Source of the DNA: an uncultured Bacteroidales bacterium
GTDB taxonomy: Bacteria > Bacteroidota > Bacteroidia > Bacteroidales > WCHB1-69
Length of the DNA: 64,000 nucleotides
Direction of reading: 5' to 3'
Assembly: GCA_905233625.1 (NCBI GenBank)
Contig: CAJOFJ010000005.1
Location: forward strand, 126,119-190,118
In this document: positions 1 through 64,000 of the stretch, in pieces
Numbering within the stretch: the stretch's first letter is position 1
How the letters are laid out: every line of letters begins with the position of its first letter
Notes under the pieces: model-generated
What the model was told of the DNA's origin: nothing
The model's database searches: none
What the model saw: the letters and a program-made list of their open reading frames with translations, nothing else
Position numbers and translations under genes: made by a program

Positions 1-1265
1 TCATCAAAGCCTACCAGGAAGAGCGCTTGCGTGACATGTTGCAGTATCTGCAAACCCATTCTCCCTATTATCAAAGGCTTTTTGAAGAAAACCATATCCA
101 TATTGCTTCTATTAAGACCTTAGAAGACCTGCAACACATTCCTTTCACCGAAAAGAAGGACTTGCAGCAGCATAATATGGAATTCCTTTGTGTTCCCAAA
201 GAGAAAATCATTGACTATATCACCACTTCGGGCACTTTGGGCGACCCCGTGACCTTTGCCTGTACCGATGCCGATTTGGATCGACTGGCTTACAACGAAG
301 CCCTCTCTTTTGCCTGTGCCGGACTGAAGCCAGGTAATGTGTTACAACTGATGACCACCATGGACAAGCGCTTTATGGCAGGACTGGCCTACTTTCTGGG
401 ACTGCGCAAATTGGGAGCCGGGGTTATCCGTGTAGGCAACGGCATTCCCGAACTGCAATGGGACACCATACAGCGCATCCAGCCAGACACGGTAATGTGC
501 ATTCCCTCTTTCATTCTTAAACTGATAGAATATGCTGAAAATCACAATATTGACTACAAAAACTCCAGCATTAAACGCATTATCGGCATTGGAGAGGGCT
601 TACGCGACCAGAACTTTCAGTTGAATGCATTAGGACAGCAAATCAAAAGCAAGTGGAATGTGGAACTGTACGCCACCTACTCGTCTACCGAAATGAGCAC
701 AACCTTCCCCGAGTGTCAGTATTCCTGTGGCGGACATCACCATCCCGAACTGATTATTGTGGAAATCATCGGCGAAGACGACAAACCTGTCCCGGAAGGT
801 GAAGTGGGCGAAGTGGTCATCACCACTTTGGGGGTGGAAGGTATGCCGTTGCTACGCTTCCGCACTGGCGACATGGCCAGCATCCACACTGAACCCTGCC
901 GCTGCGGACGCCACTCCTTCCGCATCAGTCCCATCGTGGGCCGCAAAAACCACATGATCAAGTACAAAGGAACCACACTTTATCCGCCGGCTATCGCCGA
1001 TGTGCTCAGCAATACCGGCTATGTGGAAAACTACTACATCACCCTGAATACCAATCCCAAAACCGAAACCGACGAAGTTATCATCACCGTGGGCGTAAAA
1101 GAAGGCACAGACTTTGATGTCATTAAAGATCTGAAAGACAGATTCCGCGCTAAAATCCGAGTGGCTCCCGACATTGTCATTGACAGTGCCGAACATGTCC
1201 GCCAAAAGAACTTTCCCGCCATGAGCCGCAAACCCGTCACCTTCTTCGATAACCGGAAACACTAG
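1..1265 (+). CDS. PaaK-family CoA ligase (5' partial)
   Basis: Adenylate-forming ligase of the phenylacetate-CoA ligase family, cytoplasmic. The family activates a carboxylate with ATP and joins it to CoA. The reading frame is open from base 3 to the window edge (IKAYQEERLRDM), so the start lies outside and the TTG at 27 in the ORF track is not credible. Visible are the nucleotide-binding TTSGTLGDPVTF (about residue 66 of the track protein), the LLRFRTGD motif near 275, and a C-terminal lid with CRCGRHSF and GRKNHMIKYKG. The visible length is close to the usual 430 residues, so little is missing. The substrate cannot be read; arylacetates are a family-based guess. Confidence 0.85.
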   Translation, partial: IKAYQEERLRDMLQYLQTHSPYYQRLFEENHIHIASIKTLEDLQHIPFTEKKDLQQHNMEFLCVPKEKIIDYITTSGTLGDPVTFACTDADLDRLAYNEALSFACAGLKPGNVLQLMTTMDKRFMAGLAYFLGLRKLGAGVIRVGNGIPELQWDTIQRIQPDTVMCIPSFILKLIEYAENHNIDYKNSSIKRIIGIGEGLRDQNFQLNALGQQIKSKWNVELYATYSSTEMSTTFPECQYSCGGHHHPELIIVEIIGEDDKPVPEGEVGEVVITTLGVEGMPLLRFRTGDMASIHTEPCRCGRHSFRISPIVGRKNHMIKYKGTTLYPPAIADVLSNTGYVENYYITLNTNPKTETDEVIITVGVKEGTDFDVIKDLKDRFRAKIRVAPDIVIDSAEHVRQKNFPAMSRKPVTFFDNRKH

Positions 1266-1290
1266 GCAATAATCAAGGGTGGATGAGTTT

Positions 1291-1354
1291 AAAATTCAAA
1301 ATTCAAAATTCAAAGCTCATTGCTCATTGCTCAAAACCCCAAGCCCAAAGCCCA
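1291..1354. repeat. Heptamer arrays (three words)
   Basis: Three short runs with a 7-bp period follow each other: TTCAAAA (about 3 units, 1295-1314), GCTCATT (2.5 units, 1315-1332) and AAGCCCA (2 units, 1341-1354). They fill most of the gap between the ligase and the acyltransferase. The phase is kept from the first word into the second. Unlike most arrays in the window, this one does not supply plus-strand stop codons. Confidence 0.8.
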
Positions 1355-1390
1355 TAACCTTCTAACCCTCTCACCCTTAATCCCCGCAAC

Positions 1391-2527
1391 ATGAACCAAT
1401 TCGAAAACACCAGACCATACAACGACCAGGAAATTCCCTCTGCGGTAGCCCGAGTGGCAGCCAGTCCTTTCTTTGGCAACATTGTCCAGTACCTGTTTCC
1501 CAACCAGAACACTGAATATATCAGGAAGGAATTTCTTAAATTGAGAACGGTCAAAGAGTTCCAGCAGAAATTCATGCTTCAAGCCCTCAACAGCATATTG
1601 CAGCAAACCAGCAAAGGCTTGCAGTATGAAGGATTTGAGCAGTTGGACCAGCAACATAATTATATGTTCATTGCCAACCATCGTGATATTTTGCTGGACG
1701 CCGCCCTGCTACAGGTCATTTTGGACAAGCACCAACTCGACACCAGCGAAATCACTTTCGGCAGCAATCTCATGCAGGGGGGGCTGGTCATTGACATTGG
1801 CAAAATGAACAAAATGTTCCGCATCGTAAGAGGGGGTTCTGTTCATAATTTCTACAGAAACTCTTTGGAAGTCTCGTCCTATATGCGATATGCCATTCTT
1901 GAAAAGCACCAGTCGGTATGGATTGCCCAACGCAACGGTCGCACCAAAAACGGCAACGACCATACTGAAATCGCCGTTTTGAAGATGTTCTCCATTAGCA
2001 GCGACAAAGACTTCATCGACAACATGGCGGAACTTAACATTACCCCTATCGTCACCTCCTATGAATACGAGCCTTGTGTCTTTCTCAAAACACAGGAATT
2101 GTATATATCACAGTATCAGCAATATATAAAAGAGACGGGCGAGGATTTGAACAGCATTGTCCTGGGCATCATCCAGCCCAAAGGAAGCATCAGCGTATGC
2201 GCCACGCCGACCATCACCACCGAAGAGCTGCAATACTGTGACGGTTTCGACAAAAACGACAAATTCGCCCACTTGGCCCAACTCATCGACCAAAGAGTGT
2301 ATTCGCATTATAAACTATGGAAGAACAACTACATTGCATACGACCTGCTGGAGAACGGTGACAAATACGCCCAAGAATATACGCCTGAGGAGAAAAAAGC
2401 CTTTGAGAAATATATGAAAGAAGGACTTAAATCCTTGGTTGGCGAAGCAGATGAGTTGAAGAGTATCTTTCTCAATATTTATGCGAATCCTGTACGGAAC
2501 AAGGAACAGCTGACATCGCAACTCTAA
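1391..2527 (+). CDS. PlsC-like 1-acylglycerol-phosphate acyltransferase family protein
   Basis: Probable membrane-associated acyltransferase of the PlsC/LPLAT superfamily. YMFIANHRDILLDAALL at about residues 90-106 carries the NHxxxxD-type catalytic signature (NHRDILLD) in its usual context, and a second block, ITFGSNLM...RIVRGGS, follows about 45 residues later, as expected for glycerophosphate binding. At 378 residues it is longer than typical PlsC (about 240), with extra N- and C-terminal segments. There is no signal peptide. The ATG at 1391 directly follows the heptamer-filled gap. The acyl donor and acceptor are unknown; a role in phospholipid or lipid A acylation is inferred from the family only. 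Confidence 0.7.
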   Translation: MNQFENTRPYNDQEIPSAVARVAASPFFGNIVQYLFPNQNTEYIRKEFLKLRTVKEFQQKFMLQALNSILQQTSKGLQYEGFEQLDQQHNYMFIANHRDILLDAALLQVILDKHQLDTSEITFGSNLMQGGLVIDIGKMNKMFRIVRGGSVHNFYRNSLEVSSYMRYAILEKHQSVWIAQRNGRTKNGNDHTEIAVLKMFSISSDKDFIDNMAELNITPIVTSYEYEPCVFLKTQELYISQYQQYIKETGEDLNSIVLGIIQPKGSISVCATPTITTEELQYCDGFDKNDKFAHLAQLIDQRVYSHYKLWKNNYIAYDLLENGDKYAQEYTPEEKKAFEKYMKEGLKSLVGEADELKSIFLNIYANPVRNKEQLTSQL

Positions 2528-2541
2528 ATTTGAAGCAAACT

Positions 2542-3897
2542 ATGTTGTACATCGCGAAAAGAGGCATTATTATACTATTGTTGCTCTTTAGTATTGCAAT
2601 ACAGGCTCAGTCTGTCCATGAGACTTCCTGTAATGACAGCATAGTCCCCTATCAGGTGATGGACAGTCACGATTACAGCTTTAAGGAACTTATGGACGAG
2701 GGCATCAACACACTTGCGCGTCAGCTGGATGTACTGCACGTTCCTGTCAAAAAGTTTCAGTTTGTCATTAAAGACCATATTAAAAGACATCCTTTTTCAT
2801 TGAATAAAGGAAAATATCGCTTAAAAAACGTCACCTTCCGTGCCATATCTTTCGCCTACGCCTCCAGTTCACCCGAAGGAGAGCCGGTAATGCTTTCAGG
2901 ACTTGTCACAATCCCTATTATTGATGACAACAAACCTAAAAAAATGCTCGTTCAACACCGCATTCTGGCACCCAGCTACAGTATTGCGCCTTCGAACAGT
3001 CTTCCGTTTGAAGCTGTGCTGACAGCGGACAACACAGTGTGTGTGTTTCCCGACTACTATGGGTGCGGGATTACAGAAGGCAAGAATCTGCCTTACGTAT
3101 CGCTTAATTATCATGGGCGTTGCGCGACGGAATGCGTGCTGGCGGCACTTCTCATTTTGCAAGATGCCGGAATAGAGCTCGCCGACAATTTCTACACCTG
3201 GAATACCGGCTACAGCCAAGGCGGTGGTTATGCCTTGGCAGTTCACAAATATATTGAGACCTCATTGCCTGACAGTTTGGCACGTCGCATCAATTTGAAA
3301 TGGAGTTTATGCGGTGGTGGGGTATATAGGCCATCCGAATTCTACAAACATGCCATCGCAACCGGCAACATGGGTACCACACCTGCAGTATTTATGCAAG
3401 GACTCCGCAGCCTCTTTTTCGGGCACAAAGACCGCATGATGGGTTCAACCATACGCGACTACCTTTCGGAAAAAGCCATAGCGTTAGGATTGGATAGTTT
3501 GTTGCTCACCTACGATGACGGTCTTTGGGATTTAGTGGACAGGATGGGTGAAAATGGTTTGAGAAACGACCCTGCCAACTACTTTTGCCCTACGATGCTT
3601 GACACCTCTGCAACACAATTCAAAAAATTAATATCGGCTTTCGAATTGGACGACTGTTCTCTGGGATGGCATCCAAGCTCTCCCATAGTCTTTTATCATT
3701 CCAAAAAAGACAATTGTGTGCCCTATCAGCAAGCTGTAAACGCACATAGAAACTTTTCGGATTCTGGCGCAAGCTGTACACTGGTTAATCCTAAATCCAA
3801 CGGATCCCACGTGTTCACAAGCGTTTTCTACTACGCCAAGATTCTTCGAATGAAAGAAGAAAAACTTTATAAAAAATATTTCATATCCAAGAAATAG
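2542..3897 (+). CDS. Secreted alpha/beta hydrolase (lipase/esterase-like)
   Basis: Exported serine hydrolase. The N-terminus from ATG 2542 is a signal peptide (IAKRGIIILLLLFSIAIQAQS). I chose it over the in-frame TTG at 2530, which lies 3 bp after the previous stop. The nucleophile elbow GYSQGGGYAL and a preceding VFPDYYGCG segment resemble secreted LIP-type lipases and related bacterial hydrolases. HSKKDNCVPYQQA near the C-terminus fits the acid segment, and the histidine is probably in GSHVFTS. The substrate is unknown. It ends TAG immediately against the CTA (reverse-strand stop) of nadA, so the two convergent genes have no gap. Confidence 0.7.
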   Translation: MLYIAKRGIIILLLLFSIAIQAQSVHETSCNDSIVPYQVMDSHDYSFKELMDEGINTLARQLDVLHVPVKKFQFVIKDHIKRHPFSLNKGKYRLKNVTFRAISFAYASSSPEGEPVMLSGLVTIPIIDDNKPKKMLVQHRILAPSYSIAPSNSLPFEAVLTADNTVCVFPDYYGCGITEGKNLPYVSLNYHGRCATECVLAALLILQDAGIELADNFYTWNTGYSQGGGYALAVHKYIETSLPDSLARRINLKWSLCGGGVYRPSEFYKHAIATGNMGTTPAVFMQGLRSLFFGHKDRMMGSTIRDYLSEKAIALGLDSLLLTYDDGLWDLVDRMGENGLRNDPANYFCPTMLDTSATQFKKLISAFELDDCSLGWHPSSPIVFYHSKKDNCVPYQQAVNAHRNFSDSGASCTLVNPKSNGSHVFTSVFYYAKILRMKEEKLYKKYFISKK

Positions 3898-4812
3898 CTA
3901 AGCCAAGGACAAGTCCAACATCTTGAGAATAGGACTCTTAGCTTTCTCAATGGTTTCCGGATCCAGCAAAAGCTCGGGTTTTTCATCCAACAAAGCCTGA
4001 TAGATATTTTCCAAATTATTCTTCTTCATGGAGCGACAAATGCAAGCTTCTTGATTATCAGCAGAATAAAAGATTTTATCAGGATTCTGTTTTTTCATCT
4101 CGTGGAGGATACCATTTTCGGTGATCACCACAAATTCTTTATTTTCCGAGGCGGCAACATACTTGAGCATAGCGGCAGTGGAGCCTACGAAATCAGCCAG
4201 TTCCAGCACTTCTCGCTTACATTCAGGATGTGCAATCACCTGAGCATCAGGATATTTAACTTTTAATTCCTGTACCATAGCAGCACTCCAGCGGGCATGG
4301 ACACAGCAGTCGCCATGCCACAACACCATCTGGCGACCCGTTTGTTGGTTGATATAATCCCCCAGATTTCTGTCCGGCACAAACACGATCTTCTCGTCAG
4401 CGGGGAGAGCGTTGACAATTTTCAGTGCATTACCAGAAGTTACGATAATGTCGCTCATTGTCTTCACCGCGGCGGTGCAATTGATATAGGCCAAAATCTT
4501 ATGGTCGGGATAATCCTTCATAAAATCTGCCAATTCCTCCGCGTCGCAGCCATCGGCCAGGGAACAACCCGCTTTCATGTCGGGAATCAGCACTTTTTTG
4601 GAGGGATTCAAGATTTTGGCGGTTTCGGCCATAAAATGCACACCGGCAAACAAGATAATGTCGGCATCTGTCTGAGCAGCCTTTTGGGAAAGTCCCAAGC
4701 TGTCGCCTACAAAATCGGCCACCTCTTGAACTTCAGGTAGTGTGTAATAATGTGCCAGAATAATCGCATTCTTTTCTTTTTTCAGGGTTAAAACATCTTC
4801 TTTCGTGACCAT
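3898..4812 (-). CDS. nadA: Quinolinate synthase NadA
   Basis: Condenses iminoaspartate with dihydroxyacetone phosphate to quinolinate, the first committed intermediate of de novo NAD synthesis, using a [4Fe-4S] cluster. It starts with IILAHYYTLPEVQEVADFVGDSL, the typical NadA N-terminus. Candidate cluster cysteines lie in the conserved blocks INCTAAVK, HPECKREV and EACICRSMKK. The 304-residue length is normal for the shorter NadA form. NadB and NadC are not in the window. The gene is separated from the upstream pspC-like gene by a block of heptamers, a REP-like hairpin and octamers, and no TAnnTTTG box is obvious just upstream. Confidence 0.95.
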   Translation of the reverse strand: MVTKEDVLTLKKEKNAIILAHYYTLPEVQEVADFVGDSLGLSQKAAQTDADIILFAGVHFMAETAKILNPSKKVLIPDMKAGCSLADGCDAEELADFMKDYPDHKILAYINCTAAVKTMSDIIVTSGNALKIVNALPADEKIVFVPDRNLGDYINQQTGRQMVLWHGDCCVHARWSAAMVQELKVKYPDAQVIAHPECKREVLELADFVGSTAAMLKYVAASENKEFVVITENGILHEMKKQNPDKIFYSADNQEACICRSMKKNNLENIYQALLDEKPELLLDPETIEKAKSPILKMLDLSLA

Positions 4813-4814
4813 GG

Positions 4815-4858
4815 GGTTCAGGTTTCAGGTTACAGGTTTCAGAATTCAAAGTTCAATT
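4815..4858. repeat. Heptamer array upstream of nadA
   Basis: Six in-phase 7-bp units (GGTTTCA, GGTTACA, GGTTTCA, GAATTCA, AAGTTCA and a leading partial) run from just outside the nadA start to a REP-like hairpin. The unit sequence drifts while the length stays at 7. Confidence 0.8.
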
Positions 4859-4897
4859 CCCCTTCTTCTAGAAGGGGTGGCCGAAGGCCGGGGTAGT
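4859..4897. repeat. REP-like element, CCCCTTC/GAAGGGG type
   Basis: Two adjacent hairpins: CCCCTTC-ttcta-GAAGGGG and GGCC-gaa-GGCC, followed by GGGGTAGT. Close relatives occur at 14382-14420 and, inverted, at 33822-33842, 33900-33940 and 39166-39207. It is therefore a dispersed family and not a gene-specific terminator. Confidence 0.75.
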
Positions 4898-4898
4898 C

Positions 4899-4982
4899 TA
4901 ATTCTTAGTTCTTAGTTCTTAATTTCATTAGCACATTAGCATATTGATAATTAGCGCATTAACTAATTAACCAATTTACTAG
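4899..4982. repeat. Heptamer then octamer array ending in the pspC stop codon
   Basis: GTTCTTA heptamers (4899-4921) give way to 8-bp units from 4928: TTAGCACA, TTAGCATA, TTGATAA (one base short), TTAGCGCA, TTAACTAA, TTAACCAA, TTTACTAG. The last octamer contains the stop codon of the minus-strand PspC gene (4979-4981). Read on the minus strand the octamers place TAA or TAG in all three frames just after that gene. Confidence 0.8.
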
Positions 4983-5179
4983 TAAAACCCCTCTTCTTCG
5001 GGGGCGCAAAGCCAGATAATCAGATAAATCAGTCCACCACCACCACCAATCAGCAAAAGAATCAGAAAAATGATCCTGACAACGGTGGGATCAACGTTCA
5101 GATACTTGGCGAGGCCGCCGCATACACCGGCAATCTTACGGTCGGTGCGACTTCTTGTCAATCTTTTATAATCTTCCAT
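4979..5179 (-). CDS. PspC domain membrane protein
   Basis: Small 66-residue PspC-domain protein: RKIAGVCGGLAKYLNVDPTVVR is the PspC signature, followed by one strongly hydrophobic segment (IIFLILLLIGGGGGLIYLIIWL) and a short acidic tail. In other bacteria the domain belongs to the envelope-stress phage-shock system, as a membrane partner of PspB/PspA. Here it stands alone with no psp neighbours. A -7 box lies 26 bp upstream of the start. Confidence 0.85.
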   Translation of the reverse strand: MEDYKRLTRSRTDRKIAGVCGGLAKYLNVDPTVVRIIFLILLLIGGGGGLIYLIIWLCAPEEEGFY

Positions 5180-5204
5180 AGCGATAATACAATATTTAGA
5201 AATG

Positions 5205-5212
5205 CAAAGATA
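5205..5212 (-). promoter_or_regulatory. -7 box (TATCTTTG) for the PspC gene
   Basis: Exact match to the Bacteroidetes -7 consensus TAnnTTTG on the minus strand, giving a leader of about 20 nt. Confidence 0.7.
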
Positions 5213-5280
5213 ATAAAAAAAGACAAAAAGAAAACTCGTCGAAGTATCTTTTTCTTGGGCAGTGAAAAAGATTTTTTTAC

Positions 5281-5288
5281 TAACTTTG
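5281..5288 (+). promoter_or_regulatory. -7 box (TAACTTTG) for the HerA-like gene
   Basis: TAACTTTG lies 34 bp upstream of the ATG at 5323, with no intervening gene. A TTG at 5255-5257 is a possible but over-spaced -33 element. Confidence 0.7.
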
Positions 5289-5322
5289 CAGAATATTATT
5301 TCAGAACTAAAAACACAAGAAT

Positions 5323-6918
5323 ATGTACGACAATAATCGCGGGCTGTATGTGGCCCATTGCGCTGACGGAGCGTTAGCTATCCAAGGAAAAATGGCCAAC
5401 CGCCACGGCCTTATCGCTGGCGCCACCGGTACCGGCAAAACGGTTACCCTGCAAGTGATGGCCGAGACATTTTGCCAGGCAGGCATCCCCTGTTTCATGG
5501 CCGACATGAAGGGAGACCTCTCCGGCATCAGCCAAGCTGGCAAAATAAGCGGCTTCATTGAAAAAAGGATGCCCGAATTCGGCATTGAGAATCCGCAATT
5601 CCAAGCCTGCCCCGTACGTTTTTATGACGTTTACGGAGAGCAGGGCCATCCCATCCGCGCCACCATCTCGCAAATGGGGCCTCAATTGCTGTCCCGTTTG
5701 CTCGGTCTGAACGAGACCCAAGACGGAGTGCTGAACATCGTGTTCCGTGTCGCCGACGAATGTGGACTGCTGCTGCTTGACCTGAAAGACCTCCGCTCGG
5801 TGCTCGACTATGTGTCACAGCATGCCAAGGAATACACCACCCAGTATGGCAACATCTCCGCCACCTCTATCGGAGCCATCCAAAGAGCCCTTTTGCAGCT
5901 GGAAAACCAAGGTGCTGACAAATTCTTTGGAGAGCCCAGTTTCGACATTTATGACTTCTTGCAGACCGAAGGGGGCAAGGGTGTGATGAGCGTGCTGGCT
6001 GCCGACAAGCTGATGTTGCAGCCCAAATTGTACAGCACCTTCCTGCTGTGGCTGATGTCTGAGCTCTACTCTACTCTGCCCGAAGTGGGCGACCTGGACA
6101 TGTCCAAGCTGGTATTCTTCTTTGACGAGGCACACACCCTCTTTGAAGACACCTCCAAGGCCATGACCGACAAAATAGAGCAGGTTATCCGACTCATCCG
6201 AAGCAAGGGCGTCGGCATCTATTTCGTCACTCAGAGTCCCACCGACATTCCCGAGAACATTCTCGGACAGTTAGGCAACCGTGTACAACACGCCTTACGC
6301 GCTTACACACCCAAAGACCAGAAAGCCGTGCGCACCGCCGCCGACACCTTCCGCCCCAATCCCAACTTCAAGACCGACGAGGCCATCATGAACCTCGAAA
6401 CCGGCGAGGCTTTGGTCAGCTTCCTTGATGAAAAAGGCGCCCCAAGCATCGTGCAGCGGGCCAAGATACTGTTCCCTCTGTCACAAATCGGCGCCATCAC
6501 CGAAGGCCAGCGTTTGGATATCATCAAGCAAAGTCGTATTTATGGCAAGTATGACACCCCCATTGACCGCGACAGTGCCTTTGAGAAATTGCTGCGGGAA
6601 GCCGAGGAGGACAGTATGCCTGCAGTATCAGAGCAAGAAACGGAGATTCAGGCTGCAGATGGTAAAAACGAAAAACTTGAGGCTGCCAAAAGCAAAGGCA
6701 AGGGTTTCCTCTCAAAGGTAGTCAAAGCTGTGTTGACCGCTGCCACCGCCACCATCGCCACCTCTGTAGGCACAGCCGTCAGCAACAAAGTAACAGGCAA
6801 GAAGAGCAAATCGACCAAATCGACCACCGAAAAGATGGTGAAGAACACCACTTCCGCTGCCACCCGCACCATCACACGGGAACTGACGAGGGATATTCTG
6901 GGGAATCTGTTGAAATAG
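5323..6918 (+). CDS. HerA-like ATPase, DUF853 family
   Basis: Cytoplasmic P-loop ATPase of the HerA/FtsK superfamily (DUF853, YjgR type). Walker A is GATGTGKTVTLQVMAE near residue 33, Walker B is LVFFFDEAHTLF near 265, and RSKGVGIYFVTQSPTDIP follows as the sensor region. Downstream of about residue 430 the protein becomes low in complexity and rich in Lys/Thr/Ser/Ala (SKGKGFLSKVVKAVLTAATA). Length 531 residues, usual for the family (about 500). Function is poorly defined; DNA or protein translocation is inferred from the fold. The TAG stop is part of the first heptamer of the array that follows. Confidence 0.85.
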   Translation: MYDNNRGLYVAHCADGALAIQGKMANRHGLIAGATGTGKTVTLQVMAETFCQAGIPCFMADMKGDLSGISQAGKISGFIEKRMPEFGIENPQFQACPVRFYDVYGEQGHPIRATISQMGPQLLSRLLGLNETQDGVLNIVFRVADECGLLLLDLKDLRSVLDYVSQHAKEYTTQYGNISATSIGAIQRALLQLENQGADKFFGEPSFDIYDFLQTEGGKGVMSVLAADKLMLQPKLYSTFLLWLMSELYSTLPEVGDLDMSKLVFFFDEAHTLFEDTSKAMTDKIEQVIRLIRSKGVGIYFVTQSPTDIPENILGQLGNRVQHALRAYTPKDQKAVRTAADTFRPNPNFKTDEAIMNLETGEALVSFLDEKGAPSIVQRAKILFPLSQIGAITEGQRLDIIKQSRIYGKYDTPIDRDSAFEKLLREAEEDSMPAVSEQETEIQAADGKNEKLEAAKSKGKGFLSKVVKAVLTAATATIATSVGTAVSNKVTGKKSKSTKSTTEKMVKNTTSAATRTITRELTRDILGNLLK

Positions 6919-7040
6919 TGATTAGGGAATAGGGATTAGTGGATAGGGATTAGGAATTAGTAGTAAGTGGTCAACTGAAAACTGAAAACTGAAAACTGAA
7001 AACTATCGACTATTTACTATTAACTATCGACTATCAACTA
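6915..7040. repeat. 18-unit heptamer array joining two convergent genes
   Basis: The whole gap reads as eighteen consecutive 7-mers without a phase break: ATAGTGA, TTAGGGA, ATAGGGA, TTAGTGG, ATAGGGA, TTAGGAA, TTAGTAG, TAAGTGG, TCAACTG, AAAACTG three times, AAAACTA, TCGACTA, TTTACTA, TTAACTA, TCGACTA, TCAACTA. The first unit holds the TAG stop of the plus-strand gene and the last holds the TAG stop of the minus-strand gene. The left half carries plus-strand stops in every frame and the right half carries minus-strand stops. Confidence 0.9.
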
Positions 7041-7739
7041 TTTCTGTGGATTTGCCAAGGCCAGAATCAAGCCGAGGGCAACGCCTAACAGTGCAGCAAA
7101 CAGCACCTGCAAATTTGGCGGCAGGATGAAAGTGATGGTATGAGCAGGATACCAGAACAAGGGTATGGTTTTCTTGAAGACCAGACCCCACTGGACATCC
7201 CAGTTGATGCTATTCAACATGCGCTTCATATCCATGGGCTTCAGCAAACCGGCCACCGTGCCGCCCGTTTCCAAAATATGAATATCCGTGCATTTGTGGA
7301 AGGTCATCATCACTGGCGCGAAAATGGTATTCATGGCCACACTGACGCAGAAGGCGATGCCCACCTTTCCCCAGGTAAGAGTCGGGGAGTTGAACACATC
7401 CATCAGCGAAGCATAATCACAGGAGGCCACCTTGGACATGAAGAAGGGCGTTCCCGACTTGAAAATCAACATGGCCATGGTGATGCACATGCCTAAGAAG
7501 CCCCATACCATCATGCGCGGCAGCACACCGAAACCCGTTTCAGTATAAACACCCTTCCGGATGCGAAGGGCTAGCATCTCACCCAAAGTAGCCAGAATGG
7601 CGAATTTGAAGAATGCCATGATAAACGGATGAGTGGCCGTGGCGTTGTTAAACCATGCAAAGAAACCCGTAGCAGGGATAAAGAAGGGCGTTAACACGAT
7701 AATTACGCCGATAATCAACAACAAGTCTTGTTTTTTCAT
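7038..7739 (-). CDS. Mpv17/PMP22-like integral membrane protein
   Basis: Predicted multi-pass inner-membrane protein of 233 residues with about five hydrophobic segments. The start is the ATG at 7739 (MKKQDLLLIIGVIIVL). The ORF-track extension upstream runs through the octamer repeat and is unlikely. The C-terminal block IPLFWYPAHTITFILPPN is reminiscent of the Mpv17/PMP22 signature (W-P-x-x-Q-x-x-N-F-x-x-V-P), but the match is partial. No enzymatic motif is visible and the function is unknown. Its stop codon is supplied by the adjoining heptamer array. Confidence 0.5.
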   Translation of the reverse strand: MKKQDLLLIIGVIIVLTPFFIPATGFFAWFNNATATHPFIMAFFKFAILATLGEMLALRIRKGVYTETGFGVLPRMMVWGFLGMCITMAMLIFKSGTPFFMSKVASCDYASLMDVFNSPTLTWGKVGIAFCVSVAMNTIFAPVMMTFHKCTDIHILETGGTVAGLLKPMDMKRMLNSINWDVQWGLVFKKTIPLFWYPAHTITFILPPNLQVLFAALLGVALGLILALANPQK

Positions 7740-7759
7740 TTTTCCAAAGATGTAAAATG

Positions 7760-7767
7760 CAAAAATA
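7760..7767 (-). promoter_or_regulatory. -7 box (TATTTTTG) for the Mpv17-like gene
   Basis: TAnnTTTG match on the minus strand, 20 bp before the ATG at 7739. It supports that start over the longer ORF. Confidence 0.65.
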
Positions 7768-7770
7768 CGG

Positions 7771-7810
7771 TTTTTTGTTGAATTGTTGAATTGTTTATCT
7801 GTTGAATTGT
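7771..7810. repeat. Octamer array
   Basis: Five in-phase 8-mers: TTTTTTGT, TGAATTGT, TGAATTGT, TTATCTGT, TGAATTGT. The array lies just upstream of the minus-strand promoter at 7760-7767. Confidence 0.8.
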
Positions 7811-7894
7811 TCACATCACAATCATGTAGAGACACAAGGAGCCGCGTATTTACCTGTGTGCCTTCGGCACTCTCGGTAAAAACAATATTTTTTT

Positions 7895-7902
7895 TATTTT
7901 TG
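7895..7902 (+). promoter_or_regulatory. -7 box (TATTTTTG) for the C69 peptidase gene
   Basis: TAnnTTTG match 47 bp upstream of the ATG at 7950. Confidence 0.65.
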
Positions 7903-7949
7903 CATTTGAAAAATCAGAATAAAAATAATCAATTATAATTGATAGCATC

Positions 7950-9551
7950 ATGAAGAAAAGAAGCCTCTTAACCCTGTTATTCAGCATCATTGTTTTATTT
8001 TCATACGCCCAGGACGAAGAATTGGTGGGTGCCAACTGCACCTCTATCATGGTGGGGCGCAAAGCCTCGGCCGACGGATCGGTCATCACCTCGCACACCT
8101 GCGACAGCAAGTACCGCACTTGGGTGACCATGGAGCCTGCCGCCGATCACAAGGAAGGCGCCATGCACAAGGTCTATAAAGGCACCATGCACACGCAGAC
8201 CTCCAACAGCATGGAAGGCATGGAACTGGCAGGCGAAATTCCAGAAGTTGCTCATACCTACGCTTATATGAACACCTCCTACCCTTGCATGAACGAGAAG
8301 CAACTGGCCATGGGCGAGAGCACTTTCTCCGGTCCCGATACGCTGGTGAACGAAAAGGGCATGTTTCTGATTGAGGAGCTGCAACGCATTGCCCTGCAAC
8401 GCTGCGACAATGCCCGCGACGCCATTTTGTTAATCGGCAAACTGATTAAAGAGTACGGCTATGGCGACGGTGGCGAGTGCATCACCATAGCTGACAAACG
8501 CGAAGTATGGCAGATGGAGATTTTGGGCGAAGGTCCCGACAAAATCGGCGGCATCTGGGTGGCCCAGCGTGTGCCCGACGACGAGGTGGCCGTGAGCTGC
8601 AACGTGGCCCGCATCGGCAAAATCAACCGAAAGGACAAAGACCACTTCCTCGCTTCCGACAACATCGAAGAGGTGGCAAAGAAATACGGTTTATGGGATG
8701 GCAAAGGCGACTTCATCTGGTGGAAAGCCTTCCCTTCAAGCTATTCCGGCAAAAAGAACTTCAAAGAACGTGAGTGGTACATTTTCAACGAGTTGAATCC
8801 TGACCTGCATCTGGACTTCGAGGCCGACGAGTTACCATTCTCCATCAAGCCCGCCGAAAAAGTGGATGTGCGCAAGGTGATGGAGCTGTTCCGCGCCAAC
8901 TACGAAGGCTCCGAGCTGCTGGACCAGACCGCCCAGCTGAAGATTGAGCGCAAGCGCAAGCAGAAAGACGGCAGCACCCTCATCGACACCATCGTGTGCC
9001 CCAACGCCAGCCCCTGGATGGATGCTAACGAACGTGCCCTGTATAACGCCCTGAAGCCCGGCACTGTGACCTTCTACCGTGGCGTGGCCATGTCGTGGTG
9101 CTCCTACTCTACCATCATCCAGTGCCGCGAATGGCTGCCCGACGAGGTAGGCGGCTTGTGCTGGTTCTCCTTGGAAAACCCGGGACAGAGCCCCCGCATT
9201 CCCATCTATGCCGGCGAGACCAAACTGCCCGCGGGCTTCAACATCTGCGGCCATTTCGGCTACAACGACAATGCCGTGCTGTGGCATTACCGCAAGGCCA
9301 ACAAGCTGGCCCAGGTAAGATGGGGCCGCACCAAAGACATTATGCTGAGCAGCATTCTCCGCTACGAGGATAAAGCCTTTGAAGAACTGCCCGCATTGGA
9401 AGACAAGGCTGTGAAGATGCTCAAAGATGGAAAGAAAGAAGACGCTGTAAAACTGCTGAACAACTACACCTCTGACTTTGCTGGCGCCACCCGCCAAACT
9501 TGGCAGGAGCTGGAACACAAATTCTGGGAGATGTTCTGGACAGGATTTTAA
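7950..9551 (+). CDS. C69 family dipeptidase, exported
   Basis: Cysteine dipeptidase of the PepD/C69 family, an Ntn-type hydrolase. A signal peptide (MKKRSLLTLLFSIIVLFSYAQ) is followed by GANCTSIMVGRKASADGS. C30 is the likely catalytic N-terminal nucleophile after processing, and the GRKASADGS block is typical. Other family blocks are TFSGPDTLVNEKGMF and YGYGDGGECITIADKREVW. Length 533 residues is usual for Bacteroidetes members. The exported form suggests peptide breakdown in the periplasm or outside the cell. It is monocistronic with its own promoter and ends in a heptamer array that includes the TAA stop. Confidence 0.85.
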   Translation: MKKRSLLTLLFSIIVLFSYAQDEELVGANCTSIMVGRKASADGSVITSHTCDSKYRTWVTMEPAADHKEGAMHKVYKGTMHTQTSNSMEGMELAGEIPEVAHTYAYMNTSYPCMNEKQLAMGESTFSGPDTLVNEKGMFLIEELQRIALQRCDNARDAILLIGKLIKEYGYGDGGECITIADKREVWQMEILGEGPDKIGGIWVAQRVPDDEVAVSCNVARIGKINRKDKDHFLASDNIEEVAKKYGLWDGKGDFIWWKAFPSSYSGKKNFKEREWYIFNELNPDLHLDFEADELPFSIKPAEKVDVRKVMELFRANYEGSELLDQTAQLKIERKRKQKDGSTLIDTIVCPNASPWMDANERALYNALKPGTVTFYRGVAMSWCSYSTIIQCREWLPDEVGGLCWFSLENPGQSPRIPIYAGETKLPAGFNICGHFGYNDNAVLWHYRKANKLAQVRWGRTKDIMLSSILRYEDKAFEELPALEDKAVKMLKDGKKEDAVKLLNNYTSDFAGATRQTWQELEHKFWEMFWTGF

Positions 9552-9603
9552 GCAGTTGAAAGCTGAAAACTGAAAGTTGAAAGTTATTGATTGAATAATG
9601 TAG
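9548..9603. repeat. Heptamer array containing the C69 gene stop
   Basis: In-phase 7-mers TTAAGCA, GTTGAAA, GCTGAAA, ACTGAAA, GTTGAAA, GTTATTG, ATTGAAT, AATGTAG. The TAA stop of the peptidase gene lies in the first unit, and TGA then recurs in all three plus-strand frames. Confidence 0.8.
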
Positions 9604-9625
9604 GGACACTGCGGGCGGCCAGAGG

Positions 9626-10087
9626 CTACCAGAACTTCGCGGTGATATCCACGGGATTGCCATTCTGGTTGCGGTAAAGGCGCTGGTTGGTGGTGCGGGA
9701 TTTCAGGCCTCCCTTACCCGGCAGATACGGGCCAACTTTCACATAATCGAACTTCGAAAAATTCTGTGGCAGCTGCGTATTGCCGGAATACCAGGCCACT
9801 TTCAGGCGGCTTTTCTGACGAACGTATGCTGCCAATTGCTCCACACCTTGAGGGTTGGCATCCCCTCCCATGAAACAAAAACAGGTAATCTGCTTGCCAT
9901 ACTTCTTCAACATTGCATCCACCTCCGCCTCATTCAGCACATGGCCAATATCATTGTGCAGGTGCGGACTATGGCAGTTCTCACACCGATGCGGACAATT
10001 CGTGATGTTGACCGCCAAGGTCACTTCATCAGGAATCTCCTGGAAAACGATATCGAAGTTATAATACTTAAGAGCCACTGGTGTCAT
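9626..10087 (-). CDS. nrdG: Anaerobic ribonucleotide reductase activase NrdG
   Basis: Radical SAM enzyme that uses a [4Fe-4S] cluster and S-adenosylmethionine to generate the glycyl radical on NrdD. The CxxxCxxC cluster motif is CPHRCENC near residue 31, and ITCFCFMGGDANPQGVEQL is the family's glycine-rich SAM-binding block. The 153-residue length fits the short NrdG class. It lies 93 bp downstream of nrdD on the same strand, so the two are probably one operon under the cobalamin riboswitch. The gap is filled by an octamer array. Confidence 0.93.
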   Translation of the reverse strand: MTPVALKYYNFDIVFQEIPDEVTLAVNITNCPHRCENCHSPHLHNDIGHVLNEAEVDAMLKKYGKQITCFCFMGGDANPQGVEQLAAYVRQKSRLKVAWYSGNTQLPQNFSKFDYVKVGPYLPGKGGLKSRTTNQRLYRNQNGNPVDITAKFW

Positions 10088-10088
10088 T

Positions 10089-10176
10089 TTTTATCGTCAA
10101 GACGTGAAACCGTGGAGACGTGGAGACGAAATTGTGCTTTATCGTCTTAACGCCTCCACGTCTTAACGTCTTAACG
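10089..10176. repeat. Octamer array inside the nrdD-nrdG operon
   Basis: Eleven in-phase 8-mers: TTTTATCG, TCAAGACG, TGAAACCG, TGGAGACG twice, AAATTGTG, CTTTATCG, TCTTAACG, CCTCCACG, TCTTAACG twice. Ten of the eleven end in CG or TG, and nine of them in CG. The array fills the space between the nrdD stop (10181) and the nrdG start (10087). Confidence 0.85.
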
Positions 10177-10180
10177 CATT

Positions 10181-12271
10181 CTACATATTCCCATAATATC
10201 TCCTGCTGGCTTCTTCCTGGCGGGCTTGGGAGAAACTGCTCACGCGTTTCATATAACCGATGACGCGGGTCAAGTAGTCCACATTTTTGCTGTGGCACTC
10301 GGGGCATTCGTGCAGATAACGTTTGTCGATATGGCCGCAGTCGTTGCAAACCGTATTCGGTATGTTGAAAGTAAAGTAGTTACAGCCTTCCTGGGCAGCC
10401 ACACGCAACAACTGGCGATACTGGGCCTGTGACAAATGCTCCTCCAAATTGGCATGGAGAGCCGAACCACCCGTCAAATGGGAAATATAGCGGGCACCAT
10501 GCAGTCTGAACTTGTCAATCAAGTTCAGAGATTCATCTTCAACCTTATAAAAATAACTATTGTAACAATCGCGAGGCACCTCATAACCATCCTCACGGTC
10601 CCACTTGGCATGTTTCACGCCCACATTCTCGGCAGGAATCATCTCGCAGTTGAACATCAACTCCTTGGTTCTGTACTGATGATTATATTTCTCAATCAGA
10701 CCTAAAATACCTTCGATAAAATGCTGATATTCTTCATTATCATTGATCGGAATACCCATATACTCAGCGGCTTCCACCAATCCGTTCACGCCAATGGTCA
10801 GGTACTGACGGTTAATAGCAATGTAACCGGCATCGAACAAAGGCAGCATACCTTTAGTCTGTAAATATTTAAGATTCTCATTATAAGCGGTTTGCACCTT
10901 ATGCATCAAGTCTATCACCTCGCCCACAAACTGCAAATGTGGAATATTGTTCTTGTGTTCGTACTGGATACAGCGGTTGATGTTGATGGTGAGCACACTC
11001 TTGGAACCGGTAGACACACCACCCGCACCCAAGGTATAGCTGAAGCCATTGTCCTGAATCTCGTTACGCAAGCGGCAGCAGCTACTCAGTGAGTCGGCAT
11101 TGTCGCTGACATAGGTGAAGAACGAATGACCCGCGGCGTACATCTCGGCCGTGAAATCAGCGTATTCGGTATCCATGATATCGCCATCCTTGGACAGCAA
11201 TGCCATAGTCTCCACAGGGAAAGTCAGCACGGAACGGGTACGCTCGGCATTGAACCAGCGCATGAAGCGTTTCTGCAACCAGCTGAGGGACTCCCAGATG
11301 GGCTGGGTAGCGTCGGGAAAACGGAACTCGCCGAAGAGGCTCTCGAAATAGTAGCGGTCGTAGTAGGCCACATTCCAAAACACCGACTGGAAGTTACGCG
11401 CACCTGTCGGCTGGTTGATGGAATACACTACTTGCTCGAAGCAATCGGTAATCATCTTATCAATAGTCCGTTGTCTCACTGACAGGTCCACAACCTTATC
11501 GGCATGCTGATAATAGTCGTCGCCATATTCTTTCCTGATGAAATAATCCATGTACATCAGGAATTCGGGCGTGGCACAGGCACCGCTCAACATGCTGGAC
11601 ACCATGAACACCATATTGACGAAACCGCCGCAATAAGATTTCAGGTTGGTGGGAGCGGAAGCGTTACCGCCGATACTCTTTGTACCACCCAGCAGCCAGG
11701 GGTACATGGTGATGCTGGCACAGTAATTGGCGATACTGGTTTCATCATTCTTATATATAAAATGATGATTCAATAAATACATGTATTTATCGGCCAGTTC
11801 TTTGCCATACATATCCTTGATTTTGTCGCACAACATACGGCGGTTGAGGCGGATGAAATTAGACTTTGGCAACTCACCGATCAAAGTGGCGATATTCTTC
11901 TTCTCCACATTGGCGTTGGCATCGTATTTGCTTCCGGTAGCGGCATTGGAAGCGTTGCAATAGTTGATGAGGAAGTCCAGTTTCTCTTTCACTTCGCGGT
12001 CTTCATAATGACGCTGGCGGTACAGGATGTACGACTTCGCCACCTCGTAGTAGCGTTCGGCCATCAGTGCGACCTCCACCTGATTCTGAATTTCCTCCAC
12101 CGAAATACCGTCGAAAATCTTCAGGCGGCTCATCACATCGATCAGTGTCTCCTGTGTAGCGAAACTATCCACCGACAGGAATGCCTTGGAGATGGCGTTT
12201 TTGATTTTGTCTGCGGAAAAAGGCTCCCGCTTACCATTTCGTTTAATAATGTACAACTGGTCCATCATCAT
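10181..12271 (-). CDS. nrdD: Anaerobic (class III) ribonucleoside-triphosphate reductase NrdD
   Basis: Reduces ribonucleoside triphosphates to deoxynucleotides using an oxygen-sensitive glycyl radical. From N to C: an ATP-cone allosteric domain (YIIKRNGKREPFSADKIKNA), the large catalytic barrel, a zinc site with two CxxC pairs (CNDCGHIDKRYLHECPEC), and the radical loop TRVIGYM near the C-terminus. I place the start in the triple ATG at 12265-12271. The ORF-track TTG start at 12322 would lie in the riboswitch leader. About 695 residues, normal for NrdD. It is transcribed first, with nrdG following. Confidence 0.95.
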   Translation of the reverse strand: MMMDQLYIIKRNGKREPFSADKIKNAISKAFLSVDSFATQETLIDVMSRLKIFDGISVEEIQNQVEVALMAERYYEVAKSYILYRQRHYEDREVKEKLDFLINYCNASNAATGSKYDANANVEKKNIATLIGELPKSNFIRLNRRMLCDKIKDMYGKELADKYMYLLNHHFIYKNDETSIANYCASITMYPWLLGGTKSIGGNASAPTNLKSYCGGFVNMVFMVSSMLSGACATPEFLMYMDYFIRKEYGDDYYQHADKVVDLSVRQRTIDKMITDCFEQVVYSINQPTGARNFQSVFWNVAYYDRYYFESLFGEFRFPDATQPIWESLSWLQKRFMRWFNAERTRSVLTFPVETMALLSKDGDIMDTEYADFTAEMYAAGHSFFTYVSDNADSLSSCCRLRNEIQDNGFSYTLGAGGVSTGSKSVLTININRCIQYEHKNNIPHLQFVGEVIDLMHKVQTAYNENLKYLQTKGMLPLFDAGYIAINRQYLTIGVNGLVEAAEYMGIPINDNEEYQHFIEGILGLIEKYNHQYRTKELMFNCEMIPAENVGVKHAKWDREDGYEVPRDCYNSYFYKVEDESLNLIDKFRLHGARYISHLTGGSALHANLEEHLSQAQYRQLLRVAAQEGCNYFTFNIPNTVCNDCGHIDKRYLHECPECHSKNVDYLTRVIGYMKRVSSFSQARQEEASRRYYGNM

Positions 12272-12364
12272 ATTGACAATAAGATTTTTAAAGCCGCTTA
12301 GGGAGAATTTGCACGATCTCAACCGTCCTCAATTGCTCTTAGTCCCGAAAGCATGAACACTACG

Positions 12365-12515
12365 TTGGGGCAGGTCTTCTGGCTCGTCCTCATTTTCACG
12401 TCTTCCCAACCGAAAAGTCAGTGACTTGGTATGAAAATGTATCGTTCAGGACTTACAGCTACGGGTATAGCCGTTGATTTTCACAACGTTCCCTATTAAT
12501 CTTGGCAGAACCCTA
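12365..12515 (-). ncRNA. Cobalamin (B12) riboswitch
   Basis: Read on the minus strand the segment has the ordered conserved blocks of the cobalamin riboswitch: TTAATAGGGAA, then CGGCTATACCCG and AGCTGTAAGTCC, then the B12-box region CCAAGTCACTG, then TTGGGAAGACG and finally GAGCCAGAAGACCTGCC. The downstream gene is nrdD, about 95 nt further on. This RNA family usually turns genes off when adenosylcobalamin is present. Exact ends are approximate. Confidence 0.9.
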
Positions 12516-12522
12516 ACGCTTG

Positions 12523-12530
12523 CAAAAATA
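12523..12530 (-). promoter_or_regulatory. -7 box (TATTTTTG) for the riboswitch-nrdDG transcript
   Basis: TAnnTTTG match on the minus strand directly upstream of the first conserved riboswitch block, where the promoter of a riboswitch leader should be. Confidence 0.7.
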
Positions 12531-12592
12531 AAACATCATTTTGGATTTAAAATGAAGAAATCACAAATTTTATAAACATTCTTATTAACAAA

Positions 12593-12621
12593 AAAACAGA
12601 CAGGCAGACCCAATCTGTTTT
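12593..12621 (-). terminator. Possible terminator after the AAA NTPase gene
   Basis: Minus-strand hairpin AAAACAGA...TCTGTTTT followed by a T run. It is AT-rich with a 13-nt loop, so only moderately convincing. It lies 45 bp after the AAA gene and before the nrdD promoter. Confidence 0.45.
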
Positions 12622-12665
12622 CAGCTAAAAAATAATAAAACGTGGAGACTCCCACTTGGAAGCGC

Positions 12666-13289
12666 TTACTTACGTGAGGCGTTTATGTTACTTTCTATTT
12701 GGTCCAGCACCTTCAACACATGCTGGATTTTGTCTTCAAAACAAATTTCGGCCTGGATAATTTGCAGAAAGGGGTGTCCTTGCCACACCGCCAGGATACG
12801 GTCATCCACATCACGGGCCACCTCCACCGACTCGGAGCGGCACTTATTATTATATAAGGTATAAAAATCCTCAGCGCCTTTGGCGGCGGTACAAATATGC
12901 AGAACAGCATCATAACGCTCGTTACGCAAACGCTGTTCATCCATTCCGATATCGTCTTTGATATGCTGCCACACCTCCGCAGGCATGTAGGCGGCGGTGT
13001 CCATGGTACCGCGGTCACAAATCAGCAGCGCGGGCTTGCCGCAATTCTCCGCAATCCGCATCATGCTATCCTCCATCTGCAACTGGAATTGCAACTTGGA
13101 TTCTTCTGTAATGTACGACAAATGAGCGTCTTTGGTCAGAAAATCCGCTCCAGCTTCTATAAAAAGCGTAGCTGATTCCGGCAGCAAGTAAACCGCATAG
13201 CCTTTCAACTCGAATTTCTCTCTGATGCGTTTTAGAATAGTCGATTTCCCTGCGCAGGGACCTCCGGTGAGTGCGATTCTTGTGACCAT
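12666..13289 (-). CDS. AAA/P-loop NTPase, AAA_28-like
   Basis: Small 207-residue cytoplasmic P-loop protein. Walker A is ALTGGPCAGKSTILKRI at residues 6-22, and LLICDRGTMDTAAYMP near 90 resembles the Walker B/nucleotide-kinase region of the AAA_28 family, distantly like thymidylate or nicotinamide-riboside kinases. No substrate can be assigned. It begins 17 bp after the lpxC stop on the same strand, so it is probably cotranscribed with lpxC. Confidence 0.7.
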   Translation of the reverse strand: MVTRIALTGGPCAGKSTILKRIREKFELKGYAVYLLPESATLFIEAGADFLTKDAHLSYITEESKLQFQLQMEDSMMRIAENCGKPALLICDRGTMDTAAYMPAEVWQHIKDDIGMDEQRLRNERYDAVLHICTAAKGAEDFYTLYNNKCRSESVEVARDVDDRILAVWQGHPFLQIIQAEICFEDKIQHVLKVLDQIESNINASRK

Positions 13290-13306
13290 GCGTGTTCGTT
13301 TTGCGG

Positions 13307-14206
13307 TTATTCAGACAACATTTTTTTGGCGAGCTCTGTATTGGCGAAATGGCCTGGATGACTGGCATACACCCGTCCTTTCAGCGGTTTACCCAGCAGG
13401 TACAGGTCACCCACAAGGTCGAGGAGTTTATGTCGCGCCGGCTCGTTGGGATGATGCAACTCCACATTGTCCAGCACACCGTTCTCTGTCACTTTCAGAT
13501 TCTTACGATTGAAGAAAGCGCTCAGTTGGTCCAACACTTTCTGTTCCGGCATCTGGGCCACGAAAACGATGGCATTATCCACATCGCCGCCCTTCACCAG
13601 ATTGTTGGCAATCAGGAATTGCAATTCATGCAGAAAAACAAAGGTTCTGCAATTGTATATTTCTGGATAAAAACTGGTAATATCTTTCAATTCTGCTGTT
13701 TGGGTAGCCAGCACAGCAGTACCATAATCCACATCCACCTTGATGTCAAAGCCATCATAGGGTTCCACACGGATCTCTATCTGTTTTTCCGGCAAGGAGA
13801 AACTGTAGGGTTTCGTCACCACGAAATACTCTCTCTCCTGTTGCTGCTCCATGATGCCGGCTTTTTGCAGGGCCGCCACATAATATCGGGCACTACCATC
13901 CAGAATCGGGGTCTCCTCTGCATCTATATCCACTATGACATTGTCAATCCGCAATCCCGCCAGGGCCGCCATCAGATGCTCAACCGTGCGGACCTCGGCA
14001 TTGTTCTCCTTGAGGGATGTGCCACGTGAAGTGTCGAACACATTGGTAGCGATAGCACGAACCATGGGCTGTCCCGGCAGATCAACACGGCGAAACAGGA
14101 TGCCCGTATGTTCAGGTGCGGGGTTGAAGGTTACAGTTACATTTTTTCCGGTATGCAGGCCTCTGCCTGATAGGCTTAAGGAGGAGGATATGGTGTGGGT
14201 GTTCAT
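13307..14206 (-). CDS. lpxC: UDP-3-O-acyl-N-acetylglucosamine deacetylase LpxC
   Basis: Zinc deacetylase for the committed step of lipid A synthesis, cytoplasmic. Expected zinc ligands are visible: H77 in TVEHLMAAL, H259 and D263 in RHKLLDLVGD; H286 in SHPGHFANT is the general acid. SGRGLHTG near the N-terminus is the family opening. At 299 residues it is LpxC alone. In many Bacteroidetes lpxC is fused to fabZ (about 460 residues), and no fabZ part follows here. It is downstream of lpxD on the same strand but separated by 490 bp of repeats. Confidence 0.93.
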   Translation of the reverse strand: MNTHTISSSLSLSGRGLHTGKNVTVTFNPAPEHTGILFRRVDLPGQPMVRAIATNVFDTSRGTSLKENNAEVRTVEHLMAALAGLRIDNVIVDIDAEETPILDGSARYYVAALQKAGIMEQQQEREYFVVTKPYSFSLPEKQIEIRVEPYDGFDIKVDVDYGTAVLATQTAELKDITSFYPEIYNCRTFVFLHELQFLIANNLVKGGDVDNAIVFVAQMPEQKVLDQLSAFFNRKNLKVTENGVLDNVELHHPNEPARHKLLDLVGDLYLLGKPLKGRVYASHPGHFANTELAKKMLSE

Positions 14207-14208
14207 TA

Positions 14209-14306
14209 GGTTACAGGTTATAGGGGTTAGAGTTTAGAGTCTTTTGGGGCTGTGAGCTGTGAGCTGTAGGGGTTAGAATTCAGAGTTTAATGTTTAGAGT
14301 TTAGTT
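14209..14306. repeat. Heptamer array upstream of lpxC
   Basis: Fourteen in-phase 7-mers from GGTTACA, GGTTATA, GGGGTTA, GAGTTTA through TTGGGGC, TGTGAGC, TGTGAGC, TGTAGGG to TTTAGAG, TTTAGTT. The word changes four times with no break in phase. Confidence 0.85.
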
Positions 14307-14420
14307 GGGGGAGTTTCGCACTTCGTGCTCAAGGGGAGTCTCGCTTCGCTCGAGGGGAGTGCTACGCAGGGGGAGTTTAAATTCCCCTTCTTCAAGAAGG
14401 GGTGGCAGAAGGCCGGGGTA
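14307..14420. repeat. REP-like hairpin cluster
   Basis: GGGGAGT repeats separated by small palindromes (GCACTTCGTGC, CGCTTCGCTCG), then the CCCCTTCTTCAAGAAGGGG / GAAGGCCGGGGTAGT element also seen at 4859-4897. It splits the heptamer array into two parts. Confidence 0.65.
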
Positions 14421-14641
14421 GTGATTAGGGGTTAGAATTCAGAGTTTAATGTTTAGAGTTTAATGTTTAGAGTTTTTTGGGCTATGAGGTGTGAGCTGTG
14501 AGCTGTGAGCTGTGAGTTGTGAGCTGTGAGTTGTGAGCTGTGAGCTGTGAGCTGTGAGTTGTAGGGGTTAGTATTCAAAATTCAAAATTCAGAATTCAAA
14601 TAAATTACTTTCAACTTTCAGTTTTCAGTTTTCAACTTATT
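14421..14641. repeat. Long heptamer array between lpxD and lpxC
   Basis: About 31 consecutive 7-mers. TTAGGGG, TTAGAAT, TCAGAGT, TTAATGT and TTAGAGT lead to a GCTGTGA/GTTGTGA core of 10 units, then GTTGTAG, GGGTTAG, AATTCAA three times (one AATTCAG), ACTTTCA, ACTTTCA, GTTTTCA, GTTTTCA. The phase is conserved through all word changes. This is the longest array in the window. Confidence 0.85.
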
Positions 14642-14644
14642 TAA

Positions 14645-14720
14645 TTGGCACATTAGCACATTAAAAAATAGCACATTGTTTTATTCATTTGCTTATTTGC
14701 TAATTAACTAATTTGCTAAT
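14645..14720. repeat. Octamer array encoding the lpxD 3' end
   Basis: 8-mers of the TTnGCnnA type (TTGGCACA, TTAGCACA, later TTTGCTTA, TTTGCTAA, TTAACTAA, TTTGCTAA). They run into the coding region of lpxD: its last codons and TAG stop (14700-14702) are written in octamers, giving the C-terminus ISKLVN. Confidence 0.8.
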
Positions 14721-15719
14721 TTCATCCATTTTCTGGAAGAGTTCGGGGAGTTTCTTGCGGTAGATGATGAGGCGACGCTCCTGGGTAATGGGGATGGCAG
14801 GACTGCCAAGGTAGGCTTGTCCACCCTTCAGCGAGTTGGTCACGCCGGACTGGGCCGCCACGATGGTCTGGTCGCCGATGGTGATATGGCCAGCAATGCC
14901 CACCTGACCAGCAAAGATGCAATGCTTGCCCACCTTGGTAGAGCCGGAAACACCCGACTGGGCTGCGAAGGCACTACCCTCGCCCACTTCCACATTATGG
15001 GCAATCTGCACCAGATTGTCAATCTTAGCGTTCTTATGGATGATGGTCGAACCCATAGTGGCACGGTCGATACAGGTATTGGCACCAATCTCTACATTAT
15101 CCTCAATAACCACATTGCCGATTTGCGGCACCTTGGTGAACTCACCATTCTGGGCGGCGAAACCGAAACCGTCGGCACCGATGACTGTGCCCGCATGAAT
15201 GATGCAGTCGTTGCCCACCACACACTCGGCATAGATCTTCACACCGGAATTCAGCACCGTGTCATGGCCAACTTTCACATTGTCGCCGAGGCACACGTGC
15301 GGGAAAATCTTGGTATTGTCGCCAATGACCACATTCTCGCCGATACTGGCGAACTCGCCGATATAGACATTCTGGCCAATCTTAGCGGATTCGGCCACGC
15401 AAGCCATTTTGGAGACACCCACCTTACTGTTTTTCTTCATTTGATTGTAGAAATCCAGCAATTTGGCGAAGGCGAAATAAGAATTCTCCACCCGCAGCAT
15501 GGTGCAAGGCACCGGTTTTTCCGGTACAAAATCCTTGTTCACGATAGCCGCTGTAGCTTTCGTTTCATATATATAATGCGTGTATTTGGGATTAGCCAGG
15601 AAGGTGAGACCGCCTTCAAAGCCTGCTTCGATTTTGCAGACTGTTTTGATTTTGGCCTGGGCATCGCCCTCAACAGTAGCGGCGATGACGTCGGCAATTT
15701 GAGCAACCGTAAATTCCAT
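14700..15719 (-). CDS. lpxD: UDP-3-O-acylglucosamine N-acyltransferase LpxD
   Basis: Adds the N-linked 3-hydroxyacyl chain in lipid A synthesis, the step after LpxC; cytoplasmic homotrimer. An N-terminal uridine-binding domain (MEFTVAQIADVIAA) is followed by a long left-handed beta-helix of hexapeptide repeats (VYIGEFASIGENVVIGDN, KIFPHVCLGDNVKVG). The catalytic histidine is probably in NLVQIAHNVEVG. ATG 15719 is preferred over the ORF-track start six codons upstream because the conserved N-terminus begins there. About 339 residues, normal. A -7 box lies 20 bp upstream. Confidence 0.93.
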   Translation of the reverse strand: MEFTVAQIADVIAATVEGDAQAKIKTVCKIEAGFEGGLTFLANPKYTHYIYETKATAAIVNKDFVPEKPVPCTMLRVENSYFAFAKLLDFYNQMKKNSKVGVSKMACVAESAKIGQNVYIGEFASIGENVVIGDNTKIFPHVCLGDNVKVGHDTVLNSGVKIYAECVVGNDCIIHAGTVIGADGFGFAAQNGEFTKVPQIGNVVIEDNVEIGANTCIDRATMGSTIIHKNAKIDNLVQIAHNVEVGEGSAFAAQSGVSGSTKVGKHCIFAGQVGIAGHITIGDQTIVAAQSGVTNSLKGGQAYLGSPAIPITQERRLIIYRKKLPELFQKMDEISKLVN

Positions 15720-15738
15720 AATTTTCAAGTTTAACATG

Positions 15739-15746
15739 CAAAATTA
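15739..15746 (-). promoter_or_regulatory. -7 box (TAATTTTG) for lpxD
   Basis: TAnnTTTG match on the minus strand, immediately upstream of the lpxD start. Confidence 0.65.
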
Positions 15747-15869
15747 CGATAATTTATGCAGTAGAATCCAATTAATCTTAACAGCATCTATTAAAAAAAG
15801 TTAATAAAAAACGCAAGACTCTGATTATCAGAGCTAAATAAAAAATATAAAAAGATGGACTTAGTATGC

Positions 15870-15899
15870 TTGTCAGAATCAAAAAAAGTTGTATCTTTG
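15870..15899 (+). promoter_or_regulatory. Promoter of tRNA-Ser (TTG - 19 bp - TATCTTTG)
   Basis: TTG at 15870-15872, then 19 bp, then TATCTTTG at 15892-15899. This matches the Bacteroidetes -33/-7 layout and places the start of transcription just before the tRNA at 15926. Confidence 0.75.
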
Positions 15900-15925
15900 C
15901 AGCCGATTTCAGAAATGAACCAAAC

Positions 15926-16012
15926 GGAAAGGTGGGTGAGTGGCTGAAACCAACAGTTTGCTAAACTGTCGTAGGGGTAACCCTACCGCGAGTTCGAATC
16001 TCGCCCTTTCCG
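15926..16012 (+). tRNA. tRNA-Ser (GCT anticodon)
   Basis: Class II tRNA of 87 nt. Acceptor GGAAAGG pairs with CCTTTCC. The anticodon stem CAGTT-TGCTAAA-CTG presents GCT, reading AGC/AGU serine codons. A long variable arm (GTAGGGGTAACCCTAC) is typical of serine tRNAs, and the T loop GTTCGAATC is canonical. The 3' CCA is not encoded (GCAAAA follows the acceptor). Confidence 0.95.
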
Positions 16013-16092
16013 CAAAACGTTGCTTTTTTTTTGTTGGTTGCCGCCGCTGGCCGCTTGCGGACATGCGAGAGGCAAACAGCAAAAAAAAAGTT

Positions 16093-16114
16093 CTTGCGCA
16101 GCAAGGGCTTTTTG
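16093..16114 (+). terminator. Possible terminator downstream of tRNA-Ser
   Basis: Short hairpin CTTGC-GCA-GCAAG followed by GGCTTTTT. The stem is only 5 bp, so weak. Apart from this, 16013-16209 shows no gene; the ORFs listed there are low quality. Confidence 0.3.
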
Positions 16115-16209
16115 GCTTGCAAGGACGCCCGCGGCATCGAAGATATCTTTAATCTCGCCCAACAACATCAAGCACCTTCGTTGACAACTTGCTGGCATAA
16201 GAAGGTGCG

Positions 16210-16250
16210 AAAAAAAACTCCCAGACGCTACTAAGTTTCGTCTGGGAGTT
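16210..16250 (-). terminator. Rho-independent terminator of the zinc peptidase gene
   Basis: On the minus strand an 11-bp perfect stem, ACTCCCAGACG...CGTCTGGGAGT, is followed by a run of eight T. It lies 27 bp after the stop codon at 16277. Confidence 0.88.
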
Positions 16251-16276
16251 CGACAAACAGTCTCTTTTTGTATCTC

Positions 16277-17134
16277 CTACAGCTGCGAATAAGCAGGAGA
16301 GAAAGTATCACCATAACTGATATTTCCGGTGGCAAGGCCTTTCTTCAGCCATTTCACACGCTGTTCGGATCTGCCATGGTTGAATGAGTCGGGAACTTCG
16401 TAGCCCTGGGCCTTCTTCTGCAGGTAATCGTCGCCGATCTTGGAAGCCACATTCAAACCCTCCTCAATGTCGCCATCCTGCAAAGAGCCAAACATTTCGT
16501 TATCATGATACGCCCAGATGCCAGCATAGAAGTCGGCCTGCAGCTCCAGTCGCACACTGATCTGATTGCGTTCCTTTTCGCTCACACGGCTCATCTGCTG
16601 GTGAGCGGCATTCAGGGTGCCCAACAGATACTGCACGTGGTGTCCCACCTCATGCGCAATAACGTAGGCGTACGCGAAATCGCCATCCGCACCCAGTTGT
16701 TTTTTCATATTCATAAAGAAGGACAAGTCCAAGTAAACACACTGATCTGCCGAGCAATAGAACGGACCTGTAGCCGAGGTGGCACCACCGCAGCCCGACT
16801 GAACACTACCCGTGAACAGCACCAATTTCGGAGGAACATAGGTCTTGCCCATCTTCTTGAACTCGGCCGTCCACACATCTTCGGTGCCGGCCAGAATCTT
16901 CTTGGCAAAAGAAGCCAGTTCTTCCTCTTCAGCAGAAGGTTGGTATGCTTCGGTCTGCCCTGACGAACCAGTCAAATCAGCATTTTGTAAAACTTCCATA
17001 GGGTTGCGACCCATAATCAAGTATATCAAACCCACAATAATAATACCACCGATACCCATGCCACCGATGGCTTTGCCGCTGAGACCTCGACGGTCATCAA
17101 CATTTGTGCTTTCGCGTCTTCCTCTTAAATCCAT
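16277..17134 (-). CDS. YpfJ-type neutral zinc metallopeptidase
   Basis: Membrane-anchored putative zinc metalloprotease of the YpfJ family (PF04228). A basic N-terminus is followed by one transmembrane segment (GIGGIIIVGLIYLIMG, residues 26-41) and an extracytoplasmic domain. The zinc-binding helix is YVIAHEVGHHVQYLLG near residue 160. The family block FYCSADQCVYLDLSFF and the late ELQADFYAGIWA, which supplies the third ligand, are both present. 285 residues, normal. Substrates of the family are not established. It has its own promoter and a strong terminator, so it is monocistronic. Confidence 0.9.
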   Translation of the reverse strand: MDLRGRRESTNVDDRRGLSGKAIGGMGIGGIIIVGLIYLIMGRNPMEVLQNADLTGSSGQTEAYQPSAEEEELASFAKKILAGTEDVWTAEFKKMGKTYVPPKLVLFTGSVQSGCGGATSATGPFYCSADQCVYLDLSFFMNMKKQLGADGDFAYAYVIAHEVGHHVQYLLGTLNAAHQQMSRVSEKERNQISVRLELQADFYAGIWAYHDNEMFGSLQDGDIEEGLNVASKIGDDYLQKKAQGYEVPDSFNHGRSEQRVKWLKKGLATGNISYGDTFSPAYSQL

Positions 17135-17157
17135 AGTTATTTAGTTTAAATTTTTGG

Positions 17158-17165
17158 CAAACTTA
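17158..17165 (-). promoter_or_regulatory. -7 box (TAAGTTTG) for the zinc peptidase gene
   Basis: TAnnTTTG match on the minus strand, 23 bp before the ATG. Confidence 0.65.
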
Positions 17166-17194
17166 CAAATTTTATTGATACGGAACGCAAAAAA

Positions 17195-18424
17195 TTATTC
17201 CTTCCTCTTCAGATACACAACGGCCTCCTCCATTTCTCCCTGGTCATTGAGGTAAAACCCCTTCCATTCCATCTTGTTGCGCGAGGCATCCAGACGGACA
17301 ACCCTGACAATCCGATTATTCTTCTTACTGTATTCTATGTAATAATCCTTGATATACTGCGTATAAACCTCCACACTCTCATTCAAAGAACTTTCTTTTC
17401 CGGCCTGGACAACCACATGGCTGGCATCTACCTCCGTATCATAAGCGTTGGCATCAAGCTTCCGGATCAAAGAATCCTTCTCTATTGTCCAAGTTCCGCT
17501 TCCACTGGTACGGACAATCACTTTACCATGAAAATCAGGATGTTGTGCCACCATCGAAGCAACATCGGCATAGGTGAAAGTATGGTCTTTACTGAAAACA
17601 AACACCGTTGAATCCCCTTCTGTCGTCGACTGTATCCATGTTCCGATCAGACTGTTTTCCGTCACGGCGATGCCATTCTGATTGATCTTGTTCACATAAT
17701 CCACCATCTCCTCGTCCGTAATGCTCATCAAGAACTTGTTCTCATCGTTCATTTTCGTCCATGAGTCGATGAAAGTTTTATACTGTATCGACCGCCATGG
17801 TGACATGTGGATAAAATACTGCACTTTTTTATCCATCAATTTATCTTTCAAAAAATTCCATGCCATCAGGCGGGTTTCTTCCCCGGTCACGATACCATTC
17901 TCAACATTCATCATGTTATACTCTTTCATGGTCACCGGACGTTGCCAATTATCCGCTTTGTTACAGACTTCCTGAAACTCCTGACGCTCATAAAAGAAAG
18001 TCTGTGCATTATCGATAAACTTAATGCTTCCGATGTTTTTCCACGTATCCTGGCTGCTATGGAACACCTTCTCATTTGACGTGTTAAAGCGGAACTCCTG
18101 ATCGTCTGCCAAAATGAACTCCAGCACTTTCTCAAGCATATCTATCGGCACAGAATCCATCTCGTCAATATGTTCCAACGTGAACATCGCCGCAGTGTAG
18201 GACTGGTCCTCCCTCTCCTTCATCGCCTTCAACAGCTCGATGGTCTCGTCGATGTCATGGATGACCATCATGGCAGTCAGTCGCTGGGCCTGCTCCTGGT
18301 TGTGATTCTCCACCGCCTTGCTGACGGCAAAGGTCAAGCCCACACCAATAGCGGTACCTACAACACTGATCAGGAACTGCATCCACCAAGATCTACGTTC
18401 TTTTCTGTCTTTTATCAAGCTCAT
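17195..18424 (-). CDS. Unknown membrane-anchored protein
   Basis: Not recognised. 409 residues with an N-terminal signal anchor (WWMQFLISVVGTAIGVGLTFAV, about residues 13-34) after a basic start, then a helical region (HNQEQAQRLTAMMVIHDIDE) and a C-terminal beta-rich part from about 255 (SLIGTWIQSTTEGDSTVFVFS) that looks lipocalin-like. It ends with DASRNKMEWKGFYLNDQGEM. The divergently transcribed neighbour ends with a similar pattern (LDTLTSHKLQWSFTYRDGHT). Orientation is probably N-in, with the bulk outside the cytoplasm. No catalytic motif is seen. Confidence 0.6.
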   Translation of the reverse strand: MSLIKDRKERRSWWMQFLISVVGTAIGVGLTFAVSKAVENHNQEQAQRLTAMMVIHDIDETIELLKAMKEREDQSYTAAMFTLEHIDEMDSVPIDMLEKVLEFILADDQEFRFNTSNEKVFHSSQDTWKNIGSIKFIDNAQTFFYERQEFQEVCNKADNWQRPVTMKEYNMMNVENGIVTGEETRLMAWNFLKDKLMDKKVQYFIHMSPWRSIQYKTFIDSWTKMNDENKFLMSITDEEMVDYVNKINQNGIAVTENSLIGTWIQSTTEGDSTVFVFSKDHTFTYADVASMVAQHPDFHGKVIVRTSGSGTWTIEKDSLIRKLDANAYDTEVDASHVVVQAGKESSLNESVEVYTQYIKDYYIEYSKKNNRIVRVVRLDASRNKMEWKGFYLNDQGEMEEAVVYLKRKE

Positions 18425-18502
18425 CTTATCTTTCTTTTAGTAATAAATGTTATTCTGAATAAAATTCATAGCTAAAAAAACAATCCATAAAAAATAATAT
18501 TG

Positions 18503-18510
18503 TATCTTTG
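18503..18510 (+). promoter_or_regulatory. -7 box (TATCTTTG) for the gene at 18583
   Basis: TAnnTTTG match 72 bp upstream of the ATG. Confidence 0.7.
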
Positions 18511-18582
18511 CCCGTTGTTAATTTCAAAGGGTATAAAAAGCTATTCATCGTTTGAAATAATGGCACAAATAATCTCTGATGT

Positions 18583-19947
18583 ATGAATAAAAGGCATTTC
18601 AGAAAAGCATTGGGTTTAGCAGCAATCGTGACAATTCTGCTGTGTTTTACAGCCAGTTATGCGCAAAAAACAACAAAAACTTTCCTGGAGCGCTACGATC
18701 TTTCCACCACGGTGATCAACCCTGACACCGCACCGACCGACGGCATCTATTCCTGGTGGACGGAGTCCACAAAAAAAGAATGGGACGATTATGGAAACGA
18801 GCCTAAGGCTGACGAATGGCTGTATCGTCCTGAACCTTTGGGCTTCAGAGGAGACAATTTCCAACGCTTTTACATCCATTTCGACACAGTATATAAAGTA
18901 TCGCCCACCGTGTACCAAGTGGAAGCACGCTCACGTTGCAAAGATGAGTATTGCCACATCAAAGGGCAGATTATCATTGATTCCGTAGTGACTTACTACT
19001 CCAACGAGAACAGCGAGACTAACTGGTATGATGATTTTCTCGAGAATGTTACAGATTACGGGGATATCCGTGCCCATTACGAGATGAAGGCCTATATAAA
19101 TGCCAAAACGATCGCCCGCCTGTTCGGTCACTCAAGCTATTCATATCTAGTGCATAACGACAGCATCTATTATGATGCCATGGAGATTGTTGCCGACGGA
19201 TATGAGAACAACCAATACAGCGGCAAATGGGTTTATCTTGCCACGAATGACACGCTCACCTGCAATTGGGGTGATTTCAGAATTCCAGAATCCCGTGATT
19301 TGGATGGTGGCTGTGGAGAGTTTATACCCATTGAAGAATACTATGATTTTGGCTGGAAGCCCTACATTGATATAGAAAGGCATGCTTGGATAGATGATCC
19401 TGCCCATGAGTATTATATGTTTTTATACCATATTGATGAGGATTGGTGGAATTTCACTGACATGGAATCTCCTAAAAAAGCCCCTCACGTACCTGGGCAC
19501 TATAGCTATGCGCACAGCTTTCACTATGACCTGCATGGCAACCATCTTGAAGTGTATGAGACCGGCACGATGGATTTTCAAGCCAACGGCACGGCCATCG
19601 ACTCGGCCCGTCAGGTGTATGTGGCGACACTCAAAGATGGAGGCTCTGCTACGTATGTGTTCAACTATGTGAGTCCCAGCCGCTGGCGCTTAAACAAGAA
19701 AGACTTTTACTTCTCCGGTATCAAAGAGACTTTCCGTATGGAAGTAATAAAAACCTCCCTCAAGGGTTGCAACTCAAGCCAAGCTGATGAACTAGCAAAA
19801 CAAATTATCAAAGCCGTTGGCGGCAGCATCGACTACGAGTACAAGTTCCAGCTCGACACGCTAACCTCGCATAAGCTGCAATGGAGCTTCACCTACCGCG
19901 ATGGACATACTGACACTTGGGAATTCTATCGCATCAGCGCTGAATAG
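18583..19947 (+). CDS. Unknown exported protein
   Basis: Not recognised. A clear signal peptide (LGLAAIVTILLCFTASYAQK) is followed by a 430-residue mature part rich in Tyr, Trp and Asp, suggesting beta structure. Near residue 305, HVPGHYSYAHSFHYDLHGNH begins a segment ending in LQWSFTYRDGHTDTWEFYR. The layout resembles the C-terminal module of the divergent neighbour at 17195. It has no lipobox and no sorting domain. Probably monocistronic, with its own -7 box. About 100 bp with no recognisable element follow before the convergent barrel gene. Confidence 0.6.
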   Translation: MNKRHFRKALGLAAIVTILLCFTASYAQKTTKTFLERYDLSTTVINPDTAPTDGIYSWWTESTKKEWDDYGNEPKADEWLYRPEPLGFRGDNFQRFYIHFDTVYKVSPTVYQVEARSRCKDEYCHIKGQIIIDSVVTYYSNENSETNWYDDFLENVTDYGDIRAHYEMKAYINAKTIARLFGHSSYSYLVHNDSIYYDAMEIVADGYENNQYSGKWVYLATNDTLTCNWGDFRIPESRDLDGGCGEFIPIEEYYDFGWKPYIDIERHAWIDDPAHEYYMFLYHIDEDWWNFTDMESPKKAPHVPGHYSYAHSFHYDLHGNHLEVYETGTMDFQANGTAIDSARQVYVATLKDGGSATYVFNYVSPSRWRLNKKDFYFSGIKETFRMEVIKTSLKGCNSSQADELAKQIIKAVGGSIDYEYKFQLDTLTSHKLQWSFTYRDGHTDTWEFYRISAE

Positions 19948-20052
19948 TTTAACCTAAATGGATTTTTTCAAACGCTGTTGGAATTTTTTCAAACACTTTC
20001 CTAGAATATCACTGCACTATCCGGCAAAGAAAGGCTATCAGTACAAATCTGA

Positions 20053-20601
20053 TTATTTCTTTTTCGCTTTGTTTCCGAAGTTGTAGCCCACACGGATAGA
20101 CGGTTCGATGCATCTTGTTTCTTTAGCCAGAGAAATGCCGTATGAGAGTTCGCCCATCACATACCAATTGTTGGAGAACACACGGCCGAAACGGACCTCT
20201 ATGGGCAGAACCAAGTCCATATCCACATATTCCAAACCGGCGCCAGGTCCTATGCCCAGGATAAATGGCTGATTTTTGAGATCTCCAATCTCCATGAGCA
20301 GTCCCGCCGACAATTTGATGACAGAATAGAATTTATCGTATTCGTTGTAGGGTTTGAAGGAGCCCAGAAAGCCGCCTCCGCCACTGATGTAAAAGCCCAT
20401 GGCGAATTTGTCGTTCACCGGATAGGCGAAATCGCCACCGATATGGATATTCGTGCCCGCAGCTTTCAGATCGTAGCATTCCACAGGAATACCGATTCCA
20501 AAACTCAGACCTTTCAAGCGCGGCAGCTCAGTTTTGGCATTTTGTGGAAACAGCGAAACACTGCAAATCAATGCTATGGTTAAGATAAATAATCTTTTCA
20601 T
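20053..20601 (-). CDS. Outer membrane beta-barrel protein
   Basis: Exported protein of about 182 residues (MKRLFILTIALICSVSLFPQ signal). Its alternating pattern (LSFGIGIPVECYDL, FAMGFYISGGGGFLG, ILGIGPGAGLEYVDM, WYVMGELSYGIS, SIRVGYNFGNK) is that of a small OmpA/OmpW-like eight-stranded barrel ending in a terminal strand. I use the ATG at 20601, since the ORF-track start two codons upstream leaves a less typical signal. Ligand and role are unknown. Confidence 0.65.
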   Translation of the reverse strand: MKRLFILTIALICSVSLFPQNAKTELPRLKGLSFGIGIPVECYDLKAAGTNIHIGGDFAYPVNDKFAMGFYISGGGGFLGSFKPYNEYDKFYSVIKLSAGLLMEIGDLKNQPFILGIGPGAGLEYVDMDLVLPIEVRFGRVFSNNWYVMGELSYGISLAKETRCIEPSIRVGYNFGNKAKKK

Positions 20602-20620
20602 TGTCATATAGTTGCTAAAA

Positions 20621-20641
20621 TAAATTCAAAATTCAAAATTA
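20621..20641. repeat. Short heptamer array
   Basis: AAATTCA, AAATTCA, AAATTAC: three in-phase 7-mers just upstream of the barrel gene. Confidence 0.65.
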
Positions 20642-20705
20642 CTTTGCGATATTTTCTTGTTTAGACTGGTAATAAAAGTAAAGTAGCATGCAATGTAGGC
20701 AATCA

Positions 20706-20925
20706 GTCGTGCTGAAAGCACGCAATCCTATTAACCCCGCATAAGCGTAGCGCAATGTGGGGTATGCGGCAAAACACTTTGCTCCTGCGTGCCGTAGGTA
20801 CGCCACATTGGAGTATATGTAGCGTGCTTTCTGCACGCAGAAAGGACCTGGTCATTGTCTACCCCACACAACGAGTTGTGCGGGGTTAATAGGATATCGT
20901 GCCTTTGGCACGCATCCTTGTCTTT
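20706..20925. repeat. REP-like hairpin cluster
   Basis: At least five small hairpins in 220 bp: CGTGCT-gaa-AGCACG, GCGTGCC-gta-GGTACGC, GCGTGC-tttct-GCACGC, CACAAC-ga-GTTGTG, GTGCC-ttt-GGCAC. The word GGGGTTAATAGGAT occurs twice in opposite orientations, and a near copy is at 39102-39117. The GCGTGCCGTAGGTACGC hairpin also occurs beside the transposase gene (44644-44660). The rest of 20642-21026 holds no gene. Confidence 0.7.
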
Positions 20926-21026
20926 CAAATCAAAAAATCGATAAATCATTATAAATAATTGATACGCTATAATTTATACAAATCTACTATTTTATATTGC
21001 AACAATCACAATCCAAAATCCAACTG

Positions 21027-22955
21027 TTAATTGCCAACGATTTCCTTGTGGCTCTTCAAAATCGTCTTCGCGGTTCCTTTCTTATTGGAGAACTCGAACA
21101 TCGACATCGAGTACCAGCCTTCGTAATCCGGAGCCCAGTAGCGGATGCCGGCCAAGCCGTGCGTTTTTCCCCACGCAATCACATCCTTATAGATATCTGC
21201 CTGGCCTTTCTGGTCTTTCTCATAACCTTTCAACTTCTTGTTCCAGCCGGCGAAGGGACCTTCCATTTTTCCGGAGGGATAAGAGAACTCGCCGATAAAA
21301 ACAGGCACATGGCATTTTTTGTTGATCTTGGTGACGGTTTTGGTCAACAGTTTTTTCTTGTTGAACGACATCGCGGGAGCGCTGGGATAATAGCTGATAC
21401 CGGCGGTTTCCACCTTATATCCGTGTTTCGCCATGTACTGGAAATACGAGGCACAGCATCTTGGAGTGAAGACCACAGTGGCGATATGAGTTGAGAATTT
21501 GACCTTGGATGCGTCCATATTTCTCTTTTCGTATGCTTTCAGGATACCGCTTTTGATAGCCGCAAACTCTTTGACATTATATGCCCACACATGCTTCTTC
21601 AGCCACCATGCGGAAAACACCGAAGCCATGTAACGCTTCATGGCTGACGCTTTCCCCAATTTGGCATCCACAGCGGTTTCTGTGCCCATACCCACTCCAG
21701 CAAAACCGAAGTTGGCCTCGTTGCCCAAATTCCAGTTGTTGACAGTACATCCAGTCGCCAGAATCGCATCGGCGACGAACTCACCGTAGGCTTCCAAGAC
21801 CACACAAATCTCATCGAGGGACAGTTCCGACCATTCCTTACCGTTTTGCAGGGCATAAATCTCTGGATATTCCTCAAAACGTGGCTTTTGCACACGGTCC
21901 ATGTCCATGTAAGTATAGGCGCACATGATTTCAGGATTAATGGGGATATTCAACGCTGCCGCAATCTGGCATAACTGTATTCCCTGGTCGAAAGTATGCA
22001 CATTAGCGTTTTCGTCAGGCTCGCCATCAGTGGTATTATCTGCGGTTTTGTGACGTTTGGTGGCGATTCTCACATACATTTCCGTGGAGCCGAGACTGCG
22101 GTAGATGCTCTGCAACTGTTCTGGAGTCGTGGCGATGCTGTCACCAATCACAAAGGTGTAACCCTGCTCGAACTGGTTCAGCGAAAAGGGGCTCAGCGAA
22201 AGAGCCACACGGAAACCTTCGGAATCCCCTGCGGGAGAAGCCTTTTCACCGCCTTTATGTTTGTTCGTCAATGGCAATGTATTGTTCTCGTCATATATTT
22301 TCGCAAGCGGTAAAACAACGGTCTTCGAATTGTCCAGTGTCTGCATAACATGCTTGGTCTCCCGCTCCTCGCCATCAACAATGACATAACCCACATATTC
22401 CATACGGTCATTGGTCTGTAGAGACGTTTCCATAGACATCCCTGCAACACCCGCATATTCAATCTGATTGGCACCACCGCCTTCTCCGCACACCATCTTA
22501 ATGGACGATTGCTTGCCGTTCTGGCGGGCGGTCATCACATACGTGCCAGTTTTGGACAAGTTGACACGATAATTATGTGTTCCGGCAGAAACGTCAGAAA
22601 ATGATTTTCCTACAATTTTACGGCCATTCATATCAATAATCTCTACCGAGACATCACCCGCTTCCGCCACTGAAAGGCGTACATTGGTGAAGGCCTTGAA
22701 GGGATTCGGAATGTTTTGCGACAGCACAAAACCACTGTTTTCACTAAAATCATCAACGCCAGTACCATTCTTCAAAATCAAGGTGGTATCAGGCCAGTAA
22801 AGTGTTTCCTGCCAGCCTTGGGTATGGTTGGTGATCACCACCCGGTTCAGCTGTGCATAACGGCTGTCGGCATCACGCCCTGTGAAACTGATGGTTTGGG
22901 CCACAGCGCCAAAACACATCATAATCAACAGCGAAAAAATAAAAATCCTTCTCAT
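21027..22955 (-). CDS. Exported GH53-like glycoside hydrolase with an N-terminal sorting-type module
   Basis: Probable endo-beta-1,4-galactanase-type enzyme (GH53 family, TIM barrel) acting on pectic arabinogalactan outside the cell. The start is ATG 22955 (MRRIFIFSLLIMMCFGAVAQ signal). Residues about 65-150 form a FlgD/type-A-sorting-like module (LSQNIPNPF, IIDMNGRKI, GTYVMTARQNG), which is unusual because it comes before the catalytic domain. The GH53-like part starts near 240. The likely acid/base glutamate is in NLGNEANFG near 412 and the nucleophile in VFIGEFSYPSG near 557. The C-terminus has no sorting domain. It is divergent from an AraC regulator. Confidence 0.75.
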   Translation of the reverse strand: MRRIFIFSLLIMMCFGAVAQTISFTGRDADSRYAQLNRVVITNHTQGWQETLYWPDTTLILKNGTGVDDFSENSGFVLSQNIPNPFKAFTNVRLSVAEAGDVSVEIIDMNGRKIVGKSFSDVSAGTHNYRVNLSKTGTYVMTARQNGKQSSIKMVCGEGGGANQIEYAGVAGMSMETSLQTNDRMEYVGYVIVDGEERETKHVMQTLDNSKTVVLPLAKIYDENNTLPLTNKHKGGEKASPAGDSEGFRVALSLSPFSLNQFEQGYTFVIGDSIATTPEQLQSIYRSLGSTEMYVRIATKRHKTADNTTDGEPDENANVHTFDQGIQLCQIAAALNIPINPEIMCAYTYMDMDRVQKPRFEEYPEIYALQNGKEWSELSLDEICVVLEAYGEFVADAILATGCTVNNWNLGNEANFGFAGVGMGTETAVDAKLGKASAMKRYMASVFSAWWLKKHVWAYNVKEFAAIKSGILKAYEKRNMDASKVKFSTHIATVVFTPRCCASYFQYMAKHGYKVETAGISYYPSAPAMSFNKKKLLTKTVTKINKKCHVPVFIGEFSYPSGKMEGPFAGWNKKLKGYEKDQKGQADIYKDVIAWGKTHGLAGIRYWAPDYEGWYSMSMFEFSNKKGTAKTILKSHKEIVGN

Positions 22956-22982
22956 AACAAATAAAATCTGAAATTTATGCGG

Positions 22983-22990
22983 CAAAATTA
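22983..22990 (-). promoter_or_regulatory. -7 box (TAATTTTG) for the GH53 gene
   Basis: TAnnTTTG match on the minus strand, 28 bp upstream of the ATG at 22955. Confidence 0.65.
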
Positions 22991-23032
22991 CAGCTATTTT
23001 TGCACATAGAAAAGAAAATAATGAAGCTTTAA

Positions 23033-23097
23033 TTAGCCGTTTTTTCTTAAAATTTAGCCGTTTTTACGAAAAAAAAATTCACAACTTGCCCGTTTCG
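23033..23097 (+). promoter_or_regulatory. Candidate AraC operator: three direct repeats
   Basis: TTAGCCGTTTTT occurs at 23033 and exactly again at 23054, with a weaker copy TTGCCCGTTTCG at 23086. Spacings of 21 and 32 bp equal two and three helical turns, as expected for AraC-type half-sites. They lie between the divergent GH53 and AraC promoters. Confidence 0.5.
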
Positions 23098-23108
23098 GAA
23101 AAAAGTGC

Positions 23109-23116
23109 TAATTTTG
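23109..23116 (+). promoter_or_regulatory. -7 box (TAATTTTG) for the AraC gene
   Basis: TAnnTTTG match 38 bp upstream of the ATG at 23155. Confidence 0.65.
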
Positions 23117-23154
23117 CAGGAAATTCTGACCAATAATTTTGACCGAGAAAGCCT

Positions 23155-24021
23155 ATGAGTACTTCTTTCATCAGCATATTTTCCGACTATGCCCCACCCT
23201 CCAAGATTATGCATAACGGTGACGAATTCATTCTGCTCCTGCATCCGGAAATGCCCAAGAAAAAACTGGACTTCCAGCAACCGGAATACTTTACTTTCAT
23301 TGTGGTGCGTAATGGTTATGTGTGTGGCACGATGGACGGAACAAACTACCGGGCAAATGCCCCCGCATCGATTGCCATTTTGCCGAGGCAGCATGTGCAT
23401 TTCGACGAATTTGACCCCGAGGCAGACTGTGTCGTCTATCTCTTATCGACACGTCTGGTGCAGAGAATCCGCTTAAGCAACGAATTCACCATTTATGCGG
23501 CGCTCCAAAGCAACCCCGTACTGCAATACACTCCCGCCGAAATGCGCATTCTGGACGACATCTTGCAGCTGCAGTGCGACGTACTACGGCATCCGCAAGC
23601 GGAGCAACTACTGGACATCAACGCCATGCTGCTCCATATCGGCTTTCATTTGCTGGCTCCCTTGCGCTTGCGCGAAAATGCCCAAGGCGAGCAGGACACT
23701 AAACGCCATGAGCTGCTGACCAGGCGTTTCACCGCCCTTTTGGATGAATGTTACGTGCAGCAGCACCGGGTAGCATGGTATGCCAGCGAACTGTGCGTGG
23801 CACCCAAATACCTTAGTGAGAGTGTCAAGCGAGCCACAAGGCACCCCGCCGGTTGGTGGATCGACCACTACCTGATGCGTGACGCCACCCGTATGTTGCG
23901 CCAGGGAAAACTGTCCGTCAAAACCATCGCTGCCCGATTAGGTTTCGACGACCAATCCGCCTTCGGCAAATGGTTCAAGCGCCTCAAAGGTGTCTCACCC
24001 GCCCATTTCCGGAAAAACTAA
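23155..24021 (+). CDS. AraC family transcriptional regulator
   Basis: Cytoplasmic one-component regulator. The N-terminal half (residues 1-160) is a cupin-like sensor in which YFTFIVVRNGYVCGTMDG and IAILPRQHVHFDEF fit the AraC ligand pocket. The C-terminal double helix-turn-helix spans about 190-288 and ends with VKTIAARLGFDDQSAFGKWF and GVSPAHFRK. 288 residues, typical. It is divergent from the GH53-like gene, with candidate direct-repeat operators in between, so control of that enzyme is the simplest inference. The inducer is unknown. Confidence 0.88.
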   Translation: MSTSFISIFSDYAPPSKIMHNGDEFILLLHPEMPKKKLDFQQPEYFTFIVVRNGYVCGTMDGTNYRANAPASIAILPRQHVHFDEFDPEADCVVYLLSTRLVQRIRLSNEFTIYAALQSNPVLQYTPAEMRILDDILQLQCDVLRHPQAEQLLDINAMLLHIGFHLLAPLRLRENAQGEQDTKRHELLTRRFTALLDECYVQQHRVAWYASELCVAPKYLSESVKRATRHPAGWWIDHYLMRDATRMLRQGKLSVKTIAARLGFDDQSAFGKWFKRLKGVSPAHFRKN

Positions 24022-24101
24022 AAAACACTGGCAGGACAAATCGCATCTCAAACCTGTCATGAGGCTCTCTTCGTAAAAAGAAATGATGAAATGAATCTAT
24101 T

Positions 24102-25547
24102 TTAGTAACCCAAAATCTTCAACATGGATTTATAACTCTGCTCCTTGGCAAAAAGTTTGGTGCATAACTCACCATCCTCATCCCTATATATTATAATATG
24201 TTTAGGAGCCGGCAGCATACAATGCTGGATGCCGCCATAACCACCGACCGCCTCCTGATAAGCACCCGTATGGAAGAGGCCGATATACTGGGGATCTTCA
24301 TCATAATTAATTTCAGTCGGCTTGCTTGTTCCCTCAAAATTCGAGTCGGCTGTTTGATGAATCTTCGGCAAGAACACCGCATTCAGATGCGCTTCCGAGT
24401 TGTAATAATCGTGACTGTCGCAGGTCAGTCCGCCCAAGAAGACACGTTCGTATTCACGATCCCAATGATTGATGGCGAGAATGATAAACTGCTGATTGAT
24501 AGCCCAGGTGTCAGGCAAAGTGGTCATGAAGGAGCTATCGATCATATTCCACAGCTCACGGTCGTTCTGTCTCTTTTGTTGCAAGATGGAGAACAGAACC
24601 GCACTGGATTCGCCCACTGTATAAGAACCGAACTCAGTAAAAATATCCGGTTCACGCACTCCCTCGCGATCACAAATCTGCTTGATCTGCGACACAATCT
24701 CTTCGGCCATGTACTCATAATCGTATTCAAAACCCAAGGAGTTTTTAATCGGGAAACCGCCACCGATATTCAGCGAATCAAGTTCCGGACAAATCTTTTT
24801 CAAATCGCAATATAAGTTAACGCACTTCGTCAACTCATTCCAATAATAGGCCGTATCCTGAATACCGGTATTGATAAAGAAGTGCAACATCTTCAGTTCA
24901 AACTTCGGATTCTTCTTGATCTTACTTTCATAAAACGGAATAATATCATTGTATCGGATACCCAAGCGCGAAGTGTAGAATTCAAATCTCGGTTCCTCTT
25001 CAGCAGCAATTCTGATACCCAGTTTGCACTTGGAATTCAGATTCGCATCCAACAAATTGAACTCATGTTTACTATCCAAAACTGGAATAATATTCGTAAA
25101 ACCCTTGTCCAACATCATGGAGATGTTGTCAATATACTGCATCTTCTTGCAGCCATTACATATAATATAATTGTCCTTCTCGAACTGTCCCATGTCGTGC
25201 AAAGTCTCCACCAAATTCAAATCGAAGGCGGAAGAAGTCTCCAAATGCACATCATTTTTCAGCACTTCGGACAACATAAACTCAAAATGAGAGCTTTTTG
25301 TACAATAGCAATAGTGATAATCGCCCTGATAATCGGACTTTGCAATAGCCACATTGAACCATCTTCTGGCCTTCTGGATATTCTGAGATATTTTGGGAAG
25401 ATAGGTGATTTTCAGCGGTGTACCATACTGCTTGATGATATCCATCAAGGGAACAGTGTTGAATATCAATTCATTATCTTCAACCTTAAACTCCTCCTGC
25501 GGGAATTCGTAAGTCTGCGAAATCAGATCAATGTACTTGGTTCTCAT
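24102..25547 (-). CDS. Arginine decarboxylase-like PLP enzyme (fold type III)
   Basis: PLP-dependent decarboxylase of the ornithine/DAP/arginine group with alanine-racemase fold, likely making agmatine for polyamine synthesis. The PLP lysine is probably in YHYCYCTKSSHFEF near residue 85, SLNIGGGFPI is the phosphate-binding glycine loop, and GLTCDSHDYY matches the C-terminal substrate cysteine motif. At 481 residues it is shorter than E. coli SpeA (about 650) and fits the shorter Bacteroidetes form. Specificity for arginine is inferred from overall similarity. A 17-bp inverted repeat covers its promoter region. Confidence 0.78.
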   Translation of the reverse strand: MRTKYIDLISQTYEFPQEEFKVEDNELIFNTVPLMDIIKQYGTPLKITYLPKISQNIQKARRWFNVAIAKSDYQGDYHYCYCTKSSHFEFMLSEVLKNDVHLETSSAFDLNLVETLHDMGQFEKDNYIICNGCKKMQYIDNISMMLDKGFTNIIPVLDSKHEFNLLDANLNSKCKLGIRIAAEEEPRFEFYTSRLGIRYNDIIPFYESKIKKNPKFELKMLHFFINTGIQDTAYYWNELTKCVNLYCDLKKICPELDSLNIGGGFPIKNSLGFEYDYEYMAEEIVSQIKQICDREGVREPDIFTEFGSYTVGESSAVLFSILQQKRQNDRELWNMIDSSFMTTLPDTWAINQQFIILAINHWDREYERVFLGGLTCDSHDYYNSEAHLNAVFLPKIHQTADSNFEGTSKPTEINYDEDPQYIGLFHTGAYQEAVGGYGGIQHCMLPAPKHIIIYRDEDGELCTKLFAKEQSYKSMLKILGY

Positions 25548-25578
25548 AGTCTTTTCAATTTTTTAATGATTGAGGCCG

Positions 25579-25586
25579 CAAAAGTA
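25579..25586 (-). promoter_or_regulatory. -7 box (TACTTTTG) for the decarboxylase gene
   Basis: TAnnTTTG match on the minus strand, 31 bp upstream of the ATG at 25547. Confidence 0.65.
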
Positions 25587-25592
25587 CAAAAT

Positions 25593-25634
25593 AAATTAAT
25601 CGGATTGCACAAAAATATGCAATCCGATTAATTT
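25593..25634 (-). promoter_or_regulatory. Perfect 17-bp inverted repeat enclosing a second -7 box
   Basis: AAATTAATCGGATTGCA (25593-25609) and its exact reverse complement (25618-25634) are separated by 8 bp which read TATTTTTG on the minus strand, itself a -7 box. The arm nearest the gene overlaps the -33 position of the promoter at 25579-25586. A third CAATCCGA half-site lies at 25653-25660. It could be an operator or an RNA hairpin in a longer transcript. Confidence 0.6.
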
Positions 25635-25660
25635 AAATTTGATTTTTTAACACAATCCGA

Positions 25661-25751
25661 GTGAATTAGTTTTTAGGGAATAGGATTTAGGGGATAGTTT
25701 TCAGTTTTCAACTATCGACTATCAACTATCAACTATTTCCTATCAATTATT
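25661..25751. repeat. 13-unit heptamer array containing the mscS stop
   Basis: GTGAATT, AGTTTTT, AGGGAAT, AGGATTT, AGGGGAT, AGTTTTC, AGTTTTC, AACTATC, GACTATC, AACTATC, AACTATT, TCCTATC, AATTATT in one phase. The TGA stop of the minus-strand mscS gene (25743-25745) lies inside, and further TAG/TGA codons in all minus frames follow it. Confidence 0.88.
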
Positions 25752-26585
25752 AATGATATGTACATCCATCTGGTTGAAGGGGATGGAGATGCCGACGGCG
25801 TTAAGTTTGTCGTAAACTGCCTGGTTCAGATAGAAGAAAGTATCCCAGTAATCGGCATTCTTAACCCAAACGCGCAGTTCAAGGCTAACAGCACTGTCGG
25901 CCAAAGCAGTCACCACCACCATCGGAGCAGGTTCTTCGATGACTTTGGAATAGGACTTCGCCAGTTCCAGCAGAGCGGCACGGGCGCTATCGACGGACTC
26001 TCCATAAGCGATGCCCACCTTGATGTCCACACGGCGGTTTTCGGAACGGGAATAGTTCACCAGCGTCTTGGTAGCCAAATCGGTATTCGGGGCAATCACC
26101 ATTTTCTTGTCAGGGGTTTCCACAATCGTATTGAAAATCTGGATATGCTTAACCGTGCCCTGTACGCCAGCGGAATCGATATAATCACCCACTTTAAAGG
26201 GTTTGAGCAAGAGAATAATCACGCCACCGGCGAAATTCTGCAAAGTGCCCTGCAAAGCCATACCCACGGCCAGACCAGCGGCACCCAGCACCGCGATAAA
26301 CGAAGTGGTTTGGATACCAATCATGCCCATCACCGCAATCACCACCATCGCTTTAAGCGCGATATCCGTCAGTGAAAGCAGGAAAGACTGCAACGACACG
26401 TCCACATTCTTACGTTCCAACACTTTTTTCAAAGCCTTGATAATCAATTTGATAAGCTTCAAACCTATCCATAAAACAATCAGGGCGATAATGATTCTCG
26501 GCACATCCTTGAACAACACATCACGTGTAAAATCACCCAGCGATCCCCAAAGGGACTGCACATTCATAAAACCATTTGATTCCAT
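25743..26585 (-). CDS. mscS: MscS-type mechanosensitive channel
   Basis: Small-conductance mechanosensitive channel of the inner membrane that releases solutes on hypo-osmotic shock. It has three transmembrane helices (IIIALIVLWIGLKLIKLIIK, IALKAMVVIAVMGMIG and the pore helix GAAGLAVGMALQGTLQNFAGG), then the Sm-like beta domain (FKVGDYIDSAGVQGTVKHIQ) and the alpha/beta vestibule (MVIAPNTDL). 280 residues, the same size as E. coli MscS. No -7 box was found nearby. Confidence 0.93.
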   Translation of the reverse strand: MESNGFMNVQSLWGSLGDFTRDVLFKDVPRIIIALIVLWIGLKLIKLIIKALKKVLERKNVDVSLQSFLLSLTDIALKAMVVIAVMGMIGIQTTSFIAVLGAAGLAVGMALQGTLQNFAGGVIILLLKPFKVGDYIDSAGVQGTVKHIQIFNTIVETPDKKMVIAPNTDLATKTLVNYSRSENRRVDIKVGIAYGESVDSARAALLELAKSYSKVIEEPAPMVVVTALADSAVSLELRVWVKNADYWDTFFYLNQAVYDKLNAVGISIPFNQMDVHIINN

Positions 26586-26631
26586 AATTTTTTGATATTT
26601 AGTTAGTTATTAAAGTTTTCAAACAAAAGAA

Positions 26632-27930
26632 CTATTTCATACAGCATTCCTCATAGTGTTGCATCAGCAGCTTCCCTTTGCGCGACTCCCGTATCATTCG
26701 CAGCGCCTTATTCACCTCATCGATAGTGCCAACACACTCAAAAGGCTTGTTGGGGGCGATACCGCAAAGCTCATCAAAGTACTGCATCAGCTCCGCTTTA
26801 TCCAGCAAATCCTCCCCAAAAATGCTAACCATCGTGTCGTTATCGATAAACGGCGACAAGATAATATAGGCAAACAAGCATTTGGAGCAGTTGCAGCACC
26901 ACTTATTCTCTTTGCTGCCGGCGTTACAGCTCTTGAACACCGGAAAATACTGCGGATGACGGGCAAACATCTCGGCAATCTGCAACTCGGTATAGGGACG
27001 CAGATAACTATAATAATGATTGCAGTCGTTGAGGAAAGTGCTGACATACCAGCGGAAGTCCTCTTCATACTCTAACGACTTGGAATACTGATGGTTAATC
27101 TTCGTTCCGGGAATGGTCGGCTCGTTAGCGCTCGACTCGTTGGAGAGCGCCACATTGCGGGTAGCGGTGCCATAGCTCACCAACAAAGTATAGAAACTGA
27201 GCATGGCTGAAAACGGAGTATGCCCATTCAGGAAACCCATTTTGTTGAGTTCCAGCAACTGCGGATCGATTTCGCGCTGCAGCACCACCCTATCCTCTTC
27301 GGCCGGAAAGCCTGCGATACGGGCGCAGTCCACCGTGGCGCCTCGTGGATTGATGATAAAAGGAATGACTTGGCGCTCTTTACGCAGTGCTTCCAAGGTG
27401 ACCACCGAATCCTTGCCGCCACCTATAGGCACAACAACCCGCTGACTATCATCCACATGCGGATATTTCAGCTCGGAAGCGGACGGACTATCCTGCCCAA
27501 AAGCAAAGCTCATAAAATCCTCTTCGGAGGCCTGTATTTTATTCTGATAAAAAAACTCGCCCAAACCATTGAAATACAACTTTTTCCACCATACTTGCAT
27601 TTCCTCGTCCAACTTATACGGTTTGATTAGCACTGTGGGCGAACAAGTGCATTTCCAATAGCTGATCAGTTCTATCAAACCTATTTGGAAAACAAGACCA
27701 CGGACATCTTCTTTCTGAAGCGGTGCAATAGCGTATTTCCCTAAGGAAAGTTTCATTTTAGGATGGAACTCGTAATTACCAGTCGCAAAATGAAATTGCA
27801 TCCTGATTTCCGCCTCTGCTATTGAAAAATCAAAACCTTGGTATTCAAACACAGGGAACTCCTGTCGCAGCTGTTCGTAGGTTCTCTTCATCATTCCTTG
27901 GTAATATGATAATTTTTCGTATCTTTGCAT
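26632..27930 (-). CDS. PP-loop ATPase domain protein, MurL-like
   Basis: Cytoplasmic protein with the PP-loop signature VVPIGGGKDSVVTLEAL near residue 165, used by enzymes that adenylate a substrate with ATP. Other blocks are SNESSANEPTIPG, KINHQYSKSLEYEEDFRWYV and a C-terminal CCNCSKCLF cysteine cluster. The combination resembles MurL, which epimerises the terminal glutamate of UDP-MurNAc-L-Ala-L-Glu in an alternative peptidoglycan route; this is from memory of the family and unverified. I use ATG 27930, because the ORF-track start is a TTG lying inside the minus-strand -7 box. Confidence 0.55.
   Translation of the reverse strand: MQRYEKLSYYQGMMKRTYEQLRQEFPVFEYQGFDFSIAEAEIRMQFHFATGNYEFHPKMKLSLGKYAIAPLQKEDVRGLVFQIGLIELISYWKCTCSPTVLIKPYKLDEEMQVWWKKLYFNGLGEFFYQNKIQASEEDFMSFAFGQDSPSASELKYPHVDDSQRVVVPIGGGKDSVVTLEALRKERQVIPFIINPRGATVDCARIAGFPAEEDRVVLQREIDPQLLELNKMGFLNGHTPFSAMLSFYTLLVSYGTATRNVALSNESSANEPTIPGTKINHQYSKSLEYEEDFRWYVSTFLNDCNHYYSYLRPYTELQIAEMFARHPQYFPVFKSCNAGSKENKWCCNCSKCLFAYIILSPFIDNDTMVSIFGEDLLDKAELMQYFDELCGIAPNKPFECVGTIDEVNKALRMIRESRKGKLLMQHYEECCMK
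27920..27927 (+). promoter_or_regulatory. -7 box (TATCTTTG) for yqgE, inside the divergent gene
   Basis: TAnnTTTG on the plus strand 36 bp upstream of yqgE. It lies within the first codons of the minus-strand PP-loop gene, so the two genes share overlapping control DNA. Confidence 0.65.
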
Positions 27931-27945
27931 TTCTGAATTATCCGA

Positions 27946-27953
27946 CAAAAATA
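27946..27953 (-). promoter_or_regulatory. -7 box (TATTTTTG) for the PP-loop protein gene
   Basis: TAnnTTTG on the minus strand 15 bp before ATG 27930 and only 18 bp from the opposing yqgE -7 box. Confidence 0.6.
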
Positions 27954-27963
27954 CAAAAAATTC

Positions 27964-28545
27964 ATGGATACGGTTGAGAATTTTTTCACAGTGAAGCCCA
28001 CTGACTTTTCATTGACAGCGGGAAGGATTCTCATTTCGGTGCCGTTTTTCAACGACCCGTTTTTCAACCGGAGCGTGGTTTTGCTGACGGATTACGACAA
28101 GCAGTCATGCGCAGGCTTAGTGCTGAACAAATCCTCCCGTCTTTCAGTGCGGAAGGTGGTGAATGAAATCAAGGTGGACGACAAGCTCTACATTGGGGGT
28201 CCCGTCATGCCCGACGGCATCTTCTGCATTCACAATTTTGAGAACTCCAAGGCCGCCTCAAAACTATTACCAGGTATTTTTGTCGGCTCTGACGAAGTGC
28301 TAATTTCATTGATTGAGCACCAGACCATTCCCAGCATGAAATACCGGTTTTTTGTCGGATATTCGGGTTGGTCACCGGGGCAATTGGAAGGCGAGTTGGC
28401 GAACAGGATGTGGGTCATTGGCACCGCCACGCCGGAGCTGGTATTTGACACTCCTTGCAACAAGGTATGGGAGAAGGCCGTACGGAATCTTGGCAACGAC
28501 TATTTGCATTGGCTGAAAACCCCTCGCAACATGGGACTCAATTGA
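27964..28545 (+). CDS. yqgE: YqgE/AlgH family protein (UPF0301)
   Basis: Member of the YqgE/AlgH family, a compact soluble fold of unsettled function found next to varied housekeeping genes. The conserved opening is GRILISVPFFNDPFFNRSVV. CAGLVLNKSSRL, KLYIGGPVMPDG and FFVGYSGWSPGQLEGEL are family blocks. 193 residues, standard size. The start codon lies 33 bp from the start of the divergent PP-loop gene, and the two promoters overlap. Confidence 0.9.
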   Translation: MDTVENFFTVKPTDFSLTAGRILISVPFFNDPFFNRSVVLLTDYDKQSCAGLVLNKSSRLSVRKVVNEIKVDDKLYIGGPVMPDGIFCIHNFENSKAASKLLPGIFVGSDEVLISLIEHQTIPSMKYRFFVGYSGWSPGQLEGELANRMWVIGTATPELVFDTPCNKVWEKAVRNLGNDYLHWLKTPRNMGLN

Positions 28546-28589
28546 CGAAATTTGACAAAAAAAACATTTCCTCATTTCCAAAAATTTAG

Positions 28590-28597
28590 TATCTTTG
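28590..28597 (+). promoter_or_regulatory. -7 box (TATCTTTG) for the lipoprotein gene at 28622
   Basis: TAnnTTTG 24 bp upstream of the ATG at 28622. The longer ORF in the track begins inside this box, so the shorter start is chosen. Confidence 0.7.
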
Positions 28598-28621
28598 CAG
28601 AATGTATTAAAATTTAATTTT

Positions 28622-29065
28622 ATGAAGAAGCACTTCTATACAGCACTCATTTGCTCACTGTTGTTCCTGCTTGGTACAGGCTGCAAAAATGCCAAGAATC
28701 CCTATCACTCCCCGAAAAGTATCACCAAAGCTTTTGCTGAAAGCCTATATTCTGGAGATTTCGAGCAAGCCAAGACATGGGTCACCCCTGAATCCATTCC
28801 AATCATCGACTTTTTCCAACGAGCTTTTCCGCCTGAACATTTTGCAGAATGCAACCATCTCAATGTTGGGGAAATTACTGTGAATTCAACCTCGGATTCC
28901 ACCGCCATCTGCAAATACAACCTTACACTTTGTAACGGCAGAAACACAAACAACACCACCAATGTATTGAAAAGAGACGGCAAATGGTATGTTACGCTGC
29001 GACAAAGCGAAACTGAAAAAGCAAAGGACACTCAAGAACAAATCCAACATGTAATTGTGAACTAA
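28622..29065 (+). CDS. Small lipoprotein, DUF4878-like
   Basis: Lipoprotein of 147 residues: the signal YTALICSLLFLLGTGCKNAK has a lipobox (LGTGC) near residue 19. The mature part (SITKAFAESLYSGDFEQAKTWV followed by a strand-rich section ending in GKWYVTLRQ) matches the layout of the NTF2-like DUF4878 family: a helix with a small cone fold and a final WYV strand. Function unknown. It lies upstream of tyrS on the same strand, with a 57-bp gap that contains only a short heptamer run. Confidence 0.7.
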   Translation: MKKHFYTALICSLLFLLGTGCKNAKNPYHSPKSITKAFAESLYSGDFEQAKTWVTPESIPIIDFFQRAFPPEHFAECNHLNVGEITVNSTSDSTAICKYNLTLCNGRNTNNTTNVLKRDGKWYVTLRQSETEKAKDTQEQIQHVIVN

Positions 29066-29088
29066 TAAGATTCACCACATACCCAAAA

Positions 29089-29116
29089 AACGAACTTATA
29101 ACCTGTAACCTATAAT
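29089..29116. repeat. Short heptamer array before tyrS
   Basis: TTATAAC, CTGTAAC, CTATAAT, ATAACAA: four in-phase 7-mers ending just before the tyrS ATG. They are the reverse complement of the GGTTACA word seen elsewhere. Confidence 0.6.
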
Positions 29117-29122
29117 ATAACA

Positions 29123-30412
29123 ATGGCAAATTTTATTGAAGAAATGAAGTGGCGCGGGATGATTCATGACATGATGCCCGGCACAGAAGAACAATTGGCT
29201 AAAGAAATGACCACCGCATACGTTGGTATTGACCCGACGGCGGACTCACTACATATCGGACACTTGGTTGGCGTGATGCTGCTGAAGCACTTTCAGGAAT
29301 GCGGTCACCGCCCCATCGTACTACTTGGCGGTGCCACCGGCATGATTGGCGACCCCTCGGGCAAGTCGCAGGAACGCAACCTGCTCGACTCCGACACTTT
29401 GCGCCACAACCAAGCCTGTATCCGGAAGCAACTGGAGAAATTCCTCGATTTTGACAAAACCGGTGGCAATGCTGCAGTGCTCGTCAACAATTACGACTGG
29501 ATGAGCCAGTTCTCATTCCTGGACTTCATCCGTGACATCGGCAAGCATATCACCGTCAACTACATGATGGCCAAGGACTCGGTGAAGAAGCGCTTCAACG
29601 GCGAAGGCGACGGCATGTCCTTCACCGAATTCTCGTACCAGCTGGTGCAAGGCTACGACTTTTTGTATCTCAATCAACACTATAACTGCAAGTTGCAGAT
29701 GGGTGGCAGCGACCAATGGGGTAATATCACCACTGGCACCGAGCTGATCCGACGCAAGACCAACGGCGAGGCCTTCGCCCTCACCTGCCCGCTCATCACC
29801 AAGGCCGACGGTGGCAAATTCGGCAAGACCGAAAAAGGCAACATCTGGCTCGACCCAGAAAAGACCTCTCCCTATACCTTCTACCAGTTCTGGATCAACT
29901 GCAGCGACGAAGACAGCAAGAAATATATCCGTATCTTCACGTTGTACAGCAAAGAAGAAATCGAAGCGATGGAAAAAGAGCACGAAGCTGCTCCGCATTT
30001 GCGCATCCTGCAAAAGGCTTTGGCCAAAGACCTTACCGTCCGTGTACACTCGCAGGAAGACTATGACGCAGCCGTCAGCGCCTCCGAAATCCTGTTCGGC
30101 AAAGGCACTGCCGAGGGTCTGGCCAACCTGTCCGAAAGCATGTTCCTCGCCGTGTTCGACGGTGTACCGCAGGTGGAAATTTCCCGTGACCTCATCGCCA
30201 ACGGCGTGAGTATTGTCGATTTCCTGACCGACCATAGCAACATCTTCCCCTCCAAAGGTGAAGCCCGCCGTATGCTGAAGGACAATGGTGTGAGTATCAA
30301 CAAGAACAAAGTCAATGATAGTTGCACCGTTAATGGCGACATGCTGCTGAACGACAAGTACATTTTGGTGCAGAAAGGCAAGAAGAACTACTTTATCGTT
30401 AAAGTCAATTAA
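29123..30412 (+). CDS. tyrS: Tyrosyl-tRNA synthetase
   Basis: Class I aminoacyl-tRNA synthetase charging tRNA-Tyr. [18 protein letters not shown] contains the HIGH motif near residue 44. [14 protein letters not shown] is the tyrosine-binding block and [13 protein letters not shown] is the KMSKS-equivalent loop. A C-terminal S4 RNA-binding domain ([20 protein letters not shown]) closes the protein. 429 residues, typical of the bacterial TyrS form. No clear -7 box lies directly upstream; it may be read through from the lipoprotein gene. Confidence 0.96.
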
Positions 30413-30434
30413 TTGATTTTCAACTATTAACAAT

Positions 30435-30896
30435 ATGAACTGGGCAATTATCACCACTGTTATCCTCATTGGCATTCTGGGCTTGGTATTGGAATTTTTA
30501 GTCATACCCGGCGGAGTTGTCGGAGTCATCAGCGCATTAGTAATTGCCGGCGGCATCGGTATGGCATACTACAAATATGGCGTGTTGGCCGGCAACATCA
30601 CCCTGATTGTCACCGTAATTGGCATTTTGGTCGGTATCTTTTTCCTATTGCGCTCACGCACCTGGAAGAAGCTGATGCTCAACACGCAGATTGACAGCAA
30701 GGTCAACGAAGTGGATGAAGCCAAAATCAAGGTCGGCAGTGAAGGTGTCACTGTTTCGCGTTTAGCCCCGGGAGGCAAAGCCAGTTTTGACGGTGAAATC
30801 GCCGAGGTATTCTCCGCCCATGACCTTATCGACGAAAATCAGGAAATCGTCGTTATGAAAATCGAAGGCAACAAAATAACTGTAAAACTTAAATAA
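30435..30896 (+). CDS. NfeD family membrane protein
   Basis: Integral membrane protein of 153 residues. It has three hydrophobic segments ([57 protein letters not shown]) followed by a soluble OB-fold-like NfeD C-terminal domain ([21 protein letters not shown]). This is the short NfeD1b class, which in many bacteria is paired with a flotillin. It is directly followed by the flotillin-like gene at 8 bp, supporting a membrane-microdomain pair. Confidence 0.88.
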
Positions 30897-30904
30897 ATCA
30901 CATT

Positions 30905-31897
30905 ATGGATCCTATCACCATTATCGTCATTATCGCCTGTATCTTCCTGTTGATTTTCTTCTTATGGATGGTACCTATCGGCCTGTGGTTCACCGCTTTA
31001 GTCAACGGTGTACACGTTTCATTAGTACAATTGATTCTGATGCGTTGGAGGAAAGTTCCCCCCGGAACTATCGTCAACGCCCTGATTACCGGCACAAAAG
31101 CCGGCATCAAGCTAAACCGTGACCAATTGGAGGCTCATTATTTGGCAGGTGGTCATATCACCCCGGTGGTCAACGCCCTGATTTCCGCAGAGAAAGCCAA
31201 TATTCCTTTGGATTTCAAGGCCGCCACTGCTATTGACCTGGCTGGACGAAACATTCTGGAAGCAATCCAGACTTCTGTCAACCCCAAAGTCATCAACACG
31301 CCTCCTGTAGCCGCTGTGGCCAAGAACGGTATCCAGTTGATTGCCAAGGCCAGAGTGACCGTGCGCACCAACATCAAGCAGTTGGTGGGTGGTGCCGGCG
31401 AAGAGACCATCATCGCCCGTGTGGGTGAAGGTATCGTTACCGCCATCGGTTCGGCCGACAATCACAAAGAGGTGCTCGAAAATCCAGATTCCATCTCTAA
31501 AGTAGTATTGTCCAAGGGTTTGGACTCTGGAACTGCTTTCGAAATCCTGTCTATTGACATCGCCGATATCGATGTAGGTAAGAACATCGGTGCTATCCTG
31601 CAGATGGATCAGGCCAATGCCGACAAGAACATTGCCCAGGCCAAGGCTGAGGAACGCCGCGCTATGGCTGTGGCTTTGGAGCAGGAAAACAAAGCAAAAG
31701 CCCAGGATGCCCGTGCCAAGGTTATTTTAGCCGAAGCCGAAGTGCCCCTCGCCCTCGCCGACGCTTTCAGAAACGGCAACTTGGGTGTGATGGACTACTA
31801 TCGTCTGCAAAACATCAAGGCCGACACCCAGATGCGCGAAAGCATCAGCAAACCACAAAATCCTGCTGCCAACAACGGCAAAAATGATAAAAAATAA
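30905..31897 (+). CDS. floA: Flotillin-like protein FloA
   Basis: Membrane-microdomain scaffold of the FloA/YqfA (UPF0365) family. It begins with a short hydrophobic hairpin ([24 protein letters not shown]), then a PHB-like domain ([44 protein letters not shown]) and a heptad-rich coiled region with Glu-Ala repeats ([20 protein letters not shown]). 330 residues, the normal size. It is encoded 8 bp after nfeD. Confidence 0.93.
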
Positions 31898-31903
31898 GCT
31901 GTA

Positions 31904-32671
31904 ATGTTGAAAAAAATATCATTACTGTTCATAGCTCTTGTTCTGTTCTTATTTTGTCAGGCTCAGAACAAGAGCTATGATTATAAGTTAAAAGCTATTG
32001 ACGGCAACTGCTCTTCATACGACAATCCCCAATTGCGGAAGGAACTGGACAAAGAGAAGAAAAAACTGGAGAAGAAAACCGGTGTTGTCATCGGCTATTG
32101 CCCCGAGGACATGATCAGCGAAATGCCCCAGAGTCCGCTATCCAACTTCCTGACTGACATTATGGTAGAAATTGCCAACGAATACTGTCAGAAGCACCAT
32201 AAAGAAGCAGTGGACTTCTCCCTCCTGAATTTCGGAGGCATCCGTAGCTCTTTGCACGCGGGGAATGTCACGGTAGGCAACATCTTTGAAATCTCCCCTT
32301 TTGAGAACAACCTGGTCATTGCCAACATCAAAGGCAGCGAACTACGCAAGGTTTTCCGTCGTTTCAAAGTCAAAAAATGCGAACCTTACTCCCAGCAAGT
32401 CAGCATACAATATGTCGGCGACTATTTTCACAAGGCGCTCATCCATGGGAAAGAAATCGAAAATGACAAAATCTACCGTATGGTCACCGTGGACTTTATC
32501 CTCACCGGAGGCGACAATATCCTTGAAGGAGTTGAAATCCTTTCGGTGGAATACACCAACATTGTAATACGGGACGCTTACATCAAACACATCAAGAAAA
32601 TGACCGCCGAAGGCAAAGTCATAACAGGAAAATTTGACGGACGAATGAGTATAATTCCCCAACCCCAATAA
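31904..32671 (+). CDS. 5'-nucleotidase C-terminal domain protein, exported
   Basis: Stand-alone copy of the C-terminal substrate-binding domain of UshA-type 5'-nucleotidases. A signal peptide (LLFIALVLFLFCQAQ) is followed by SPLSNFLTDIMVEIAN, LLNFGGIRSSLHAGNVT and ISPFENNLVIANIKGSELR, which are the family's adenine/ribose-binding blocks. The catalytic metal-binding domain is absent and is encoded by the next gene, 2 bp away. The two exported proteins probably form one periplasmic nucleotidase. 255 residues. Confidence 0.88.
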   Translation: MLKKISLLFIALVLFLFCQAQNKSYDYKLKAIDGNCSSYDNPQLRKELDKEKKKLEKKTGVVIGYCPEDMISEMPQSPLSNFLTDIMVEIANEYCQKHHKEAVDFSLLNFGGIRSSLHAGNVTVGNIFEISPFENNLVIANIKGSELRKVFRRFKVKKCEPYSQQVSIQYVGDYFHKALIHGKEIENDKIYRMVTVDFILTGGDNILEGVEILSVEYTNIVIRDAYIKHIKKMTAEGKVITGKFDGRMSIIPQPQ

Positions 32672-32673
32672 TC

Positions 32674-33492
32674 ATGAAGAAGTCACTTATTTTCATCAAC
32701 ATACTGTTTTTGCTGGCTGTTTGTTCTTTGGTAACGGCCCAGAATCCCATCGTCATCCTGCACACCAATGACACCCACAGCCAAATAGACCCTCTCCAGA
32801 ACAATGACGGCACATTGGCAGGTGGAATTTACGGCCGCGCCGCCATCATTGACCAAGTGCGGCAGGAGAACAAAAATGTACTGTTGGTAGATGCCGGCGA
32901 CTATTTTCAGGGCACCCCTTACTTCAACTTTTTCAAAGGAGCCAGCGAAATCAAATTCATGAATCTGCTAGGCTATCAGGCTGCCGCTTTAGGCAATCAC
33001 GAATTTGACAACGGCAGCAAGATGCTGGCCAAGCAATTAGCCAAGGCCAAGTTTCCCATCGTATGTGCCAACTATCTTTTTTTCAATAAAAAACTGAATA
33101 AGATTGTCAAAAAATATGTCGTCATAGAAATGGACGGCAAACGGATTGGCATCTTCGGACTGCTGACAGACATCAAAGCGCTGACCTTGCCTGAGAACTA
33201 CAAAGAGCTGAAGTACCTCAACGCTATCGATGTGGCCGACTGCATGGTGAAAGAGCTCCGTGAGACGGAGAAATGCGACTATGTCATCTGCCTGTCGCAT
33301 CTGGGATGGAATACCGGCACTGAAGACAACCCCGATGACAAAATGCTGGCTGCACAGGTAAAAGGCATTGATGTGATTGTGGGCGGTCACTCCCATTCTG
33401 TCATCGAAAAGCCCGACGTTGTCAATGGCACACTCATTCTGCAGACGGGAAAGAAGGGACTGAGGATTGGGCAGTTGACAGTTAATAATTAA
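32674..33492 (+). CDS. 5'-nucleotidase metallophosphatase domain protein, exported
   Basis: Stand-alone N-terminal catalytic domain of a UshA-type 5'-nucleotidase. A signal peptide (FINILFLLAVCSLVTAQ) precedes VILHTNDTHSQIDP (metal-binding Asp and His), VDAGDYFQGTP, ALGNHEFDNG (catalytic Asn/His), CLSHLGWNTG and VGGHSHSVIE. The C-terminal domain is the product of the gene just upstream, so the order of the parts is the reverse of the usual fused protein. The last residues (QLTVNN) and the TAA stop are encoded by a heptamer array. Confidence 0.9.
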   Translation: MKKSLIFINILFLLAVCSLVTAQNPIVILHTNDTHSQIDPLQNNDGTLAGGIYGRAAIIDQVRQENKNVLLVDAGDYFQGTPYFNFFKGASEIKFMNLLGYQAAALGNHEFDNGSKMLAKQLAKAKFPIVCANYLFFNKKLNKIVKKYVVIEMDGKRIGIFGLLTDIKALTLPENYKELKYLNAIDVADCMVKELRETEKCDYVICLSHLGWNTGTEDNPDDKMLAAQVKGIDVIVGGHSHSVIEKPDVVNGTLILQTGKKGLRIGQLTVNN

Positions 33493-33506
33493 TAGTTTGT
33501 GGTTTA
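33472..33506. repeat. Heptamer array encoding a gene end
   Basis: CAGTTGA, CAGTTAA, TAATTAA, TAGTTTG, TGGTTTA. The first three units encode the last residues and the stop of the nucleotidase gene. Confidence 0.7.
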
Positions 33507-33815
33507 TGCTGATTATTGTGAATATCGTCTTTTTTATTATCGGTGTTGTTGGAGTAGCCTATTGCACCTATAAGAATGTCATTGAGAAAAAACAGCAGGA
33601 GGAATCCGGCAAGGAAGTTAAACAAAAAAGTAGATTTAACCCTGTTTTTTGCTCCTTTCATGGTCGTACCTATTATGGAATGGACAGAACAAGTATTGTC
33701 ACCACATATCAGTAATGAAGGGGTATTGTCCCTTATACAAATACTCTTTTTTATAGTGATTCTATCCGCAATCCATTTTCCCATGAAATATATTGCAAAA
33801 AGAAAAACACAATAA
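33506..33815 (+). pseudogene. Small membrane protein gene with an apparent frameshift
   Basis: Two overlapping ORFs look like halves of one protein. Frame A starts at ATG 33506 (MLIIVNIVFFIIGVVGVAYC, one transmembrane helix) and runs to a charged linker ending EVKQK. Frame B then continues with VDLTLFFAPFMVVPIMEW and VLSLIQILFFIVILSAIHF and stops at 33815. The frames join at a run of six A (33624-33629); five A would give one continuous protein of about 103 residues with three hydrophobic segments. It could be a real mutation, programmed slippage or a sequencing error. The family is not recognised. Confidence 0.5.
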
Positions 33816-33821
33816 ATCACT

Positions 33822-33939
33822 ACCCCGCCCTTCGGGCACCCCTTAAGGACGAGGACAATCACAGACGCTCAATGTACGGCTTCGCCGTAACACTTGCGTC
33901 ACTACCCCGCCCTTCGGGCACCCCTTCTAATAGAAGGGG
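33822..33939. repeat. REP-like elements, inverted CCCCTTC type
   Basis: CACTACCCCGCCCTTCGGGCACCCCTT occurs twice (33821 and 33899). The second copy is followed by CTAATAGAAGGGG, completing the hairpin. Between them is ACGGC-ttc-GCCGT. This is the reverse orientation of the element at 4859-4897. Confidence 0.7.
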
Positions 33940-34034
33940 AATTCAAAATTCAAATTATAACTTTCAACTTTCAGTTTTCAGCTTTCAACTCCATTCATTA
34001 GCACATTAGCACATTGATAATTAGCACATTAAAA
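33940..34034. repeat. Heptamer then octamer array upstream of yggS
   Basis: AATTCAA twice, ATTATAA, CTTTCAA, CTTTCAG, TTTTCAG, CTTTCAA, CTCCATT (7-mers to 33995). Then CATTAGCA twice, CATTGATA, ATTAGCA (one short) and CATTAAAA (8-mers) reach to 2 bp before the yggS ATG. Confidence 0.85.
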
Positions 34035-34036
34035 TC

Positions 34037-34714
34037 ATGAATCTCAGCACATATCACAACATCAAAGACAGTCTGCCGGAAGGCGTACGACTGGTGGCGG
34101 TCTCCAAGACCAAGCCCGAAGAGGACATCATGACCCTTTATAACGAAGGACAACGCATTTTCGGGGAGAATAAAGCGCAAGAACTGAAAGGCAAATATGA
34201 GCACCTGCCCAAGGATATCGAATGGCACCTGATTGGGCATCTGCAGACCAACAAAATCAAATATATCGCTCCTTTTGTCAGCATGATTCACAGCATCGAC
34301 AGTTACGAGCTGTTGAAGGAAGTGAACAAACATGCCATCAAGCACGAGCGAGTGCTGAACTGTCTCCTGCAATTCCACATCGCCCAGGAAGAGACCAAAT
34401 TCGGTTTTTTGCTTGATGAATGCGAGGCCATGCTGAATGACCCAGGCTTTGTAGATTTGCAAAATGTCAAGATTTGCGGCGTGATGGGAATGGCCAGTCT
34501 CACCGACAAGCAAGAGCAGATCCACCGCGAGTTCCACACGCTGCACGAATACTTCAAGCTGCTGAAAGACAAATATTTCAGCAACAACCCCGACTTCAAG
34601 GAATTATCCATGGGCATGAGTGAGGACTACCCTATTGCCATCGAGGAAGGCAGCACCCTCATCCGCGTGGGCAGTGCCATTTTCGGGGCAAGAAACTATG
34701 CAGTTAATAGTTGA
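34037..34714 (+). CDS. yggS: YggS family pyridoxal phosphate homeostasis protein
   Basis: PLP-binding protein of the YggS/PROSC family, which buffers PLP and affects amino acid pools. RLVAVSKTKPEEDI carries the PLP lysine near residue 25. FGENKAQELKGKYE, IEWHLIGHLQTNKIKY, CGVMGMAS and LSMGMSEDYPIAI are all standard blocks, and VGSAIFGARNY is the family ending. 225 residues, normal. The final codons and TGA stop lie in heptamers (CAGTTAA, TAGTTGA). Confidence 0.93.
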   Translation: MNLSTYHNIKDSLPEGVRLVAVSKTKPEEDIMTLYNEGQRIFGENKAQELKGKYEHLPKDIEWHLIGHLQTNKIKYIAPFVSMIHSIDSYELLKEVNKHAIKHERVLNCLLQFHIAQEETKFGFLLDECEAMLNDPGFVDLQNVKICGVMGMASLTDKQEQIHREFHTLHEYFKLLKDKYFSNNPDFKELSMGMSEDYPIAIEEGSTLIRVGSAIFGARNYAVNS

Positions 34715-34770
34715 TAGTTGGTCCTTGTTGGTTTGAATTTTGAATTCTGAATTCTGAATTCAATAAATAT
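34694..34770. repeat. Heptamer array containing the yggS stop
   Basis: AACTATG, CAGTTAA, TAGTTGA, TAGTTGG, TCCTTGT, TGGTTTG, AATTTTG, AATTCTG twice, AATTCAA, TAAATAT in one phase. The TGA stop is in the third unit. Confidence 0.82.
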
Positions 34771-34784
34771 GTGCTGAGTTTATT

Positions 34785-36896
34785 TTATCGGTACATATAA
34801 AGGTAGTCGCAATGGAGCATTTCGTTGCGGTGGAAACGGGTGTCGGTGAAATCATTGGCAAGATGACGCCGGTACTGCTGTTGACGTGAAGCGTCGGGTT
34901 CTATGTAGCTGCGCATATACTGGCAACGAGCGGTCAGCTCACGATTCCTGGTAAGATTTTCCGCTTTGTCCAAATGCATCTCGATTTCCTTATACAGCTT
35001 CTGCTTTGCATAGGCCACCGACCTCAGATAATCCCATCCATTATCAGCAAAATCTTCATCTGACTGATAATACACGCCATCCCAACAACCGCTTCCACTC
35101 ACATATTGAGTCAAAGCCCAACTCCATCCTTGGCTTTGCTCCAATCCCGTCGCATACGCATAATGGCAAAACGCACGCGATTCAACATCCGCTGCCGTTC
35201 CCGCCATTTTCTTCAACTCTAACATAATCTGGCAGAACTGTATTTTAGTCGGATTGGCGGCATATAATTGTGCGGGACTATACTGCTGACTGGAAATGCC
35301 TTTCTCCGCTTGTCTTTCGAACCATTTCTCCTCAAAAGGATTTCGATCCAGGAACTCCGTGATATTTTGCTTAATCCAGAAAGAAGAACTCACTTTCTGA
35401 AAATATTGCAAAGCCGTTTCATAGTCATGAATACGCATATATTTGGTGCCTATCAGTTCATCAATCATGCTCTCCCGCACATAACCCATCTTTATTAGAT
35501 TCTTTTCCAGGGCAGTTTCGCCACCTGATTTGACAAAATCCAGGAACTGTTGTACTCTTTCGATAGATGTCGTATCCAAATAGGCAAAAGAGAATGTCGC
35601 ATAATCAAAGTTTCCTTCTGTTGTCTTATCCTTACGAATAAGTTCCCTACCCTCCTTATTATAACAGTATGCCTCATCGAAAGCATTAAGCAGAGCCACT
35701 TCCATGTTGGAATTCCCCTGGGCGGCATAATGCGGCAACAAATGATGGAACAGAATCCTGCGGGCCATATTCAGATAATGATGCTCTCCATTACCGTTTT
35801 CTGCCCGAAAATTCTCCAAATCATACAGTTTTTTCAGCATCCATGGCAAATCCGCATTGATCTTCTCATCGTAATTCTCCGCATCATGATCGGCAGCGTG
35901 ATACAACAAACGAAGTATGCGCACATTCTCCAACACCAGAGGAGTTCCCTTCACATTCGAAGCTTTCTCAATCAGTCGCACAGCAGTCTCCACATCCCCA
36001 TCGAGGAAAGCAATATGCGCCACCGCCGACTGCCACAAAGCCGGATTGTCAGTCCGCTTTTCCCTAAGCACCTGCTCACACAATTCCACAAAAGCCTTAC
36101 TGTCCATCAATTTGCCCATATCCTGATAATGATTCTCGAAATTCTGGATAAAATACTCAAAAGCCTTGGAGCATGGTACCTCTTCGTAGAGCGAACGCAT
36201 AAAATCCACATTATCATCAAAATAGCCAAGACTTTCCCATTCCTCAAGTTCGGCAAAATGGTCGGCAGACTCCACCAGATAACCCGTATGGAAGAGGGCA
36301 CCGGCATAATAGGAGCAACATCTTCGCTCCATGTCCTTGTCAAGCCATCGCCCGCTATAATTTTCCCACAGATCACAGCACAAAAAATAGTCCTTCAAAT
36401 AAAAACTGATACGCATCAATTGCAGCATATAGCGTTCTTTCAGCCTGGGATCCTTACAAATATCGCCCGCCGTTTGAATCTGCTGGGCAAGCTGCCTCAA
36501 CTCAAGCAGGTCGTCCTTGGACGGATAGTACCATGGATCGCTGTTAAATTCAGCAAAACGCTTGGTCAGTTCCCAATAGCGGAGGGCATCCGCATCATTA
36601 TTCCGGTGCAAATAACTAAAGAAAGAATATTTACCGCTTTTAACATCCTTTCTCGAACCATTATACAGCGCATCCTCAATAGACTTTTTGTCAACATGCC
36701 CATCCACATAAGCATACCAGAAATTTACATTACCCGTACGGGCAGGATCTTCTTCCAAATAGCCATAACTCTCTGTTTGGTAATAAGTTCTGAACATATA
36801 CAACCCATCTATTTCTGGCGGACAATATGAACAAGCAAAAGCGAATGAGCAAGCCGCGAGGCACAGCAAACTAACGATAAATTTTTTCCACATCAT
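34785..36896 (-). CDS. Unknown exported protein, probably helical-repeat
   Basis: Not recognised. About 703 residues with a signal peptide (KFIVSLLCLAACSFAFACSY). The rest is almost all helical, rich in aromatic residues, and has paired helices resembling TPR/SEL1 repeats (SYYAGALFHTGYLVESADHF, YMRIHDYETALQYFQKV, RAFCHYAYATGLEQSQGW). The start overlaps the end of the upstream lipoprotein gene by about 23 bp (ATG at 36893 or 36896, stop codon at 36871-36873), implying translational coupling and a shared function. The chain ends HCDYLYMYR. Confidence 0.6.
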   Translation of the reverse strand: MMWKKFIVSLLCLAACSFAFACSYCPPEIDGLYMFRTYYQTESYGYLEEDPARTGNVNFWYAYVDGHVDKKSIEDALYNGSRKDVKSGKYSFFSYLHRNNDADALRYWELTKRFAEFNSDPWYYPSKDDLLELRQLAQQIQTAGDICKDPRLKERYMLQLMRISFYLKDYFLCCDLWENYSGRWLDKDMERRCCSYYAGALFHTGYLVESADHFAELEEWESLGYFDDNVDFMRSLYEEVPCSKAFEYFIQNFENHYQDMGKLMDSKAFVELCEQVLREKRTDNPALWQSAVAHIAFLDGDVETAVRLIEKASNVKGTPLVLENVRILRLLYHAADHDAENYDEKINADLPWMLKKLYDLENFRAENGNGEHHYLNMARRILFHHLLPHYAAQGNSNMEVALLNAFDEAYCYNKEGRELIRKDKTTEGNFDYATFSFAYLDTTSIERVQQFLDFVKSGGETALEKNLIKMGYVRESMIDELIGTKYMRIHDYETALQYFQKVSSSFWIKQNITEFLDRNPFEEKWFERQAEKGISSQQYSPAQLYAANPTKIQFCQIMLELKKMAGTAADVESRAFCHYAYATGLEQSQGWSWALTQYVSGSGCWDGVYYQSDEDFADNGWDYLRSVAYAKQKLYKEIEMHLDKAENLTRNRELTARCQYMRSYIEPDASRQQQYRRHLANDFTDTRFHRNEMLHCDYLYMYR

Positions 36897-37896
36897 GATC
36901 TGAGAGATTTGAAAGGTTTGCTGAATCAAGCTGATAAATAATTACTTGGATCGGTTTTTGAGACATATTCTCCAACACATTGTCCTTCACCTCCAGAAGG
37001 TCATTCAAGCGGACTTCCTCATGACGAAAATAGCGGGCATTCCAATAGGTATCATCAAAATAATCTTCCTCATCATCCATCTCTTTTTTATCACAAATCA
37101 CCTCATATTTATTGTTTTCAACCTTTTTGAAACGACTTTTATCCGAAAAATCCATCTTATTGTAATTGATATGAAGCATATTTTTATGCTTATTGAAGGC
37201 AATATCCCACGAAAACTGCGGGAAAGCAACTGACAACGGCAATTTATACCCTTTCAATTTAGGCAGATACATTTTCACCACAGTGGGATCAAGGATGGAA
37301 TTAGATGTTTCCCAGTCATCTATCTCACCTGTGTTGTAACACATCAGCACCCCATAATCGGCAGCAGGCACCTCATAATCCAACTGGAACAAACGGATAG
37401 TAGTGGACAATGTGATGTCATGCTTTTTCAGCAATGCTCTAAACTCTTTCATAAAGGCGAAATACGCGTCCTTACTTTCTTCTGTCCAGTCGCAATCTAT
37501 TTGTATCTCATGGAATTCCACATTATTGGTTTCAGCCATGGTCACCAGTCGGTTAAACATTTTTTCCATAAATCGGTCATATTTTTTTATGGCATCTGAT
37601 GTAATAAAAACCGTCGGCACAATCTCAAGATTTTGGGGCATGGAATCCAGGAAAATCAAGGTACCGACAGGGACGACACCTTCCCACTCATCTGCCACGT
37701 CGAAGAACTTGACATACATCTTGGTAACATGATGTTTTTCCAGAAAATCCCGTTCATAGCCATTCAGTTTGAAAGTGGTTTTCCAATAATACACCGCATT
37801 CCCGTCATTGCTGTCCGCATTTTTTCTTTGGCAGGACTGCGTCATCAGTAAGCTTAAAGCGATGGTTAACAAGCAGATAAGTTTGATTTTTTTCAT
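36871..37896 (-). CDS. Unknown lipoprotein, possible TIM-barrel (DUF3142-like)
   Basis: Lipoprotein of 341 residues: ATG 37896, signal KKIKLICLLTIALSLLMTQSC with a lipobox. The mature part resembles a TIM barrel of the predicted glycoside-hydrolase type: VTKMYVKFFDVADEW, FHEIQIDCDWTEESKDAYFAF and DYGVLMCYNTGEIDDWE place Asp residues at strand ends. DUF3142 is my nearest guess, not certain. It overlaps the following 703-residue gene. It has its own -7 box at 37923-37930. Confidence 0.55.
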   Translation of the reverse strand: MKKIKLICLLTIALSLLMTQSCQRKNADSNDGNAVYYWKTTFKLNGYERDFLEKHHVTKMYVKFFDVADEWEGVVPVGTLIFLDSMPQNLEIVPTVFITSDAIKKYDRFMEKMFNRLVTMAETNNVEFHEIQIDCDWTEESKDAYFAFMKEFRALLKKHDITLSTTIRLFQLDYEVPAADYGVLMCYNTGEIDDWETSNSILDPTVVKMYLPKLKGYKLPLSVAFPQFSWDIAFNKHKNMLHINYNKMDFSDKSRFKKVENNKYEVICDKKEMDDEEDYFDDTYWNARYFRHEEVRLNDLLEVKDNVLENMSQKPIQVIIYQLDSANLSNLSDHDVEKIYR

Positions 37897-37922
37897 ATTA
37901 TGAGTTTTAAAATTTCCTTTGG

Positions 37923-37930
37923 CAAAAGTA
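37923..37930 (-). promoter_or_regulatory. -7 box (TACTTTTG) for the lipoprotein operon
   Basis: TAnnTTTG on the minus strand 27 bp upstream of ATG 37896. It supports this start over the longer ORF. Confidence 0.65.
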
Positions 37931-38010
37931 ATATTTTCCGCAATATGTTCATAATGAATTATAGCATAATGCCACAAGCGTATCAGACATGTTAACCTAT
38001 ACCTCTTCAC

Positions 38011-38042
38011 AAAAAAAAAGGAGGACCTTCCTGCCCTCCCTT
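38011..38042 (-). terminator. Terminator downstream of the FSMP gene
   Basis: On the minus strand GGGAGGGCAGGAAGGTCCTCC is followed by nine T. It sits after the heptamer array that follows the FSMP gene and before the lipoprotein promoter. Confidence 0.65.
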
Positions 38043-38089
38043 AACTGTTAATTGTTCATTCTCAACTATTAACTATTAACGGTCTGCTC
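38041..38089. repeat. Heptamer array after the FSMP gene
   Basis: TTAACTG, TTAATTG, TTCATTC, TCAACTA, TTAACTA, TTAACGG, TCTGCTC: seven in-phase units that abut the stop codon (38089-38091) of the vestigial second FSMP tail. Confidence 0.82.
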
Positions 38090-38124
38090 TAATCGCGAAC
38101 GCAACGGACCATCTTGCGCGCGCA
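38089..38124 (-). pseudogene. Vestigial C-terminal tail of an FSMP protein
   Basis: In another frame just after the FSMP stop, the minus strand reads ARKMVRCVRD followed by TAG. VRCVRD/VRCVRN is the standard FSMP C-terminus (the intact protein at 51578 ends YSVRCVRN). It seems to be the end of an older or donor copy left behind when the tail was replaced. Confidence 0.5.
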
Positions 38125-38128
38125 ATCA

Positions 38129-38614
38129 TTAATCCTTAACGAGACGAACAGATAAACCGTAGGAATTTTCGCATCCATCTATCCATGAGTGTTCTATATC
38201 TCTATCGAAGAACAAACAAAAGGAATTGTCAGAATCGTAGGATGTTGATGACCGATACCAACCAATTAAACCCACGCTCGAAACAGCGGTACCGGAAAAA
38301 CCCGCAGCAGGCAAAAAAATGTTATTTCCATTAGCACCCGTAACTTTATAGCCACCACTACTTTGCCATTCCCAGATACAATGTGTTCGCAATTCTTCAA
38401 ATTGCTCTTTAGTGGGCAATTTGCTTCCGAATGTACTAACAGCATCGTCAAAAGTATAAAAGCCAGATCCATTACCAATCTCGTTAGCAGACTTCCATTT
38501 TGTTCCACTCGGTAGACCTAAATCCACATAACTGTTTTGAGTATCTTTTTTGCACGAAGTTAACACAAGTGAAAAAAAGAATACTGCGGTGAAAGCGAAT
38601 AATAGTTTTTACAT
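38129..38614 (-). pseudogene. FSMP-domain lipoprotein gene with a stop at codon 2
   Basis: The frame from 38608 encodes KLLFAFTAVFFFSLVLTSCKKD, a perfect lipoprotein signal, then a short FSMP-like domain (VDLGLPSGTKWKSANEIG, LPTKEQFEELRTHCIWEW, FLPAAGFSGTAV, SYGLSVRLVKD). The only suitable start, ATG at 38612-38614, is followed at once by TAA (38609-38611). A single T to A change would restore ATG AAA AAA. Initiation at the GTG at 38566, as in the ORF track, would remove the signal. Likely a recent nonsense mutation, or a site needing a non-standard start. Confidence 0.65.
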
Positions 38615-38901
38615 ACTTATTCTTGCCGTTTTTCCTGTCGGCCCATCAGGTTCTTTGCTCTCCAACACCCATAGAGCTTGTCCATAAAAGAAGCGTGGTG
38701 CTGATACGCCAATTCTTCTAATGGAGGTCGTAGGAAAACCTTGTAACGCAGATGCAGCAATCAGTCCACGCTATACACGTGAACCATTACACCATTCTTG
38801 CGCTACAATATTGGAAATTTACTACGTTTCCATTAGCAAGACGAGCATAACGCTTCGTTATATCAATAAAATCTGGTATAAAACTGGTTTCATACTGAGT
38901 G
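38615..38901 (-). other. Long 5' leader of the FSMP gene, unexplained
   Basis: About 285 nt separate the -7 box at 38902-38909 from the FSMP ATG. The segment includes a 53-codon open frame (RGLIAASALQGFP, then GVSAPRFFYGQALWVLESKE) that ends ARISM at the very ATG-TAA of the lipoprotein gene, in the same frame. A 67-aa ORF is also open on the plus strand. Whether it is a structured leader, a decayed gene or a leader peptide cannot be decided from one copy. Confidence 0.35.
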
Positions 38902-38909
38902 CAAAAATA
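38902..38909 (-). promoter_or_regulatory. -7 box (TATTTTTG) for the FSMP transcript
   Basis: TAnnTTTG on the minus strand at the upstream end of the long leader. Confidence 0.55.
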
Positions 38910-38997
38910 AAAAAAAATTATTGAATATTTGCTGCAGGTTTTGAATTTTTCACACAGGTACCACATGATTTCTCGCATCAGCTGGGATGAGTCCATT

Positions 38998-39380
38998 CCG
39001 CGGTGATCATGCTCTGTGCTTCGGGGCTGGTGTGTTGCGCACCGCGGAGAGGTTATGCACGAGTTCCGCATCCCCCCAGACTGCGCCTACGGCTTAGTCT
39101 GGGGTTAATAAGATATCGACTCTTCGAGGCTTAAGTGGTCGGCTTCGCCGTAGATGTTTGCGTCACTACCCCGGCCTCCGGCCACCCCTTCTAAAAGAAG
39201 GGGAATTTTACGCTTCATCACTTGTTCTACCAAACCATGCAGGCTGTCAGGCCAGCATTTCCCCCTGTCGTTGCGTACGTAGGCAATGCCGACGGTTGGG
39301 GCGTACTGGCTTGTGCGGCTGCACTTACCGTCGGCTTGATCTTTTGGTTACTTTTCGATCAAACGAAAAGTAACGGAAAA
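38998..39380. repeat. REP-like and palindromic intergenic DNA
   Basis: No gene is seen in this stretch. It contains CCGCGGTG...CACCGCGG (38998/39040), CCCCAGACT...AGTCTGGGG with the GGGGTTAATAAGATATCG word also found at 20885, the CCGGCCTCCGGCC / CCCCTTCTAAAAGAAGGGG element (39168-39207), and TTACTTTTCG-atcaaa-CGAAAAGTAA (39349-39374). Confidence 0.6.
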
Positions 39381-39397
39381 GAAAGTATATGAAGATA

Positions 39398-39475
39398 TTT
39401 GCTAATTTACTAATTAACTAATTTGCCAATTAAAAATGGCACATTAGCACATTGTCTCATTGGCACATTTAAAAA
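39398..39475. repeat. Octamer array adjoining the glycogen gene promoter
   Basis: TTTGCTAA, TTTACTAA, TTAACTAA, TTTGCCAA, TTAAAAA, TGGCACA, TTAGCACA, TTGTCTCA, TTGGCACA, TTTAAAAA (two units one base short). The array runs through the probable -33 element of the promoter. Confidence 0.82.
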
Positions 39476-39489
39476 ATTTTGTATCTTTG
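39460..39489 (+). promoter_or_regulatory. Promoter of the glycogen gene (TTG - 19 bp - TATCTTTG)
   Basis: TTG at 39460-39462, 19 bp, then TATCTTTG at 39482-39489, 27 bp before the ATG at 39517. The -33 TTG is part of an octamer repeat unit (TTGGCACA). Confidence 0.72.
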
Positions 39490-39516
39490 CATTTTTAAAA
39501 CTATATATAACATATA

Positions 39517-42500
39517 ATGAGTAAACCTGACTATCTATTCGAAACCAGCTGGGAGATTTGCAACAAAGTCGGCGGTATTTACACCGTCCTCTCCACCAAG
39601 GCGTTCACCGCTGTCAACCATTTCCAAAACAACTATATCTGCATCGGTCCAGACCTGTCGAAAGAAGACGAGAAACGGCAGGAGTTCATAGAAGACCCCA
39701 CCCTTTTCAAGAACTGGCGGGCCAATGCTTTGTCGGAAGGCCTTCGTATCCGCATTGGCCGGTGGAATGTCAGCGGACACCCCGTGGTCATACTGGTGGA
39801 CTTCACCCCTTATTTTGAGAAGAAAAATGATATTCTGACCCAATTTTGGCTCAGCCATAAACTGGATTCCATTTCCGGTCAGTGGGACTATATCGAGCCC
39901 GCCCTCTTCGGCTATGCTGCCGGCAGGGTTATCGAGAGTTTCTACCAGTTCTACTGCACCTCCATGGACAAAATCGTGGCACAGTTCCACGAATGGATGA
40001 CAGGCACTGGCATCCTGTACCTGAACCAGAAAGCCCCGCAGGTAGCCACCGTGTTCACTACCCACGCCACCGTGTTGGGCCGTTGCATCGCTGGCAACGG
40101 ACTACCCCTATATGGCAACATCAAGCAGTATCAGCCCCAAGATACCGCCAAACGTTTCGGCGTACAATCCAAGTTCTCGCTGGAATACCTGTCCGCACAG
40201 ACTGCCGACGCCTTTACAACCGTAAGTGACATCACCGATATTGAATGCGAGGCATTCCTGGGCAAGAAAGTCGATACGGTCACCATCAATGGTTTTGAAA
40301 ACAATTTTGTGCCGCAAGGCGAAGACTACCAGCGTTTGCGTACAGCAGCCCGCCAGAAACTGATCCAAGTGGCCACGGCTCTCACCCAGCAAAGCATCAG
40401 CGACGATGCCCTGCTGATCATCAACAGCGGTCGTTACGAATTCCACAACAAGGGTATCGACATGTTTATCAAGGGTTTGGCCAAGCTGAACCAAAACAAG
40501 GATCTGCAACGCGAGGTGGTGGCCTTCATCGCTGTGCCCGCAGGTACCAGCGGCAAACGCACCGACCTGATGCTGAAGATGAACCAGCCTGTCGGCGACA
40601 AGCCTGTCCTTGACGACTTCACCACACATCCCCTCTACGACAGCTACAACGACCCCGTTGTCAAAAATTTAATTGCCAATAATTTACACAATGCCCCAGA
40701 CCAAAAGGTAAAAGTCATTTTCATCCCCGTTTACCTGAATGGTGAAGACGGCATCTTCGACCTGACCTATTACGAATTACTGCCGGGTATCGATCTATCA
40801 GTATTTCCATCTTATTATGAACCATGGGGTTACACCCCGTTGGAGAGTGTCGCTTTCGGCATTCCCACCATCACCACCACCAATGCCGGTTTCGGCCAAT
40901 GGGCAGTAGCCAACTTCCAAAACCAAAAAGCCGTGACCGTCATTACACGTACTGACAACAACGATGAGGAAGTGGCAGAAGGCATTGCCCAATCCATCTT
41001 ATACCATACAGTTTGCAGTGCGGAAGAGACCGTAAAGAACCGTGACAAAGCCACTGAAATCTCGCAACAGGCTTTATGGAAAAATCTGTATAACAACTAC
41101 TTGGACTGCTATACCATTGCCTTGTCAAAGAGTTTTAACCGTTCAGACCTGTATCGGAACAAGACTTCAAGAGTAGGCTTGTTGGTAGAGAAGTTCCAGA
41201 AACCGGAACCCGTATGGCACCGTATTTCCGTCAAATCAAAACTGCCGGAACCGCTGATGAAACTGGAGAAACTGTCCAAGAACCTCTGGTGGAGCTGGAA
41301 CTACGAAGCCCGCGAACTGTTTGAAGAAGTGGCAGGCAAGGAGCGTTGGCAGCAATACGAGGAGAACCCCGTTTATCTGCTGCAGGAATTACCTGCCAGC
41401 TGCATCGACAAACTGATGGAAGACACGCTGTTTCTGGAAAAAATGGACCATGTATATGCCCAGTTTGAGCAATATATGAACGAGCCGCGCACCCGCACAG
41501 AAGAGCAGGTGGCCTATTTCAGCATGGAATTCGGCATCAGCAACGAGCTGAAAATTTTCTCCGGCGGTTTAGGCATGCTGGCTGGCGACTACCTCAAAGA
41601 AGCCAGCGACTGCAACGTCAACATGGTAGGCATCGGTCTGCTGTACCGCTACGGCTATTTCACCCAGCAGATTTCCGCCATCGGCGACCAAATCAACCTC
41701 TATCCGCCGCAGAGCTTCTCCAAGTTGCCCATCCATCCGTACAAAGATGCCGAGGGCAAATGGATCACCATCAGTCTGGCTTTGCCGGGTCGCAACCTGT
41801 ACGCCCGTATCTGGCGAGTGGATGTAGGACGCATCCCCTTGTTCCTCCTGGACACCGACTTTAACGACAATACCGAGGAAGACCGCAGAACCACCAATAC
41901 CCTTTACGGCGGTGACATCGAAAATCGTCTCAAACAGGAAATCCTGCTGGGTATCGGAGGTATGAGGATGTTGGAGAAACTGGACATCCATCCCACCCTG
42001 TTCCATCTGAACGAAGGGCACGCCGCCTTCCTGAATCTGGAAAGACTGCGCTGGTTCATGCAGGAAAAACAACTTCCCTTCGGCCAGGCTATCGAGCTGG
42101 TACGCAGCTCATCCCTGTTCACCACGCACACCCCTGTGCCCGCCGGACACGACACCTTCAGCGAGGATTTGATGCGCCGCTATTTCTCCTATTACACCGA
42201 AAAATGCAACATGGAATGGGCCACCTTCATGAGCATGGGCCGCAAAAACATCGACGATATCTACAGCAAATTCTCGATGAGCATTCTGGCCTGCAAACTG
42301 TCGCAGGAAGTCAACGGCGTAAGTGCCATCCACGGCCGTGTCAGCCGCGAGATGTTCAGCTTCCTCTACGAGGGGCATCTGCCGGAAGAGCTCCATATCG
42401 GGCATGTCACCAATGGTGTGCATTACCCGTCATGGACCCACAAGAAATGGCAGCAATTCCATCAGGAAGTCTTTGGCGATAAATTCCTCCGCAATCAGTC

Positions 42501-43743
42501 CGACGACAGTTTCTGGAAAAAAATCTATGATGTGGAAGATGCCGACATCTGGGCCATCAAGGACCAATTGAGAGGCGAGCTGATTGACAATATCAAGACA
42601 CTGCTGGAGGTACAGATGCGCCGCCGCAACGAGTCACCCGACCTCATTGTCAACACCTTAAAGGCTATCCGCAAGGACGCGCTGACCATCGGTTTCGCCC
42701 GTCGTTTCGCCACATACAAACGCGCGCACCTGCTCTTCACCAACGAGGAGAAGCTGAAGCGTTTGCTCAACAACCCCGATCAGCCCGTGCAATTCGTCTT
42801 CGCCGGCAAGGCACACCCACACGACAAGGCTGGACAGGACCTCATCAAACGTATCCTGGAATTCTCACGCAAGCCCGATTTCATCGGAAAAATCATCATA
42901 TTGGAGAATTATGACATCATCCTGGCCAAGAAGCTGATTTCGGGCTGCGATGTATGGCTGAATACCCCGACCCGTCCCTTGGAGGCATCGGGAACCAGCG
43001 GCGAGAAGGCCGTGATGAACGGTGTGCTCAACTTCAGCGTACTTGACGGCTGGTGGGCAGAAGGCTACCATGAAGGAGCTGGCTGGGCCATCAACGAACA
43101 GATTACCTATACCGACAACCGCCTGCAGGACGAGTTGGATGCCGCCACTATCTACGCCATGATTGAAGAGCAAATCGCCCCCTGCTTCTACAACCGTGAT
43201 GAAAAGAATATTCCGCATGAATGGACCAAGATGATGAAGAACTGCTTCTACAAAACCTCGCCTCATTTCACCATGAAGCGCCAGCTGGACGACTATTATG
43301 AGAAGTTCTATCACAAATTGGAGAAACAGCATAAATTATTGTCAGAAAACAATTTAGAGAACACTTTCAATCTCGTTCGCTGGAAAGAGAAAGTCCTCAC
43401 CGCATGGGATAGTGTGGAAGTCGTTGAACTCACCCAATCTGAGCCGACAGAAATCACTTTCACCTTGGGAGACCAGATTACCACCACCGTACTGCTCAAA
43501 TTAGGAGCCCTGCGCGTGGAGGATCTCAAAGTGGAATTGGTATTTACCAAAATTGACAATGGCAAGCGAGTATTCTACCGGAAAATACCTTTCACCCTGG
43601 TGGACACTCAAAACGACCTGGCACGCTTCAGCTGTACCGTCCAACCCAAGTATGCCGGCATGACGGACTATTCCGTCCGTATCATCCCCGCCAACCCCAT
43701 GTTGCCGCATGATATGGATTTCAACCTTGTAAAATGGCTATAA
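39517..43743 (+). CDS. Glycogen synthase / alpha-glucan phosphorylase fusion
   Basis: Bifunctional cytoplasmic protein of 1408 residues. Residues 1-560 are a GT3-like glycogen synthase (YLFETSWEICNKVGGIYTVL, FPSYYEPWGYTPLESVAFG). A DUF3417 segment follows at about 570-680 (LPEPLMKLEKLSKNLWWSWN). Residues 680-1400 are a GT35 alpha-glucan phosphorylase (VAYFSMEFGISNELKIFSGG, LFHLNEGHAAFLNLERL) with the PLP-lysine block EASGTSGEKAVMNGVLN near 1156. One chain thus holds an elongating and a degrading enzyme for the same polymer, an arrangement known in Bacteroidetes. No other glycogen gene is nearby. Strong upstream promoter. Confidence 0.9.
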   Translation: MSKPDYLFETSWEICNKVGGIYTVLSTKAFTAVNHFQNNYICIGPDLSKEDEKRQEFIEDPTLFKNWRANALSEGLRIRIGRWNVSGHPVVILVDFTPYFEKKNDILTQFWLSHKLDSISGQWDYIEPALFGYAAGRVIESFYQFYCTSMDKIVAQFHEWMTGTGILYLNQKAPQVATVFTTHATVLGRCIAGNGLPLYGNIKQYQPQDTAKRFGVQSKFSLEYLSAQTADAFTTVSDITDIECEAFLGKKVDTVTINGFENNFVPQGEDYQRLRTAARQKLIQVATALTQQSISDDALLIINSGRYEFHNKGIDMFIKGLAKLNQNKDLQREVVAFIAVPAGTSGKRTDLMLKMNQPVGDKPVLDDFTTHPLYDSYNDPVVKNLIANNLHNAPDQKVKVIFIPVYLNGEDGIFDLTYYELLPGIDLSVFPSYYEPWGYTPLESVAFGIPTITTTNAGFGQWAVANFQNQKAVTVITRTDNNDEEVAEGIAQSILYHTVCSAEETVKNRDKATEISQQALWKNLYNNYLDCYTIALSKSFNRSDLYRNKTSRVGLLVEKFQKPEPVWHRISVKSKLPEPLMKLEKLSKNLWWSWNYEARELFEEVAGKERWQQYEENPVYLLQELPASCIDKLMEDTLFLEKMDHVYAQFEQYMNEPRTRTEEQVAYFSMEFGISNELKIFSGGLGMLAGDYLKEASDCNVNMVGIGLLYRYGYFTQQISAIGDQINLYPPQSFSKLPIHPYKDAEGKWITISLALPGRNLYARIWRVDVGRIPLFLLDTDFNDNTEEDRRTTNTLYGGDIENRLKQEILLGIGGMRMLEKLDIHPTLFHLNEGHAAFLNLERLRWFMQEKQLPFGQAIELVRSSSLFTTHTPVPAGHDTFSEDLMRRYFSYYTEKCNMEWATFMSMGRKNIDDIYSKFSMSILACKLSQEVNGVSAIHGRVSREMFSFLYEGHLPEELHIGHVTNGVHYPSWTHKKWQQFHQEVFGDKFLRNQSDDSFWKKIYDVEDADIWAIKDQLRGELIDNIKTLLEVQMRRRNESPDLIVNTLKAIRKDALTIGFARRFATYKRAHLLFTNEEKLKRLLNNPDQPVQFVFAGKAHPHDKAGQDLIKRILEFSRKPDFIGKIIILENYDIILAKKLISGCDVWLNTPTRPLEASGTSGEKAVMNGVLNFSVLDGWWAEGYHEGAGWAINEQITYTDNRLQDELDAATIYAMIEEQIAPCFYNRDEKNIPHEWTKMMKNCFYKTSPHFTMKRQLDDYYEKFYHKLEKQHKLLSENNLENTFNLVRWKEKVLTAWDSVEVVELTQSEPTEITFTLGDQITTTVLLKLGALRVEDLKVELVFTKIDNGKRVFYRKIPFTLVDTQNDLARFSCTVQPKYAGMTDYSVRIIPANPMLPHDMDFNLVKWL

Positions 43744-43794
43744 TATTGTGGCTATAAATCAGTTATAACGCCCAATAATGTTAGCGATAATGAT

Positions 43795-44415
43795 ATGCCT
43801 ATAATGTTATTAGACACGCTGAAAGACTATAAGGTTTATCTCTGCTCCAAATCACCCCGCCGGCAGGAGCTGCTTGCTGGCATGGGTATTGACTTTGAGT
43901 ACCTGCCCACCAATGTCGAGGAGAAGCATCCCGACACGGACAATCCCGTGGAGGTGGCTGAGTACCTGTCGAAGCTCAAGTTGTCGCCTATCTGTCTGGA
44001 GAAATATCCGAAGAACACCATCTTCATTGCCTGCGACACCATTGTGGTATTAGGGAATGAAATTCTGGAGAAGCCCAAAGACGAGGCTGAGGCGGTGAAG
44101 ATGCTGCGGGAACTTTCGGGCAAAAGCCATACTGTCATCAGCGGGCTCACGGTAGCCACTCCGGAGCGCAGCCTCACCTCGCATCGCAAAAGTGCAGTGA
44201 GGTTCGGCCAGCTCAGCGACGAGGAGATTGACTATTATGTGCGGCAGTACCAGCCATTGGACAAGGCCGGGGCCTACGGTGTGCAGGAATGGATCGGCTA
44301 CATTGGCATCGAAGCCCTCGAAGGCTCGTTTTACAATGTCATGGGGCTACCCACCAAATTGTTGTGGGAGATGCTGGGGGAAATCACACGATATACTGGA
44401 AATTCGGCGAACTAG
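43795..44415 (+). CDS. maf: Maf family nucleotide pyrophosphatase
   Basis: Nucleoside triphosphate pyrophosphatase of the Maf family (house-cleaning of non-canonical or dTTP/UTP nucleotides). LCSKSPRRQELLAGMGIDF is the family opening. FIACDTIVVLGNEILEKP carries the catalytic Asp, SGKSHTVISGL is the next block, and KAGAYGVQEWIGYIGIEALEGSFYNVMGLP is the conserved C-terminal part. 206 residues, normal. ATG 43795 or the in-frame ATG 43804 may be the start. It lies 51 bp after the glycogen gene. Confidence 0.92.
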   Translation: MPIMLLDTLKDYKVYLCSKSPRRQELLAGMGIDFEYLPTNVEEKHPDTDNPVEVAEYLSKLKLSPICLEKYPKNTIFIACDTIVVLGNEILEKPKDEAEAVKMLRELSGKSHTVISGLTVATPERSLTSHRKSAVRFGQLSDEEIDYYVRQYQPLDKAGAYGVQEWIGYIGIEALEGSFYNVMGLPTKLLWEMLGEITRYTGNSAN

Positions 44416-44463
44416 GGGCGCGTACCTACGGTACGCCATGATATCTTTCCCGTACATCACGAT
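44412..44463. repeat. REP-like hairpin left of the transposase unit
   Basis: GCGTACC-tac-GGTACGC immediately after the maf stop. It is the same hairpin family as at 44644 and 20791. Confidence 0.55.
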
Positions 44464-45367
44464 GCTATGCGGGGATTGTGGCTACGCCACAATCTAATTT
44501 ATTATTCGATGCAGAAAGTGCGTATGCGGGGGTTGTGGCTATGCCACAAATTTGTTCTTCCGGCCATATCGCAATTGCTGCAATACATTATGCGGCAAAG
44601 CCGCAACCCAAACATAGATAACGATGGTTCTCGGAATATTACGGCGTGCCGTAGGTACGCGACCATTATTCAATCGGATAGAAAATATATTTTTCGTCAA
44701 ATTCAACCCCTTCACGAACCAACAATTGTTTATATTCATCAACAAATTTTTTATTGGCATGATGTTTTTCCTGATTTCTGATATAATTTGCAATAACATC
44801 AATATCTTTGGGACCACAGGAAAATGCACCATATCCCGACTGCCAGCCAAATCTGCGCACGGATAATTTGTTTTCATTAATCCACCGTGAACTATCCCCT
44901 TTGACTAAACGCATTAAATCCGATAATGGTATTGTTGTGTTGTGCATGCTAAGCAAAATATGCAAATGATCCGGTATTCCACCTATAGCTATCACATTAT
45001 TTCCCTTATTAGAAATTATCGTGGAAATGTAAGAATATAATTTATCCTTCCATAGGTTAGATATTAATGAATCTCTGTTTTTTACAGTAAATACTGTATG
45101 AATGTAAATGCGAGCAAAGGTGTTGGGTGTTGTTTTTTTCTCATTCATAGCTTATATTTTTTATTAATATTAAATTTATAACGATATATTATACAAATTA
45201 TTATTTAATAAACAAAAAAATCACAATATTACTGGGATTGTCCCTCTGGGACAAATTTGGCTGGTGCGATATATCACGCTATGCGGGGATTGTGGCTACG
45301 CCACAATCTAATTTATTATTCGATGCAGAAAGTGCGTATGCGAGGGTTGTGGCTACGCCACAGATTT
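44464..45367. mobile_element. RAYT transposase gene between 90-bp direct repeats of paired REPs
   Basis: A nearly identical 90-bp segment occurs at 44464-44553 and 45278-45367. Each copy has two hairpins of the GATTGTGGC-tac-GCCACAATC type, preceded by TATGCGGGG and separated by CTAATTTATTATTCGATGCAG. The transposase gene (minus strand) lies between them. This matches the REPtron or BIME arrangement known for RAYT genes, though here the flanks are long near-perfect repeats. Confidence 0.75.
44666..45148 (-). CDS. REP-associated tyrosine transposase (RAYT, Y1 family)
   Basis: Single-strand DNA transposase of the IS200/REP-associated Y1 family, 160 residues. The HUH metal motif is GGIPDHLHILLSM near residue 62, and the catalytic tyrosine is probably in DVIANYIRNQEKHH near residue 126. 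RFGWQSGYGAFSCGPKD lies between, as in IS200 TnpA. RYAT-type proteins recognise and process REP hairpins. The gene is intact, from ATG 45148 to the stop at 44666, and is flanked by its presumed REP substrates. It could instead be a minimal IS200 copy, but the repeats argue for RAYT. Confidence 0.85.
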   Translation of the reverse strand: MNEKKTTPNTFARIYIHTVFTVKNRDSLISNLWKDKLYSYISTIISNKGNNVIAIGGIPDHLHILLSMHNTTIPLSDLMRLVKGDSSRWINENKLSVRRFGWQSGYGAFSCGPKDIDVIANYIRNQEKHHANKKFVDEYKQLLVREGVEFDEKYIFYPIE

Positions 45368-45390
45368 ATTCGGCATTCAATGAGGAAGGA

Positions 45391-45440
45391 GTGGTATGCG
45401 GAGGGGGTGGTATACGGAGGATGTGGCTATGCCACATTAA
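45391..45440. repeat. Additional degenerate REP copies
   Basis: TATGCGGAGGGGGTGG, then TACGGAGGATGTGGC-tat-GCCACAT: two more, diverged copies of the REP unit next to the right flank. Confidence 0.6.
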
Positions 45441-45449
45441 TATTTTCCG

Positions 45450-45457
45450 TATTTTTG
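45450..45457 (+). promoter_or_regulatory. -7 box (TATTTTTG) for the radical SAM gene
   Basis: TAnnTTTG about 100 bp upstream of the ATG at 45556. Confidence 0.55.
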
Positions 45458-45485
45458 CAGGCAGATAACGCTGTTGATTTGGAGA

Positions 45486-45535
45486 TGTTTCAAGGAACAT
45501 ATTTGGAGGCGTTTCAGGAAACGTCTCTACAACAT
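45486..45535. repeat. Small palindromes in the radical SAM leader
   Basis: TGTTTC-aa-GGAACA and CGTTTC-ag-GAAACG lie in the leader between the -7 box and the start codon, separated by ATATTTGGAGG. They may be REP-like DNA or leader hairpins. Confidence 0.45.
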
Positions 45536-45555
45536 CGAACATTTGTCAGAAAAAA

Positions 45556-46497
45556 ATGTCAGACCGCTACTATTCATACAAACAATTCTTACTGGAGCAT
45601 TTCGGGGAACCGGTGCTGAAGTTGCCCGTGGATGCGGGGTTCAGCTGTCCCAACCGTGACGGCACCGTGGGGACGGGGGGCTGCAGCTACTGCCTCAACG
45701 AGGCCTTTGCGCCACGCTACTGTTCCTCCGGAAAAGACATTCTGCGGCAAATCGACGAAGGCATCGAATTTCACCGTCAACGAGGCCGTGAGAGCAATAT
45801 CTACTTGGCTTATTTCCAATCCTTCTCCAACACCCACGCACCCCTTGACAAACTGCGGGAGCGCTATGAGACTGCCCTATCGCATCCGAAGGTAAAAGGA
45901 CTGGTTATCGGAACCCGTCCCGACTGCGTTGATGAGGAAAAACTGGACTACCTGAAAAGCCTGAGCCAAAAGCATTTTATCAGTGTGGAATATGGTATCG
46001 AAAGCTGTTATGACCGCACTTTGCAACGCATCAACCGAGGACATGATTTCGCCACCGCACAACAGGCAGTAGAGCAAACCGCCTCAAGAGGCATCCATAC
46101 CGGCGGACATTTCATTATCGGACTGCCCGGAGAAACGACAGCAGACTGGTTGTCAAGTATTCAGACTATCAACCAGATGCCTCTCAACAGCCTCAAATTC
46201 CACCAATTGCAAATCATCAAAGGCACCGCGATGGAAAAGGAATTCGAAGAGCATCCCGAAGATTTCCAGCATCTGGACATGGATACCTATATTGAGCTGA
46301 TGGTGGAGATGATAAAACGGATGCGACCGGACATCAGCATCGAACGCTTTGCGGCAGAGGTACCTCCCCGATACCTAAGAAGCAATCCCTGGCAACTGCA
46401 ACGCTATGACGTGATTCTGCAAAAAATACGCCAACGATTAATGGAGAAGGACTGTTGGCAAGGAATGAGCCTAAACATACCGGAACCGACCTTATAG
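45556..46497 (+). CDS. YhcC-type radical SAM protein (TIGR01212 family)
   Basis: Cytoplasmic radical SAM enzyme. The cluster motif of this family is spaced unusually: FSCPNRDGTVGTGGCSYCLNE near residue 30. Next come YLAYFQSFSNTHAPL, IGTRPDCVDEEKLDYL and VEYGIESCYDRTLQRINRGH, then the GGHFIIGLPGET strand, all standard for YhcC. 313 residues, normal. The reaction and substrate are not established for the family. No functional partner is adjacent. Confidence 0.9.
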   Translation: MSDRYYSYKQFLLEHFGEPVLKLPVDAGFSCPNRDGTVGTGGCSYCLNEAFAPRYCSSGKDILRQIDEGIEFHRQRGRESNIYLAYFQSFSNTHAPLDKLRERYETALSHPKVKGLVIGTRPDCVDEEKLDYLKSLSQKHFISVEYGIESCYDRTLQRINRGHDFATAQQAVEQTASRGIHTGGHFIIGLPGETTADWLSSIQTINQMPLNSLKFHQLQIIKGTAMEKEFEEHPEDFQHLDMDTYIELMVEMIKRMRPDISIERFAAEVPPRYLRSNPWQLQRYDVILQKIRQRLMEKDCWQGMSLNIPEPTL

Positions 46498-46579
46498 GGC
46501 CACAAAAAAATGTTTTGATTTACACTTCAAGCTGTTAACAAAAAGACATTTCCGTTGCCATACTATCAATAATTATACT

Positions 46580-46587
46580 TATTTTTG
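46580..46587 (+). promoter_or_regulatory. -7 box (TATTTTTG) for the PBP1A gene
   Basis: TAnnTTTG 27 bp upstream of ATG 46615. The ORF-track start at 46585 lies inside the box and is therefore rejected. Confidence 0.7.
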
Positions 46588-46614
46588 CTGATTAAATATA
46601 ATATTGCGGTAATT

Positions 46615-48915
46615 ATGTATAGTAGCGGCAAATCAGAAAAACCAAAGAAAGAAAAAAAGGCGAAAGGCACTTATAGCAAGTGGATCAAGCCATTTTGGAT
46701 TCTCTATATTTCGGGACTACTTGTCGTAGTGCTTCTTTTCACATTTATTTCCATAGGCTGGCTCGGCTTCATGCCTTCCTTGGCGGAACTGGAGAATCCT
46801 GAGACCAACCAAGCCACAGAAGTCTATTCCTGTGACGGTGTGTTGCTGGGAAAATATTATTTTGAGAACCGCTCGAACTGCAAATTCGAAGAGATTTCCC
46901 CAGCACTGGTCAATGCCTTGATTGCCACCGAGGATGCCCGTTTTTACAAGCATTCCGGTATTGACCTCCGGGCATTATTCCGTGTAGGTTTCGGTGTATT
47001 AACCCACAACAACAAGGGCGGCGGCAGTACCATTACCCAGCAGTTAGCCAAAAACCTGTTTCCGCGCGACCCGCATGCCAGCAAAGCAAAATTAGTGCTG
47101 ACCAAGTTCAAGGAATGGGTAGTGGCCGTCAAGCTGGAACACGAATTCTCGAAAAACGAGATCATGGCCTTGTATTTCAACACTGTGGATTTCGGCAACA
47201 ACTCCATGGGCATCAAATCGGCAGCCAAAACCTATTTCAACAAGACACCTATAGAGCTGAACACGGAAGAAGCTGCTTTGCTGGTGGGCATGCTCAAGGC
47301 TCCGACCAAATACAGTCCCACCCGCAACCCCAATGCTTCGACAGAACGCCGCAACACGGTACTTGCGCAGATGAACAAGTACAAATACCTCACTGATACA
47401 GAATGTGATTCATTGCAACAGCTTCCCATTGACATGTCCAATTTCTCGGTGCAGGATCATACTGCCGGCAGTGCCACCTATTTCCGCGAGTACCTGCGAC
47501 TGTACATGAATGAATGGTGCAAGAACAACCCCAAACCTGATGGCTCTCACTACGACATATACAGTGATGGTCTCCGCATCTACACCACCATTGACTCCAG
47601 AATGCAGAAACATGCAGAAGACGCTGTTTATGAACACGTTTGCCAATATTTGCAACCCATGTTCTTCGATCACTGGCGCGGCAAGGAGAATGCCCCCTTC
47701 GCCAATCTGAGCAAAGAAGAGACCGACCGTATTCTCACCTCCGCCATGCGTCGTTCCGAACGTTACCAGCGTATGAAAGACGCCGGCGCATCCGAAGAAG
47801 AGATCAGAAAGGCTTTCAACACCAAAGTGCAAATGAAGGTTTTCTCATGGAACGGCATGAAAGACACCGTGATGACCCCGATGGACTCCATCCGCTATAT
47901 CAAGTCTTTCCTGCACTGCGGCTTAATGGCGGTGGATGTGAACAGCGGCCATGTGAAAGCATACGTTGGCGGCACCAACTACAAATACTTCCAATACGAC
48001 CATGTGAAACTATCGCGCCGCCAGGTGGGTTCAACCTTCAAGCCATACGTATACACTGTGGCTATGTCTACCGGTGACTACTCACCCTGTACCATGGTGC
48101 CCAATATTCCTGTCACCATTCACCTGCCCGACGGGCGTACTTGGACACCACACAACTCGGGCCACTACAAAGAAGGCCAGATGATGCCCTTGCGCGAGGC
48201 CCTGGCTCAATCGCTGAACCAGGTATCCGCATACATTATGAAGCAATACGGTCCCAACGCCGTTATCGAGCTGGTGCGACGAATGGGTATGACTTCCGAT
48301 ATTCCGGCAGTGCCCGCCATCTGTCTGGGCGCTTGCGAACTTTCTTTGTATGAACAAGTTGGAGCCATCAACTGTTTCCCCAACCAAGGCGTTTATGTGG
48401 AACCGACTTTCATCACCAAGATATGTGACAAGGAAGGTAATGTTATCTTCACCTACGTGCCCAAGACCAACGAGGCCATTGACCAGGTAACTGCTTTCAA
48501 GACCGTGCGACTGATGCAGGGTGTGGTGGACTTCGGTACAGGCCGTCGTTTGCGCAGACAGTACCAACTGTCCTTCCCCTTGGGAGGCAAAACCGGTACT
48601 ACCGACAACCAGTCCGACGGTTGGTTTGTGGGCTACACGCCTGTGCTGACCTGCGGTATCTGGGTAGGTTGCGAGGACCGTGCCGCGCACTTCCGTTCCA
48701 CCGCTTTGGGACAAGGAGCTCGCACCGCGCTGCCTGTTTTCGGCCTCTTCATGCAGAAATGTTACAACGATCCCGAGTTGCCTTACAAGAAAATCATGGA
48801 GACCCAAGGCAACGGCTATAGCTTTACGGTACCGGCAGCCTTCAGAGGTGACCCTAACACTGGTTGTGAGGATGCCGCCGTCCAAGAGAAACGCAAGCAG
48901 ATCAGTTTTGACTAA
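46615..48915 (+). CDS. Penicillin-binding protein 1A (bifunctional class A PBP)
   Basis: Inner-membrane peptidoglycan polymerase and crosslinker, 766 residues from ATG 46615. A Lys-rich cytoplasmic start is followed by a transmembrane segment (WILYISGLLVVVLLFTFISIG) and the GT51 transglycosylase domain with ATEDARFYKHSGID (catalytic Glu near 103) and GGSTITQQLAKNLF near 136. The transpeptidase domain has the serine motif GSTFKPY near 471, SLNQVSAY, and KTGTTDNQSDGWFVG near 658. All catalytic motifs are present. The M50-like gene follows at 54 bp. Confidence 0.95.
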   Translation: MYSSGKSEKPKKEKKAKGTYSKWIKPFWILYISGLLVVVLLFTFISIGWLGFMPSLAELENPETNQATEVYSCDGVLLGKYYFENRSNCKFEEISPALVNALIATEDARFYKHSGIDLRALFRVGFGVLTHNNKGGGSTITQQLAKNLFPRDPHASKAKLVLTKFKEWVVAVKLEHEFSKNEIMALYFNTVDFGNNSMGIKSAAKTYFNKTPIELNTEEAALLVGMLKAPTKYSPTRNPNASTERRNTVLAQMNKYKYLTDTECDSLQQLPIDMSNFSVQDHTAGSATYFREYLRLYMNEWCKNNPKPDGSHYDIYSDGLRIYTTIDSRMQKHAEDAVYEHVCQYLQPMFFDHWRGKENAPFANLSKEETDRILTSAMRRSERYQRMKDAGASEEEIRKAFNTKVQMKVFSWNGMKDTVMTPMDSIRYIKSFLHCGLMAVDVNSGHVKAYVGGTNYKYFQYDHVKLSRRQVGSTFKPYVYTVAMSTGDYSPCTMVPNIPVTIHLPDGRTWTPHNSGHYKEGQMMPLREALAQSLNQVSAYIMKQYGPNAVIELVRRMGMTSDIPAVPAICLGACELSLYEQVGAINCFPNQGVYVEPTFITKICDKEGNVIFTYVPKTNEAIDQVTAFKTVRLMQGVVDFGTGRRLRRQYQLSFPLGGKTGTTDNQSDGWFVGYTPVLTCGIWVGCEDRAAHFRSTALGQGARTALPVFGLFMQKCYNDPELPYKKIMETQGNGYSFTVPAAFRGDPNTGCEDAAVQEKRKQISFD

Positions 48916-48969
48916 AGCTGACAGCAGTCCATTTTTCTCAAAACAAAAGGTACTCCTAACATAGAACGA

Positions 48970-49641
48970 ATGAAATCGCTGACCCTTTTCAGCATTCCGG
49001 CTATTTATATCTTTATTCCCATAGCCCTGATACTGCCAAGAATTCCCGTGGTCGGCAAATTCTTCAATATCATCAACACCGCCATCCACGAGTTCGGACA
49101 TGCGCTGATGGCTTTGATCATGCAGGGCAAGGTTCACAAGATAGAGTTGATGCGAGACACTTCAGGCAGCACAGTCACCCAATGCCCCACCACCTTGGGC
49201 AATATCATGGTCTCCATTGCGGGCTATCCCTTTGCCGCCTTTGCCGGCTGGTTTTGCTGCTACCTCAACGAAGTCGGATATCAGAAAGGTCTCGTCATCG
49301 GCCTCTCCATATTAATGGTCGTAATGCTGATTTTCTGGATTAGAAACTGGTACGGTTTTATCTGGATTATCCTATTCTGCGCCCTTAATGCCTGGCTATT
49401 ATACACTGACAATCAACAATATATTAATATTGCCGCTTTGTTTTATGCCATCGTGGTAATGATTGAGGCCGTTTCCTCCTCCTTTATCCTGCTGGTACTC
49501 AGCATCAAGGATGGGCATTCAGCTGGCGATGCCACCAACCTTGCCAAATTCACCCATATTCCAGCATTCATCTGGGCACTGTTTTTTTTAGCGTTTTCCT
49601 GCTGGATGGGGTATAAATGCGTGCTATTCTTCATGGCGTGA
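48970..49641 (+). CDS. M50B-like membrane metallopeptidase
   Basis: Multi-pass membrane protein of 223 residues with the zinc motif AIHEFGHALMALIMQGKVH near residue 38 inside a hydrophobic region. It has five to six further hydrophobic segments (VSIAGYPFAAFAGWFCCYL, FYAIVVMIEAVSSSFILLVL). This fits the M50B-like family (PF13398), related to site-2 proteases but without an obvious PDZ domain. The second catalytic motif (N/DxxPxxxxDG) is not clear, so it may not be an active protease. Probably cotranscribed with the PBP1A gene. Confidence 0.7.
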   Translation: MKSLTLFSIPAIYIFIPIALILPRIPVVGKFFNIINTAIHEFGHALMALIMQGKVHKIELMRDTSGSTVTQCPTTLGNIMVSIAGYPFAAFAGWFCCYLNEVGYQKGLVIGLSILMVVMLIFWIRNWYGFIWIILFCALNAWLLYTDNQQYINIAALFYAIVVMIEAVSSSFILLVLSIKDGHSAGDATNLAKFTHIPAFIWALFFLAFSCWMGYKCVLFFMA

Positions 49642-49709
49642 AAAGGAGACGCAAACGGAGCATCTATACAAATTTTTTATTCATCTTTATGCAATTCGAG
49701 AATTTTGTA

Positions 49710-49717
49710 TAAATTTG
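49710..49717 (+). promoter_or_regulatory. -7 box (TAAATTTG) for the Kelch/AraC gene
   Basis: TAnnTTTG 25 bp upstream of the ATG at 49743. Confidence 0.65.
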
Positions 49718-49742
49718 CACTTGTAAAGAACAATTATACCAA

Positions 49743-51437
49743 ATGGTATTATTAATACTCTTTCTAATAGCCTCAATCCCCCTGTTGGCGGAACCGCCGG
49801 CAGGAGATACGCTTTTGAGGCAGGAGGTGCTGAAAGCGGAACGTTTAGCAGACATGCACATAGCTCGTGCCGGCCATACTGTTTTCTACGCTGGCGGAGA
49901 ATTGACAGTAGTGGGCGGACACACCACAGGCTTTGTGCTCACTCCCACCGCCGAATACTATAGCGGCGGCAAGTGGCATCAAATTTCCACCGTTTATCCC
50001 CACGACAACGGCCTATCGGTAGTACTCGATGATGGCCAGCGGGTGCTTTTGGCTGGAGGACACGAAAAGAACCTGGGCATAGGCCAGCGATACGAGGCGG
50101 AAATGTACAACACCGTATCGCATACCTTTGAAGGCTTCGGCTGCACGGACCGCAACAGGGCTTTCGCCCAAGGCGTGGAACTGGACAACGGACAGGTACT
50201 CATCAGCGGCAACCACAAAGGCAACGATGGCTTCGAAATGTTTGATGGAAAGAAAAACTTCAGACACATAAAAGACGTATGCACTTGGCGCAGCGCACCC
50301 TACGTGCTGCCTATCGCCGAGGACAACGCCATCGTGTTCGGTAGCGTCTGGAGGAACCAGCGTTTCGAACCCTGCGACACCGTTGAACGACTGAAAGGCG
50401 AGCCTTTCTGTATTCCTTTACTGAAAGAATGGATGCCCTTGCTATTCTGTCAATACAGTCATGCGCAAGCGGCCTTCATCGGCAACAAAGCCAAAGGTGA
50501 TTACACCTACCTTATAGCCGCCATGAATCTTGATGGCGAAATGGCCTTTATCCATATTCACGACACGGTCTTTTCGCTATTGCCCACATCATGCCCCATT
50601 CCGACAACGACAAAGTGGGGACAAATAAAATATCAAAGCACCTCTGTTGCCGACACCCAAGCCCACCGCACATATTTAGTGGGCACTGATACTACAGGAA
50701 GAGTCTATGTGGTAGCTGTAGAATATGACCAAATTCCGGCTCCCGTCACGCTATATTATACTACCCTCCTGACCGAGTTCGGCAACACCACACCCATACT
50801 GACTCCTGACGGCGACCTCATCGTCACCGGAGGCATCACCAATGACAACTTCTCGCCTTTTGCCTCAGTGTGGTTGCTGCATACAGGCCAGAACAACACA
50901 ACGGCAAGCACCGCTACACTTTCAAAACACCTCTTGTGGTGGCTACTTGGCGGACTACTGATTGCAATTTTTGCAGTCGTGTCTCTTCGAATCCGCAAGG
51001 GCAAAAAAGACACGCTGCCACTTTCCGAAGAAGCCGAAAAGCTCAAAAAAACGGAAAACACAGAATCAGAGGAAAATCTACCAGCCGACAACAGCTGCAA
51101 AGAACTGATGGAACGCATTATCCGACTCATGGAGGCCGAACACCCTTATCTGAACCCCAAGCTAAAGCTGAGCGATATTGCCGATACTCTCGGAGTGCAT
51201 CGTAACACAGTATCGGCCTGCATCAACTCTCAGCAAGGTTGCACTTTCAGCCAGTTTATCAACGACTACCGTTTAAGGCACGCCCAAAAGTTGTTACTCG
51301 AGACCACCGATATGAAAATGTATACCGTGGGCATGGAGTCGGGCTTTGCCAACGAGCGTTCGTTTTTCCGTTCGTTCAAAGCCGCCACAGGGCTGACACC
51401 CAAAGAGTGGAAAGACCAACAGCGCAAGAAGCTCTAA
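49743..51437 (+). CDS. Membrane-spanning AraC-type regulator with a periplasmic Kelch-like sensor
   Basis: Predicted one-component transmembrane transcription factor of 564 residues. Order: signal sequence (LLILFLIASIPLLA, 1-16); periplasmic part about 20-390 with Kelch-like strands (AGGELTVVGGH, DDGQRVLLAGGH, LDNGQVLISGN, TPDGDLIVTGG) suggesting a beta-propeller; one transmembrane helix at 397-414 (LLWWLLGGLLIAIFAVVSL); Glu/Lys-rich linker; and an AraC DNA-binding domain at 454-560 (LKLSDIADTLGVHRNTVSACI, MESGFANERSFFRSFKAATG). It would sense an extracytoplasmic signal and bind DNA from the membrane. The next operon encodes three exported proteins and is a plausible target. It ends in a strong terminator. 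Confidence 0.8.
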   Translation: MVLLILFLIASIPLLAEPPAGDTLLRQEVLKAERLADMHIARAGHTVFYAGGELTVVGGHTTGFVLTPTAEYYSGGKWHQISTVYPHDNGLSVVLDDGQRVLLAGGHEKNLGIGQRYEAEMYNTVSHTFEGFGCTDRNRAFAQGVELDNGQVLISGNHKGNDGFEMFDGKKNFRHIKDVCTWRSAPYVLPIAEDNAIVFGSVWRNQRFEPCDTVERLKGEPFCIPLLKEWMPLLFCQYSHAQAAFIGNKAKGDYTYLIAAMNLDGEMAFIHIHDTVFSLLPTSCPIPTTTKWGQIKYQSTSVADTQAHRTYLVGTDTTGRVYVVAVEYDQIPAPVTLYYTTLLTEFGNTTPILTPDGDLIVTGGITNDNFSPFASVWLLHTGQNNTTASTATLSKHLLWWLLGGLLIAIFAVVSLRIRKGKKDTLPLSEEAEKLKKTENTESEENLPADNSCKELMERIIRLMEAEHPYLNPKLKLSDIADTLGVHRNTVSACINSQQGCTFSQFINDYRLRHAQKLLLETTDMKMYTVGMESGFANERSFFRSFKAATGLTPKEWKDQQRKKL

Positions 51438-51464
51438 TATCCAAAGACGGATAAAATACCCATA

Positions 51465-51500
51465 ACGACTGACATTTTACAAAATGTCAGTCGTTTCTTG
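51465..51500 (+). terminator. Terminator of the Kelch/AraC gene
   Basis: A 14-bp perfect stem, ACGACTGACATTTT / AAAATGTCAGTCGT, is followed by TTCTTGTTT. It separates the regulator gene from the following promoter. Confidence 0.75.
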
Positions 51501-51532
51501 TTTACCACAGAATCCGTAGTATTGTTTTTCGC

Positions 51533-51540
51533 TAACTTTG
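51533..51540 (+). promoter_or_regulatory. -7 box (TAACTTTG) for the FSMP/beta-helix/T9SS operon
   Basis: TAnnTTTG 37 bp upstream of the ATG at 51578. Confidence 0.7.
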
Positions 51541-51577
51541 CATATTAAATAATTTTACACCTTTAAAACAAACAACT

Positions 51578-52378
51578 ATGAAGAAAATCCTTTCAATCTT
51601 GATGATTTCCCTGCTGGCAGGAGCAATGCTATTAACCGCCTGCAAGAAAGACGAAACCAATAATAATAATTCAGAGACACCTGGTGGAGGCACAGAGACA
51701 CAACCCACAGGCACCATCGAGAACAACGTGGTGACGGATATCGACGGCAACGTCTATAATGGTGTATGGTTGAATGGCAAGCTGTGGATGAAGGAGAACC
51801 TGCGCACCACAAGATATGCCGACGGCAGCGCCATTCCTGTAGCCGCCTCGGTTGAAACAACAAGTCCGACAGAACCCTACCGCTATGCGCCCAACAACGA
51901 CGAAAGCAATGTGTCTTCATACGGATGGTTATACAATTGGCCGGCTACAGTGCATGGAGCAAGCAGTGGTGTGGTACAGGGTGCCTGCCCCAACGGCTGG
52001 CATGTGCCTAGTACTGGCGAATGGGAGGATATGACCGAACATTTGATCCAACAAGAAGAATACTTGTGCAATGGTGGTCTTGCACAAGCAATGTGCAACA
52101 CTTGGGCTTGGGAACCCATGGACTTCCCGCATGCCTGTCTGCCTGGTACAGACTTAATGTCCAATAATGCCACCGGCTTCTCCGCCCTTCCCGCTGGTGC
52201 TGTCACCGATAATCCCAACATGCTTCCTTTAGGTTATAATGCCATGTTTTGGTGCTCTACTAGCGGTGGTGGGGAAGTTGCTTGGTCGCGCAGCATAGGT
52301 TACACCTATTGGCATATCGGCTCTTCCGCCGGTGATTATAAAGGCAACGGCTACTCTGTGCGCTGCGTCCGCAATTAA
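51578..52378 (+). CDS. FSMP-domain lipoprotein
   Basis: Surface-type lipoprotein of 266 residues. The signal (LMISLLAGAMLLTACKKDE) has a lipobox, then an Asn/Thr/Gly-rich linker, then an FSMP domain (TIGR02145 type): VTDIDGNVYNGVWLNGKLWM, LRTTRYADGSAIP, CPNGWHVPSTGEWEDM, NATGFSALPAGAV and the terminal GYSVRCVRN. The domain resembles formylglycine-enzyme/C-type-lectin folds and is commonly surface-exposed; ligands are unknown. It is the first gene of a three-gene operon behind its own promoter. Confidence 0.85.
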   Translation: MKKILSILMISLLAGAMLLTACKKDETNNNNSETPGGGTETQPTGTIENNVVTDIDGNVYNGVWLNGKLWMKENLRTTRYADGSAIPVAASVETTSPTEPYRYAPNNDESNVSSYGWLYNWPATVHGASSGVVQGACPNGWHVPSTGEWEDMTEHLIQQEEYLCNGGLAQAMCNTWAWEPMDFPHACLPGTDLMSNNATGFSALPAGAVTDNPNMLPLGYNAMFWCSTSGGGEVAWSRSIGYTYWHIGSSAGDYKGNGYSVRCVRN

Positions 52379-52439
52379 TCAAATTATCAACATTCAATAA
52401 CAGTAAACAACAACAGTATTAATTCAAATATCACGTATC

Positions 52440-53468
52440 ATGAAAAAACTTTTCGCAGTAATGATTGCATTGTGTTGCTTCGCATGGGCACAAGCACAAA
52501 CTCCTATCGCCATGCTGATCCACGACAGCAATATAACCCCCTACTATGGCAGCAACGCCCTGATTGACGCATATAACGATGCACAAAACGGCGATATCAT
52601 CAACCTCTCACCCGGTGTCTTCAACAACGTTGAAGTCAGAAAGTCACTCACCATCCGTGGTGCAGGCATGATGACCGACACCACAGCTGGTACTCTTCCC
52701 ACCATCATCAGCGGCAGCAAAAAAATCCATAACCCCGACACCGGTCTAACCATGACTTTTGAAGGTCTTTATTTTGAGGATGAACTCTATATGGATGGTA
52801 TTTATCATACCTACTTCAACAAATGCTATATCAATAGGTTCACATCCCCATTTTATGGCGGTGGAGATATTCATGGTGGCACTTTCACCCATTGCATCAT
52901 CCGTGAAATCAGGGGCAACTGGCTTACAAACTGCCATTTCTTCAACAGTGTGGTTCGTGATATCATGTCAGGAAATGGCATTGATTTTGGAGGCAGCGAT
53001 GGCACATCCGTATTCGACCACTGTGTCATCCAGTTGAGAAGATGTGAAGGAATAGACAAAATCCACTCCACCAACAGTATTTTATTGCTTGAAAATCCTA
53101 ACGACACCATCAGTATTGCCGCCACCTGTGATAATCATCAGTACTGCATCGGCATCATGAGCTGGCATGACGGATTTTTTGTTCCGTCTTCGTATGCAAG
53201 CGGCCACAATCTGCACAATTATGTTTGGACCTATCAAGTATTTGAGGGTTTCGACCGCGATGTTACTGTCTTTGCCAACTACCATCTTGCCAGCAATAGT
53301 GGAGCCGATTTATTGTTAGGCAACGACAACTCCCAAATCGGCATCTATGGTGGCAACATGCCTTTCAACCCATGCATAGCCAATCCAGGTGTAGGTCGTA
53401 TCACCGTGGGCGGACAGACCAACCAACAGGGACAGCTTCCCATCAATATCCAATTCATCAACCAGTAA
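52440..53468 (+). CDS. Exported parallel beta-helix protein
   Basis: Exported protein of 342 residues with signal MKKLFAVMIALCCFAWAQAQ. The mature part is built of short repeated strands (GDIINLSPGVFNNVEVRKSL, GGTFTHCIIREIRGNWLTNC, FFNSVVRDIMSGNGIDFGG), typical of right-handed beta-helix proteins of the pectate-lyase/NosD type. It has no lipobox and no C-terminal sorting domain, and no catalytic residues can be assigned. It lies 61 bp after the FSMP gene and 12 bp before the sorting-domain gene, so the three are probably one operon. Confidence 0.75.
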   Translation: MKKLFAVMIALCCFAWAQAQTPIAMLIHDSNITPYYGSNALIDAYNDAQNGDIINLSPGVFNNVEVRKSLTIRGAGMMTDTTAGTLPTIISGSKKIHNPDTGLTMTFEGLYFEDELYMDGIYHTYFNKCYINRFTSPFYGGGDIHGGTFTHCIIREIRGNWLTNCHFFNSVVRDIMSGNGIDFGGSDGTSVFDHCVIQLRRCEGIDKIHSTNSILLLENPNDTISIAATCDNHQYCIGIMSWHDGFFVPSSYASGHNLHNYVWTYQVFEGFDRDVTVFANYHLASNSGADLLLGNDNSQIGIYGGNMPFNPCIANPGVGRITVGGQTNQQGQLPINIQFINQ

Positions 53469-53480
53469 ATCCAATCCGTT

Positions 53481-54578
53481 ATGAAACGATTGCTATTTTT
53501 CATTAGCGGATGGCTGCTCTGCGGAGCCTTGTCGGCCCAAAATATCACCCAATATGAGTATTGGTACGACTATGACTATGCCAGCCGACAGAGTTTCACT
53601 CTTGTTGACGGCAATACACTGATTGACGCCTCCATGCTGAAAGCCGGTCCACATGTTCTCTCCCTGTTCTGCCAGATTGACTCCTACACCCGCGTACAGC
53701 AATTTCTGTTTTACCATCATCCGAATCTTGCCACAACAGGAGGTTCTTGTCTCTATTGGTTTGACAACGACGTAAGCACTTCCACCAATATACCCCTGGC
53801 CAACGGTTCCTTTCTGGTGGATGCCTCTATGCTGAGCCCCGGATTACATCAATTTAACTTAACCTATAGCATACATTTTGAACTCCACTTGGAAAGTTTC
53901 ATGTTTTACAAGATGCCTGAAACCCCGATAGCCACTGCCCTCACCTTCCACTACCGTGTGGATGGCGGCGAGTTCCAGACTGAAACAGTCACCGCCCAGG
54001 GCGCAATGGTTCCCCTCAATCTCGACATGAACGACTTAACGGAAGGCACCCACACCATCGAGCATTACATCACCAACGGCAACAATGACGTGCTCTCGCC
54101 CTTACAGTCCGACCAGTTTGTGCGCACCCACATCACCCAGTACTACACACTGACCTTGCTGGTCAACGATGAAAACATGGGGTACACGGTGGGTGGCGGG
54201 GTTCACGCCGATGATGAGCTGGTATCTTTTGAAGCCACCCCATACAATGGTTTTATCTTCGACCACTGGAACGACAACGTGACCACCAACCCTCGTGAGA
54301 TTATGCTCACCTGCGACACCACCTTCACCGCCTACTTCGAAATTGAGGATGGAGTAGAGGACTATACCACGGGAAAAATTCTAGTATATAGCCACCATGG
54401 CAATATCATTGCCAACTTCGACACCCCCATGCCTGTATGGGTTTACGACATGAGTGGCAAACTGTTGGTTAGCCGCCCCGCAGATGGCTCAACCAGTTTC
54501 TCTATTCCCATGTCCACTGGCGTTTATTTGGTAAAAGCAGGCGATGTCTATGTTAAAAAAGTTGTAATAACGGAATAA
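53481..54578 (+). CDS. Exported protein with a type IX secretion sorting domain
   Basis: Exported protein of 365 residues. Signal LLFFISGWLLCGALSAQ. The N-terminal half has two similar modules (QYEYWYDYDYASRQSF...LIDASMLKAGPHVL and SCLYWFDNDVSTSTN...LVDASMLSPGLHQF). A middle beta domain (YTLTLLVNDENMGYTVGGG, FEATPYNGFIFDHWND) resembles bacterial repeat domains. The C-terminal 75 residues (ILVYSHHGNIIAN, VWVYDMSGKLLV, TGVYLVKAGDVYVKKVVI) form a type-A T9SS sorting domain. It should therefore be exported to the cell surface by the T9SS. Last gene of the operon. Confidence 0.82.
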   Translation: MKRLLFFISGWLLCGALSAQNITQYEYWYDYDYASRQSFTLVDGNTLIDASMLKAGPHVLSLFCQIDSYTRVQQFLFYHHPNLATTGGSCLYWFDNDVSTSTNIPLANGSFLVDASMLSPGLHQFNLTYSIHFELHLESFMFYKMPETPIATALTFHYRVDGGEFQTETVTAQGAMVPLNLDMNDLTEGTHTIEHYITNGNNDVLSPLQSDQFVRTHITQYYTLTLLVNDENMGYTVGGGVHADDELVSFEATPYNGFIFDHWNDNVTTNPREIMLTCDTTFTAYFEIEDGVEDYTTGKILVYSHHGNIIANFDTPMPVWVYDMSGKLLVSRPADGSTSFSIPMSTGVYLVKAGDVYVKKVVITE

Positions 54579-54602
54579 GAAGACGTTTTTTTGGAACATA
54601 AC

Positions 54603-54646
54603 AAATCCCAAGTTGGAGGAATTCCTGCGGCTTGGGATTTATCATT
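54603..54646 (+). terminator. Terminator of the FSMP/beta-helix/T9SS operon
   Basis: AAATCCCAAG...CTTGGGATTT forms a 10-bp perfect stem with an 18-nt loop followed by ATCATTT. The hairpin GACGCAAT-ga-ATTGCGTC lies just downstream. Confidence 0.6.
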
Positions 54647-54676
54647 TACGGGCTGCGGACGCAATGAATTGCGTCC

Positions 54677-54718
54677 CTACTGACCACTGACCACTGACTA
54701 CTGACCACTGGCACCTAA
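54677..54718. repeat. Heptamer array between convergent operons
   Basis: CTACTGA, CCACTGA, CCACTGA, CTACTGA, CCACTGG, CACCTAA in one phase, ending 1 bp before the stop of the minus-strand methyltransferase gene. Confidence 0.82.
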
Positions 54719-54719
54719 A

Positions 54720-55427
54720 TTACCGACCTAAAACAAAGACTGTCGGTTTCTTGTGCAGATCGATTTGGTCCTTGCGCCAGCGAGCTACGGACTGTGATTT
54801 CAGGAACTGCTCGTCGGTGGCCATATTGCAGGCAATGCAAAGACGTGTGTCTGGCTTGCACACCCGCAGAATGGACTGGAACAAATGATTGTTTCGATAC
54901 GGTGTCTCAATAAACAGCTGTGTCTGGTTGTACTTGATGACCAAGTTTTCCAAGGTTTTCAGGCGCTCTTCCCGTCTATCCTGCTCCACTGGCAGATAAC
55001 CGTTGAAGGCAAAGTTTTGACCATTGAAGCCAGAGCCCATCAATGCCAGCACGATGGAGTTAGGGCCGACAAGCGGCACCACATCTATGCCCAGCTGATG
55101 CGCCTTCGCCACCACCACATTGCCCGGGTCGGCGATACAAGGCGTGCCCGCATCCGACATCAGGCCCACATTTTTTCCTTCCTCGCAACAACGCAGGTAG
55201 TCGTTCAAATCCACTCCCTGGGTATGTTCATTCAAGAGGAAAAACTCCAAGTCATCGATGGCTTTTTGCAAGCCCAGTTTCTTCAGAAAGCGACGGCCCG
55301 TGCGCAGGTCCTCGACAATATAGACATCAATGCTGTTGATAATCTCGGCATTGAAACGGGGGAAGAGAAAGTCGAAATCCTTCTCGCCTAAAGAAGAGGG
55401 AATGAGATATAAGCGGCCTTTGTCCAT
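54720..55427 (-). CDS. RsmI-like SAM-dependent methyltransferase
   Basis: Tetrapyrrole-methylase-fold enzyme related to RsmI, which 2'-O-methylates C1402 of 16S rRNA. ATG 55427 (MDKGRLYLIPSSLGE) follows the upstream stop by one base. Blocks are NVGLMSDAGTPCIADPGNVVV (SAM site), VVPLVGPNSIVLALMGSGF and TQLFIETPYRNNHLF. 235 residues, shorter than RsmI (about 280), matching the Bacteroidetes-type paralogue. It is the last gene of the run that begins with hutU. Confidence 0.78.
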   Translation of the reverse strand: MDKGRLYLIPSSLGEKDFDFLFPRFNAEIINSIDVYIVEDLRTGRRFLKKLGLQKAIDDLEFFLLNEHTQGVDLNDYLRCCEEGKNVGLMSDAGTPCIADPGNVVVAKAHQLGIDVVPLVGPNSIVLALMGSGFNGQNFAFNGYLPVEQDRREERLKTLENLVIKYNQTQLFIETPYRNNHLFQSILRVCKPDTRLCIACNMATDEQFLKSQSVARWRKDQIDLHKKPTVFVLGR

Positions 55428-55428
55428 A

Positions 55429-56892
55429 TTAAAATTTAAGATATACATTGCTTCCCACGATTTTCTGCGAGGGAGCGGCAAAAGAAAATGAAATGGCTTT
55501 CAAATCGTTGAGGCAACTTTTGCGAGCAGCATCATTGTCCATCTGCTTTTTCAAATTATCATTCTGATTGAAAAAGAAAAACGTGCACACCGCATCCGAA
55601 GGGGTATTGGAAGCCGCGAACTTGTACAGATTGCCAGTTTCAACATAGTTCGTGTTCCTCATCAATTTCTTGTAATACTCCAACGTGGTCACCGTGTCGG
55701 CCAACAAATAATAGTCCTTCACCTGCATCATGTACCCATACTTGTCATTACGGAAAAGATATGACAGTTTTTCAGCATAATCAACTGGAAGACAATCATA
55801 TACTGATTTTGGCGTGTTTTTTTGTATCGAATCCGCATCAATTTCTTCGGCAAAGAAAGAAGCGAAGGATGCGGCAGACGTGTCAATCTTCACCGCACAG
55901 TAATGATAGTTGCAACTATCACCGGGCAAGGAAAAGAACACCGACTGCACGGGAGCGAGACGGAGGTAGCTTTCGCTCTCTTCCCCCCAGTTGCGAGCCA
56001 AATCGCGATAATTCTCATCATCCACAATCGTCAATGCCTGAGCCGTGATGGGGACCACACGCTGAGGGAACTCCGAGTTGGCGATACCATTGGCAAACTG
56101 CTGAACACGAGCATTTTCCGTATCCAAATAACCCGAAAGGAACAGCTCCGCATCCGAAAAACGGACCTGATAGGCGCACCATGTAGTCAAATTGGCCAGC
56201 TCGTCAATAAGACCGTCCAAATGTTCATCGGACTTTGTTTTCAAGAATTCGGCATACTTTGACGGATTCATCAACAACCAGTTCTGTTTCACGTTCTTAT
56301 CTACCAATGTGCGCAACTGCCTGAATGCTTTGTCGCTACTCAATCCCTTGGGGTATTTCAGCTGTACGATCGAACGTTTCAGCAGGTCCACATCTTCGGA
56401 AGCGGAAAACACATTGTTGTGAAATACAAACTTAAAATCCTTATAATGAGTGCCATACGAATAAATTTCATAACCTTCAAACTTTACATTATTACGAGGA
56501 TCAATCTGCAAAAGTTTCAGCAAACTCTTGAAATAGCGTTCATCCATACGTGTAGAGAATAAAGGCATGATTTTGTCATCGTTAACAAATCCAGACACCA
56601 AAATAGGTCCATCTTTGCGAGGCATCTTTTCCAGGAAAGACTCATAGCCAGCCAATCCATCCAAAGCAAACAATTCCGTCAGAAACGGCATCAACGAAGC
56701 GGATGTCTTCACAAACTGCTCATTATCATTGATCTCGAAGACAAAAGCCGCATCGGGAGGCACAGTTTCTATCAATGGCCCGTTAGTCTGTCTGAAGAAA
56801 TTGTTGTAAAAGAATATCGACACCAAAATCAGTATGATACCGACTATGGCAGAGGTGATAATCCATCCTTTGGTGTTGTTGGTTACGGTCAT
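55429..56892 (-). CDS. DUF3352-like membrane-anchored protein
   Basis: 487 residues with an N-terminal anchor (GWIITSAIVGIILILVSIFFY, about 8-28) and a long extracytoplasmic part. It has repeated alpha/beta modules starting VPPDAAFVFEINDNEQFVK and a late VCTFFFFNQNDNLKKQM, the general layout of DUF3352 proteins. No enzymatic motif. The function is unknown, possibly in the envelope. It ends one base before the methyltransferase start, implying coupled translation. Its start is separated from the DUF5606 gene by a heptamer array. Confidence 0.6.
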   Translation of the reverse strand: MTVTNNTKGWIITSAIVGIILILVSIFFYNNFFRQTNGPLIETVPPDAAFVFEINDNEQFVKTSASLMPFLTELFALDGLAGYESFLEKMPRKDGPILVSGFVNDDKIMPLFSTRMDERYFKSLLKLLQIDPRNNVKFEGYEIYSYGTHYKDFKFVFHNNVFSASEDVDLLKRSIVQLKYPKGLSSDKAFRQLRTLVDKNVKQNWLLMNPSKYAEFLKTKSDEHLDGLIDELANLTTWCAYQVRFSDAELFLSGYLDTENARVQQFANGIANSEFPQRVVPITAQALTIVDDENYRDLARNWGEESESYLRLAPVQSVFFSLPGDSCNYHYCAVKIDTSAASFASFFAEEIDADSIQKNTPKSVYDCLPVDYAEKLSYLFRNDKYGYMMQVKDYYLLADTVTTLEYYKKLMRNTNYVETGNLYKFAASNTPSDAVCTFFFFNQNDNLKKQMDNDAARKSCLNDLKAISFSFAAPSQKIVGSNVYLKF

Positions 56893-56898
56893 ATTAAT

Positions 56899-56947
56899 AC
56901 AGTTTTCAGGTTACAGGTTACAGGTTACAGGTTTCAGTTTTCGGCTT
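56899..56947. repeat. Heptamer array containing the DUF5606 gene stop
   Basis: ACAGTTT, TCAGGTT, ACAGGTT three times, TCAGTTT, TCGGCTT in one phase. The TGA stop of the minus-strand gene (56934-56936) is in the sixth unit. On the minus strand TAA then recurs every 7 bp, hitting all three frames. Confidence 0.85.
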
Positions 56948-57341
56948 TTTCTTCTTGTTTGTCGTCAATCAACTGTTTTTCAACTAATTGATTATACCAT
57001 AGCACTACTTTCTTCATATTGGAAACATACACTCTTTCGCGATCGTAGTTCGGCAACACTTCGGCGAAATAAGCCTTCAGCGCATTTCCATCGGTCACAT
57101 TCACAGACGATTTTGCACCATTTTCCTTCTTATAAATAGACAACAGCACTTCCTGCAATGGCACATCATCGTCTTCAGTAAATATGGATATATTGTCCAG
57201 TGTGGCCACACCGTCGTTGGGGAATACGGGCAGACGGCTGCCATCTGTCAAAGATTCAACAATAAAACTGTTTTTGTTGTGTGAGAGAAGTCTGAAAAGT
57301 CCACTTTTCCCTGTCACAGATAAAATTTTCGATAAATCCAT
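56934..57341 (-). CDS. DUF5606 family protein
   Basis: Small soluble protein of 135 residues matching DUF5606 as found in Bacteroidetes: it opens MDLSKILSVTGKSGLFRLLS, followed by SFIVESLTDGSRLPVFPNDG, DVPLQEVLLSIYKKE, LKAYFAEVLPNYDRERVYVSNMKK and VLWYNQLVEK, then a charged tail. Function unknown. It lies in the run of minus-strand genes from hutU to the methyltransferase. Its last codons and stop fall in a heptamer array. Confidence 0.82.
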   Translation of the reverse strand: MDLSKILSVTGKSGLFRLLSHNKNSFIVESLTDGSRLPVFPNDGVATLDNISIFTEDDDVPLQEVLLSIYKKENGAKSSVNVTDGNALKAYFAEVLPNYDRERVYVSNMKKVVLWYNQLVEKQLIDDKQEEKAEN

Positions 57342-57360
57342 TGTTTAATTTTTTTGATGA

Positions 57361-58254
57361 CTAATAATAGATATACGTTCTTATTCTTTTGTATTGTAAT
57401 TTTTTGTTTTTGTATCTTGTTTCGGATGTCCAGTTTTTCTGCGGATCATATCCCGCATAGTCATACTGTTCTTTGTTATGGTGCAGGCGGTCTTCGAACA
57501 ACACTTTTTTTATAGCGCCATCCTCGCGGTACTGGGTGTAAGTATATTCGATCAAGTCGTTTTCGCCTTTGAAAGCTCTGCGGTTCACTTCGTCGCCATA
57601 ATTATCATACTCAATGGTCACATACTTGAACAACTTGCCTGAGGGTTCGAACTCATCGATGCGAGTCAGCAGCCCCTGGGCATTGTATTGGGAGGTATTG
57701 CGCACCGCATAGCCGTCGTAATGGCGCACCATTTCTATCACATTCCCCTCTCCGTCGGTCTTATAACTTGTTTGCTGCATCAAAGAATCGTCGATATACA
57801 CTTTTTCCGCGGAGAGGAAATCATTCATATCGTACTCAAAGCGGCATATTACAGTATCGGCTTCCCCCGGATAGAACTCTTTCCAATAGTCGACACGGGC
57901 ATCGGGATGATAGGCAAACAAGCGCACGACCAGGGTATCCCTTTGGGGAGTCATTTTGCAATAATCCAAGAGATAACCATCGGGACTATAGTGTTGCAGC
58001 ATCAGGCTCACGGTGTCGAAGGACAGTGTATCCAGAGTGAGAGTATCATTCTGTGAAACAGGTACTTCAGATATCAAAGTATACGTACACAACTCTTTTA
58101 CCTGACCAAAGATATGATTTCTTTGCAGATGATTTTTCTGGGCATCGGGAACAATGACAATCTCCGACGGCTTTTGTCGGCAAGCCGACAAAAGGAGCAG
58201 CGACAGCAGCAGTGTCGGCCAAAGCATTGTAAAAACTGTTCCCCTACCCTTCAT
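57361..58254 (-). CDS. Unknown lipoprotein with YD-like repeats
   Basis: Lipoprotein of 297 residues from ATG 58254 (MLWPTLLLSLLLLSACRQKP lipobox). The ORF-track TTG start two codons upstream abuts the hutU stop and is less likely. The mature part has short tyrosine-rich repeats resembling RHS/YD or MORN-like units (QHYSPDGYLLDYCKM, SQYNAQGLLTRIDEF, TYTQYREDGAIKKVLFE, QYDYAGYDPQKNW). The role is unknown. It sits 6 bp after hutU, and the DUF5606 gene follows 19 bp downstream. Confidence 0.65.
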   Translation of the reverse strand: MKGRGTVFTMLWPTLLLSLLLLSACRQKPSEIVIVPDAQKNHLQRNHIFGQVKELCTYTLISEVPVSQNDTLTLDTLSFDTVSLMLQHYSPDGYLLDYCKMTPQRDTLVVRLFAYHPDARVDYWKEFYPGEADTVICRFEYDMNDFLSAEKVYIDDSLMQQTSYKTDGEGNVIEMVRHYDGYAVRNTSQYNAQGLLTRIDEFEPSGKLFKYVTIEYDNYGDEVNRRAFKGENDLIEYTYTQYREDGAIKKVLFEDRLHHNKEQYDYAGYDPQKNWTSETRYKNKKLQYKRIRTYIYY

Positions 58255-58260
58255 AGTCAA

Positions 58261-60261
58261 TTATTTCACAAGGTCATCAATCAACTGATCATCAGCGATA
58301 TTGGCGATAGTCACCTTCAGATTCGGGTTCAGGCTCATGGCTCGTTTGATTGCGAACATAGCACCATCGTTGCGGGCCCATGCGCGGCGGGCGATGCCGT
58401 TGTTGACATCCCAATAAAGCATATTTTGCAGACGGCGCTCAGCCTCTTCGCTACCATCGAGCAGCATGCCGAAGCCACCGTTGATGACTTCGCCCCAGCC
58501 TACGCCACCACCATTGTGGATAGACACCCAGGTAGCGCCGCGGAAAGAGTCACCAATGACATTCTGTACGGCCATATCAGCGGTGAAGGAAGAGCCATCA
58601 TAAATATTGGAAGTTTCTCTGAAAGGAGAATCGGTACCGGAAACATCGTGATGGTCGCGGCCCAGCACCACCGGAGCGGTCAGCTTGCCCGACTTGATAG
58701 CATCGTTAAAGGCCTTGGCGATTTTGATACGGCCTTCGGCATCGGCATAGAGAATACGGGCCTGGGAGCCCACCACCAGTTTGTTGGCTTTTGCGCCTCT
58801 GATCCAAGTGATGTTGTCGCTCATTTGCTGCTGTATTTCAGCAGGTGAATTCTTCATGATTTCGTCCAGCACTTCCATAGCCAGATGATCGGTAACCTCC
58901 AGATCTTCGGCCTTGCCGGAAGTACAAACCCAGCGGAAAGGTCCGAATCCATAGTCGAAGCACATGGGTCCCATGATATCCTGAACGTATGAGGGATAGC
59001 GGAAAGTACCGTCCTCTTTGAGGATATCAGCACCGGCACGACTGGATTCCAGGAGGAAGGCATTACCATAGTCGAAGAAATACATACCTTCGGCAGCCAG
59101 CTTATTGACAGCGGCCACATGGCGGCGCAAACTGGCCTGAACGGCCTCTTTGAACTTGTCGGGTTCGTCGGCCATCATGCGTTTGGATTCCTCAAATGAA
59201 TATCCCACGGGGTAATAGCCACCTGCCCAAGGATTATGCAGGGAGGTCTGATCGGAACCCAGATCAACCTTGATATGATGTTCCGCGCAATATTCCCACA
59301 GATCCACGATATTGCCTTGGTAAGCGAAAGATTTGGCGATTTTCTGCTGGCGAGCCTCGTTCACCTTGGTCATCAGCACTTCGAGGTCGTCGCAAACCTC
59401 GTCCACCCAACCCTGAACATAACGTTTCTGTGTGGCGGCGGGATTGATTTCAGCGGTTATGGACACCACACCGGCGATGTCACCAGCCTTGGGCTGAGCG
59501 CCCGACATACCACCGAGGCCAGCGGTCACAAACAACTTGCCAGCGGCGCCGCCACCGATTTTACGGCAAGCATTCAGCACCGTGATAGTCGTTCCGTGAA
59601 CGATACCCTGCGGTCCGATATACATATAGGAACCAGCGGTCATCTGACCATACTGGCTCACGCCCAATGCGTTGAATTTTTCCCAATGATCTGGTTTTGA
59701 ATAGTTCGGAATCACCATACCATTGGTCACCACCACTCTGGGCGCATCTTTATGGGAGGGGAACAAGCCCATAGGGTGACCTGAGTACATCACCAAGGTC
59801 TGCTCATCGGTCATTTCCGACAAATACTTCATCACCAGGCGATACTGAGCCCAGTTCTGAAAAACAGCGCCATTGCCACCGTAAGTGATCAGCTCATGGG
59901 GATGCTGGGCCACTGCGGGATCCAGGTTGTTCTGTATCATCAGCATGATGGCGGCAGCCTGACGACATTTGGCGGGATAATCCTCAATCGGGCGGGCGTA
60001 CATGTCGTAATCCGGGCGAAGACGGTACATATAGATGCGGCCATAGTCGTGCAACTCCTTTAAGAACTCTGGTGCCAGTGTGGCATGCAATGAAGGATCG
60101 AAATAGCGAAGTGCGTTCTTCAGTGCCAGTTTCTTCTCCTTTTTGGTAAGAATATCCTTACGTTTAGGTGCATGGTTAACCGTTGTGTCGTATGGTTTCG
60201 GTGCGGGCAGCGTAGTTGGGATGCCCTGTCTCAAATCATTTTGAAATTCTTGTAAAGTCAT
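58261..60261 (-). CDS. hutU: Urocanate hydratase
   Basis: Converts urocanate to imidazolonepropionate in histidine degradation, using NAD+ as an electrophilic catalyst. Characteristic blocks are LITYGGNGAVFQNWAQYRLV, MYSGHPMGLFPS, QMTAGSYMYIGPQGIVHGT, FVTAGLGGMSGAQPKAG and the catalytic-site region FGPFRWVCTSGKAEDL. 666 residues: longer than the classic 560-residue HutU and matching the long form of Bacteroidetes. No other hut gene lies in the window. Downstream genes are unrelated by function, so the run may be a housekeeping operon. Confidence 0.94.
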   Translation of the reverse strand: MTLQEFQNDLRQGIPTTLPAPKPYDTTVNHAPKRKDILTKKEKKLALKNALRYFDPSLHATLAPEFLKELHDYGRIYMYRLRPDYDMYARPIEDYPAKCRQAAAIMLMIQNNLDPAVAQHPHELITYGGNGAVFQNWAQYRLVMKYLSEMTDEQTLVMYSGHPMGLFPSHKDAPRVVVTNGMVIPNYSKPDHWEKFNALGVSQYGQMTAGSYMYIGPQGIVHGTTITVLNACRKIGGGAAGKLFVTAGLGGMSGAQPKAGDIAGVVSITAEINPAATQKRYVQGWVDEVCDDLEVLMTKVNEARQQKIAKSFAYQGNIVDLWEYCAEHHIKVDLGSDQTSLHNPWAGGYYPVGYSFEESKRMMADEPDKFKEAVQASLRRHVAAVNKLAAEGMYFFDYGNAFLLESSRAGADILKEDGTFRYPSYVQDIMGPMCFDYGFGPFRWVCTSGKAEDLEVTDHLAMEVLDEIMKNSPAEIQQQMSDNITWIRGAKANKLVVGSQARILYADAEGRIKIAKAFNDAIKSGKLTAPVVLGRDHHDVSGTDSPFRETSNIYDGSSFTADMAVQNVIGDSFRGATWVSIHNGGGVGWGEVINGGFGMLLDGSEEAERRLQNMLYWDVNNGIARRAWARNDGAMFAIKRAMSLNPNLKVTIANIADDQLIDDLVK

Positions 60262-60305
60262 ATTTCTGTATTTTTAATCTGTATTTTCTTCATTTCTGAA
60301 AAAGA

Positions 60306-61394
60306 CTACTTCCCGTCATCTTCCGTATCCTCCTCATCATCAGGAGCCTCGATAATATGTTTATATTCCTCCTTACGCTCTTTCCATTTATTGCGGGCAT
60401 ATTGTTGCATATCCTCCACGCTATCGGTCTCGTCAACAATCTCCAGGCCGAAGATGGATTCAATAATATCTTCCAAGGTCACAATACCTGTAAATGAGCC
60501 ATATTCATCCACAATCAAAGCGATATGTTCTTTTTCCCTCAGCAAGGTTTCCCACAACTTGGTCAGGGTTTGCCCTTCCTCGGCCACCACAATCAGGCGT
60601 TTGATATCGGACAGACGGGTGTTGAACTTATCGTTGGCCACGCTTTCGAGCACTTTCTGGCGCAGCACATAGCCCGTTATATGGTCTTCATCATCGTCGG
60701 CATAGACAGGGATACGGGCAAAATGCAGGTAATCTTTATTCTTGTAGAACTCTGCCACGGTCATCTCTTCGGGAGCGATAGAGACAACGGTCTGAGGGGT
60801 CATCACGTCCTCCACCTTCACCGATTCGAGTTTAACGATATTCTGAATAATTTTGTTTTCAGACACTTCGATTTCGCCCTCTTCGGCGGCCATTTCCACC
60901 ATGGCAGACACCTCCTCGCGACTGACGGCAGACTCATGATTTTTTGTACCGATAGCACGAACCAATAATTTAGACAGCAGCACGAAGGGGTACATGATGA
61001 CAATCAGCACCCGCAGGAGCTTAGCCACGGGTATGCACAATTTTCGCCAGTAGGTAGCGCCCAAAGTTTTCGGAATAATTTCAGACAAGATGAGAATCAA
61101 AAGCGTCAAAATTGCAGAACCGAGTCCGAACCATGCATTGCCGAAGACTTCCACCACCTGGGCACCCACACCCGCGGCGCCAATTGTATTGGCAATGGTA
61201 TTCAGAGAGAGAATAGCTGCCAGAGGTTTGTCAATATCATCTTTGTATTTCCGCAATATTTCAGCATTTTTGCGACCTTCTGCCTCCAACATATTGATGA
61301 AAGAAAGTGGTGTGGACAGCAGCACAGACTCCATCAAGGAGCAGAAAAAAGAGACTCCTAAAGCTAAAATCAGATAGAAAAATAATGTTCCCAT
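60306..61394 (-). CDS. CNNM/CorC-type transporter with CBS pair (DUF21)
   Basis: Hemolysin-type/CNNM family membrane protein, often linked to magnesium or cobalt transport. The N-terminal DUF21 domain (about 1-185) has three to four hydrophobic segments (LFFYLILALGVSFFCSLMES, AWFGLGSAILTLLILILSEI, VLIVIMYPFVLLSKLL). A CBS pair follows (SVKVEDVMTPQTVVSIAPEE, IALIVDEYGSFTGIVTLEDI). The usual C-terminal CorC_HlyC domain is missing or very short; the chain ends in an acidic tail after 362 residues. It precedes hutU by 44 bp on the same strand. Confidence 0.88.
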   Translation of the reverse strand: MGTLFFYLILALGVSFFCSLMESVLLSTPLSFINMLEAEGRKNAEILRKYKDDIDKPLAAILSLNTIANTIGAAGVGAQVVEVFGNAWFGLGSAILTLLILILSEIIPKTLGATYWRKLCIPVAKLLRVLIVIMYPFVLLSKLLVRAIGTKNHESAVSREEVSAMVEMAAEEGEIEVSENKIIQNIVKLESVKVEDVMTPQTVVSIAPEEMTVAEFYKNKDYLHFARIPVYADDDEDHITGYVLRQKVLESVANDKFNTRLSDIKRLIVVAEEGQTLTKLWETLLREKEHIALIVDEYGSFTGIVTLEDIIESIFGLEIVDETDSVEDMQQYARNKWKERKEEYKHIIEAPDDEEDTEDDGK

Positions 61395-61414
61395 TTCTTA
61401 TGTCAAAATTCTTG

Positions 61415-61422
61415 CAAAGATA
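61415..61422 (-). promoter_or_regulatory. -7 box (TATCTTTG) for the CNNM gene
   Basis: TAnnTTTG on the minus strand 20 bp upstream of the ATG. It probably also drives hutU and the genes after it. Confidence 0.7.
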
Positions 61423-61434
61423 CGGAAATTTTCA

Positions 61435-61470
61435 ATTAGCAAATTAGTTAATGTGCTAATGTGGTAATTG
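61435..61470. repeat. Octamer array
   Basis: ATTAGCAA, ATTAGTTA, ATGTGCTA, ATGTGGTA: in-phase 8-mers just upstream of the CNNM promoter. Confidence 0.75.
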
Positions 61471-61489
61471 TTTTTTATGCCACCACTGA

Positions 61490-61523
61490 AAAGAAAAAAC
61501 GGGGTGGCGAACCACCCCGTTTT
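61490..61523 (-). terminator. Terminator of the adhesin gene
   Basis: 12-bp perfect stem AAAACGGGGTGG-cgaa-CCACCCCGTTTT. On the minus strand it is followed by TTCTTTTC, downstream of the adhesin stop at 61562. Confidence 0.85.
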
Positions 61524-61525
61524 CA

Positions 61526-61565
61526 ATTACTTATTTGCCAAGTTACCAATTGGCACATTTATTAA
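61526..61565. repeat. Octamer array containing the adhesin stop
   Basis: ATTACTTA, TTTGCCAA, GTTACCAA, TTGGCACA, TTTATTAA. The TAA stop of the minus-strand adhesin (61562-61564) is in the last unit. Confidence 0.78.
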
Positions 61566-64000
61566 TGTTCATCCATAACACATCTGATGCTGTATCCGTT
61601 GCAAGGAGATGATACAGATTCAAGAAGCTTTTCGCAGACGAAATCAATCATCGCACCTGTAGCCATATCATATACCGGATGACAAGTCCAGTAATGTGAA
61701 CTGGTCGTGATGTTCTCAAATCTTCCGGATGCGCAGCTATAGAAACCACCCGGCAATGAGTTGAAGCCAGTAGCATTGGTATTGTCTTCACCTCTAAGCC
61801 AGTATGAAGTGGATCTCAAAGCTGTTGTCGGATAAACATTCAGTTCTTCATAATCAACATCTGACGGCAGATACCAACCTGCAGGACAGATACCCTGGAT
61901 ACGCTGGCCTAAGCTGTATGCGGTTCTGATTGAATCAACCGAACCATAACGCAAAGTATCGGCGGCTGCATACCAATCATACAGGTGACCAAAGATAGCC
62001 ACATTAGACGCTGTATCAGGATAAGTGTCTGAGTAGTAATTCATCACATTGTCGATGTCACGACCGTCGCTGTACTTCGTTGACTTCAGGTTCTCGGTAG
62101 TCCAGCACTTGCAACCGCCACCCAGACGGACAGACGGATAGTGGATACCGTGATAGTCAACAGCATCGGGACAGGTCGGGAAGCTAACCTTGACAATCTG
62201 TTCGCAAGTAAGGCTGTCACCACACAGGCTCTTGGCCACCCATGTTACCACTGTCGTTTCACCTGCCGGATACAGATTATCGGCGGGAGCGTTGTTGGTA
62301 ATAGTAATTTCGCTCATCGGCAGACCTGTATTAGTATGGAATACCGGTGTACCCAGATCCACCAAAGTCAGCGTACATCCGCCATTTCTCAGCACTGTGT
62401 CGATATTGGCGGGACAAATGAAGGTTGTGTTACCCGGGGTAATCACCTCACGAACAGCGATAGTGAAGCTGGTTGTAATGGTATTACCGAGAGCTTCTGT
62501 CACGGTCACCACGTATGTATCAGGTTTCAATGATGACAGGCTGAAGGTGCTGTCGGAAGTACCCATGTAAGTGTCAGTCGTCACATTACCTATAACCGTA
62601 TAGTTATACATCGGGGTTGCCGGTTTACCACCCGTAGCTCTGAGTTTCACGACACCGTCGTTCAAACCTGGGCAAAGCGGTTCGCTTACAGAATCAACCG
62701 TCAATGTCAGGGCATCGTAAACGGTCAGTGTACCCTTCACCATTTCAGGAGCGAAGGTGTAGCAATTCGTCACATCCACGTAGCCGGCGGGAACGGCGTG
62801 CAGACCACTGCGTACCATAGAGCCGTTGAGGCTTTCGTTACGATACACGTGATAGCCCACAACCACATTGTCAACAGAACCCACTTCGGTGATGGTACCT
62901 TCAATCTCAACCACCATGCTGTCGCCCTGTGCGAGAACATCGGTAGGAACATAGGTGAAGCTTGAATCCACCAATGGAGTGCCGTCGTACAGTTTTTGAG
63001 CGCTACCGGCCGTAATGGTAATCACTGTCGGGTTAGCTTTGATCAACAGGCTACTGTCTTTGATGGTGAAGATCACATCCGCAAAGTTGGAATTGGTGTT
63101 GGTAAAGTCGGTAGGCAGGATATTCATCGGATAAGTGCCCACATATCTACCCTTCGCCACAGAATCCTCTTCAACACCTGAATAGTAGAAGTCAGCTGCC
63201 GTATAGAGGCTATTGCTGATAGATACCAGATCATAGCCTGTCACACGCTGTTCGTAACCATCGTAGGTAGTTTCACCACCATGTTCTTTCACGGTCACTT
63301 CAACACCTGTCAACGGGAGCACATGCAACGTATCCACCACTGTGTCGCGGACACCGATATACAGAATATCGTGCTGCAGTGTATAGCTGAAGGTGTTACC
63401 CAGCTTACCGGCTTCAGTGATGCTCGGAGCGTTAGTGATGGTCAGTGTATCGCCGGTAGGCAGTGCGAAGACTGTGTCATTCACAATACCTGTTCCAGTG
63501 ATATATGCATCAGCAAACTTCACAGTATAATGCTTGTAGTTATGAGCTTCGCCATCGTAAGTCCAAGTCTGACCCAGAGATGCGATCTGCAGCGGGTGAG
63601 ACATTGCGTTGATAGCGATAGTTCCAGGAACGAGTGTTACTGCGGAAGCATCGTAATTGGCAGCATTCTCCAACTCATAATCGAAGGTATTGTTGTCCGG
63701 CATATTCTCACTATAATAAGTGATGCTTGCCGGGTTGGTTACAGAAAGGATGTCGCCAGTAGGCAGTTCAAACTTCGTGCTATCGGAAGCCATACGGGCT
63801 ACAGAAGAACCATTGTAGGTCAAGCTATAGCTCGGATAAGTATGAGCTGTACCATCATAGTCAAACACCTGAGTACCTGAAGTAATCACGATTGGCAGAT
63901 TATTGCTTACAATCTTCTGAGTAAAGTTGTATGCCACATCGTAGTTATTGATACCATTATGAGTATTAAATGCTGTAGCGATTACTGAAGAACCGGTAGT
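61562..64000 (-). CDS. Large surface adhesin with MBG/YDG, SprB-like, HYR and FSMP domains (5' partial)
   Basis: The frame is open through the window edge (VIATAFNTHNGINNYDVAYN is upstream of the ORF-track GTG), so the N-terminus is missing. At least 812 residues are visible. From N to C: tandem MBG/YDG-type modules (TQVFDYDGTAHTYPSYSL, QTWTYDGEAHNYKHYTVKF, AQKLYDGTPLVDSSF), a SprB-like repeat (SEPLCPGLNDGVVKLRATGG), an HYR-like module (TFICPANIDTVLRNGGCTL) and a C-terminal FSMP domain (YHGIHYPSVRLGGGCKCWTT to SPCNGYSIRCVMDEH). It is a stalk-like surface protein with an FSMP tip. SprB repeats suggest T9SS export, although no sorting domain is at the C-terminus. The strand pattern repeats every 80-100 residues. 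Confidence 0.82.
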   Translation of the reverse strand, partial: TTGSSVIATAFNTHNGINNYDVAYNFTQKIVSNNLPIVITSGTQVFDYDGTAHTYPSYSLTYNGSSVARMASDSTKFELPTGDILSVTNPASITYYSENMPDNNTFDYELENAANYDASAVTLVPGTIAINAMSHPLQIASLGQTWTYDGEAHNYKHYTVKFADAYITGTGIVNDTVFALPTGDTLTITNAPSITEAGKLGNTFSYTLQHDILYIGVRDTVVDTLHVLPLTGVEVTVKEHGGETTYDGYEQRVTGYDLVSISNSLYTAADFYYSGVEEDSVAKGRYVGTYPMNILPTDFTNTNSNFADVIFTIKDSSLLIKANPTVITITAGSAQKLYDGTPLVDSSFTYVPTDVLAQGDSMVVEIEGTITEVGSVDNVVVGYHVYRNESLNGSMVRSGLHAVPAGYVDVTNCYTFAPEMVKGTLTVYDALTLTVDSVSEPLCPGLNDGVVKLRATGGKPATPMYNYTVIGNVTTDTYMGTSDSTFSLSSLKPDTYVVTVTEALGNTITTSFTIAVREVITPGNTTFICPANIDTVLRNGGCTLTLVDLGTPVFHTNTGLPMSEITITNNAPADNLYPAGETTVVTWVAKSLCGDSLTCEQIVKVSFPTCPDAVDYHGIHYPSVRLGGGCKCWTTENLKSTKYSDGRDIDNVMNYYSDTYPDTASNVAIFGHLYDWYAAADTLRYGSVDSIRTAYSLGQRIQGICPAGWYLPSDVDYEELNVYPTTALRSTSYWLRGEDNTNATGFNSLPGGFYSCASGRFENITTSSHYWTCHPVYDMATGAMIDFVCEKLLESVSSPCNGYSIRCVMDEH

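Follow-up and report, generated by a model that had tools for sequence, protein, structure and literature searches.

Class 2 of the Y1 enzymes (RAYT/TnpAREP) has been defined by the motif Y---NP, and subclass 1.2, known from Cyanobacteria and Bacteroidetes, has been listed as lacking REP, as having a low copy number and as generally without flanking secondary structures, a trait that is descriptive and not defining (Quentin et al. 2018, PMC6006769); the REP search in that study sought structures footed by GT[AG]G. Under the name TIRYT/TIRtron, Y1 genes with palindromic repeats of a non-GTAG type on their flanks have also been described (PMC3733652), there as long terminal inverted repeats around RAYT-like proteins, whereas the locus reported here has short tagged hairpins in direct arrays. 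Our search of the literature yielded no description of hairpins accompanying subclass 1.2.

The locus lies in a window of 64,000 nucleotides (the whole stretch of DNA analysed) from a rumen-type Bacteroidales genome, G000, in which a tnpA gene is surrounded by tagged DNA hairpins (Table 1). It resembles RAYT/TnpAREP systems in that a Y1 enzyme is encoded once on the chromosome, next to hairpins of which related copies are dispersed in intergenic DNA; the hairpins carry one conserved 5' tag, and each gene has a hairpin family of its own. Unlike in those systems, both the motif and the model score place its protein in class 1, its CTAY tag is placed about 10 nt before the stem while RAYT REPs carry GT[AG]G at the stem foot, and its repeats, in contrast to REP/BIME, are mostly direct and about 50-60 nt apart. 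With IS200/IS605 TnpA (IS608, ISDra2) it shares the fold, the HUH motif with a single Tyr, the match to the IS200 HMM and a hairpin with a sequence-specific 5' flank, but it differs in the absence of near-identical copies, in the many hairpins per flank, in the dispersed hairpins and in a C-terminal HH...F..EY extension of the protein.

The tnpA gene and its protein family

The open reading frame is intact, encodes 160 aa and matches Pfam Y1_Tnp at 4e-26. The NCBIfam IS200 model scored the protein at 69 bits, above its cut-off of 55, whereas REP_Tyr_transpos, the RAYT model, gave 36.4 bits, below its cut-off of 80; in a wider alignment all 55 of 55 members matched both models, with best E-values of 3e-23 for IS200 vs. 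5e-11 for RAYT. The catalytic motif Y---NP of class 2 is not present in TnpA, nor in the 75 intact homologues from 80 subclass-1.2 loci, every one of which has Y..xQ..HH. An AlphaFold2 model (mean pLDDT 91) had ISDra2 and IS608 TnpA as its closest PDB folds, with the RAYT-REP complex 4er8 ranking 30th. Because of these model scores, the motif and the fold, we classify the predicted protein as an IS200-type TnpA of subclass 1.2, with RAYT membership excluded by sequence; it has the Y---Q--HH and WQ motifs, the length of ~150 aa, the low copy number and the Bacteroidetes host (Bacteroidetes or Cyanobacteria) given for that subclass. The first-pass annotation had read the locus as a RAYT with paired REPs, of which the Y1 transposase with cognate REP-like hairpins is retained, while the RAYT assignment gives way to subclass 1.2 on motif and models.

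IS200/IS605 elements are expected in multiple near-identical copies per genome, but G000 carries one copy of this tnpA, its other two Y1 genes being just 32-34% identical. These two (L005 and L006, C3:14666-15118 and 18773-19207) are subclass-1.2 paralogues ~4 kb apart, each inside composite repeats, one family of which has hairpins CGTG[CT]C[TTC]G[GA]CACG, frequently with GTAG right at the foot, and is common in G006 too. The gene is single copy, of low copy number and under purifying selection, with dN/dS of ~0.05 between G000 and either G008 or G005, the synonymous distance of the G000-G005 pair being near saturation. Its G+C content is 33% vs. 51-53% in the genes either side. Carriage on plasmids or phages was considered and rejected as essentially nil: among 72,556 plasmid records there were two near-full-length relatives of at least 37% identity, both presumably from Bacteroidota as judged by genera, and the phage records searched held none at that identity and length. 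Bacteroidota-type tnpA genes also occur in MAGs labelled Methylococcaceae and Planctomycetaceae (L063, L105, L132), reflecting either transfer or binning error; the L132 gene has a stop inside the matched stretch.

Tagged hairpins at the locus

An intact Y1/HUH gene bracketed by near-identical modules with two hairpins each, and diverged copies outside, had been proposed from a first inspection, and all of these elements were found, with modules of 94 bp. The modules are direct repeats with starts 814 nt apart, and each contains a pair of hairpins at a distance of 57 nt, namely a 21-nt hairpin, GATTGTGGC[TAC]GCCACAATC, followed by TTGTGGC[TAT]GCCACAA or a close variant. All five tagged hairpins of the window lie in one orientation, and the hairpin arrays of the relative G008 are likewise direct; because of this directness in both places we dropped the earlier comparison with BIMEs, in which REPs alternate. 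The tag CTATG/GTATG begins 9 nt before the 21-nt hairpin, CTATG sitting exactly at -18..-14 from the loop, and the window hairpins lack the GT[AG]G that marks the hairpin's 5' foot in class 2 REPs. As folded single-stranded DNA, the 94-bp module exceeded its shuffles in stability by 4.3 sd, and the 21-mer did so by 7.4 sd. With up to 3 mismatches allowed, TTGTGGCNNNGCCACAA matched the window 10 times vs. 3.9 expected, with every exact match at the tnpA locus. A search of the hairpin DNA against Rfam returned nothing up to E 1.

Of the remaining structures, GCGTACC[TAC]GGTACGC has an imperfect inverted counterpart at 44636-44671, just beyond the tnpA stop, and similar sequence is also found 3' of the G008 orthologue; the stem type of the hairpin upstream of the tnpA start is common across Bacteroidota.

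Table 1. Coordinates of the tnpA gene, its modules and hairpins in the window, and of tagged hairpins elsewhere in G000
Feature	Position	Strand	Remarks
tnpA-like gene	44666..45148	-	HUH motif DHLH, WQ, catalytic Y122 in YIRNQEKHH
Left 94-bp module, two tagged hairpins	44464..44557	+	
Right 94-bp module, two tagged hairpins	45278..45371	+	direct orientation; 96% identical to left module
Tag CTATGCGGG + hairpin GATTGTGGC[TAC]GCCACAATC	44465..44494	+	CTA at -18 from loop
Tag GTATGCGGGG + hairpin TTGTGGC[TAT]GCCACAA	44522..44549	+	
Tag CTATGCGGG + hairpin GATTGTGGC[TAC]GCCACAATC	45279..45308	+	
Tag GTATGCGAGGG + hairpin TGTGGC[TAC]GCCACA	45336..45362	+	
GTATACGGAGG + hairpin ATGTGGC[TAT]GCCACAT	45410..45437	+	fifth, diverged copy; hairpin 45421-45437
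Hairpin GCGTACC[TAC]GGTACGC	44420..44436		strand not assigned
Diverged hairpin TGCGGC[AAA]GCCGCA	44591..44605		strand not assigned
Hairpin TTGTCCC[TCT]GGGACAA	45238..45254		strand not assigned; upstream of tnpA start
CTATGCGGGGATTGTGGCTACGCCACAATC			locus version of the tagged hairpin DNA
Off-locus tagged hairpins, G000	C2:39013, C2:39067		54 bp apart
Off-locus tagged hairpins, G000	C13:107936, C1:108186, C1:135801, C7:62979, C34:15432, C39:7816		

Dispersal in the genome and its relatives

The exact hairpin GTGGCTAYGCCAC is present in 5 copies in the 2.71 Mb of G000, all at the tnpA locus, and its 1-mismatch matches genome-wide are no more numerous than those of a reversed-pattern control; a dispersed REP family with the exact stem was thus rejected. 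The first-pass annotation had held that its reading would fall if the hairpin were absent elsewhere in the genome, and as G000 has no copy of the exact stem outside the locus, this is, read literally, what the count gave. Only a family of a different kind, TGCGGTNNNACCGCA, is dispersed; it shares the 5' tag TATGCGNGG with the locus hairpins and has a different stem. It numbers 49 copies in G008, 41 in G005, 24 in G002 and 8 in G000, as against at most 2 in each of the 56 other relatives searched and 0-1 with the reversed-pattern control. The four rich genomes are exactly those with a tnpA orthologue of at least 78% identity (Fisher 2e-6; 4 vs. 5 among the nine genomes of the genus, p 0.008), so that the co-occurrence of hairpin and gene anticipated by the annotation holds in spirit. 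Within the genus, tagged hairpins are dispersed just in the members keeping tnpA, and as in class 2 the cognate hairpins lie in intergenic DNA, here as a same-tag family with variant stem.

The eight tagged copies of G000 away from the locus all lie between long ORFs. Four tag matches without a hairpin (L207, L208, L210, L211) are probably fortuitous; three fall inside long ORFs. In G008, 6 of 23 hairpins fall within ORFs of at least 150 aa vs. 83% coverage by such ORFs, in a simple test that left overlapping antisense ORFs in. Sampled G008 DNA showed a 5' flank (TATG..GCGG) nearly invariant over 20 copies and a 3' flank without conservation, TATG standing at one fixed place before the hairpin in all copies with both flanks. 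De novo hairpin counts covered ~17% of the genome, sampled as stretches, and genome-wide counts were made by pattern search. The G005 and G002 orthologues (78-79% identity) are flanked by arrays with the stem TGCGGT/ACCGCA, whose tag CTATGCG is identical to the locus tag and equally distant from the hairpin.

In G000 the locus hairpins have the stem GTGGC and the dispersed ones GCGGT; the present enzyme may therefore no longer serve the dispersed hairpins, and this mismatch suggests that specificity has turned over or that the hairpin population is ageing. A separate family was seen in G008 (C69, L171:17135-17671), where ten tandem 58-bp units of CTATTGATATTAA-ACCCTC[TTC]GAGGGT adjoin another tnpA (46% identity); G000 has a single copy of it at C34 (L212).

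Recurrence across Bacteroidota

Using a closer 8-sequence alignment, we gathered 80 named subclass-1.2 loci in Bacteroidota and surveyed them for hairpins with a stem of at least 6 and a loop of 3-4. Hairpin density was 3.5-5.9/kb within 150 bp of tnpA vs. 0.2-0.4/kb at 2-4 kb, and in noncoding DNA alone it was 3.84/kb within 400 bp vs. 0.81/kb beyond 1 kb (~5-fold), with 67 tagged hairpins within 400 bp vs. 8 beyond 1 kb. In contrast to the REP-less description of the subclass, short hairpins, most of them CTAY-tagged, were seen within 500 bp of the gene at 68 of the 80 loci, and the other 12 show none of this kind there. With the hairpins oriented by their loop sequences, the 5' flank gave the consensus TTTTCTACCNATATT, in which CTA occupies -18..-16 with up to 0.9 bit; the phylum consensus tag is CTACC at -18..-14. 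The 3' flank gave no consensus. CTAY was present in 51/63 loci vs. 6-7/63 in two controls, and adjacent hairpins were spaced 50-59 nt in about half of the cases.

A strict phylum-wide scan showed an only moderate association: tnpA is present in 15 of the 20 genomes that have a tagged GTCCC hairpin vs. 78 of the 178 that lack one (p 0.009), the other five hairpin-positive genomes having no subclass-1.2 gene at E 1e-20. The strict pattern has few copies per genome, several of them far from any tnpA. One genome, G115 (L214-L218), has nine CTACC-tagged hairpins and no subclass-1.2 gene at E 1e-20; either this REP population is orphaned, or the gene was missed, or the enzyme is of another type.

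Genomic location of tnpA

In G000 and G008 the gene occupies the maf-rSAM site (DNA identities of 86% for tnpA, 81% for maf and 76% for rSAM); it is missing there in G003 and G006, while G005 and G002 carry it at a different place. The annotation had looked to empty sites, and the unit is indeed missing at maf-rSAM in G003 and G006, but no exact insertion junction can be drawn from G003 because its intergenic sequence there is unrelated to that of G000. None of the maf-rSAM junctions compared reveals how tnpA arrived or left. Movement or excision of a 0.9-kb unit through the direct repeats, also proposed in the annotation, left no trace: a single-copy 94-bp scar was not found at the maf-rSAM site of G001, G002, G003 or G006, and the stretches of G000 that were sampled contain no further 94-bp unit; we therefore rejected excision by this route. 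At that site G006 and G001 (L037, L038) hold different material, with GTGTC/GACAC-stem hairpins and an apparent small protein gene.

Maf identity to G000 is 94, 94 and 92% for G006, G001 and G003, which have neither a close orthologue nor the hairpins, vs. 85 and 84% for G008 and G002, which have both. The nearest relatives of G000 by neighboring-gene identity are thus among the genomes with at most 2 copies of TGCGGTNNNACCGCA, and by these sequence comparisons the distribution of orthologue and hairpins does not follow the neighboring genes Maf and rSAM.

Discussion

Together, the protein family, the flanking hairpins, the tag on the 5' side only, the preferred spacing, the restriction of dispersed tagged hairpins to genus members with the gene, purifying selection and the low copy number make it probable, in our judgment, that the locus is a REP-transposase-like ('REPtron'-like) system whose enzyme is an IS200-type TnpA (subclass 1.2). 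We surmise that this HUH nuclease would bind short hairpins with a 3-4-nt loop on single-stranded DNA, recognizing a tag confined to the 5' flank, with CTAY placed at -18 from the loop (within this genus, CTATGCG), and that it would act on the tag-bearing strand. It may then copy or move hairpin units as single-stranded DNA to intergenic positions, for the most part in the form of 50-60-nt pairs or of tandem arrays, while tnpA itself stays single copy under purifying selection and would not spread as an IS. The left-end hairpin of IS608 has its TTAC site upstream, and by analogy with it a putative cut site may lie near CTAY. The simplest account would be a domesticated single-strand nuclease that recognizes its cognate tagged hairpins and has spread them, in the way proposed for RAYTs and their REPs.

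An ordinary IS200/IS605 insertion sequence, whose left and right ends would be the hairpins and whose gene would be mobile, is in our view unlikely. It would fit the score above the IS200 cut-off, the ISDra2/IS608-like fold, the AT-rich gene and the changing occupancy of the maf-rSAM site, but an element of this kind is difficult to reconcile with one copy per genome beside two distant Y1 genes, with several hairpins per flank instead of one per end, with dozens of hairpin copies lacking the gene, with a dN/dS of 0.05, or with the two plasmid and zero phage relatives. We give still less weight to the idea that the hairpins serve transcription or mRNA, as terminators or stabilisers, or are intergenic DNA prone to forming structure, with the transposase as passenger; their intergenic position, in G008 mostly outside long ORFs, would agree with it, but the 3' side has no T-run, the sequence-conserved tag is on the 5' side only, hairpins are enriched beside tnpA over other noncoding DNA, the stem is genome-specific under a conserved tag, copy counts track the gene, and Rfam gives no match.

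Shared ancestry alone, with gene and hairpins inherited in one sub-clade of the genus and no functional dependence between them, seems to us very improbable. Only nine genus genomes are available and both features are inherited, as this explanation would have it, but Maf and rSAM identities place G000 nearer to genomes without the close orthologue than to G008 or G002, and gene and hairpins are found together again, with other stems, across Bacteroidota.

Beyond the REPtron-like reading of this locus, we give an even chance to the broader proposal that the IS200 lineage has evolved a REP system of its own, separate from GTAG-REP/RAYT, in which a Bacteroidota-wide domesticated subclass-1.2 TnpA keeps CTAY-tagged hairpins spaced 50-60 nt apart whose stems diverge with the enzyme. 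If true, this would provide a context for an enzyme subclass reported without REPs and without IS properties, and would add an IS200-type enzyme, one found widely in Bacteroidota, to those associated with REP-type repeats. Comparison with GTAG/RAYT would then reveal a shared logic, in which 5' tag, hairpin and domesticated HUH nuclease recur but tag and spacing differ, and the origin and spread of REPs would become testable in two separate lineages.
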